From positions 1-32,130 of IMG/VR virus record IMGVR_UViG_3300025818_000103: a stretch of DNA of 32,130 bases, one strand, 5' to 3'. The notes beneath the pieces were generated by a model that saw nothing but the letters and a program-made list of their open reading frames with translations, made no database searches and was not told the origin of the DNA. Made by a program: the position numbers and the translations under genes. Of the stretch, positions 1 through 32,130 are shown in pieces. The stretch comes from a virus. Positions within the stretch are counted from its first letter, which is position 1, and every line of letters begins with the position of its first letter.

Positions 1-452
1 CTACGCTCTATACGCTGCAAGCTGCTACAACGGCTTCTGTGGCCTTTAACGACGGCAACACCGAATTCTACCTGCTTGGTGGTGGCGGCTTTGCTGATAG
101 CGTGATCGTCACTTCTCAGGCCACCGCTTCCGTCACTTCCTACTTCCAGAAGGACGTTGATGGCACTGTCTTCATTCCTAATAGCTTTGATGAAGCTTTC
201 CAGGTGATTGCTGCTTCACGCTACGACAAGAATCATGAAGTGTATGTGGAGATCAATAAGCAACTGGGCGTGAGTGGCAGCACTTACTACTATGACCGCG
301 TGGCATTTGCTGCTTGCGTCATGAACTACAGTGAGAGCTATCCTGCTGATAACCTTGTTGAAGTGACTTTTGACTTGACCAGCCGTGGTCGCATTGGCAT
401 CCACCAGAATGCTGAAAACACTGGCACTATCATCCCAACTGCTCCCAACTAA
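1..452 (+). CDS. major tail tube protein, C-terminal part (5' end outside window)
   Basis: The reading frame is open from the first bases of the window to the stop at 450-452, so the start lies upstream; about 150 residues are visible. The product is rich in beta-strand-type sequence and small residues, and ends with an alternating hydrophobic strand followed by a Gly (LTSRGRIG), as in tail tube proteins, where this C-terminal strand closes the beta-barrel. It should form the stacked rings around the tape measure. Position supports this: tail chaperones and tape measure follow in the usual order. The gene is closed by a strong hairpin terminator, as expected for a structural protein made in excess over downstream genes. 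The family call rests on context and general sequence character, not on a signature motif. Confidence 0.6.
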   Translation, partial: TLYTLQAATTASVAFNDGNTEFYLLGGGGFADSVIVTSQATASVTSYFQKDVDGTVFIPNSFDEAFQVIAASRYDKNHEVYVEINKQLGVSGSTYYYDRVAFAACVMNYSESYPADNLVEVTFDLTSRGRIGIHQNAENTGTIIPTAPN

Positions 453-476
453 CTTTCTTTGCCATAGTTTCTGTTA

Positions 477-504
477 GCCTTCCCTTACGGGGAGGCTTTT
501 TATT
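477..504 (+). terminator. intrinsic terminator after the tail tube gene
   Basis: An 8-bp stem (477-484 with 489-496, one G-U pair) closes a four-base TTAC loop and is followed directly by TTTTTATT. It lies 25 bases after the tail tube stop. It probably lowers transcription into the less needed downstream genes. The 3' arm contains GGGGAGG, which also serves as the Shine-Dalgarno sequence of the gene starting at 505. Confidence 0.75.
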
Positions 505-909
505 GTGAACATTGCTCAATTGCGAGACATTATTACCACGCTTCTAGGCGCCAGTCCCAATTTGATTGGTTCCTATACGTTGCCTGATGGCTCTACCATT
601 CCTGCCATTTATGTGGTGGGCAGACAAGGCGTGCCTCCTGAGTTCAAGGCGCAAGGCTTGGAAGTGGCCATTCAAGAATTCCCTCGTCTTAATCCTCGTC
701 CTGGCGTGGGCATTTTTCAACAGCGTAAAGAATGGTCAATGGCTTTAGTGGACTATGACACATCATCCAATAAACTGAATGATGCAGCACAAAGAATCAG
801 CCGACGATTTCCTGACGCACGCTTTTCATTCATGCCAGAAACTGACGTGGTGTATGGTCAATATCGCGTGGTCATTCCCGATTTGGAAATTGGTCGCCTC
901 ATTCAATGA
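505..909 (+). CDS. small tail protein, possibly tail-terminator-like
   Basis: This 134-residue protein starts at GTG 505; the Shine-Dalgarno GGGGAGG (489-495) lies nine bases upstream inside the terminator hairpin. The sequence has no recognised catalytic motif. The N-terminal half looks like a helix followed by strands; the C-terminal half contains a Trp-centred strand and an amphipathic helix (LNDAAQRISRRF), loosely resembling the alpha/beta fold of tail terminator proteins that cap the tube. Location between tube protein and chaperones fits a structural tail role. The stop overlaps the next start by four bases (ATGA), so translation is probably coupled. Function is inferred from context only. 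Confidence 0.5.
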   Translation: MNIAQLRDIITTLLGASPNLIGSYTLPDGSTIPAIYVVGRQGVPPEFKAQGLEVAIQEFPRLNPRPGVGIFQQRKEWSMALVDYDTSSNKLNDAAQRISRRFPDARFSFMPETDVVYGQYRVVIPDLEIGRLIQ

Positions 910-1127
910 AACTGCTCAAAAGCACTTGCGAGAAAGTGTGGTTGTTTGATTGTCAAATTAAAGAGGACCACATTGGAGCAGGACTAGCCTGTTTTCTTCC
1001 CCATAGTCCCTCTCATGCTACCTTCATGGTGAAAGACAAGACGTACAAAGCTCAATTGTCTAGCAAGGCAGTGGACAAGCCTGGTGCGGTCAGTATTATC
1101 AATGCTAGACTTCCACTGTTTGATTGA
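906..1127 (+). CDS. small protein of tail module, unknown function
   Basis: A 73-residue ORF starting at ATG 906 in an ATGA overlap with the preceding gene, which strongly suggests coupled translation. The protein is mixed basic and hydrophobic, has two Cys in the first 16 residues and no membrane segment. I do not recognise a family. Its place between a tail-terminator-like gene and the tail assembly chaperones suggests a minor tail or tail assembly role, but nothing in the sequence proves it. Confidence 0.55.
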   Translation: MKLLKSTCEKVWLFDCQIKEDHIGAGLACFLPHSPSHATFMVKDKTYKAQLSSKAVDKPGAVSIINARLPLFD

Positions 1128-1132
1128 AGACC

Positions 1133-1648
1133 ATGAGCAAGTATTCCGAGTTTTTCCTGCTAAGCAGTGCTAAATACTGTGAGTTAAACGAAAAGCTCCG
1201 CCTGCGTTCCTATAAAAGCTGGCTTGCTGAGGAAATGTGGTGTCGTGAAGCTCAAGGCAAGAAAAAGGCAAAGTTCACGCTAGAAGTGATTCGCTTGGCT
1301 CGTAAAATTGCCAAAGTCAAAGGCATTGAAGAAGACGAAGCTTTTCAATTGTTGCAAGCAGGCGGAGAGGATCGCGAAGACTTGCTGAAAGAATTTGGCG
1401 ATGAAGTGAATGGCATTATGGACCTAGCTCCTTCTAACAGGGAACAGTTTGAAGAGCTTGTCACTTTGTTTTTCAGGAATCGCGGGGAAGTGATGGAAGG
1501 TAAGAAATGGACTTCCACTTCTGACTGGAGCGACGAGGACACGCAAAAGCTTCCTGCAACTATTTTGACCGCCATTGAGCAATTCATGGCAGATGAAGAA
1601 GTCAATGGGGAAGAGACCGTCGAGGAGGACGAAGATGCCCCAAAGTAA
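1133..1648 (+). CDS. tail assembly chaperone, short form (gpG-like)
   Basis: This 171-residue protein is mostly helical and charged, with an acidic C-terminal tail, as is usual for gpG-type chaperones that coat the tape measure protein before tube polymerisation. ATG 1133 is preferred over an in-frame TTG at 1124 that would overlap the previous stop; neither has a strong Shine-Dalgarno sequence. The gene stands two genes before the tape measure gene, and its last codons before the TAA form the slippery heptamer C CCA AAG. The combination of place, length and slippery site makes the assignment firm although the primary sequence is not itself diagnostic. Confidence 0.75.
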   Translation: MSKYSEFFLLSSAKYCELNEKLRLRSYKSWLAEEMWCREAQGKKKAKFTLEVIRLARKIAKVKGIEEDEAFQLLQAGGEDREDLLKEFGDEVNGIMDLAPSNREQFEELVTLFFRNRGEVMEGKKWTSTSDWSDEDTQKLPATILTAIEQFMADEEVNGEETVEEDEDAPK

Positions 1649-2061
1649 GCTTGGTGCAAGGGCTAGAGCAAAACTGTGAGCAAACTTTAGAACGCTCCAC
1701 TGATTGGACTGAAATTTACACGCAGCTCATTCACCTTGGCATTTCCGATCCATTGTTCCATGCTGAACGCTTTGGCTTGGTGCCCGTTAAGTTCTTAAAG
1801 AGCGTTAGCGAAAACTTAATGAAGCAAAAGCAGCAGACTATCAATGCTGATAGCGTAGCAGTAGCAAAATTAGCTTGCTTAGTGCATAGTGCATTAGGCG
1901 GAAAACGAAGCACAGTGTCCCTAGAATCGTTCTTGCCGTTTGAAAAAGCGAAAGATACGAGCGGATTGAAGGAATCTACGATTAGTGCAATGAAGTGGGC
2001 AATGAAGAATGAAAAGCTTCCGCCTGCCGTTGTAGGCATAATTGGGCCAGAACTTAGTTAG
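1133..2061 (+). CDS. tail assembly chaperone, long form made by -1 frameshift (gpGT-like)
   Basis: A -1 slip on C CCA AAG (1639-1645) continues translation from GTA at 1645 and adds 138 residues, giving a fusion of about 309 residues. The downstream frame is open from 1597 and has only a TTG at 1651 as a conventional start, without a suitably spaced Shine-Dalgarno sequence, so the T domain is best read as a frameshift extension. In lambda and many siphophages the G domain binds the tape measure and the T domain recruits tube subunits, with a few percent of ribosomes shifting. The T part here (1645-2061) is a soluble, helical, moderately basic domain. The order chaperone then tape measure agrees, with one small gene between. 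Confidence 0.75.
1622..1648 (+). promoter_or_regulatory. programmed -1 ribosomal frameshift signal
   Basis: GAGGAGG (1622-1628) ends ten bases before the slippery heptamer C CCA AAG (1639-1645), and the zero-frame stop TAA follows at once (1646-1648). The heptamer fits X XXY YYZ and differs from the lambda G GGA AAG only in X. An internal Shine-Dalgarno about ten bases upstream is the known stimulator in dnaX. A small imperfect stem-loop (1648-1664) begins only two bases after the heptamer, closer than is normal for a stimulatory structure. Confidence 0.75.
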
Positions 2062-2087
2062 ACTCAACCAAAATACATTGCGCGATT

Positions 2088-2519
2088 GTGCCTGTTCAGG
2101 ACAACATTAGCAATCGACTTGTCAAGCTTGAAAGAGCCTTTGGAAGGGTTTTTCAAGAGGCAATGAATTGGGCTGAGGAGGATTTCCAAAAGGAAATCCA
2201 AGCCGTGAAGTGGGGATGGCCTGGAATCACCATTCGCAAAAGTGGCGAAGAAGCTGGTATTAAAAGGAACATCGTGGACTTAGGAGGGCTAATGAGCAGC
2301 CAAAAGCGTGAAAACATTGGAGAAGATAGAACCGTCTTTGTCTGGACGGGCGCAGATGAAAATGGCTCTGAAAAAGCTTACGCCTTGGAAGTGCATGATG
2401 GTTATGTTTCCAAGGGAGGCAACAAAATGCCTGCGCGTGCTTTTACTGACAATGCCATTCAGCAACTGCCTGACATCGTTGAAAAACTACTGGAAAGGGA
2501 GGTGAAGGCAAATGGCTGA
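2088..2519 (+). CDS. HK97 gp10-like tail completion / connector protein (candidate)
   Basis: 143 residues from GTG 2088. The N-terminal third is a long helix (KLERAFGRVFQEAMNWAEE), and the C-terminal half has the pattern YA-x4-HDGY-x6-NKMPARAFTDNA followed by a helix. This resembles HK97 gp10-type neck or tail completion proteins, where a His-Gly strand precedes an (I/M)PARPF-like motif and a C-terminal helix. Such proteins join tube and head. Placement after the chaperones rather than before the tube gene would be a rearranged order. No clear Shine-Dalgarno is seen. The 3' end overlaps the tape measure start by eight bases and carries that gene's Shine-Dalgarno sequence. Confidence 0.55.
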   Translation: MPVQDNISNRLVKLERAFGRVFQEAMNWAEEDFQKEIQAVKWGWPGITIRKSGEEAGIKRNIVDLGGLMSSQKRENIGEDRTVFVWTGADENGSEKAYALEVHDGYVSKGGNKMPARAFTDNAIQQLPDIVEKLLEREVKANG

Positions 2520-5500
2520 ATATATTCTTGGTTTTAACGCCGAAACAGGCGCTGCTATAAGGAACATTGATGGGCTAAAAAAAGAAATTGCCAGAGTTAC
2601 CAAAGAATTCAATAGTGCAGAAGCTGGATCTAGCGAGTTCATTAAATCGGCTTCCAACTTAAGCCAGTTAAATTCTGGACTAAGGACTGCTCGCAGCGCA
2701 GTTGTTGACCTAGACAGAGCATATAAAGATCTGTCTAATTCTATTGCAAGTTTCCGCTCTGGAATGGGGGCGCGAGGCGCTATTCCATCATTAGCAAGCC
2801 CAATACAAGGAAGCATAGATATTGCGGGAAGTCCCGAATACATAAAGGCCCAAGCAAGAGAATATGAACAGGCTTATCAAGATTTGCTACGAGCTGCTGA
2901 TACCAGGGCGCGTGCCATCGCAGAGTTTCGCTCTGGCATGGCAGAGCGAGGTGCTATTTCTGGCGTGGCAAGCCCCATCCGTGGAGGAGCTGACATCATC
3001 GGCAGTCCCGATTTCTTGGAACCATTGTCATTAGGGCGACTGGAAAATCGACTTACCAGACTGAAAGAAGAAGCTCGCCGCATTAATCCCGATAGCGATA
3101 AATGGCGAGCCATTAACAAAGAGGCCATTGAATTAGAGCGTGGAATTGCCAAGATTCAAAAGCGTCAACGCCTTGGTCCTACCATGGGCCAACGTGCAGG
3201 AGCAGCCGGTGGTGCCTTCCTTTATGGAGGAGGCCTTGGCGGTGGCATTGGCAGCGCCCTGGGAGGCATTGCAGGCGGCCTAGCAGGAGGCGTGCCCGGC
3301 GCCTTCACTGGTGCAGCATTGGGTCAGTTGAGTGACAATATCGGGCAAGTACTAGGAGCCACTGCTAGTTATACAGCAGAAATTGACAAGCAGCGCATTG
3401 CCCTCAAAAACGTCACTAAAGACGTGGCTGAATATCAAAATGCTCTTGCGTTTATTGATAAAACTAGCAGGGATTTGGCTATTCCTCAGGATGTATTAAA
3501 CAAGCAATTCACTCAACTCTCTGCTTCCGTTATTGGCGCTGGTGGTGATATAAACTTAGCCCAAGAGGCTTTTATTGGCATCGCTGCAGGTATTCGAGGA
3601 ACCGGCGGCTCACTAGCTGATATGGAAGGAGCCTTGCGGGCCACGGCTCAAGTATTTAGCAAGGGCAAGGTTAGCGCCGAAGAATTGAGGCAGCAAATTG
3701 GCGAAAGGCTACCTGGTGCGTTTACGCTTTTTGCCAAGTCAATGGGCAAGACGCCGCAGGAACTAGACAAAATGCTGGAGCAAGGGCAAGTCACACTAAA
3801 TGACTTCATGGGCTTTGTTCGTACTCTTTCTACAGAGTACGGAGCTTCTGCCTCTGAAATTGCCGCCAGCTCTCAAGCCGCTGGAGATCGTCTTGCCACC
3901 ACCATGTCAAGAATGCGAGAAGCAGTTGGCAGGGAATTACAACCATTGGGAGCACAATTCCAAGAAATAATTGCAAATGCCGTGGCCGATAACGAAGAAA
4001 ATCTTGTGGCATTGGCCAAAGCTTTCTCTCAGGCAGCACAAGCTATTGGTAGCTTCATTGGAAAATATGGAGAACTAATTGTATCACTAGGATCTGCTGC
4101 TTTGCTTTTTGGTGGCACAATTCTGGCCGTCAATGGAATTAGCGCTGCATTCGCGGCCATAGGACCAGCAATTGCAACTGCTTCTACAGCAATCGCAGGT
4201 TATGGCGGTGTAATGGCGACGTTGAAACTTGCAATAGCTGGACTGGGAGGTCCAATTACGCTGACCATTGCAGGCTTAGTTCTTTTGGCCAAGGGCGTTT
4301 ATGACACGAATGAAACGTTCCGTAATTTTGTACAGAACATTGGGGGCATTCTCGCCACTGATTTTAAGAATGCCGTAGATGGCATGGCCGATGATACTAG
4401 AACTGCAGCAAGTGAAATTGAAAGCGCATTTGATACGTTAAAGCAAAACTTGCAGCCCATTGGTAATTTTATTGAAAAATTCTTCGAAGATGTTTTTGGT
4501 TCCGTATCAGACGATGGGGAATCCAGTGCAAGTAATGTTGACAACGCATTTGCAACTGCATTTGACAACATCCTGTCTCAAGGTGCGGCGGCATTTAGTG
4601 GGCTGAGCGCTTTAATCGGTAATTGGTGGAACAGTCTACCTGCTCCCATTCGCAACATTCTTGCCGGCAATACTGCTTCCATATTAGTTGGAGCCGCTGG
4701 CTACGCAGGGGATGTTGCAAGTCGCGCCTCGGCCCCTAATGCACAGACTTCAGGGATGTTTGGAAAGTATATACCTGGCTCTTCTCAAGTAGCAATTCCC
4801 GCGAGTCGCGAAACCGAAAAACCAAGAATATTCCCAGGCGGCGGAGGTGGTGGAGCCGATGGCGGAGGCAGCAAGAAGGCTAAAAAAGGAAAAGAGCTTC
4901 AGGAATACATTCGTAACGAACAAGATTTCTTGCGTCAAATGGCGCAAATTGGCAAAAATCGCATTGCTTTAACAATGGGGTTGTCCAGTGAAGAATTAAG
5001 CATTCTGCAAAGCCAAGAGCAATTTAGAGCAAGCAATGCGATTAATGAAAGGCAGTATCTAGAAGATCAGCGCGATGCCGCCAAATACTCGATAGAAACG
5101 CGAGATCAATACTTGAAAGACATCAAAGAAAAATACGATAATGAAAAAACTTTAATTCAACAGCAGTTTGACCAGTCTGTTTACGCTCCATTGTTAACCC
5201 TAGAAAAGCAGTTGATAGGAGAAAATGAAGCGTTAGAAGCTTCATTGAAGGCGCTAAGAGAAGGAAGGACGGAATTAACAGCAGAAGAGCGCATCGGCCT
5301 TGAAGTCAACAGGCAATTGCAGGCACAGGCACAAGCAGGCTTAGAAATCACACCTGAAGTTACCAAGGCCATCCAGGATCAAGCGAAAGCTCAAGATGAC
5401 TTAAATAAAAAGATACTTTACACAACAAAACTTAAAGCCCTTGAAAAGGAGGTCAAGCTCCTTTCAATTATTAATAGCGAAGAGCGCCGATTAGCAGAAC

Positions 5501-6816
5501 TTCGCGCAGAGAATCCGTTATTTACAGAGGGACAAATTAAAAAAATTATTGATCTCGAAAAGCTCGAAAAAAACATTAAAGACGCTCGCGCTCTCATTGA
5601 TGGCTTCGTCTCGCAAACTTCCAGCGATTACAAAGGCTTCCTGAAAGCAGTGATTTCTGGCGAAGATGCGGCTGATGCTTTGAAGCAATTCCAGGAAGGC
5701 TTGAAAGATAGAGTGTTAACCATCTTCCTTGATTTTGCCATGGCTCCTGTGGAGAAATTCCTAAAGGAAAGCCTTGAAGGACTGTTCCTGCCGAAAGCCA
5801 AAAAGGAAGCCGAGGAGCCGCCAAAAGAAGCAACGAAAGATCCCGTGGAGGCTACCAATAATAATACTAATGCAACCAATGCAAACACTACAGAGCTTAA
5901 GAATCTTACGACTGCCATCCAAGGTATAGCCGCAGGAACGAATCAATCTACAAACACTGCCTCTGCTTTGCCTAAAGGGTTTGGCATGTCTACTTCTCTT
6001 GGTAGCGCAATAAATGCTGCTGACTATTCCAGCGTTTTCAAGGAAGGCAGTCAAGCATTGACAGCCTCTTTAACGGGCGTGTTTGCAGACCTTTCGTCTG
6101 CTTTGGATGCAAGTGCTTATAGCCTTTCTGAATCAGCAGTGGATTACAGCGATAGCTTCAAAGACATTAGCGACAATGCTAAAGACATGGCCAAAAAGAC
6201 TGGCGAGGCCGCCGAAGAAGCAGGCGAAAACGGAGAAGACATGCAAGAAGCGCTTGGCAAAACAGCAGCGGGTATTGGCATTGCAGCAGGGGCCATTATG
6301 GGCATTGCTGCTGGCCTCAGTCAAATTAAAAAAGGCGGCACTGCTAATGTGCTTGGTGGCATTGGCTCTGTTCTTTTGAGCGTTGGTGGTGCCATTGGAG
6401 GCATCGCCAAGCTATCCGCTGCCAATGGCGCAGTGTGGAAAGGCGGCTTCCAAGCCTTTGCAAACGGTGGCACTGTCACTGGTCCTACGCTTGGTCTAGT
6501 AGGCGAAGGCAAATACAACGAGGCCATTGTTCCTCTTCCTGACGGGCGTTCCATTCCCGTGCAAATGCGTGGCGGCTCTTCTCGTGATCTTCTAAATGCT
6601 CCTGGCTCTGCCTCTGCTGCCCCTACAATGCTTTCTATGAGCTTCCAGAGTACAACCATCAATGGAGTGGAATATGTGGATAGAGCGCAGCTAGAGGCGG
6701 CAATGGCAGAGACTAGGAAATCAGCCGCCCGTGATGGTGCTTCTCGTGGTGCTTCGCTAGCCTTAGATAGGCTTCAAAATTCTCCTTCCACTCGTCGCCG
6801 TGTTGGCATTCGTTAA
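2512..6816 (+). CDS. tape measure protein
   Basis: 1434 residues, the largest gene in the window, starting at ATG 2512 behind GGGAGGTG. Residues about 284-470 match the conserved N-terminal tape measure domain (helical, with SAEELRQQIGERLPGAF in the centre). Gly-rich hydrophobic stretches lie at about 229-275, long hydrophobic helices at about 515-597, and a charged coiled-coil-rich part from about 790 to 1060. Near the C-terminus, FANGGTVTGPTLGLVGEG with IVPLPDG is the typical end motif of this family. The protein sets tail length and is thought to enter or bridge the host membrane during ejection. By the rule of about 0.15 nm per residue, a tail near 200 nm is expected. An N-terminal duplication is listed separately. 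Confidence 0.93.
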   Translation: MAEYILGFNAETGAAIRNIDGLKKEIARVTKEFNSAEAGSSEFIKSASNLSQLNSGLRTARSAVVDLDRAYKDLSNSIASFRSGMGARGAIPSLASPIQGSIDIAGSPEYIKAQAREYEQAYQDLLRAADTRARAIAEFRSGMAERGAISGVASPIRGGADIIGSPDFLEPLSLGRLENRLTRLKEEARRINPDSDKWRAINKEAIELERGIAKIQKRQRLGPTMGQRAGAAGGAFLYGGGLGGGIGSALGGIAGGLAGGVPGAFTGAALGQLSDNIGQVLGATASYTAEIDKQRIALKNVTKDVAEYQNALAFIDKTSRDLAIPQDVLNKQFTQLSASVIGAGGDINLAQEAFIGIAAGIRGTGGSLADMEGALRATAQVFSKGKVSAEELRQQIGERLPGAFTLFAKSMGKTPQELDKMLEQGQVTLNDFMGFVRTLSTEYGASASEIAASSQAAGDRLATTMSRMREAVGRELQPLGAQFQEIIANAVADNEENLVALAKAFSQAAQAIGSFIGKYGELIVSLGSAALLFGGTILAVNGISAAFAAIGPAIATASTAIAGYGGVMATLKLAIAGLGGPITLTIAGLVLLAKGVYDTNETFRNFVQNIGGILATDFKNAVDGMADDTRTAASEIESAFDTLKQNLQPIGNFIEKFFEDVFGSVSDDGESSASNVDNAFATAFDNILSQGAAAFSGLSALIGNWWNSLPAPIRNILAGNTASILVGAAGYAGDVASRASAPNAQTSGMFGKYIPGSSQVAIPASRETEKPRIFPGGGGGGADGGGSKKAKKGKELQEYIRNEQDFLRQMAQIGKNRIALTMGLSSEELSILQSQEQFRASNAINERQYLEDQRDAAKYSIETRDQYLKDIKEKYDNEKTLIQQQFDQSVYAPLLTLEKQLIGENEALEASLKALREGRTELTAEERIGLEVNRQLQAQAQAGLEITPEVTKAIQDQAKAQDDLNKKILYTTKLKALEKEVKLLSIINSEERRLAELRAENPLFTEGQIKKIIDLEKLEKNIKDARALIDGFVSQTSSDYKGFLKAVISGEDAADALKQFQEGLKDRVLTIFLDFAMAPVEKFLKESLEGLFLPKAKKEAEEPPKEATKDPVEATNNNTNATNANTTELKNLTTAIQGIAAGTNQSTNTASALPKGFGMSTSLGSAINAADYSSVFKEGSQALTASLTGVFADLSSALDASAYSLSESAVDYSDSFKDISDNAKDMAKKTGEAAEEAGENGEDMQEALGKTAAGIGIAAGAIMGIAAGLSQIKKGGTANVLGGIGSVLLSVGGAIGGIAKLSAANGAVWKGGFQAFANGGTVTGPTLGLVGEGKYNEAIVPLPDGRSIPVQMRGGSSRDLLNAPGSASAAPTMLSMSFQSTTINGVEYVDRAQLEAAMAETRKSAARDGASRGASLALDRLQNSPSTRRRVGIR
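2746..3015 (+). repeat. internal duplication in the tape measure gene
   Basis: Two copies of a unit of about 32 codons, at 2746-2841 and 2920-3015, encode residues 79-110 and 137-168. The shared pattern is FRSGM-x2-RGAI-x3-ASPI-x-G-x2-DI-x-GSP. The copies differ at many third positions, so the duplication is not recent. The segment lies ahead of the conserved tape measure domain. Confidence 0.7.
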
Positions 6817-6818
6817 TC

Positions 6819-7235
6819 ATGGCTGACTTTCCTTCTCGCGTTAGTGCCACTTCTCGCATTGACATTAAGCCTACTAATAGGAGCTTTTCTTTTGGCGAAT
6901 ACCCAATTAAGAGCTACCGTAGCATTTCTGGCGCAGTAATAAAAAGAGCTTTTGGCAATAGAGCATTTAATTATTCCTTGGAGCTTGAATTTGCCAATGT
7001 TTCTGATGCCATTGTTTCCGTAATTTTTGATCATTACCATGGTCAAGGTGGACCATTAAATGGCTTTCGCATTCCAGACACTTTGTTGTCTGGCATGGAC
7101 AGTGATTTGGCTGGACGCATCCAACGTCCAGAAGGCATCTTATGGTTTTATGAAGCAGCGCCTGAAGTGCAAAGCATTCCTCCCGATTTGAACACTGTTT
7201 CATTTTCTCTCACTGGCGAACTTGCTTATCAATAA
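6819..7235 (+). CDS. distal tail / minor tail protein, gpM-like by position
   Basis: 138 residues starting at ATG 6819, two bases after the tape measure stop. It is a beta-rich protein with the segment FDHYHGQGGPLNGFRIP near the middle, a pattern seen in small minor tail proteins that follow tape measure genes and match the incoming tube to the tail tip. In lambda the same place holds gpM, which caps the tip complex. The stop overlaps the next start by one base (TAATG), so this gene and the following ones form one translational series. The M assignment rests mainly on gene order. Confidence 0.65.
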   Translation: MADFPSRVSATSRIDIKPTNRSFSFGEYPIKSYRSISGAVIKRAFGNRAFNYSLELEFANVSDAIVSVIFDHYHGQGGPLNGFRIPDTLLSGMDSDLAGRIQRPEGILWFYEAAPEVQSIPPDLNTVSFSLTGELAYQ

Positions 7236-7768
7236 TGGCTCTCAAAATTGTCCAATACTTTGAACTCACTGCATTTACGAGCGCAAACGCTGCGCGATCA
7301 CTCGCCAACATAGACCAAGCCGATGGTATTGTGCAGAAAGGAGATACTGGCGCCGTTGTCCATCGCTATCAAAATTTCTTCATCAATCAACAAATTAAAC
7401 GCGCTGGCAAGCGTTTTGACTTTGCTCCTTTCAAAATGGAAGGCACATCGTCTACTCTCGGAGGAGATAATGCTTTAGTGCAAGTGTTGTTTCCCAATGT
7501 GGAAGTGGCACTGCGTCTAGTTGAACAAGGCAATGGAAATAGACTAAGCCGCCTAGAGCTTACTACTGCCTGGCTAAATGAAAACGATGGGGAAACAAAA
7601 AGCATTGCAGAGCGTTTCTTGGGCATTGGTGCATCATTTTCGGAGACCACCATTGAACTTCGATTTAGAAGTGCCATGGATAGCGTGTCTGGTAAATTTC
7701 CCGCTCGTGCATTATCTCGCAACTTGGTGGGCATTGTTCCGCTTAATTCTGAACTTCGCCTTCAATAA
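7235..7768 (+). CDS. minor tail protein, gpL-like by position
   Basis: 177 residues, ATG 7235 overlapping the previous stop by one base. The protein is mostly beta-strand sequence with a C-terminal segment FPARALSRNLVGIVPLNSEL that resembles the end of gpL-type proteins. No Cys cluster for an iron-sulphur site like that of lambda gpL is seen. It should belong to the tail tip between the distal ring and the central hub. The assignment relies on order (tape measure, M, L, K, J) and approximate size. Confidence 0.6.
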   Translation: MALKIVQYFELTAFTSANAARSLANIDQADGIVQKGDTGAVVHRYQNFFINQQIKRAGKRFDFAPFKMEGTSSTLGGDNALVQVLFPNVEVALRLVEQGNGNRLSRLELTTAWLNENDGETKSIAERFLGIGASFSETTIELRFRSAMDSVSGKFPARALSRNLVGIVPLNSELRLQ

Positions 7769-7771
7769 ATC

Positions 7772-8167
7772 ATGACCGTCTTCAATGATTTAATTGGTCT
7801 TGAATATAAATGGGGCGCCCATCCATTGGACAGCAGCGGTTTTACAGACTGTTTTGCTTTAGTGATGGAAGCAAGAAGGCGCATGGGCTTGCGTGATTTC
7901 TATCCTGATTTCAAATGGGTGTATGAGGCTTATGGTCATGAAGGTGTGGGAGGAAGGCAAATTTTACGCTGGTTCTGGGACCATGGACAGCGCATTGATG
8001 GTGCTCGCGAAGGAGCAGTGTTCAGGACGATGGGAGCAAATGCAACAGGCCTAGCCTTGGCAGTGGTGATTGACAGTGATAGTGCTTTGTTGATTGGACC
8101 ATCGGGACGAGTAATAGCCTTGCCGTTCGCTAAAGTGGCAGGTGGAAGATTCTATTGGGCTGATTGA
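7772..8167 (+). CDS. NlpC/P60-like tail tip protein, gpK-like, possibly degenerate
   Basis: 131 residues. The N-terminus YKWGAHPLDSSGFTDCFALV has the layout of the NlpC/P60 active-site helix, with Cys27 preceded by Asp. These domains cleave peptidoglycan peptides and in lambda-type tails (gpK) sit at the tip. The usual His of an HVGI-like strand is not evident: the equivalent region around residue 92 reads TGLALAVVID. The protein may therefore be catalytically weak or purely structural. Its order directly before the J-like gene supports the gpK reading. The stop TGA shares a base with the next ATG. Confidence 0.65.
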   Translation: MTVFNDLIGLEYKWGAHPLDSSGFTDCFALVMEARRRMGLRDFYPDFKWVYEAYGHEGVGGRQILRWFWDHGQRIDGAREGAVFRTMGANATGLALAVVIDSDSALLIGPSGRVIALPFAKVAGGRFYWAD

Positions 8168-11100
8168 TGACAAATGAACGCAAGCTCATGCCGTATGAGC
8201 ATCAGCTCATTGAAGCCCTTGATATTACGAAAGAAGACTATTTAGACTTTGTTGCACAACAACATGCCTACGAGGACATTAAAGAAGGCACGATTTTTGA
8301 TGCGAGAAACGATATCGCAGCACCAATTGCATTGATTCTCACCATTATCGGCACCATCTTGCAAGTGGTGGCTGCTCTTCTTGCCAAACCAGAAGAAGAT
8401 GGAAGAAGGCGAACTAGAGACGACATCTTTGCTCCTCGCACTGGTTTCAATAGCACTCAACAACTAGCCGCTTATGGCGACCCCGTTAACCTTGTCTATG
8501 CCAATTTAAGAAAAGATGGCACTGGTGGCGTAAGAGTGAACACTGCCTTGCTTTGGTCTGCAATAAAAAGTTTTGGCAGTAGTCAATACATTCAAATGCT
8601 TCTCTTGATTGGCGCTGGCGGTATTGGTCGCATTGATTATGAACGATCTGCTTTTGGGCAAACGCCTGTTCGTGATTTAGTTTCTCAAAACTACTGGCTG
8701 TATTTCAAAGAGAATGGCACTGGCGCCTTAGCTAAGCGCAACTTGTTTGAAGACAATACTAATGCAAAAGATCCAGGGGCTATTGGCGGCGCCGCTGATA
8801 GTCCTTATCGCGTGTTTGAAAGAAATCAGCTTTCTGCCGTTACGGATGGTTTTAGTAATGCCATTTCACCATCCACGTCAAATGCTTTTGGTATTTATGC
8901 CCCAGTGCCTCTCAATACCAAGATTGAAGTGCGCAATGAAAGTGGCAATTTCGAGAGGGTTACAGGTGGTATTTATGCCTGGACATTGGCAAACTGGGGG
9001 GAAAATAATCGCTTTCGAGCAAATGGCATTATTTCAAAAGGCGAGCAACTGCTCATTACCATTAAAAAGACAGAAAAGGATTACGATCCCATTGCAGAAG
9101 AAGAAGCTGCAGAATTCAGGAGAGCCGTCTCTCAGACCTTTGATAATGCGGGGGTGATGAAGCTTGGTTCTGCTCGTTTTTCCGTGCTGAAGATCAACAC
9201 AGGGTCGACGGAAGAGCAGGACATGCGAATTGATCTCATTTGCACAGAGGCTGGACGGGCTCCTTCTGTTATTTACGACGCTGACGATCCCGTTGAAGAT
9301 GCTCAAGCCATTGCAAATGGCGATCCAGTGTATTGGTCGTTGCGAGCAGGTACAGAAGCCCTTCTGAACGAAGACGAGCGAAACGGAGGTTTTGGTGCCA
9401 TTACCACTCCGCAACAGTTATTAGATGATGGACGCATTTTTGCATGGCGCGAACGTCAATCGGGACTGTTTGGACTTCTAACAGCGTTACAAGCTGCAAG
9501 TATTTCTGACCGCCCATTGCTGGTATATCTTGAATTCAAACGAAACTTAACGGAAGACGAAAAGCAAACGCTTAGAGCATACATCAGTTACCAGCAGCAA
9601 ATTGCTGATGGCACAAGGGCTGATGACCTCTTCTTTACGAAGGCTCTCGTAAAAATAGAAGTGGCGAAGTACGAAACACTGTCTCCTTGTCACATGGTAG
9701 ATTTTGCCTTAAAGGGACAGGTGTGGCGGCGCATCAGCGGAAGACAGGAAAAATATGGCAGCAAAAGGTTTGGGGGGTATAACAGTTCAGATAATGGCAT
9801 CAAGAAAAGAAGCTCAATGTTCTTGGTTAAATATAAAAAAAATAAAGATAAAAATTTTCGCTTTGTTAAAGGTATTTTTGTAGTATCAAGGGCTGCTGAT
9901 GTAGACAATTTTGTGTATTTTCGTTTTGATTCGGGACTTGCAGGGCTAGAAAATCGCGAACATTGGCAGTTTGAAATTGAGCCGGTTCATGATTCCACCG
10001 CTGAATTTAACGCTCGCGATTTGACAGACGCACAAGGAAGGTTTCGCTTCTTTTATTTAGAAAATTCTGGAGACCCACGTCGCATTAGTGCTGCTAACAC
10101 TGAAGATGACAAGTCTTCCATCATATTCACTGGAAATGTGCGAATAAGCAATAATAAGCTGCCTCCTTCAAATAACACTCCATATAAAACCAACGAATGG
10201 GACTTATTTAGTCACACTGCTGACACTCAGTTGCAAATGTCTTTTGATGACGGGCCAGAATTTATAGTGACGGCGGTGACAGAGCAAATTAGAACATCTT
10301 TTGATAGTAACTTTCCCAGGTTATATGATGACTTGTCTTTAATAGGGTTCAATATGTATTCAGGGCGCAGCGTGCAAGATTTGCGCTCTTTTACTGTCTT
10401 TGTTGAAAAGGGGAGACGTTCTCGTTTGCTTCGCACATCGGGAGAAGTTGATGGCATTGAATGGGGAAGTCCCTGTTTTGAATATTTGCCTGGTTACAAA
10501 AATGGTGACAGTCAAAGAAATCCCAAGATAGGATCAGACGCTTTAATTAAAGGCACTTCATATTATATAACGGACATTGGCAATACAAACTGGCAAGAAG
10601 CAGGCTTGCCTACTAATACTACGGCTGCAGTGGGAGAAGTGTTTATCGCCAAAGGGCCAGTAAGCGGCACTGGCAAGGTTCGCGCTGGTGGTTTTCCTAA
10701 TACGGCTCCTGATATTTTTGTTGACACACTGTTGGATGCAAACGATGGCATTGGCAAATATGCTGGTGACCTCTTTTCCATTGACCTAGAACAACTTGCG
10801 CGAAGCAAAAAGTTTTGCGAAAAGAACCAGTTGTTCATGGATGGCGTGATTGCTGAACCCACTTCTTGGCGGCAATTTTGGTCTGAAACTGCTGGCTTTA
10901 GTTTGCTCGAACTGACCAAGCAAGATGGCAAAGAATCACTTGTTCCAGCCGTTCCTTATAACAAGCGCACTGGATCAATTGAGAGAAGCTTGCAAATTAG
11001 CGCATTGTTTAATCCTGGCAATATCTTGGAAAATAGCTATAAAGAAGAATTTATAGACTACGGAGCAGGGGCGGAGGATGTTGTTGTCACCGTGGTATAT

Positions 11101-11760
11101 CGTGACAACGAAAGCGAAGGTGCATTTCCGCGCAACAATAGCGTAGATGTGATGTTAAGGGACACTCAGGAGGAAAACGCTTTCAGGGAAACCATCGACA
11201 CTTCTACTTTCGTTACCAATCGCAACCAGGCTATTTTGCTAGGCAAATACCTTTGTCAAGTGCGGCGTCATTCTCGTCGCGCCATTGAATTCAAAACTTT
11301 TCCCACGGACAGTTTTGTTGCACCAGGATTCTACATTTATGTGGAATTTGCTCAGAATCAATGGAATCGCATTCAAACAGGCATCATTGGCGAAGGAGGC
11401 GAGTTGAATTTACCATTTGGAGAAACCATTAAAAATGGTTCTTATCAAATGTTGATTTACAATCCAGTGATGATTGAGAATAAGACCATCTACAGAGAGG
11501 CGGAGCCAATCGTTGATGGCGCGTCTGCCGCTTTGCGCAAATTTAAGGACCATGTGTTTGTACTTGGTCAAGTAAGAAGAAATAAGCGAGTGTTTCGCAT
11601 CACGGAAGTGTCAATGGATGAGGAGGGCGAAGTGACCATTAAGGCAGTGGAGCATGGCACTGATGCTGATGGTCTGTCTTTAATTTCTCGTGGCTTAGAC
11701 GTCAAGAACGATTTTGTTTCAGGGCTATTTCTCATCGACGGGAAAAGAGAGCAACAATAG
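8167..11760 (+). CDS. central tail tip / host specificity protein, gpJ-like with gpI-like N-terminus
   Basis: 1197 residues from ATG 8167 (a TTG at 8164 is in frame but ATG overlaps the previous stop). A hydrophobic stretch at about residues 49-70 (IALILTIIGTILQVVAALLA) is followed by a segment AAYGDPVNLVYANLRKDGTG that resembles the end of lambda gpI, where a hydrophobic part precedes a pattern of the type VLPVLYGEMRVG. No separate I gene is present, so I read this as an I-J fusion. The rest is beta-rich tail hub sequence, consistent with a trimeric baseplate hub that closes the tube and contacts the receptor. Gene order after K supports this. The next gene begins after a 47-base gap. Confidence 0.78.
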   Translation: MTNERKLMPYEHQLIEALDITKEDYLDFVAQQHAYEDIKEGTIFDARNDIAAPIALILTIIGTILQVVAALLAKPEEDGRRRTRDDIFAPRTGFNSTQQLAAYGDPVNLVYANLRKDGTGGVRVNTALLWSAIKSFGSSQYIQMLLLIGAGGIGRIDYERSAFGQTPVRDLVSQNYWLYFKENGTGALAKRNLFEDNTNAKDPGAIGGAADSPYRVFERNQLSAVTDGFSNAISPSTSNAFGIYAPVPLNTKIEVRNESGNFERVTGGIYAWTLANWGENNRFRANGIISKGEQLLITIKKTEKDYDPIAEEEAAEFRRAVSQTFDNAGVMKLGSARFSVLKINTGSTEEQDMRIDLICTEAGRAPSVIYDADDPVEDAQAIANGDPVYWSLRAGTEALLNEDERNGGFGAITTPQQLLDDGRIFAWRERQSGLFGLLTALQAASISDRPLLVYLEFKRNLTEDEKQTLRAYISYQQQIADGTRADDLFFTKALVKIEVAKYETLSPCHMVDFALKGQVWRRISGRQEKYGSKRFGGYNSSDNGIKKRSSMFLVKYKKNKDKNFRFVKGIFVVSRAADVDNFVYFRFDSGLAGLENREHWQFEIEPVHDSTAEFNARDLTDAQGRFRFFYLENSGDPRRISAANTEDDKSSIIFTGNVRISNNKLPPSNNTPYKTNEWDLFSHTADTQLQMSFDDGPEFIVTAVTEQIRTSFDSNFPRLYDDLSLIGFNMYSGRSVQDLRSFTVFVEKGRRSRLLRTSGEVDGIEWGSPCFEYLPGYKNGDSQRNPKIGSDALIKGTSYYITDIGNTNWQEAGLPTNTTAAVGEVFIAKGPVSGTGKVRAGGFPNTAPDIFVDTLLDANDGIGKYAGDLFSIDLEQLARSKKFCEKNQLFMDGVIAEPTSWRQFWSETAGFSLLELTKQDGKESLVPAVPYNKRTGSIERSLQISALFNPGNILENSYKEEFIDYGAGAEDVVVTVVYRDNESEGAFPRNNSVDVMLRDTQEENAFRETIDTSTFVTNRNQAILLGKYLCQVRRHSRRAIEFKTFPTDSFVAPGFYIYVEFAQNQWNRIQTGIIGEGGELNLPFGETIKNGSYQMLIYNPVMIENKTIYREAEPIVDGASAALRKFKDHVFVLGQVRRNKRVFRITEVSMDEEGEVTIKAVEHGTDADGLSLISRGLDVKNDFVSGLFLIDGKREQQ

Positions 11761-11766
11761 TCTGTC

Positions 11767-11794
11767 TTCGTTAAAATGCTTAGAATAAAGACAA
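11767..11794 (+). promoter_or_regulatory. AT-rich leader motif, possible promoter
   Basis: The gap before the gene at 11808 holds TTCGTTAAAA (11767-11776) and TAAAGACAA (11786-11794), with TAGAAT (11781-11786) as a possible -10 element. No convincing -35 is present. The same two blocks, closer together, occur just before the gene at 23958. Candidate only. Confidence 0.3.
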
Positions 11795-11807
11795 ACGCTT
11801 TCTCGCG

Positions 11808-12620
11808 ATGATTTACACTGGCAATAATGGGCGCATTTACATTGCTCGCTCTGTGGCTGCTGGCTTGCAAGGTACATTCACTGCTAATATAAGCGAAGGG
11901 CAGCGAGTGGTCAAAAACGATACTTATATTGTGCGCACCATCAACGGCGATGGTCGTGGAGCAAGAGTTAGGGCTGAATCTAGCATTTCTCGCACTAATT
12001 CTTCTAGGAGTTGCGTGTTTACTGTAGTTCGAGGAGGCTCAGGGTATCAAGCGGGAGACGTGGTGCGCTTTGCTTATCAAGATGGCTCAAACATCATTGA
12101 CGTGACAGGCACTCGCACCATTTCATCCACCGCCACTAGGGGCGTGGATAGCGAAAGAGAAATTTTGGACGATCAATATCGCATTGCAAAAATTCGTAGC
12201 TGGTCCTTGACAAGCAATAGCGAAGTGGTAGAAACCACTGCTCTTGGCGATACGAACAAAAGCTTTAGCCCTTCCATCACTTCAGGAGAAGGCAGTGCCA
12301 CTCTCATGTTCTATGAGGATGACATTAGCAACAGGGGCTTGGACAGGCAGAAGGACACTTTTGAGCTGATTGATTTGCTCTTTCCGCAAGACACTCCTCC
12401 TCGCGTGATTCTGAACTTGGCCATAGATGGCTCCACTTCTGGATCATCTGGACAGGTGGGTGGTAATGCTTTGTGGAAGACTAATTTTCTTTTTAATGCC
12501 TATATCACTAGCTCTAGCATTGGCGCGAGCTATGGGGAGGTGGTCACTATTGACACTTCATTCACCGTAGATGGCGCAATGCTAGACGTGCCTTACAAGC
12601 CAGGCGTTGTGCTTCTGTGA
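11808..12620 (+). CDS. tail-tube-like domain protein A
   Basis: 270 residues, ATG 11808. Residues about 125-170 carry a strand pattern (IRSWSLTSNSEVVETTALGD, then an acidic turn and GSATLMFYED) typical of tail tube folds, in which a strand, a thr-rich turn and a 'lGd' segment precede the Gly-Ser turn. The C-terminal segment has alternating strands ending in a D-x-S-F-TVDG turn. A second protein with the same general features follows. Tube-like domains outside the main tube gene are found in tail tip adaptors. It could be a collar between hub and fibres. No direct functional motif is present; the fold call is by pattern. Confidence 0.5.
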   Translation: MIYTGNNGRIYIARSVAAGLQGTFTANISEGQRVVKNDTYIVRTINGDGRGARVRAESSISRTNSSRSCVFTVVRGGSGYQAGDVVRFAYQDGSNIIDVTGTRTISSTATRGVDSEREILDDQYRIAKIRSWSLTSNSEVVETTALGDTNKSFSPSITSGEGSATLMFYEDDISNRGLDRQKDTFELIDLLFPQDTPPRVILNLAIDGSTSGSSGQVGGNALWKTNFLFNAYITSSSIGASYGEVVTIDTSFTVDGAMLDVPYKPGVVLL

Positions 12621-13549
12621 CAGTATTTGCGGGCCACTATGGAAGCATTGAGCTTAAAAGGATTGGCGGCCCTTTCAAGCTTGATCTAGAAATTCGGGCT
12701 CAAGACATCAGTTCTGGGCGCAAGCGCTTTGCTTTTTCCACGAAAGAAGGCGAAGACATTCCATGGGCAACAATCACCACTGGCGATAGAGTGCGCATTG
12801 CAACCACTGATAATCGCGGACTGCCATTTCGCTTTTTTACTAATGTTGCCAATTCTCAATACATTGATGATCCAGGAGCCTCCGTTGGGCCGCTGGAATT
12901 TTTTGCCAATGTAGACACAATGGGTGCCATTCGCATGTATAGAAATTTTGCGGATGCCATTGCCAATCCCAACGCACGTTATCTAGCTGTTCCGCTGAGT
13001 AAAACAGCAGGCGATGCACCATGGCCAGTAACAGTTACGCTCCTTCCTGGTGCTTATAACACTCTCGGCAAAGTGGAAGGCTTCACTATTTCCACGGATA
13101 GAGAAAGCATTGACATTACTTCTCTGGGAGATCGCTATCGAGGGGTGTCAGCCAGTGCCATTAGTGGTAGCGGCACTGTTGACTGCTTGTTTGAATTTAA
13201 GAATGTCACGGGCAAAGAAATTCCCGCTGCCTTGGCTGATCTCATTCAAAAAGTAGAAATTGGCAGTCAGTTTGAAGGAAAGTTCTATTTACTTGCTCCA
13301 TCGTCTAGTCCACCAAGGGGCTACACGACCATTGAAAGTGCCTATTATCAAGTGAGGGCAATGATTACCAAGTCTGCTTTGACAGTGCAAAGTGATGCCA
13401 TTGTGGAATGTAGCTTTGATTTTGTCACTACTGGTCAATTCCTTTTCAAAACTGGTGATAACCCTGTTGAAATTACCACCGAAGCCAGCGTTAACATTGG
13501 TAATGAAAGCACTTTAGACGAACTAGGCACCCTGCTGGAGATTAACTAA
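12617..13549 (+). CDS. tail-tube-like domain protein B
   Basis: 310 residues from GTG 12617 in a GTGA overlap with the preceding gene. The centre has KVEGFTISTDRESIDITSLGD followed by a Ser-Gly turn and a strand CLFEF, the same arrangement as in protein A. The C-terminal strands (YYQVRAMITKS, VECSFDFVTTGQF) resemble the closing strands of the tail tube protein at the start of the window. The first 120 residues are an extra beta domain. The two coupled genes probably form one structural unit between tail hub and fibres, perhaps as paralogues. Function is inferred from fold pattern and place. Confidence 0.5.
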   Translation: MTVFAGHYGSIELKRIGGPFKLDLEIRAQDISSGRKRFAFSTKEGEDIPWATITTGDRVRIATTDNRGLPFRFFTNVANSQYIDDPGASVGPLEFFANVDTMGAIRMYRNFADAIANPNARYLAVPLSKTAGDAPWPVTVTLLPGAYNTLGKVEGFTISTDRESIDITSLGDRYRGVSASAISGSGTVDCLFEFKNVTGKEIPAALADLIQKVEIGSQFEGKFYLLAPSSSPPRGYTTIESAYYQVRAMITKSALTVQSDAIVECSFDFVTTGQFLFKTGDNPVEITTEASVNIGNESTLDELGTLLEIN

Positions 13550-13551
13550 TT

Positions 13552-16062
13552 ATGACCGTTCGCATTTCTGAACTTAACGAACTTTCCGTTGATCTCTCAC
13601 AGTCAGACGTGCTGCCTATTGTTGACATTAGCGCAGCCGAGACTAAGAAAATAGAAATAGGAAGTTTGCTAGAAGTGGGCATTAGTGGTGCCCCTAGCAG
13701 CTTCATTGATTTAATCAAGCTTAATCAATCCTCCACGACAAAGCTTGCTGCCACGGCATTTGCTGATACGGGCGTTGCTTCAGGAGTGTACGGAGGAGCA
13801 GATACTGTTGCGCAGTTCGTCGTCAATGCGAAAGGGCTAATCACTAGCGCTTCTGGCGTTCCTATTGCCATTGATGTGAGTGGAGTGACTGGCTTGGCTC
13901 CAGTGGCCACCAGTGGCACCTATGCGAGCCTCAGCGGGCTTCCAACGCTTGGCACGTTGTCTTCCCAAGATGCAGACAGTGTGGCCATCTCTGGCGGCAC
14001 TGTGAGCGGAGTTGTACTTGTCACTGGCAACGCAACGATTAGTGGCGGCACGATAAGTGGCATCACGGACATTGCCATTGCTGATGGCGGCACGGGCGCA
14101 TCTACGGCTTCAGGGGCAAGAACAAATCTTGGCCTTGTTATTGGCACTGACATCCAAGCTTATAGTGCCGTTCTGTCTGGCGTAGCGGCGCAATTCGATG
14201 AAGCCGATGAAATCATTTATGCAAGCGCATCAGGCGTAGTTGCTTCCACGCCCTTCACTTCCTTTGCTCGTTCAATTGCTTCTGGAACCACTGCTGCTGA
14301 AGTGAGGGCCACGCTTGGCCTAGGAACGCTTGCCACGCAAGACGCAAGCAGCCTTGTCATTTCTGGGGGCACCATTTCAGGCATCACTGATCTTGCTATT
14401 ACAGAAGGCGGCACGGGAGCTTCCACTGCAGCAGACGCTCGCACTAATCTTGGCCTAGCCATTGGCACGGACGTGCAAGCTTATGATGCTGGCCTCTTGT
14501 CCATTGCTGGTCTAACAACTGCCGCAGATCAGCTTCTCTATTTAACGGGCGCCGACACTTATGCCACGTCTCCACTGCCCTCTTATTCAAGAGACTTCTT
14601 AGCGAGTGGCAATAGCGCGTCTGATGCCCGCACTGTTCTTGGCCTTGGCACTTTGTCCACTAAAAGCACAGTGTCCTCTGGGGACATTAGTGCTGCAGTG
14701 GTTTCAGGCGCCAATATCATGCCAGGTTCACTCACTTTTGATAACTATGGGGCTGGTAGTGTAGTTGAAGCGGCTCTTGCTGATAGTGCCGTCACTGCAG
14801 ATAAAATTGCCACAAGCGGCGTCACGGCAAGCAAACTAGCGGACAATTCTTCCACCATTGTTGCTCTTGGTGCGCCGATAGACGCTGGTGCATTTATTGG
14901 TCAACAATATCAAGACACAGCCACTGACTTCCTTTATGTATGGGACGGTGATTCTTGGGAGCGCATTGCTGCCTTGTCAACAATTGATTTTGTTGATTCC
15001 ACTCCCATTGCTTTTGCCGTTTCTTATCCAGACAATTATTCGGCAACTGTCACCACCACGCTTGAAGACCAAGCTGCCAATGGTTTCTTTGCTGGACCAG
15101 TATCAGGCAACGCTTCTGCACCCACTTTCCGCGCCATTGTTCCTTCCGATTTGCCCATTGCCGCTGACGGCACTGTAGGGGCAGTGGAGCCTGGCACGGG
15201 CTTAGCCGTTGATGGCGCCGGTACGCTCAACCATAGCAATTCAGCAATTGCTGGCTCGTATGCAGGAGCTGTGACCATTGATGCACAAGGGCACATTGTT
15301 AGTGCCGTGGAAACTTTGCAAGCTTCTGATATTCCCGACTTGGATGCAAGCAAGATTATTAGCGGAAGTTTTGGAAGTTCGTTCTTAGCAGAGAATAGCG
15401 TCACTGCTTCTCAACTTGCAGACTATGGCATTGCACAAGTAAGCGAAAGTGCTCCAACGCCTGAATTTGCCGGGCAGTGGTGGATCAATCCTAATGATCG
15501 CGCTGCTTATATATGGGTGGGGGAAGTTACTCCCACGCCAAATGGCTATTGGCTAAACCTTGGTTATGGCTCTCCCACCCAAATCAACTTGCGCTTTGGT
15601 GGTACTTACAATGCTTCTGGCAATACTGTTGAAAGCATCAACAGCTACGGCGTTGAAGCGGGACTGACTATTGGCCAAGGGCTGTCATCGCCCAACACCA
15701 GTAATAATGGCGTTTATTTAATTGTTACGGCCAGCGGCACAGGCACAGCCCCTGCGCCAACAGAGCCACTGGCTATTGGCAACTGGGTGTTGTCCGAAGG
15801 CGTCGGCACATCTTGGACAAAGATTAGCCTGTCTAGCGCAGTGGCAGGCGTCAGCGATCAAGACGTGCTGGTAGCAGGCGCAAGCTTGTCTCCCGCAGCT
15901 TCTGGCATTGCTTCTCAAGAGGATTTCAACGAAAGCGTATGGCCAAAGGTACAAATTGCTAATAATTCCACGGCAGGCATTGTTCGTGCATCCACGGAAA
16001 TAGTGGTGGCATCAGGCACTGGCATTATGAGCATTGGCACTGTAGACGATGGATCCTACTAA
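13552..16062 (+). CDS. tail fibre protein with GGTG-type repeats
   Basis: 836 residues, ATG 13552 two bases after the previous stop. The first 40 residues (ISELNELSVDLSQSDVLPIVD) look like a fibre attachment end. Two shaft modules (residues about 133-204 and 257-311) share LGTL-x2-QDA, ISGGT-x-SG, GGTGAST and ARTNLGL-x-IGTD-x-QAY; a partial third follows near 355-374. These are well known in phage fibre shafts. The remainder has Gly/Ser/Ala-rich strands and a Trp-containing module (FAGQWWINPNDRAAYIWVG) of the type seen in fibres of marine phages. It is probably a trimeric fibre. Codon use is like its neighbours. The receptor is unknown. Confidence 0.82.
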   Translation: MTVRISELNELSVDLSQSDVLPIVDISAAETKKIEIGSLLEVGISGAPSSFIDLIKLNQSSTTKLAATAFADTGVASGVYGGADTVAQFVVNAKGLITSASGVPIAIDVSGVTGLAPVATSGTYASLSGLPTLGTLSSQDADSVAISGGTVSGVVLVTGNATISGGTISGITDIAIADGGTGASTASGARTNLGLVIGTDIQAYSAVLSGVAAQFDEADEIIYASASGVVASTPFTSFARSIASGTTAAEVRATLGLGTLATQDASSLVISGGTISGITDLAITEGGTGASTAADARTNLGLAIGTDVQAYDAGLLSIAGLTTAADQLLYLTGADTYATSPLPSYSRDFLASGNSASDARTVLGLGTLSTKSTVSSGDISAAVVSGANIMPGSLTFDNYGAGSVVEAALADSAVTADKIATSGVTASKLADNSSTIVALGAPIDAGAFIGQQYQDTATDFLYVWDGDSWERIAALSTIDFVDSTPIAFAVSYPDNYSATVTTTLEDQAANGFFAGPVSGNASAPTFRAIVPSDLPIAADGTVGAVEPGTGLAVDGAGTLNHSNSAIAGSYAGAVTIDAQGHIVSAVETLQASDIPDLDASKIISGSFGSSFLAENSVTASQLADYGIAQVSESAPTPEFAGQWWINPNDRAAYIWVGEVTPTPNGYWLNLGYGSPTQINLRFGGTYNASGNTVESINSYGVEAGLTIGQGLSSPNTSNNGVYLIVTASGTGTAPAPTEPLAIGNWVLSEGVGTSWTKISLSSAVAGVSDQDVLVAGASLSPAASGIASQEDFNESVWPKVQIANNSTAGIVRASTEIVVASGTGIMSIGTVDDGSY
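13948..14484 (+). repeat. fibre shaft module duplication
   Basis: Coding segments 13948-14163 and 14320-14484 encode the two copies of the GGTG shaft module. The first copy has an extra ISGGT unit. A related single copy (IADGGTGATTASG) is found in the fibre gene at 19646-20953, so the module is shared between genes. Confidence 0.7.
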
Positions 16063-16081
16063 TGGCAATGGGGAAGAGTAA

Positions 16082-16255
16082 ATGGCTCATCAAGCACAGC
16101 GTTTTGTCTATGCAGGAAAGGAAATTCCTCCTTACGGCGACGAAGGACAAATCTTAGTCAAGACGGCAAAAGCCTTTTACTACACGGCATGGGACAACGT
16201 TGACCACATTTTGAATTCTTCCAATGGCGTGATAGATGAAGGCGAGTATTATTAG
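16082..16255 (+). CDS. 57-residue protein between fibre genes, unknown
   Basis: A short ORF from ATG 16082 to TAG 16253-16255, preceded by GGGGAAGAG at a usable spacing. The product (MAHQAQRFVYAGKEI...) is rich in Tyr and acidic residues, soluble, and ends DEGEYY. It fills an otherwise empty gap between two fibre genes in the same direction and has codon use like the neighbours. It could be a fibre adaptor or fibre tip accessory. I do not recognise a family. The ATG at 16062 in another frame gives only 31 codons and is not favoured. Confidence 0.55.
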   Translation: MAHQAQRFVYAGKEIPPYGDEGQILVKTAKAFYYTAWDNVDHILNSSNGVIDEGEYY

Positions 16256-16317
16256 CCTTAGAATGTGATAAGTTAATCGCTCCTCTTGATGAGCTGAGCA
16301 CCTAGGAATTCTTCTCC
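16256..16317 (+). promoter_or_regulatory. leader before the S74 fibre gene
   Basis: This 62-base gap contains CTTAGAATGTGATAAG, which shares CTTAGAAT with the leader at 11779-11786, and a CTCCTC/GAG-rich stretch that could form only a weak stem. AGGA (16304-16307) is the only Shine-Dalgarno-like element and lies ten bases before the ATG at 16318. No firm promoter can be called. Confidence 0.25.
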
Positions 16318-18621
16318 ATGGCATCCACTGTTAAGCATCTTCGTTCGTCCACTGCAAATAAGCGCCCCACTGCTTCTGGACTGGCAGATGGACAATTAGG
16401 CATCAACACTGCCTCTGGCACTCCAGGCGTATTTTTCAAGGATAGTGCTGGCACTGTTGTAAAAGTCGGTCCTGCCCATGTGGGCTCAAGTGCTCCCAAT
16501 GTGTCGCCAGCAGGAAGCGCTGGCAATTCACGAGGAGAACTATGGGTGAATAATAGTGCGACTATTCACGGTCTTAATTATTACACGGGCTCTGCTTTTG
16601 TCAACCTCACGCCTTCTGGAACTACTTCTGTTGCTGGCTTAGTTGAGCTTGCAACTGATGCGGAAACGCAAACTGGCACTGACACAATTCGCGCTGTCAC
16701 GCCGTCTGGCTTGCAAAGCAAAATTAGCGATTCCACTTCTACCACTAGTTCCACCACCATTGCTTCTGCTACTGCCGTAAAGGCGGCTTATGACCTTGCC
16801 GATGCGGCATTGCCCAAAAGCGGAGGAAGAGTCACTGGAGCGTTAGAAATCGGCCCTGCAGGAAGTTTAGTCTTTGAAGGAAGCAGCGACAATAGCTTTG
16901 AAACCACACTGGCAGTAGTTGATCCTACTGCTGATCGCACTATCACTTTTCCCAACGTAACTGGCAACGTTGTTACTACTGGCGACAGTGGCACTGTTAC
17001 GAGCACGATGATTGCTAATAGCACCATCGTCAATGCCGACATCAGCGCAAGTGCTGAAATCGCAGTCAGCAAGTTAGCCGATGGAACTGCACGACAACTG
17101 CTGCAAACTGACGCGGCAGGTACTGGTGTTGAATGGACTGACAACGTAGATATTCCTGGCACCCTAGACGTAACTGGCGCAACAGTTCTAAGCGGTCGCG
17201 TCGGCATTGGCACCACTGACACTGGCGCTCTTGTCAATATCAGCGCCAATACCGCAGAAGATGCTTTGCGTGTCACGCAAACTGGCGCGGGTAACGCTCT
17301 TGTGGTTGAAGACAGTGCCAACCCTGACGGCACTCCTTTTGTAATTGATGCAAATGGCCGCGTGGTTCAAGGACACACAACTGCCCTGTCGCTAAACGGC
17401 ACTGGTGGCACTCCTGTCCAGCAGATACATGCTGCTACGTCCAATCTCTTCGCTGGTGCTTGCTATTCTGCAGTCAACTGGGGTGACACCGTCGCTCCTG
17501 CTGGTATTTTTATAGCTAGAGGCCGCTCCGGCGCTATTGGCACCTACACGATTGTTCCAAGCGGTCAAAACCTAGGCGAGCTTCGTTTTGCAGGTGCTGA
17601 TGGCGTTGATTTTCAAAACGCGGCGGTAATTGGCGTTCAAGTGGATGGCACCCCCAGTGCTGGCATTGTGCCAGGAAGAATTACTTTCGAGACTGCCAAC
17701 AGTTCTGGAACATTGACGGAACGGATGCGTATCGATAGCTCCGGTCGCGTGGGCATTGGCGCCACGACAAGCTCAGAAATTGGAGTACGTGTTATACAAG
17801 ACGCAAATGGCGCAGACCTAACAGTTGTTTCGGCAAACTGGACGGCTACAACTGGGACTATCACAAACGTAACAAATTTTAGTGCATCGCGTTCTACGGC
17901 TGGCGCGACTATTACTAATTTATATGGTTTTAATGCAGCCAGTAACCTGACCAGTGCTACTAATAATTATGGTTTTTACGGCGACTTGCCATCAGGAACT
18001 GGGCGCTGGAACTTCTACGCCAACGGCACTGCTCCTAACTACTTCGCTGGCAATGTGGGCATTGGCACCACTTCTCCCGATGCCCCGCTGCATGTAGCCG
18101 GCCTAACTCGATTAAACTCAACCGACACTCCTGCCACTTCAACCACTTCTGCAATTACTCGCACCAGCGCGGGAAATAACGACGGAAATGTTGGCCTTGA
18201 ATGTGTAGCCAGCACCTCCGCTACTCGACACCACATTTCATTTGTCAACTCCAATGGCATTGTCGGTTCAATTTCTACCAGTGGTTCCGCCACCGCTTAC
18301 AACACCTCCTCTGACTACCGCCTAAAGGAGAACATCGTTCCACTGACCGGCGCCATTGATCGCCTGCAGCAAATCCCCGTTCACCGTTTCAATTTTATTG
18401 CGGACCCCGACACCGTAGTAGATGGCTTCATCGCCCACGAAACAGCGTCAGTAGTGCCTGAGTGCGTCACTGGCGAAAAGGACCAGGTAGACGAAAATGG
18501 CAAACCCATCTACCAAGGTATTGACCAGAGCAAGATTGTGCCGCTTCTCACTGCTGCGCTGCAAGAAGCTATTGCTAAGATTGAAGCCCTAGAGGCTCGC
18601 ATTGTTGCCTTGGAAGCTTGA
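16318..18621 (+). CDS. tail fibre with C-terminal S74-type intramolecular chaperone
   Basis: 767 residues. The N-terminal 55 residues ([20 protein letters not shown], then [17 protein letters not shown]) are a fibre-head module also seen in the proteins starting at 19646 and 20953. The middle has repeated VGIG(T/A)T-type shaft units. The last 103 residues are the S74 chaperone domain: it begins SDYRLKENI at Ser665 (codon at 18310) and ends in a helix [13 protein letters not shown]. In this family the domain trimerises the fibre and then cuts itself off at the Ser of S-D-x-R-L-K, with the Lys assisting. Cleavage before Ser665 would leave a mature fibre of about 664 residues. It is probably a main receptor-binding protein. 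Confidence 0.88.
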
Positions 18622-18635
18622 TCTAGTATTTTCTT

Positions 18636-18779
18636 ATGGCAGTAAAAACACGAGGCGGCAGTGCAGCATTAAAGCGCGAGCATAAGGCTGGCCCTCCAAA
18701 GTTAACAAAACAGGGCAATGGAAAAAGAAGCAAGCCTAGTCATGGTCGCAAGCTTTTGAAAGGACAAGGGAAGGGTTGA
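18636..18779 (+). CDS. 47-residue highly basic protein
   Basis: ORF from ATG 18636 to TGA 18777-18779, 14 bases after the fibre stop. The product is about one third Lys and Arg, with Gly, Ser and Pro (TRGGSAALKREHKAGPPK, ending GRKLLKGQGKG) and no hydrophobic core, so it is likely disordered and may bind nucleic acid or negatively charged polymers. Peptides of this composition, with QGN-G-R-S and GQGKG-like ends, occur in marine phages as conserved hypothetical proteins (from memory; not checked). Its stop codon lies within the TTGACA of a promoter candidate. Confidence 0.6.
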   Translation: MAVKTRGGSAALKREHKAGPPKLTKQGNGKRSKPSHGRKLLKGQGKG

Positions 18780-18804
18780 CACTTGGTTCTTAAGCAGCTA
18801 CCCT
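18776..18804 (+). promoter_or_regulatory. sigma70-type promoter candidate before the 81-residue gene
   Basis: A perfect TTGACA (18776-18781) is followed after exactly 17 bases by TACCCT (18799-18804), a weak -10 with three matches. Transcription would start near 18811, about 16 bases before the ATG at 18827. The -35 overlaps the stop codon of the preceding gene. Confidence 0.45.
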
Positions 18805-18806
18805 AC

Positions 18807-18821
18807 GAAAGCCTCGCTTTC
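18807..18821 (+). other. small hairpin in the leader of the 81-residue gene
   Basis: GAAAGC and GCTTTC form a perfect 6-bp stem around a three-base loop, six bases before ATG 18827. There is no T-tract typical of a terminator (TTCCC follows). It may protect or structure the 5' end of the transcript; no clear Shine-Dalgarno lies between it and the ATG. Confidence 0.4.
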
Positions 18822-18826
18822 TTCCC

Positions 18827-19072
18827 ATGGCTTTTGTCAATACTATTTCCTTTTCCCATCGCTTCTCTGACGAGCAGCCAATTGGCGGCTATTGTTCCTA
18901 CCAAGAAATCAATCACACTTGTAGTAATGATGATGCCATGGCAGTAGTACGAGCGTTCTATCAATTTATGATGGCTTGTGGCTATGCCCCGTCTAATGCC
19001 GTTGATGCAATGACCACCATTGCTGACGAATATGGCACTGCTTATTGCTACGATAGAAAGAAAGAAGAATAG
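18827..19072 (+). CDS. 81-residue protein in fibre block, unknown
   Basis: ATG 18827 to TAG 19072. The product is small and soluble, with five Cys or Cys-flanking aromatic positions (YCSYQEINHTC, MMACGY, AYCYD) and a central helix. It has no membrane segment or known motif. It lies behind a promoter candidate and a leader hairpin and is followed after five bases by the adaptor-like gene at 19078. It could be a small fibre accessory protein. I do not recognise a family. Confidence 0.55.
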   Translation: MAFVNTISFSHRFSDEQPIGGYCSYQEINHTCSNDDAMAVVRAFYQFMMACGYAPSNAVDAMTTIADEYGTAYCYDRKKEE

Positions 19073-19077
19073 AAACA

Positions 19078-19419
19078 GTGGCTGATCCTGGGCGTTATGA
19101 CATAACCATTCACCAAGGGGCCACTTTTGTGCTGCCTGTTCAATATAAAGATAGCACTGGCACGCCTGTTAATATGAGCGGTCACACTGTTAGTGGCACT
19201 TTATGGAATAACAATGGCACAAGCAAACTAGCTAATTTCACTACTGAATGGCTAGCACAAGCAAGCGGCTATTTTGAACTAAGCCTTGCGGCATCAGGCA
19301 CTAGTCTTGTCACTAACCAAGGGCAGTATGATGTGTTGGTAGTTGAGCCAAGTGGAGAGAAATACTATCTCCTAGAAGGCACTGCTTTCTTTAATCCTGG
19401 CTTCACCTGGAGAGGTTGA
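19078..19419 (+). CDS. small fibre adaptor with BppU-type N-terminal domain
   Basis: 113 residues from GTG 19078. The start YDITIHQGATFVLPVQYKD, followed by TPVNMSGHTVSG, is the recurrent pattern D-x-T-I-x-QGATF-x4-(W/Y)KD ... P-(V/I)-(D/N)-(L/M)-(T/S)G-(Y/H)T found at the head of many baseplate adaptor and fibre-attachment proteins (BppU N-terminal-like). The rest is an Ig-like beta sandwich. It probably binds other tail components to fibres. It ends with the Shine-Dalgarno GGAGAGG of the next gene inside its last codons. Confidence 0.7.
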   Translation: MADPGRYDITIHQGATFVLPVQYKDSTGTPVNMSGHTVSGTLWNNNGTSKLANFTTEWLAQASGYFELSLAASGTSLVTNQGQYDVLVVEPSGEKYYLLEGTAFFNPGFTWRG

Positions 19420-19421
19420 TC

Positions 19422-19646
19422 GTGACACGAGTTATTGTTACTGAACGCAATTCTGTCCAAGTGGTGGAAGTGATTGCTCGTGGCCCTCAAGGACCACCAG
19501 GACCACCAACTTTTGGTAGCGGCCTTTTTGTTGATGATGCCGCTAAGATAGACAAAAGCATTGTTTATTACGATGCCGCATCGTCCAGTTATAAGGCAGA
19601 TGCCATCTGGACCACCTCCACTATTGTTGACGGGGCTAACTTCTAA
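19422..19646 (+). CDS. 74-residue protein with short collagen-like segment
   Basis: GTG 19422 is chosen because GGAGAGG (19409-19415) lies six bases upstream; TTG 19416 is in frame but too close to it. After a beta-strand start the product has three collagen-type triplets (GPQGPPGPP), then a Tyr/Asp-rich end (YYDAASSSYKADAIWTTS). Such short collagen triplets occur in fibre and adaptor proteins as trimer links. The stop overlaps the start of the next fibre gene by one base. It is likely a linker or fibre-base protein. Precise function unknown. Confidence 0.65.
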   Translation: MTRVIVTERNSVQVVEVIARGPQGPPGPPTFGSGLFVDDAAKIDKSIVYYDAASSSYKADAIWTTSTIVDGANF

Positions 19647-20953
19647 TGGCTAACACTTTAAGGATTAAGCGGCGCGTTGCTGGTGGCGCGGCTGGCGCTC
19701 CGTCATCTCTTAAAAACGCAGAGCTAGCCTTTAATGAAGTAGATGATATTCTTTACTATGGTAAAGGCGCTGATGGTAATGGCGATGCCACCACTATTCC
19801 TGCCATTGGAGGCATTGGTGCGTTTGTCAATCTGACGGCCAATCAAACTATTACTGGCACAAAAACTTTTGCTGGTACGCTCGTAATGTCGGGCGCCACC
19901 ATTGATGGCTTTTCCACCACTGGAGGCGTCGTTATTGGCGGCGACTTGACGGTTAATGGCACCACTACGACTGTCAACTCTACGACGGTCAGCGTTGATG
20001 ATAAAAACATTGAACTTGGCGCTGTTAGTGGCGTGCCCACTGATGCTGGCGCTGATGGTGGCGGTATCACGCTGAAAGGCACCACTGACAAGACTTTCAA
20101 TTGGGTGGATGCTACTGATGCTTGGACTTCTAGCGAGCACCTTAATCTCGCCAATGGCAAAAGTTACTTTATCAATGGAGCCAATGTACTAAGTGGTTCT
20201 GCTGTTGGTGCTGGCGTTACCAGTTCTAGCCTTACTACTGTTGGCACGATTAGTGGCGGTACTTGGCAAGGCACTGCTATAGGCGTTGCCTATGGCGGCA
20301 CAGGCCAATCAAGTTACACAGACGGACAATTACTCATTGGCAATTCGTCAAACAATTCGCTGTCAAAATCCACGCTTACGGCAGGCTCTGGCATAACCAT
20401 TACCAATGGCAATGGCACTATCACGCTAGATGCTACAGGAGTCAGTTTCACGGCAGGAGATGGCCTCGACCTCGTAGGCAGCGAACTATCCCTTGATCTC
20501 AAGGCCAATGGTGGCTTGGTCATTGAAAGCACCGAGCTAGCCGTTGACTTGGGCGCTTCTAGTATCACTGGCACTCTTGCCATTGCAGACGGCGGCACGG
20601 GCGCTACAACGGCCTCTGGCGTGCGAGCTGCGCTTGACTTGGAAGTGGGCGTAGATGTGCAGGCATGGGATGCTGATCTTGACACGCTTTCCACCATGCA
20701 AACTGGCGCTCCTGCTGCGCTTGCTTTGCTCACTGCTACGGAAGTGGCCATTCTTGATGGTGCCACTGTCACCCATAGTGAACTGAATGTCATTGATGGT
20801 TCCACTGCTGCAACTGCCACTACGCTGGCTCTAGCTGATCGTATGGTCGTGAATGACAATGGAGCAATGGTGCAAGTGGCACTGTCTGATTTGGTAACAT
20901 TCTTGGAAGATGGAGCCACTTCTGGCTTCGACGTGGACGGCGGAACTTTCTGA
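19646..20953 (+). CDS. tail fibre with cyanophage-type head module
   Basis: 435 residues, ATG 19646. Residues 1-40 (LRIKRRVAGGAAGAPSSLKN then ELAFNEVDDILYYGKG) form the head module seen on several fibre proteins in marine cyanophages. After it come strand repeats with TVNGTTTTVNSTTVSVDDKN, a common fibre motif, two GGTG units (VAYGGTGQSS; IADGGTGATTASG) and a C-terminal part of short beta repeats (AILDGATVTHSELNVIDGS). It should be a trimeric fibre or fibre shaft. Translation is coupled on both sides by one-base overlaps (TAATG, TGATG). The GGTG modules link it to the fibre at 13552. Confidence 0.8.
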   Translation: MANTLRIKRRVAGGAAGAPSSLKNAELAFNEVDDILYYGKGADGNGDATTIPAIGGIGAFVNLTANQTITGTKTFAGTLVMSGATIDGFSTTGGVVIGGDLTVNGTTTTVNSTTVSVDDKNIELGAVSGVPTDAGADGGGITLKGTTDKTFNWVDATDAWTSSEHLNLANGKSYFINGANVLSGSAVGAGVTSSSLTTVGTISGGTWQGTAIGVAYGGTGQSSYTDGQLLIGNSSNNSLSKSTLTAGSGITITNGNGTITLDATGVSFTAGDGLDLVGSELSLDLKANGGLVIESTELAVDLGASSITGTLAIADGGTGATTASGVRAALDLEVGVDVQAWDADLDTLSTMQTGAPAALALLTATEVAILDGATVTHSELNVIDGSTAATATTLALADRMVVNDNGAMVQVALSDLVTFLEDGATSGFDVDGGTF

Positions 20954-21339
20954 TGCCTCGTAAAACTAATATCATCATCCGCAATGGCACCACTGTTCCT
21001 AGTGGTGCTGATTTCAACGTGGGAGAGCCTGCGTGGGATAAGACAGCGAAGAAGCTATATATCAAAGCAGATGACAATACGATGGCAGAGATTGGGGCCG
21101 GAGGTAGTTCTGTCTCCATTGGCACTAGCGCAGCGGATGTGCTTTCTGCAGCAGCAGGAGAAATTACGGCTGATGATGCTGGAGAAGATAAGCTCGTCTT
21201 CTGGGACGACAGTGCGAGCAAGCTAACATACCTTACAGTGGGAAGTAACCTGACCATCACTGACACTACCATTGCTGCCACCGGAGGCGGTGGTGGCGGC
21301 ACTGAACCTTCCAACCCTTTCCTGCTAATGGGAGCTTAA
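20953..21339 (+). CDS. short fibre head protein
   Basis: 128 residues, ATG 20953 in a one-base overlap with the preceding stop. Residues 1-40 (KTNIIIRNGTTVPSGADFNV then GEPAWDKTAKKLYIK) are another version of the fibre-head module. The remainder has a strand-turn pattern and a Gly-rich linker (ATGGGGGG) before a short end. Compared with the two full fibres it carries the head and little else, so it may act as an adaptor or a truncated fibre. It ends with GGGAGC, which can serve as Shine-Dalgarno for the next gene. Confidence 0.65.
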   Translation: MPRKTNIIIRNGTTVPSGADFNVGEPAWDKTAKKLYIKADDNTMAEIGAGGSSVSIGTSAADVLSAAAGEITADDAGEDKLVFWDDSASKLTYLTVGSNLTITDTTIAATGGGGGGTEPSNPFLLMGA

Positions 21340-21340
21340 A

Positions 21341-21667
21341 ATGGCAACAACATATAAAGTTTTAGGCCAAAGCGCCCCGAGTGCTGCCACTGACACTGGC
21401 CTTTACACAGTGCCAAGTGCAACCAGTGCCGTGGTTTCCACGCTTAGCGTATGCAACCGTGGAGTTTCTACAACATTCCGCGCAGCAGTGCGCCCTGCCG
21501 GTGCAACACTTGCCAATCAGCATTACATCGTTTATGACAATGTAGTGAATGCTGGCGACGCAGTATTTCTCACTCTTGGCATTACGCTGGCTGCCACTGA
21601 TGTGGTCACTGTTCGCGCTGGCACGGCAGACATGTCATTCTCACTATTTGGTTCGGAAATTACATAA
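21341..21667 (+). CDS. small virion structural protein of marine phage type
   Basis: 108 residues, ATG 21341 after GGGAG. The sequence is a compact beta sandwich: YKVLGQSAPSA, LYTVPSAT, VVSTLSVCNRG, FRAAVRPAGA, then ITLAATDVVTVRAGTADMSF and a final LFGSEI. I know this pattern from structural proteins in cyanophage fibre regions, usually of about 100-120 residues, with role unassigned. It probably decorates or joins fibres. The stop shares a base with the next ATG, suggesting that it is made together with the LRR protein. Confidence 0.65.
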   Translation: MATTYKVLGQSAPSAATDTGLYTVPSATSAVVSTLSVCNRGVSTTFRAAVRPAGATLANQHYIVYDNVVNAGDAVFLTLGITLAATDVVTVRAGTADMSFSLFGSEIT

Positions 21668-23373
21668 TGAGCACCCGCCGAGTACAGAGCTCTGCCATTA
21701 AGCCACGCACCTTGGGGGCTGAAGTTGCGTCTTGGGCTCGCAATCCTTCGTGGCTGGCCCTTACCGCAGTAAGTGATAGCGAGCAACGTTTTCGGGGATT
21801 AGTTGCAGTGTTTCCACAAGGATCATACCTGGCACTCTCTGCTGCTGGTAACTACACCGTTGATTGGGGCGATGGCAGCAGCGAAAACGTAAATACAGGC
21901 GTCACGGCATTAAAGCTGTATGACTTTAACGATGCTGACCTAGCCAATACCAATGCGCCAGTAACACTAACTGATTCAGGGGATTTGGTTGAGCGCACGG
22001 CACACGGCTATAGCAATGGTATGGAAGTGCGTTTCTATAACATTGTTTCCACCACTGGACTGACAGCAGCACAGACATACTATGTTATCAATGCGACGAC
22101 AAATAATTTTCAAGTGACGGAAACAGTAGGCGGCTCTGCCATTGCGCTCACTACAAACGGCTCTGCAACCCTACTGCCCTATAAGCAGGCCATTGTTGTT
22201 GTTACTCCGCAAGCAGGGCAAAATCTTACTGCGTTTAACTTAAACGTAAAACACACTGCCACGAACTTGCAAACATACGAAACTGGTTGGCTTGACCTGG
22301 AGTTTAGCGGCACGCAGCTAACATCATCAGGGCTAACTATTGGCGGCACTAATGTGCGCTTTGCAATGTGCGAACGCGCAGCGATTCGGTCAATCGGTAG
22401 CTGCACTAACTTAAGCAATTTGTTCAATGGCTTTCGAAAGCTAAGACAAATTATACTCGGCAATACCGCAGCAGTTACAAGCGTATTTAGCATGTTTAAC
22501 AGTTGCGTCAGCCTTACCGCTGCGCCTTTTTTTGATACGGCAGCCGTAAATAACACTTCGCAAATGTTCGTTGGTTGTTCATCTTTAACTACAGTTCCGT
22601 TATATAACACTGCAGCGGTAGACAATGCAAGCAGCATGTTTAACGGCTGCACATCCCTAACTACCGTTCCGTTGCTTAATTTAATAAGTGTAAATAATGC
22701 AAACGAAATGTTTGTTGGCTGCAGGTCTTTAACTAGCGTGCCCTTGTTTAATTTCAAGACTACAGGCACAATATCAATGGCTGGCACATTTGCGGAATGC
22801 ACATCCTTAACTACTGTGCCGCTATTTAACACTGTAGCGGTGACCAACACGGCCACAATGTTCAGAAACTGTTCTTCGTTGGTTTCTATACCACTTCTTA
22901 ATCTTGCAGCAGTTACTGATATAAACCAAATGTTTATTAGTTGCGCAGCTTTAGCCAGCGTGCCATTATTTAATATAGGGGCGGTTACAAATGCAAATAA
23001 TTTTCTTAGGGACTGCAGATCTTTGGTCACCGTACCGTTGTTTAATACCGCAGCAGTGACAAATGCAGGCAGCATGTTTCAGGGGTGCTCTTCCCTGTCT
23101 AGCGTGCCAGCACTTAATGTATCTGCCGTTTCTTCCTCAGGAAACTTTGGCTCTATGTTTACCGATTGCGGCTCCTTGTCTCGCATCCAAGCGTCCAATT
23201 TTAATTATACTTTCTCTGTTGCCAACTGCAAGCTAGGCGCCACCGAGCTAAATGAGATCTACACAAACCTTCCCGTGGTCGTAGGACAAACCATTACAGT
23301 AAGCAACAACGTGGGAACTGCTGGCGACGACCCGACCATCGCCACCGCCAAAGGGTGGACCGTAACCGGCTAA
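21667..23373 (+). CDS. LRR adhesin with PKD-like N-terminal domain
   Basis: 568 residues. Residues about 45-90 include GNYTVDWGDGSSENV, the PKD/immunoglobulin-like signature. Residues about 100-165 hold a module common in phage adhesins (ERTAHGYSNGMEVRF, TYYVINATTNNFQV, GGSAIALT). From about 250 to 515 there are roughly ten units of mostly 24 residues, each near MF-x2-C-x-SL-x-x-(V/I)P-L-(F/L)N-x3-V-x-(N/D)-(A/T), which are the BspA-type leucine-rich repeats (DUF285-like). The Cys in each unit is well conserved. A short closing domain follows. In bacteria and protozoa such repeats bind surface ligands; here the location among fibres suggests receptor binding. GCA, GTA and ACA codons seem more common than in neighbouring fibres, which may mean separate ancestry. 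Confidence 0.82.
   Translation: MSTRRVQSSAIKPRTLGAEVASWARNPSWLALTAVSDSEQRFRGLVAVFPQGSYLALSAAGNYTVDWGDGSSENVNTGVTALKLYDFNDADLANTNAPVTLTDSGDLVERTAHGYSNGMEVRFYNIVSTTGLTAAQTYYVINATTNNFQVTETVGGSAIALTTNGSATLLPYKQAIVVVTPQAGQNLTAFNLNVKHTATNLQTYETGWLDLEFSGTQLTSSGLTIGGTNVRFAMCERAAIRSIGSCTNLSNLFNGFRKLRQIILGNTAAVTSVFSMFNSCVSLTAAPFFDTAAVNNTSQMFVGCSSLTTVPLYNTAAVDNASSMFNGCTSLTTVPLLNLISVNNANEMFVGCRSLTSVPLFNFKTTGTISMAGTFAECTSLTTVPLFNTVAVTNTATMFRNCSSLVSIPLLNLAAVTDINQMFISCAALASVPLFNIGAVTNANNFLRDCRSLVTVPLFNTAAVTNAGSMFQGCSSLSSVPALNVSAVSSSGNFGSMFTDCGSLSRIQASNFNYTFSVANCKLGATELNEIYTNLPVVVGQTITVSNNVGTAGDDPTIATAKGWTVTG
22420..23211 (+). repeat. 72-base coding repeats for LRR units
   Basis: About ten tandem units, mostly 72 bases (two are longer by about three codons), each beginning near an ATG-TTT codon pair and a TGC/TGT. 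The DNA copies are diverged, so the array is held by protein selection, but near-identical runs such as those around 22560-22690 could permit recombination that changes repeat number. Confidence 0.75.
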
Positions 23374-23379
23374 AAAACT

Positions 23380-23580
23380 ATGGACACAAGCGGATTTTAC
23401 AAGCTTGACGGGAGCCTGCTGTATGGCCCTAACTACGTGCTAAACGCCGACTACGAACTGCGGCGTGAAACTCACGATCAGCCTTCCTACCCCGTTGACG
23501 GATGGTACTGGTTCGACACAGAAGAAGAGGCGCGTATTTTCTTTGACTTGCCGCTAGAGCCTGACGCCTTGCAGTTCTAG
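23380..23580 (+). CDS. 66-residue protein at end of fibre block
   Basis: ATG 23380 to TAG 23578-23580, six bases after the LRR gene. The product is acidic and aromatic, with YPVDGWYWFDTEEEARIFF in the second half. It looks like a small soluble domain of the kind found after fibre genes in marine phages; I recall similar short proteins but cannot name a family. It may be an accessory protein for the LRR adhesin. Its stop overlaps the stop of the reverse gene by the shared bases CTAG, with no terminator between them. Confidence 0.55.
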   Translation: MDTSGFYKLDGSLLYGPNYVLNADYELRRETHDQPSYPVDGWYWFDTEEEARIFFDLPLEPDALQF

Positions 23581-23906
23581 TCCCGCTGTCGCCAGTCTGA
23601 CGAATCATCCCGCCTAAACCAGTCGGCAATGTCATCAGGCCCTTCAAATCGTCTCTTGGGCTGACCACCAAGATCTAAAGCATTCAAAAAAGCATCCATG
23701 CTTCCTTCAATCATATCTGGATTGACAGCATTCCTATGAGCACGACGAAGCATACTGGCAGCAGTACGATTTGCCTCTCCAAGCTTTTGCGCCCAAATGC
23801 GATCTTCCAAGTCAATGGACTGTTGTGTGGCAATTCTATTGCAAATGGTTGACAGTCTTAGGCGGTATGATGTGGAAAGCATGGCCTCTTTTCTTGGCTT
23901 GTTCAT
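23577..23906 (-). CDS. 109-residue protein, lone reverse gene, unknown
   Basis: Start ATG 23904-23906 is preferred over TTG 23924. The product is mostly helical and charged, with a region EDRIWAQKLGEANRTAASML followed by an Arg-rich helix and the acidic C-terminus (DDIADWFRRDD). No membrane part. I do not recognise a family. It is oriented against the fibre genes on both sides, is divergent from the gene at 23958, and converges with the gene at 23380. That arrangement resembles an independently regulated inserted gene. The helical Arg/Asp make-up would allow DNA or protein binding, but nothing is diagnostic. Confidence 0.6.
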   Translation of the reverse strand: MNKPRKEAMLSTSYRLRLSTICNRIATQQSIDLEDRIWAQKLGEANRTAASMLRRAHRNAVNPDMIEGSMDAFLNALDLGGQPKRRFEGPDDIADWFRRDDSSDWRQRD

Positions 23907-23938
23907 GATACAAGCAATTAACAAGCCCTCGCTAGACT

Positions 23939-23958
23939 TTCATTAAAACTAAAGACAA
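23939..23958 (+). promoter_or_regulatory. AT-rich motif at the start of the last forward structural gene
   Basis: TTCATTAAAA (23939-23948) and TAAAGACAA (23950-23958) repeat the two blocks seen at 11767-11794, with a shorter gap. The final A is the first base of the ATG at 23958. This intergenic stretch of about 50 bases is divergent and should hold promoters for both genes; no classical -35/-10 pair is evident. Confidence 0.3.
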
Positions 23959-25190
23959 TGGGACAAATTATTGCAGGCGGCGAACAGTTTGAAACTCATA
24001 TAGAAGCTGATCATCGCGGGCGAATCATTCAAAAGGGACCAGACAGTGGCATGTTTGATGCCTTTGCCAGACAGCGTTTTAGTCAGCCCTTCACGGTGTT
24101 TGAAAGCATCATGCGCCATGGCAGGCGCACTGATCTATGGGACGAACAGCTAACGGCTAGCGGCACTGTCAACTTTCTTTCCAATGAAAGCTCGCTAGAG
24201 CTAAAAACTACCACGGCGTCTGGCGATACAGTGCTAAGGCGATCTAGGAAATACTTTCCCTATCAATCAGGAAAAAGCTTGCTTGTTCTTGCAAGTTTTG
24301 TAGGCAATGAGCCAATGGCAGGGCTCGTGCAGGAAGTGGGATATTTTGATAACAATAATGGCATTTTTGTAAGAGCCAATGGCACCACGATTGAACTTGT
24401 CATTCGTAGCTTTGTTGATGGAACGGCACAAGAAGACATTGTTCCACAAGTTTCATGGAACATCAATTCTTTCCCATCGCTTGACTTTTCTAAAGCCAAC
24501 ATTTTCGTTGCTGATTTGGAATGGCTAGGTGTGGGACGAGTGAGAGCAGGCTTCGTCGTAGATGGAGAATTCCTATATTGCCATGAATTTAACCATGCCA
24601 ATATCATTGATAGCGTGTATATGAGCACAGCCATTCTGCCATTGTCTTATCGCATCAATAATTCTTCCTCCATTGCTTCTCCTGCCACGATGAAGCAAGT
24701 GTGCAGCACTGTTATCAGCGAAGGAGGCTATCAACCATCAGGGCCTATTTACATTGCGGGCCGTGGAGTTTCTAGTTTTGACAACATTTCCTCTGAGACG
24801 ATGGTGGCAGCCATTCGTATGACAAGTGGTCGCACTGACAATGTGATTATTCCTTCGCAAGTGGAGGTGAGCTTAGGTGGCAATCCTGCTTCTAATATTG
24901 TGGCTCAATGGCGCTTGCGGCTTAATCCCACCATAAGCGGCACTTGGCTTGCGGCGGACAATGGAAGGGGAAATGTGCAAACAATGAGCAGTGGCACATT
25001 TAGTGGCGGAACAGTGATTGGCGCTGGTCTAACGGCCTCCAGGGGAGCAGTAGAGTTTTCTCCTGATAGTGGATTGGCCTTGAGCCTTGGTCGCACCATT
25101 GATGGCACTAGCGACATCTTGGTGCTTACTGTGCAATGCAGCTCTTCTGAAAATGCAACGGGCTTGCTGGGCTGGAGAGAGCTTGTTTAA
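23958..25190 (+). CDS. virion structural protein of marine phage type (lectin-like fold possible)
   Basis: 410 residues, ATG 23958. The centre (FESIMRHGRR near residue 48, SSLELKTTTASGDTVLRRSR, YFPYQSGKSLLVLASF, then a long series of strands) matches a structural protein that is very common in marine phage genomes, in which an N-terminal domain is followed by a jelly-roll or lectin-type sandwich. The usual landmarks are the motif RYQPG-like (here FPYQSGKS) and later G-V-GRVRAGFVVDGE. It probably forms a fibre or capsid-decorating adhesin. It stands apart from the fibre operon, behind the reverse gene, with its own leader. Confidence 0.7.
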   Translation: MGQIIAGGEQFETHIEADHRGRIIQKGPDSGMFDAFARQRFSQPFTVFESIMRHGRRTDLWDEQLTASGTVNFLSNESSLELKTTTASGDTVLRRSRKYFPYQSGKSLLVLASFVGNEPMAGLVQEVGYFDNNNGIFVRANGTTIELVIRSFVDGTAQEDIVPQVSWNINSFPSLDFSKANIFVADLEWLGVGRVRAGFVVDGEFLYCHEFNHANIIDSVYMSTAILPLSYRINNSSSIASPATMKQVCSTVISEGGYQPSGPIYIAGRGVSSFDNISSETMVAAIRMTSGRTDNVIIPSQVEVSLGGNPASNIVAQWRLRLNPTISGTWLAADNGRGNVQTMSSGTFSGGTVIGAGLTASRGAVEFSPDSGLALSLGRTIDGTSDILVLTVQCSSSENATGLLGWRELV

Positions 25191-25334
25191 CGCCCTGCTT
25201 GTCTGCGTGAAAAATCAGGATGATGCGGATGGTAGGGGTGTACGCAATGTATGTACATTCGGGAAACCATGGCCAAGCCTGCTGAAAACAAACATAGCCC
25301 AACGATGATTTCCATGGCGATTAAAAAGCTTGTT
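25191..25334. other. gap between two convergent genes
   Basis: 144 bases separate the structural gene from the lysis cassette. It holds the inverted repeat TGTAC...GTACA (25239-25257, nine-base spacer) and a 24-codon ORF (25269-25343) without a clear ribosome site. No GC-rich hairpin with a T-tract is visible, so neither transcript has an obvious intrinsic terminator here. Confidence 0.4.
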
Positions 25335-25724
25335 CTATTCTAGGCGCCAAGTAATTCGTAGTTCGCCTCCAAGGGCCTTCACTGCATCGCTGCTGCCTTC
25401 TGCGGCTTCATGAATGATCATCACGGAAGGGACAATGGCATCAGGAAGTGGCGTGACTGTAGCTTCTGGAAATAACTCTTGAGCTTTTTCTGCAAGCGCA
25501 TTAGCTCGTTGTTCGCGCTCTTCGTTTTCCCATTGTTCTACAAGCGTTACCGCCTGCTTATCCACTTCTTCAATCGTGTATTGAACTTTCCATTCTTCCC
25601 AGAATGGACGAAGAGTGTCCATGATATTTTTGTAGCCTGGCGCAAATAGCAGCCACGGCCATCTCTTTGCTGCCCATATCCCTGCCTCGTAGCAAGAATA
25701 GTAAAAGAACGTTTCAGCGTTCAT
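25335..25724 (-). CDS. 129-residue protein of lysis cassette, unknown
   Basis: ATG 25724 overlaps the lysin stop by four bases (ATGA) and is preferred to TTG 25748. The product begins with an aromatic segment (ETFFYYSCYEAGIWAAKRW then PWLLFAPGY), continues with a charged helix (EEVDKQAVTLVEQWENEERE), and ends with a beta-type segment. It has no cleavable signal and no clear membrane span. Coupling to the lysin suggests a lysis or late role. Functions of similar size in this place include regulators and spanins, but there is no lipobox or N-terminal anchor to support a spanin. Confidence 0.5.
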   Translation of the reverse strand: MNAETFFYYSCYEAGIWAAKRWPWLLFAPGYKNIMDTLRPFWEEWKVQYTIEEVDKQAVTLVEQWENEEREQRANALAEKAQELFPEATVTPLPDAIVPSVMIIHEAAEGSSDAVKALGGELRITWRLE

Positions 25725-26665
25725 TGACTTTCTTGCCAAACTGAGCAAAATACAGTGCCTTGCTTGTATAAAGGCAAAATTTTATGAATAAGATCAAAAT
25801 TTCTACAGCGAACACAGCCAAAAGTTGGCACAAGCTTTTGATTGGGAGCCCATGCTCCAGGCCATCCAAGCGCACTGGCCCCGCCATGAATGCCTATGCC
25901 TGCTCGTCCATTGCCAGCTTCTTGATTTTCTAGTTCAATCAAATCGTAAAAAGCCCAGCCATAAGCCAAAAGCGTGCGATCATACATGCCTTTGTCGCCA
26001 TAAAGAGCATAATCGTTATACAACTTGCCCAGTTTGTATAATCCTGGAGGACAGTCTGATTTTTGTATTCTCCATTCATAATCACTATATTGTCCACGAG
26101 CTAAACAAGGAATCTCCCATAGAAGCTTCCCTTCAAAAGAAAATGCTTTCATGGTTTCTATGATGTCATTGACAATCAAATGGGAGTCGCCTTTCTTGAA
26201 GCCAAAGTCTTGCGGGCGCTTTTTAGGACCAACCATGGTAATTTTTGTGCTTTCAGGCGCATATTGTTTCATTAGCCTACTAAGCTTTGCTGGATAGTCA
26301 GGGTCTGTTGCATAGCCCTGTTCTTTCAGCATTCGCGCAGCAGCGTAACGATTAGGCGCATTATTCACGCCCTTGAATTGCTTATAGTCTTTGTACCAGC
26401 GTGTGACTAGGTATTCAACGCAAGCAGCGATGGAGGGAAAGTTAATAAAGCCAGTGTTAATTGTCACCCACTTTCCATCGTAAAACTCTTTCGTGCTTAC
26501 GCTAGAGCCATTCCCTTTGAGTCCTGCAAAATTGTTCTTTCCAGAGAAGTGTTTGCCAAAACCACTTTCCAGCGCCCATTGCGAGGCAACAAGCTCAGGA
26601 AAACGAGCCCCCACGCGACGAGCATGGGAGCTAATGCCTTCCCAGGAATTGGCAATGTCAGCCAT
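25721..26665 (-). CDS. two-domain lysin: glucosaminidase plus L,D-transpeptidase (YkuD)-like
   Basis: 314 residues, no signal peptide. Residues about 15-135 are a glucosaminidase domain (FlgJ/LytG type): ELVASQWALESGFGKHFSGK, with Glu33 as the expected catalytic acid, then NNFAGLKG. Residues about 158-314 resemble YkuD L,D-transpeptidases: PPGLYKLGK corresponds to the usual TPxGxF motif, and IHGG (His260) is followed 24 residues later by TFGCVRC (Cys284, Arg286), the T-x-GC-(V/I)-R site. The first domain should cut the glycan backbone; the second would act on stem peptides, either forming or breaking 3-3 links. It follows the holin by six bases and probably needs the holin for release. Confidence 0.83.
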   Translation of the reverse strand: MADIANSWEGISSHARRVGARFPELVASQWALESGFGKHFSGKNNFAGLKGNGSSVSTKEFYDGKWVTINTGFINFPSIAACVEYLVTRWYKDYKQFKGVNNAPNRYAAARMLKEQGYATDPDYPAKLSRLMKQYAPESTKITMVGPKKRPQDFGFKKGDSHLIVNDIIETMKAFSFEGKLLWEIPCLARGQYSDYEWRIQKSDCPPGLYKLGKLYNDYALYGDKGMYDRTLLAYGWAFYDLIELENQEAGNGRAGIGIHGGASALGWPGAWAPNQKLVPTFGCVRCRNFDLIHKILPLYKQGTVFCSVWQESQ

Positions 26666-26671
26666 GATGGC

Positions 26672-26824
26672 TTACTTTTTAGCGCTGCCCACGCGGAAGA
26701 TGGTTTGCAGACCATCAAGGATCAGTTGCAAAACGTTGTTGCTCTTCCAAGGCGAGTATTCAATGAGCTGGTCTAGGGCAGCAACGATGATGCCACCAAC
26801 GATAAACCATTCAACGGGATCCAC
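26672..26824 (-). CDS. 50-residue holin candidate
   Basis: GTG 26822-26824 to TAA 26672-26674. The product starts MDPVEWFIVGGIIVAALDQL, which is one membrane span, followed by IEYSPWKSNNVLQLILDGLQ and a short basic end (GSAKK). A small membrane protein with a basic tail, six bases ahead of a lysin, is the usual setting of a holin. A similar pattern (membrane segment, then an acidic-aromatic link, then SPLKSN-like) is known to me from short phage proteins. An in-frame stop lies eight codons upstream, so no longer start is possible. Shine-Dalgarno is not apparent. Confidence 0.6.
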   Translation of the reverse strand: MDPVEWFIVGGIIVAALDQLIEYSPWKSNNVLQLILDGLQTIFRVGSAKK

Positions 26825-26850
26825 GGCAATAAAGCGAAGGTACTATAAGC

Positions 26851-27060
26851 CTAGCGACTGATTTCCAGCTCGCGCACGCGCACTTCCAAATTCTTAATGT
26901 TTTCCGTGAGGGTGCCAAGCTTTTCCGTGATATTTTCCACTTGTGAAGTGATCTTCACTTGCTGATGGCCAATGCTCATCATCATTCCCCCAGTTGCGAG
27001 AAGCATACCAGCAGTAATGCTTACAGCCAAATTTGCAAGCTTATCCTGCCATGATTCCAT
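26851..27060 (-). CDS. small anchored coiled-coil protein of lysis cassette
   Basis: 69 residues. A charged N-terminal end (MESWQDKLANL) leads to one membrane span (AVSITAGMLLATGGMMMSIG), and the rest is a heptad coiled coil (VENITEKLGTLTENIKNLEV). This shape, short cytosolic end, one span and outer coiled coil, resembles an inner-membrane spanin, though shorter than most, or a holin partner. It is the first gene of the lysis operon, 27 bases ahead of the holin candidate. A promoter candidate lies just upstream. Confidence 0.6.
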   Translation of the reverse strand: MESWQDKLANLAVSITAGMLLATGGMMMSIGHQQVKITSQVENITEKLGTLTENIKNLEVRVRELEISR

Positions 27061-27069
27061 TGGTGATAA

Positions 27070-27097
27070 ATGATAATGTTTTCCTCATTCTAGGCAA
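27070..27097 (-). promoter_or_regulatory. promoter candidate for the lysis operon
   Basis: On the reverse strand TTGCCT (27097-27092), a 16-base spacer and TATCAT (27075-27070) form a sigma70-like pair (four and five matches). The start point would be near 27063, only about three bases before ATG 27060, so the transcript would be nearly leaderless, or the element serves a slightly different start. Confidence 0.4.
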
Positions 27098-27151
27098 TCA
27101 CTATTCCTCCATTGGCCGTTTAGGCTATGAGCAGGACAATTAAAGAATGCC

Positions 27152-27640
27152 ATGGGGATGAGAAATGGACCAGATGATCTTCTCCATTCACTCACTGAAT
27201 TACGCCCTGGCGAAGCTAAGCGCCGTTATCGCAAAAGCATCTTTGAAGACTTTCCAACTAAAGGACCATTTGGCCATTGTGCCTGTGCCTATTGCGGAGC
27301 GTGGGGCGAGAAACTGACCATTGATCACATTGTTCCTAAAAGCAAAGGCGGACCACACTTTGCAAAATGGAACAACATACCTTCGTGCTTGGATTGCAAT
27401 GCAGACAAGGGAAGCCTGTCATTGTTTGAATGGTGGAGGCCGCAAGAATTCTGGACGCAACAGCGAGAAGAAGCCTTGCTTGCTTGGGTGTATGCGCATA
27501 GTTTTGTCAGCGCCCACACTGAACTAGGTAGCTGGGAGCAATGGATGGAAGACACTCAGCGCATCTTGCCAGTGCATGAACAGCCAAAAGAAAAGGCAGC
27601 CTTTATGCCGCCTTCGTTAATTTTGAAGCTAGTTAGTTGA
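27152..27640 (+). CDS. HNH endonuclease
   Basis: 162 residues. A compact HNH domain is at residues 43-90: CAYCG with Cys45 and Cys48, LTIDHIVPKSKGG with Asp58-His59, WNNI with Asn74/75, and SCLDCN-x3-KG with Cys79 and Cys82. The two Cys pairs bind zinc and the His coordinates the metal in the active site. The domain nicks or cuts double-stranded DNA. It is a free-standing gene on the opposite strand to its neighbours, so it may be a homing-type mobile gene; no intron or split gene is next to it. Its end overlaps the DUF3310 gene by eight bases tail to tail. The ATG at 27158 is an alternative start. Confidence 0.85.
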   Translation: MGMRNGPDDLLHSLTELRPGEAKRRYRKSIFEDFPTKGPFGHCACAYCGAWGEKLTIDHIVPKSKGGPHFAKWNNIPSCLDCNADKGSLSLFEWWRPQEFWTQQREEALLAWVYAHSFVSAHTELGSWEQWMEDTQRILPVHEQPKEKAAFMPPSLILKLVS

Positions 27641-28013
27641 TGGGCTGAAATATGCTTTCCGACGGACCAGTGCGCACTCCTGGCAATGGACAGAAGCCAT
27701 CAGGGCAGCCACTAATCATATAGTCATCAGGATCGTAAGCGCCCACTTCCTCTAAGAGCATTGCCTTAACGGCCTCGTAATTAGCCGCGTGTTTTGCTTC
27801 TTCGCTTTCAATGGTGGCAATCAAACGATTGAGATACCACTGTGCCTTTTGAAGCGATTCCACGCCTCCTTTCGCTTCATAGCGCCAAACATACTTCATC
27901 ACATTGGCTTTCAATGAGCCCTTAAAGGCTTCTGCGCTCATAGAGGCTTCAATGGCATCAATACATTCAATGGTGCCTTGATAGTGCGGAGGATGATTAA
28001 CGAAGTCGGTCAT
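27633..28013 (-). CDS. DUF3310 (SaV-like) protein with C-terminal extension
   Basis: 126 residues. Residues 7-70 match the DUF3310 pattern: NHPPHYQG-x-IECIDAIEA, then a helix with ANVMKYVWRYEAKGG and the segment LQKAQWYLNRLI. This family is common in phages and has been annotated as nucleotide kinase SaV-like; the role is not established. The tail after about residue 90 (YDPDDYMISGCPDGFCPLPG) has two Cys and looks disordered. It follows thyX after two bases and lies in an operon for nucleotide supply, which fits a role in nucleotide metabolism. Confidence 0.82.
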   Translation of the reverse strand: MTDFVNHPPHYQGTIECIDAIEASMSAEAFKGSLKANVMKYVWRYEAKGGVESLQKAQWYLNRLIATIESEEAKHAANYEAVKAMLLEEVGAYDPDDYMISGCPDGFCPLPGVRTGPSESIFQPIN

Positions 28014-28015
28014 GA

Positions 28016-28735
28016 TCAGAATTGATAGTTGTTTGCTTCAAAAGCAGCAAATGCTTCGGGCGCTACAGGACGACCGAGTTCAAGCAAGGCTTTGGCATAG
28101 GCAACAATTTCCCCTTGGGCGCCATGGCCAATGCGCAAGGAAATGAAATGAAAGAGAGCCTGGAGAGAGCAGGTCCAAACAAAGCTCGTATAAAGAGCAG
28201 AAGGAAGAATGGCTCGTGCCTGCTCCTTGCACACGCCTGCCAGTAGAAGCCCTTCATAGGCTTCTGTGGCCGCGTACAAGGCCGCGCAATAGTATTGCAG
28301 GGCTAAGTCTGTATAGTCTGTTTCAGCCTCCGACAGAGGCTTCCCAGCGGCCTGGCGATTGTCTTCGCTCTGCTGATAGAAAACACTAGGGCAATAGAAT
28401 TCTGCATCTTCTGCTGAACAGTAGCGAAAACTCTTCTCGTTCCAGCCCAGTTGATCATCAACGAAAGTTGATGCCACTGTATGCTTCCACCACTGCCTGG
28501 CAATGAACAATGGTGCCTTTACTTGCCACTTAAACACCACGCCTCTAAAAGGAGAAGTGTGATGATGCTTGGCTAAGTAATTAAGAAGCTTGCCATCTTT
28601 TTCTTCCCATTGTTCCTTTCTGTTGTCAAAGCTTTGACGAGCATCATTCACAATGGAAAGACTGTTGCCCATGGAATCAATTAGTGCTACGGTGCTTTTA
28701 CCGTCGCCCAATGGATCAAGAGAAGGAAAGGTCAT
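28016..28735 (-). CDS. thyX: flavin-dependent thymidylate synthase
   Basis: 239 residues. ThyX turns dUMP to dTMP with CH2-tetrahydrofolate, NADPH and FAD. Landmarks: HHHTSPFRG at residues 57-65, RQWWKH at 80-85, and WNEKSFRY at 98-105. The general signature is RHRx7S; here it begins KHT and the Ser follows 15 residues after instead of seven, so there are about eight extra residues (VASTFVDDQLG region). The first and third Arg of the motif are Lys and Thr. The rest of the helical part is of normal length. It overlaps the membrane protein gene by four bases and precedes DUF3310. Supply of dTMP for phage DNA is the expected role. Confidence 0.85.
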   Translation of the reverse strand: MTFPSLDPLGDGKSTVALIDSMGNSLSIVNDARQSFDNRKEQWEEKDGKLLNYLAKHHHTSPFRGVVFKWQVKAPLFIARQWWKHTVASTFVDDQLGWNEKSFRYCSAEDAEFYCPSVFYQQSEDNRQAAGKPLSEAETDYTDLALQYYCAALYAATEAYEGLLLAGVCKEQARAILPSALYTSFVWTCSLQALFHFISLRIGHGAQGEIVAYAKALLELGRPVAPEAFAAFEANNYQF

Positions 28736-28941
28736 TTGTCAGAAGAACTTTGGCCAATTAATGCGCGAAAAGTGAAGGCCAAGAGCCACCACTGCGGGAA
28801 AGTCAGAAAGAACGATGGGAAAAGAAAGGCGGCACAAAGGCTTAGTAACCAGCCATTAAGAGCAGAACCAATCGCAGCAGTGAGCAACAGGCCAAAAAGC
28901 TCGCCCCATTTCTCGGCGGCAGTCTTTTCAGGAGGAAGCAT
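28732..28941 (-). CDS. 69-residue membrane protein
   Basis: Start ATG 28941 is chosen because GAGGAGG lies four bases upstream; a longer in-frame TTG-initiated start at 29013 lacks this. The product has an amphipathic start (MLPPEKTAAEKWGEL), a span (FGLLLTAAIGSALNGWLLSL) and a second hydrophobic part (AAFLFPSFFLTF, WWLLAF). It may have two spans. No family is recognised. Its start lies in the loop of an 8-bp hairpin and the gene upstream ends at the foot of that hairpin, so it is probably made only by ribosomes finishing the previous gene. The stop overlaps thyX by four bases. Confidence 0.65.
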   Translation of the reverse strand: MLPPEKTAAEKWGELFGLLLTAAIGSALNGWLLSLCAAFLFPSFFLTFPQWWLLAFTFRALIGQSSSDK

Positions 28942-29161
28942 TTTCCTCCTCTTTGCGGACTGTCTCAATGGCTGCATAAGTGCTGTTGCGGCTGAGCAGC
29001 ATCTCCACGCCAATCAAATGTGCCAATAGGCCAATGTCATGAGCATACTTTTTAAGCTCTGCTTCTGAGGATCCTGCAGGCTCAAGGCTGTTGATCAATG
29101 CTGGCATTGCGGACATTGCCGCGTCGTTAATGTACCATTTGTCGTCTTCTAAAGAAGGCAT
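28928..29161 (-). CDS. 77-residue protein, first gene of the thyX operon, unknown
   Basis: ATG 29161 lies about 16 bases after the expected transcription start. The product is acidic and helical (NDAAMSAMPALINSLEPAGSS then a helix AELKKYAHDIGLLAHLIG), soluble, and ends EEENASS. It may be a small regulatory or structural protein; I do not recognise a family. The 3' end overlaps the next start by 14 bases and controls access to its hairpin. No clear Shine-Dalgarno is seen. Confidence 0.55.
   Translation of the reverse strand: MPSLEDDKWYINDAAMSAMPALINSLEPAGSSEAELKKYAHDIGLLAHLIGVEMLLSRNSTYAAIETVRKEEENASS
28930..28950 (-). promoter_or_regulatory. hairpin holding Shine-Dalgarno and start codon of the membrane protein
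   Basis: On the reverse-strand mRNA, AGGAGGAA (28950-28943) pairs perfectly with TTCCTCCT (28937-28930), leaving a five-base loop AATGC. The loop contains the AUG, and the 5' arm is the Shine-Dalgarno sequence. The upstream gene's TGA (28930-28928) sits at the 3' foot. Ribosomes ending there would open the stem, giving translational coupling. Confidence 0.65.
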
Positions 29162-29183
29162 GGCTTAAGGGAAAGGCTCGCTC

Positions 29184-29212
29184 ATCATAGTAGCTTCAGT
29201 GCTTTTCGGCAA
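29184..29212 (-). promoter_or_regulatory. sigma70-type promoter for the thyX operon
   Basis: On the reverse strand TTGCCG (29212-29207), exactly 17 bases, then TATGAT (29189-29184), which has five of six matches. The start would be near 29177. The candidate for the lysis operon (TTGCCT-16-TATCAT) is similar, suggesting a shared promoter type read by host RNA polymerase. Confidence 0.5.
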
Positions 29213-29264
29213 GCCGTCCACGGTTTTTCGGCTCTCCCCCGTCGTCATTTCCTTGTCGTTCGCC

Positions 29265-29274
29265 ATTCGCGAAT
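29265..29274. other. 10-bp palindrome in the divergent promoter region
   Basis: ATTCGCGAAT is a perfect palindrome between the two divergent genes, beside a weak forward promoter (TTGTCG 29253-29258, TAGCAT 29274-29279, 15-base spacer). It could be an operator or a half-site, or chance. There is no second copy in view. Confidence 0.3.
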
Positions 29275-29300
29275 AGCATATGCAAAGAGACGATAGAACC

Positions 29301-29678
29301 ATGAGCTTTGTAATTCCTGCCCAGTTCGCCTACAATGGCAAAAACTATGCCGTTCACATGGGGCCTTTCAACCATTCAGCCGAGCGCGAATTTGCTCTTA
29401 CTGTTAATCGCCGTGCCATTGATGATTGCAGCAGTCTGGAGCAGCTAAAGCCAGTGGCTAAGAACCTCTTGGAAGGATGGTCGTCTTTGCAAACTGCTTT
29501 TCAAAGCCTCATGCTTGAAAACATTCAACTCAGACAAGCCCTGGATAAGCGCAATGTGGATTTGCAAGCGGCAGAAGAAATTGTCAATGAAGCTTCTGCT
29601 TTGATTGAAGCTATGCAGAAGCAGAACGCAAATGGGCAGCAATCATGGCAAGCCATTCGGAGTCTTTTGCCATGGTAG
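29301..29678 (+). CDS. 125-residue protein with coiled coil, unknown
   Basis: Start ATG 29301 is preferred to ATG 29280, because the weak -10 just upstream would place the transcription start after 29280; the longer form adds seven residues. The N-terminus is a beta segment (SFVIPAQFAYNGKNYAVHMG), the C-terminal half a long helix (RQALDKRNVDLQAAEEIVNE) with heptads. No known family. The 3' end overlaps the opposite-strand nuclease gene by 68 bases, so the two messages are antisense over that length. It is isolated on the forward strand in a reverse-strand region. Confidence 0.6.
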   Translation: MSFVIPAQFAYNGKNYAVHMGPFNHSAEREFALTVNRRAIDDCSSLEQLKPVAKNLLEGWSSLQTAFQSLMLENIQLRQALDKRNVDLQAAEEIVNEASALIEAMQKQNANGQQSWQAIRSLLPW

Positions 29679-29979
29679 CCGTGAGCAAGAAAATTGTCCA
29701 GCCGCTTGTATAAGCAAGATTATATTTACGACAGTCTCGTTCATAACCAGAGCCTGTCACGTGACGACCACGGTTATATACACCGCCTTGTATTTCAATG
29801 CCCGTTTTAGAAGACAAGTGAGCAAAATCTAGACGATAACGCTTAGATCGTTTGCTTTTTGCATAGCGCTCTTGATAATCTTTTTCCCACGCATCAATAT
29901 TAGAAAATTCTCTTTCAAGAACTAACTGAGGATAATGAGCTTGCCAAAGACTGAGAAACTGATCTTCAAGAGCGCTCAA
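29611..29979 (-). CDS. PD-(D/E)XK nuclease-like protein
   Basis: 122 residues from TTG 29979, which follows the dcd stop after one codon in the same frame. The core is RLDFAHLSSKTGIEIQGG with Asp51 and Glu62-x-Gln64, followed by GRHVTGSGYERDCRKYN and GWTIFLLT; this is the layout of small phage nucleases with R-x-DF-x8-10-E-(I/V)-(Q/D/E)GG, GRH and K-x-N. Such proteins cut branched or damaged DNA (resolvase- or VSR-like), though the substrate is not clear here. The Gln at the third catalytic position instead of Glu/Lys is tolerated in some branches. No Shine-Dalgarno is seen. Confidence 0.68.
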   Translation of the reverse strand: MSALEDQFLSLWQAHYPQLVLEREFSNIDAWEKDYQERYAKSKRSKRYRLDFAHLSSKTGIEIQGGVYNRGRHVTGSGYERDCRKYNLAYTSGWTIFLLTATMAKDSEWLAMIAAHLRSASA

Positions 29980-29982
29980 AGG

Positions 29983-30576
29983 CTAGACAGCAGCTAGATG
30001 CACCCTAGCACCTTGGTTCTGATAGGCGCCCGTGTATGCCTGTTCTACGCTGCTTGACAGTTCGTAAAGCATAATTTGCACGATGCCTTCATTGGCATAT
30101 ATGCGCACTGGAAAGGGCGATGGATTGGCAATGTGCATGGTTAAATAGCCGCTCCATCCAGGCTCAATTGGCGTGACATTGATAATCACGCCGCAACGTG
30201 CATAAGTGCTTTTTCCATCGCACAGTCCAATGATATTGGCTGGCATGGTAATTAGTTCAAGGCTTGTACCAAGAGCAAAACTGAAAGGGGAAAGTTCAAA
30301 ATAAGAACTGCCTTGATGGTGAATGAGAGCCTCTTCATAAGGAATGGTAGGGTCTGCAAGCTTGGGGTCTAGCGTGGCATTAGCCCTTTGTGTGTAACCG
30401 CCAGTGAAAGTGAGAAATTGTCTTGGGGAAAGGCGAATGTCATATCCTGCCTGGGAAAGACCATAAGAAATAGCTTTTGTGCCATTGTCTAGCTTTCTCC
30501 GCTTTTCACCCACATAGGGCTGGAAAATGTCTAGCTCAGCAAGTGCAGAAATTTCTTTGTCAGTGAGAAGAGCCAT
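29983..30576 (-). CDS. dcd: dCTP deaminase-like protein with altered active site
   Basis: 197 residues, near the family's usual length. Landmarks of dCTP deaminases: SYGLSQAGYDIRLS (37-50), GKSTYARCGV (121-130), PIEPGWSGYL (136-145) and the C-terminal YQNQG. Dcd deaminates dCTP to dUTP, feeding ThyX via dUMP. Against E. coli Dcd (PGWSGCIVLEF), the residue at the catalytic Glu138 is here His148 (PGWSGYLTMHIAN); this is seen directly and the alignment has no gap. Activity may be lost or changed, perhaps to binding or a dUTPase-like function. A promoter candidate and a terminator lie upstream. Confidence 0.83.
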   Translation of the reverse strand: MALLTDKEISALAELDIFQPYVGEKRRKLDNGTKAISYGLSQAGYDIRLSPRQFLTFTGGYTQRANATLDPKLADPTIPYEEALIHHQGSSYFELSPFSFALGTSLELITMPANIIGLCDGKSTYARCGVIINVTPIEPGWSGYLTMHIANPSPFPVRIYANEGIVQIMLYELSSSVEQAYTGAYQNQGARVHLAAV

Positions 30577-30587
30577 GGTTCGGAAGA

Positions 30588-30659
30588 TTAACGATGAAGG
30601 TATCCAGCAAGTGCAAAGCTAATTGCAAGGCAAATTAGAAAAACAGTCAAATTGTTCAT
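30588..30659 (-). CDS. possible 23-residue membrane peptide
   Basis: ATG 30659 to TAA 30590-30588 gives MNNLTVFLICLAISFALAGY and a short basic end. It is one perfect membrane span. It fills nearly all of the gap between a terminator and dcd. No Shine-Dalgarno is present, and the same bases contain a promoter candidate, so it may be chance. If real it resembles the small membrane peptides often found in phages. Confidence 0.35.
   Translation of the reverse strand: MNNLTVFLICLAISFALAGYLHR
30622..30650 (-). promoter_or_regulatory. promoter candidate for dcd
   Basis: On the reverse strand TTGACT (30650-30645), a 17-base spacer and TGCAAT (30627-30622), with five and four matches. The start would be near 30615, about 39 bases before the dcd ATG. 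It follows a terminator, which makes a new promoter plausible. Confidence 0.45.
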
Positions 30660-30664
30660 AAAGC

Positions 30665-30686
30665 AAGAAAGGGCACCGAAGTGCCC
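30665..30686 (-). terminator. intrinsic terminator after the acidic-tailed gene
   Basis: On the reverse strand GGGCAC and GTGCCC form a perfect 6-bp stem with a TTCG tetraloop (a very stable type), followed by TTTCTTGCTTT. It lies 17 bases after the stop of the gene at 30703. Confidence 0.7.
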
Positions 30687-30702
30687 ATTGTCGTGACGAT
30701 GA

Positions 30703-30969
30703 TCAGAACAAATCGTCTGCAGAGGCGGAACCAGTCGCTTCACCGTCATTCACCCAAAAAGACGCATAGGCGACGGGCGAGTCTTGCTGGCCTTTGACTT
30801 TGATGGGACCAGTGTGCGTAGGTGAACGCTCTGAAGTACCACGAGTGTTGGGCCAGACAGCAATTTCAAGCGTGTAATGACCGCGCTCGTTGGCTCCTGC
30901 TTTTTTCATTGCGCCGAGCAATTCGGCTGTAAGTTCCAAAGTACCTTTGAAAGTGGGGCGATTAGCCAT
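30703..30969 (-). CDS. 88-residue protein with acidic C-terminal tip
   Basis: ATG 30969 follows GGAGAG at seven bases. ATG 31023 is also in frame, just after the upstream stop and behind AGGGGG, and would add 18 residues. The product begins with FKGTLELTAELLGAMKKAGA, then strands, a Pro/Thr/Lys-rich loop, and a short end TGSASADDLF. The acidic-plus-Phe tip resembles the C-terminus of single-stranded DNA-binding proteins, which recruits partners, but the body is too short and not a clear OB fold. Context (exonuclease, zinc ribbon) suggests a DNA metabolism role. Unproven. Confidence 0.6.
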   Translation of the reverse strand: MANRPTFKGTLELTAELLGAMKKAGANERGHYTLEIAVWPNTRGTSERSPTHTGPIKVKGQQDSPVAYASFWVNDGEATGSASADDLF

Positions 30970-31024
30970 GGGGCGTCTCTCCGTAGGAGGATTAGTGTTG
31001 GTTGCCCATGTGGGCTTGATCATC

Positions 31025-31825
31025 TTACCCCCTATCCTCCGTAAGTGCAAACGCCTTGCCCCCTGGGTAGCAAGCCTTGAAATACCTCTTAACAGTGTCG
31101 TGCATGATGCGCTGCTGGCTGATCAGTTCAAAGCCGTCAAGATGCACCAGTTGTAGCGATGGCTCCACTTCTTTGTTTTCAGGATCGTAGCAGGCAATCA
31201 CACACCAGGCTTCTTCAATGGGACAGGAATAGAGCTGTTCGGCGGCCATGGCATACGCGCCAAGTTGTCGCTTGTAATCCGCCAATTGGTAATCAGGCTT
31301 TTCCTTGTAGCTGGTTTTCCAATCGACGAGAGCCACTGTCCCATCGCCCATTGCTGCCACCATATCTAACGTGCCCGAGAAACCAAGCTTGTCTTCTTCA
31401 TGCCACCATGCCACAGCACTTTCCACTAACACTGGCGAAGCAATGCCTTCAAGAAATGGCTCGACAGCTTCGTAATAGGGCTTCCAATCAGGAGCCCTGT
31501 CTAAATGGTGCTCAATGTCTTCGCCTTTGAAATGCTCTTCAATGACACCGTGCATCCATGTGCCACGATTGGCTGCAAGCCTGGTGCGACGCTTTGCTTC
31601 TTCTTCTCCCACACGCTTCCGCCAATTGATGAGAGCCATGATTTTCCCCACAGGAGCCATGGAGGAAAGCACAGTGGTCACTGATGGCAAAAGCATTCCC
31701 TGAGGCACATTAGGAAAGTCCACGCACTGATAGTGCCTTTTTCCATTGAGGCTAATGCGACGTGGCTCATAGTGCTGCAGGGAAGGCATGGAAAGGGCTT
31801 CAAGAGCAAGATCGTAACAAGCCAT
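31025..31825 (-). CDS. RecB/Cas4-like PD-(D/E)XK exonuclease
   Basis: 266 residues. The active-site series of the RecB-type nuclease fold is complete: RGTWMHGVIE (His92), Glu135, GTLD (Asp154), VDWKTS (Asp168, Lys170) and QLGAYA (Gln187, Tyr191). No Cys cluster for an iron-sulphur site like that of Cas4 or AddB is present. In phages such proteins act in recombination or in degradation of host DNA. The protein has no helicase domain. It is followed closely by the acidic-tailed protein, which could be a partner. Start at ATG 31825 is the longest; ATG 31789 is possible. Confidence 0.8.
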   Translation of the reverse strand: MACYDLALEALSMPSLQHYEPRRISLNGKRHYQCVDFPNVPQGMLLPSVTTVLSSMAPVGKIMALINWRKRVGEEEAKRRTRLAANRGTWMHGVIEEHFKGEDIEHHLDRAPDWKPYYEAVEPFLEGIASPVLVESAVAWWHEEDKLGFSGTLDMVAAMGDGTVALVDWKTSYKEKPDYQLADYKRQLGAYAMAAEQLYSCPIEEAWCVIACYDPENKEVEPSLQLVHLDGFELISQQRIMHDTVKRYFKACYPGGKAFALTEDRG

Positions 31826-31848
31826 TGTCGCCCATTGTCACTTTTCTG

Positions 31849-32097
31849 TCAAATGAAACGATCTAACTTGCCTTGCCACAACGAAGGACGAATCTTGCCA
31901 GAATCACGATCCCAGCAAGCTTTGCAATCAGGACACTGGTAAGCCACAGTACGGTCCCGGTCACGGTCGTAAATGCCCAGCACTCTTGAAAAGAATTTTG
32001 CATTGCCAAAGTGATGCCTGCTTTCTTCTGGAATGCGCTTTTCGTGCCATAAGCTTCCACACTTAGGACAATTAGCAATAAGTGAAAGGTCAATCAT
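31849..32097 (-). CDS. small zinc-ribbon protein
   Basis: 82 residues. CPKC (Cys10, Cys13) and CPDC (Cys55, Cys58) form the two knuckles of a zinc ribbon, with a basic middle (HEKRIPEESRHHFG) and an Arg/Asp-rich stretch. Zinc ribbons of this size bind DNA or RNA or act in transcription control. The start ATG overlaps the stop of an upstream gene by four bases (ATGA), so it is part of a longer operon. Specific role unknown. Confidence 0.7.
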   Translation of the reverse strand: MIDLSLIANCPKCGSLWHEKRIPEESRHHFGNAKFFSRVLGIYDRDRDRTVAYQCPDCKACWDRDSGKIRPSLWQGKLDRFI

Positions 32098-32130
32098 TGG
32101 TCGAAATCAAACAACGTTTCAAAGAGCAAA
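32094..32130 (-). CDS. C-terminal end of an upstream reverse gene (partial)
   Basis: The frame that ends in TGA 32096-32094 is open to the window edge and reads LLFETLFDFDQ, an acidic and aromatic tip. The ATGA overlap with the zinc-ribbon start supports it as a real gene end. Only about 11 codons are visible, so the identity cannot be given. Confidence 0.4.
   Translation of the reverse strand, partial: LLFETLFDFDQ

Follow-up and report, generated by a model that had tools for sequence, protein, structure and literature searches.

YkuD enzymes, which share the L,D-transpeptidase fold, are known mainly as builders of the bacterial cell wall and as trimmers of its stem peptides. A full-length homologue of the lysin described here is gp063 of the isolated Synechococcus phage S-CBS4 (NC_016766), a protein annotated as 'endolysin' or 'N-acetylmuramidase' with its YkuD half unmentioned. 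In PhaLP, YkuD is one of the lytic domain classes, with 10 occurrences and a place among the peptidases, and the database includes 40 cyanophage endolysins with two catalytic domains (EAD–EAD); its text has the two-enzyme design in common with our lysin, names no protein that joins a GH73 glucosaminidase to YkuD and reports no activity for one (PMC8310338). A YkuD domain has also been reported in one human-gut phage endolysin (PMC13284279). Our searches of the open-access literature found no description of a GH73–YkuD lysin or of its activity, which is weak evidence of absence.

The lysin and its cassette in S-CBS4-like phages

The virus record analysed here (the window) is 32,130 bases long. 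Its plus strand carries tail genes, including the one for the tape measure protein, and its minus strand carries genes for an exonuclease, a dCTP deaminase and thymidylate synthase, a nucleotide-kinase-like gene, two small open reading frames (ORFs) and the lysin gene (Table 1). No Rfam families were found in the window. The lysin is 72.8% identical to S-CBS4 gp063 over 97%, and the two share the GH73–YkuD arrangement and differ by sequence divergence only. Gene order is also shared, with gp065, gp064 and gp063 corresponding to the two small ORFs and the lysin, and the downstream gene is common to both. The window virus is best explained as an S-CBS4-like siphovirus of picocyanobacteria. The first-pass annotation, made from the letters of the window, was not aware of a described lysin of this exact make-up. 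The make-up is not rare: besides the S-CBS4 counterpart (73% identity), the fusion is present in over 80 of the retrieved contigs, and both YkuD as a lytic class and two-enzyme cyanophage endolysins as a group are in PhaLP (PMC8310338). The architecture is thus not unique and, with S-CBS4, is already in public databases.

Table 1 Features of the lysis region in the window
Feature	Position	Strand	Remarks
Conserved downstream gene	25335..25724	-	phrog_6464, function unassigned; probable ATG at 25724, overlapping the stop of the lysin gene
Lysin gene	25721..26665	-	314 aa; ATG start; stop 25721-25723; probable bicatalytic endolysin
YkuD-family (L,D-transpeptidase fold) domain	25724..26224	-	residues 148-314; from profiles of relatives and predicted fold
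Cys284-Val285-Arg286, predicted nucleophile and flanking Arg	25808..25816	-	Cys and Arg invariant in 102/102
GWPGAW loop between His and Cys	25850..25867	-	residues 267-272; subfamily signature
His260, predicted catalytic base	25886..25888	-	His in all distinct domains (70 phage, 32 host-genome)
GH73 / PF01832 glucosaminidase domain	26252..26653	-	residues 5-138; profile and AtlA fold match
Glu33, predicted GH73 catalytic acid	26567..26569	-	Glu in 62/62 distinct GH73 domains
50-aa small ORF	26672..26824	-	GTG start; one hydrophobic stretch; candidate holin-type; S-CBS4 gp064 homologue
69-aa ORF	26851..27060	-	likely transmembrane stretch and coiled coil; candidate holin- or spanin-like; S-CBS4 gp065 homologue

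The full order of small ORF, small ORF, GH73, YkuD and downstream gene recurs in 78 loci, some of which are overlapping copies of one contig, and in most loci the lysin is immediately preceded by the 50-aa ORF. The lysin gene is a member of a conserved cassette of S-CBS4-like picocyanophages. The two small upstream proteins look like a holin/spanin pair. Searches of Pfam and PHROGs with both returned no informative family and no match that would identify holins; the 69-aa protein has a weak PHROG match to 'Rz-like spanin' (E 0.0024). An HNH endonuclease gene lies just upstream of the lysis genes at 27152-27640 on the plus strand, with gp066 as its S-CBS4 counterpart. In four other loci (L049:1938-2495 (-), L087, L098 and L147:1928-2485 (-)) the second small gene is separated from the lysin by an antisense ORF, which by eye resembles a NUMOD4-type HNH homing endonuclease.

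An identical (100%) 314-aa lysin is present in two further contigs, and for pairs with computable dS the dN/dS is 0.06–0.13, which shows strong purifying selection on each of the halves, so the fusion is not a matter of chance. These identical copies in independent contigs also rule out an assembly artefact. A host chromosomal origin for the GH73–YkuD gene was rejected as well, as the host copies examined have GH24 or no glycosidase, and never GH73.

All 314 residues are accounted for by the two domains, and in an AlphaFold2 model of the whole lysin (pLDDT 85.7) the first half resembles GH73 enzymes and the second half YkuD enzymes. The PF01832 profile matches residues 22-135 at 65.4 bits against a cut-off of 30.2 (E 1e-17), and AtlA (7qfu) superposes on residues 5-138 of the model (VIA Z 16.0, rmsd 2.0, 132 residues). 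Glu33, in the context ALESGFGKH, sits at the end of the second helix of the model. From the family, the predicted target of this half is the GlcNAc–MurNAc bond.

The whole lysin matches two PHROG lysis families (phrog_10051, 4e-55; phrog_3513, 3e-47), and we strongly infer a lytic role for it. By eye it has no signal peptide, so that a holin route to the periplasm is expected. A GH73 domain related to that of the lysin does lie within a 1337-aa baseplate-region protein of the cyanomyovirus S-BM3 (SBM3_00043, L109:409-4422), in line with a virion-associated entry enzyme rather than an endolysin for lysis. However, the lysin has a small gene of its own that adjoins two small putative membrane genes and lies on the other strand from the tail genes, and in three 73–77 kb relatives it is the sole PF01832 or PF00959 match, which leaves a role in entry highly improbable.

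Fold and active site of the C-terminal half

The C-terminal half is recognizable mainly through its relatives. A Pfam search with the whole lysin gave no YkuD match up to E 1, and the C-terminal half alone reached 13.4 bits with PF03734, below the cut-off of 23.4 (E 0.12). With E values up to 10 allowed, however, 19 of 20 aligned relatives matched YkuD (best 1.3e-9), and S-CRM01 gp112 (3.3e-9), phage B23 gp319 (2e-8) and a host GH24–YkuD protein (2.8e-9) scored above the cut-off. The lysin's YkuD half is 62–63% identical to B23 gp319 and 51–53% identical to S-CRM01 gp112. Searches by sequence against solved structures were empty, in that YkuD alignments found nothing and S-CRM01 gp112 gave one chance match, so a fold search was required. 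The AlphaFold2 model of the domain (pLDDT 86.8, pTM 0.85) matched Bd1075 best (Z 12.2, rmsd 3.2, 132 residues), followed by YkuD (12.1), Csd6 (11.8) and Pgp2 (11.7), scores that differ by less than 1 and are thus tied, with no discrimination of reaction mode. Among the matches listed, nearly all were L,D-transpeptidases, YkuD or L,D-carboxypeptidases. We assign the window domain to YkuD because relatives 51–63% identical to it pass the cut-off and because its predicted fold matches YkuD enzymes.

The family motif, His-Gly followed by (S/T)-x-Gly-Cys-x-Arg, is present as H260-G261 and T281-F-G-C284-V-R286. Between its two parts, the GWPGAW loop stretches the His–Cys spacing to 24, more than in the motif given for L,D-transpeptidases and Tlde1 (PMC9638812). 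G267, W268, P269 and W272 of the loop are invariant in 102/102 domains, and G270 and A271 occur in 70/70 phage and 31/32 host domains. Other positions are less constrained: the residue before Gly-Cys is F282 in the window lysin and H, Y, M, W, F or L in relatives, and residue 258, two before His260, is Gly in the window lysin and Met in most relatives. On sequence and model together, the C-terminal half is a YkuD-family domain with intact active-site residues.

The first-pass annotation had read the protein as a glucosaminidase joined to a domain of L,D-transpeptidase fold and had named Glu33, His260 and Cys284-Val-Arg286 as its active sites. The first reading is borne out by the PF01832 match (E 1e-17) and by YkuD folds at Z about 12, and the residues are present as named and conserved in relatives. 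The YkuD profile match that it had looked to came out in part only, being absent for the lysin (none to E 1 for the whole protein, E 0.12 for the C-terminal half) and present by way of relatives.

The lysin has the fold and the His-Gly...Gly-Cys active site in common with Bacillus subtilis YkuD, Csd6, Pgp2, Bd1075 and Tlde1a. It differs from these YkuD-family enzymes in lacking LysM and NTF2 domains and (by eye) a signal peptide, in its fused glycosidase and in its GWPGAW insert. We rejected a Csd6-type L,D-carboxypeptidase, as there is no NTF2-like domain, R286 stands two after the Cys and G258 two before the His. The lysin also departs from the Tlde1 effectors (PF10908): in place of the motif H-x(14-17)-(S/T)HGC, 20 residues separate H260 from T281 and Phe replaces the His, and PF10908 was matched by only one of the 20 aligned members (E 0.053).

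Partners of the YkuD module

The gene itself is one of a widespread cyanophage family, and the interest of the window lysin lies in the mobility of its YkuD module and in the reaction of that module. Six loci (L018, L020-L023 and L025) have, in the lysin slot, GH73 joined to a C39-like cysteine peptidase in place of YkuD; in L018, the one profile-tested among them, that half matches PF13529 (E 1.4e-8). The same holds for proteins of two isolated phages, Cyanophage PSS2 gp098 and Synechococcus phage S-EIVl AHV82130, whose GH73 half is like that of the window lysin (41% and 58% over the aligned stretches, respectively) and whose second half is C39-like and not YkuD. In three further contigs GH73 is missing, and a YkuD-only gene of 172 aa (L046:3013-3531, L048:2891-3409, L052:3001-3519) is flanked by the small upstream genes on one side and the downstream gene on the other. 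These contigs, which are 8–19 kb fragments, gave no PF01832 or PF00959 match; as they are incomplete, the phages in question may encode a different lysin in another part of their genomes.

Other glycosidases also serve as partners. In L034, a GH19-type lysin gene (452-1138) is followed by a separate YkuD gene (1138-1650) with overlapping start and stop, and the YkuD protein is 91% identical to the window's YkuD domain. A PF00182 search of the phage contigs is uninformative, since it picked up no control and likewise missed this GH19-type gene. Phage B23 gp319 and S-CRM01 gp112/gp113 have the His, Cys and Arg and the GWPGAW loop of the window lysin and differ from it in the partner. In B23 the YkuD domain is fused with a GH19-type domain in reversed order; in S-CRM01, gp113 is GH24 and gp112 comprises an apparent GH24 end and then YkuD, so that the pair (L108:5234-6543) appears to be a GH24–YkuD lysin split into two frames.

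Members of the YkuD subfamily at about 50–58% identity are also found in Cyanobium, Aphanothece and Synechococcus genomes, either fused to GH24 (L112, L134) or as a separate protein with a different N-terminal region. YkuD adjoins tail-fibre-like and tail-lysozyme genes in L113 and lies near a major capsid gene in L124, and these phage genes indicate that some of the host-genome copies belong to prophages. In most of the loci whose gene context was examined, the YkuD module is accompanied by wall-lysis or phage genes. What is new here is that the module is mobile, with GH73, GH24, GH19 or tail-lysozyme-type enzymes as partners. YkuD thus recurs as an interchangeable phage-lysin part, in a position otherwise held by a peptidase, and the presence of GH73–YkuD, GH73–C39 and YkuD alone in one conserved slot provides a natural, built-in comparison.

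These arrangements also bear on whether the YkuD half acts as an enzyme at all. Binding domains of lysins are usually C-terminal (PMC8310338), and the half could in principle serve mainly for wall binding, with its stem-peptide groove holding GH73 on the substrate and catalysis being minor. We consider this very unlikely, as His, Cys and Arg are all invariant in relatives down to about 50% identity, YkuD proteins stand alone in the lysin slot and the other occupant of the C-terminal position is a catalytic domain (C39-like). The YkuD half is most likely the stem-peptide-attacking part of a bicatalytic endolysin.

Reaction of the YkuD half

We favour, as the probable reading, a bicatalytic endolysin in which GH73 cuts the glycan and YkuD attacks stem peptides, mostly by hydrolysis. 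After reaching the periplasm through the holin, the lysin would cut the glycan backbone at the GlcNAc–MurNAc bond with its GH73 half, and Cys284, activated by His260, would form a thioester with meso-DAP at the mDAP–D-Ala bond, both as expected from the respective families. Water would resolve most of the acyl-enzyme, and the half would then act as an L,D-carboxy/endopeptidase, shortening stems and undoing cross-links; alternatively, free D-amino acids could capture the acyl-enzyme and so disarm stems for repair.

The hydrolytic mode taken by itself is held with moderate confidence. Peptide-bond attack is indicated by the swap of YkuD with a C39-like peptidase in one slot, and YkuD alone in the lysin slot of three contigs was counted on the same side. 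So was structural coverage, which is 132–136 residues with Bd1075, Csd6 and Pgp2 as against about 115 with transpeptidases. In Tlde1a, mutation of the His before Gly-Cys lowered cross-linking and left exchange unaffected (PMC9638812); this cross-linking His is not conserved in the lysin family, which we also counted for hydrolysis. Other observations count against it. The residue two after the Cys is Arg in most L,D-transpeptidases and Ala in Csd6 and Pgp2 (PMC8938487), so that the invariant Arg286 is transpeptidase-like. In L,D-carboxypeptidases the D-Ala pocket has an aromatic residue, Trp158 in Csd6 (PMC10653827), which we place two before the catalytic His, where the lysin has Gly258 and thus no such residue. 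Finally, few YkuD enzymes act as L,D-endopeptidases (PMC12729407).

The same Arg, typical of transpeptidases (PMC8938487), would suit a true L,D-transpeptidase that exchanges D-amino acids or caps stems non-productively like the effector Tlde1a. The first-pass annotation had proposed either breakage of 3-3 or stem links or their exchange so as to block host repair. Replacement of D-Ala4 would deprive the wall of donor stems and block repair while GH73 cuts the glycan. Tlde1a (7uo3) matches the fold at Z 9.9 over 126 residues, and killing by such activity has precedent (PMC9638812). Exchange alone would not open the wall, however, and a YkuD domain that is swapped for a peptidase and stands by itself in the lysin slot fits poorly with it, as does the departure from the Tlde1 motif in both the His before Gly-Cys and the 14–17 spacing. 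We therefore regard exchange as unlikely and retain hydrolysis as the preferred mode.

Hydrolysis of mDAP–D-Ala within cross-links, if the YkuD half carries it out, would make this half a lytic L,D-endopeptidase, of which few are known in the family. A narrower form of this proposal is a specific L,D-endopeptidase that removes 3-3 cross-links of the host and so counters an armour of the wall. Six picocyanobacterial genomes examined had one to six YkuD matches each, and in five of the six further, stronger-scoring YkuD proteins of ordinary type were present, making 3-3 links in the host wall possible. Such an activity is known from LdtCd2 (PMC12729407), and in Escherichia coli L,D-cross-links shield cells from phage lytic transglycosylases, protecting against phages with lysins of that kind and not against those with lysozyme or endopeptidase lysins (PMC11390936). 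That study found muramidases, too, unaffected and did not include glucosaminidases (PMC11390936); with protection this selective by lysin type, a tie to the window lysin is conjecture only. A literature search on 3-3 cross-links in Synechococcus gave nothing useful. We consider specific removal of 3-3 links quite unlikely.

As a broader and tentative possibility, picocyanophages may use the mobile YkuD module as a dedicated stem-attacking lysin part, sometimes alone and perhaps against host L,D-cross-links. If so, a wall-building enzyme family has been turned lytic; and if the half hydrolyses mDAP–D-Ala in cross-links, it would provide a convenient means of testing whether phage lysis in cyanobacteria is influenced by L,D-cross-links.

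A GH24–YkuD gene of Aphanothece (L112:2442-4513) lies with an adjacent membrane/coiled-coil protein amid chromosomal-looking genes, among them by eye a catalase-peroxidase and transporters, and could be a domesticated lysis module. Similar GH24–YkuD genes were found in other Cyanobium-type genomes.
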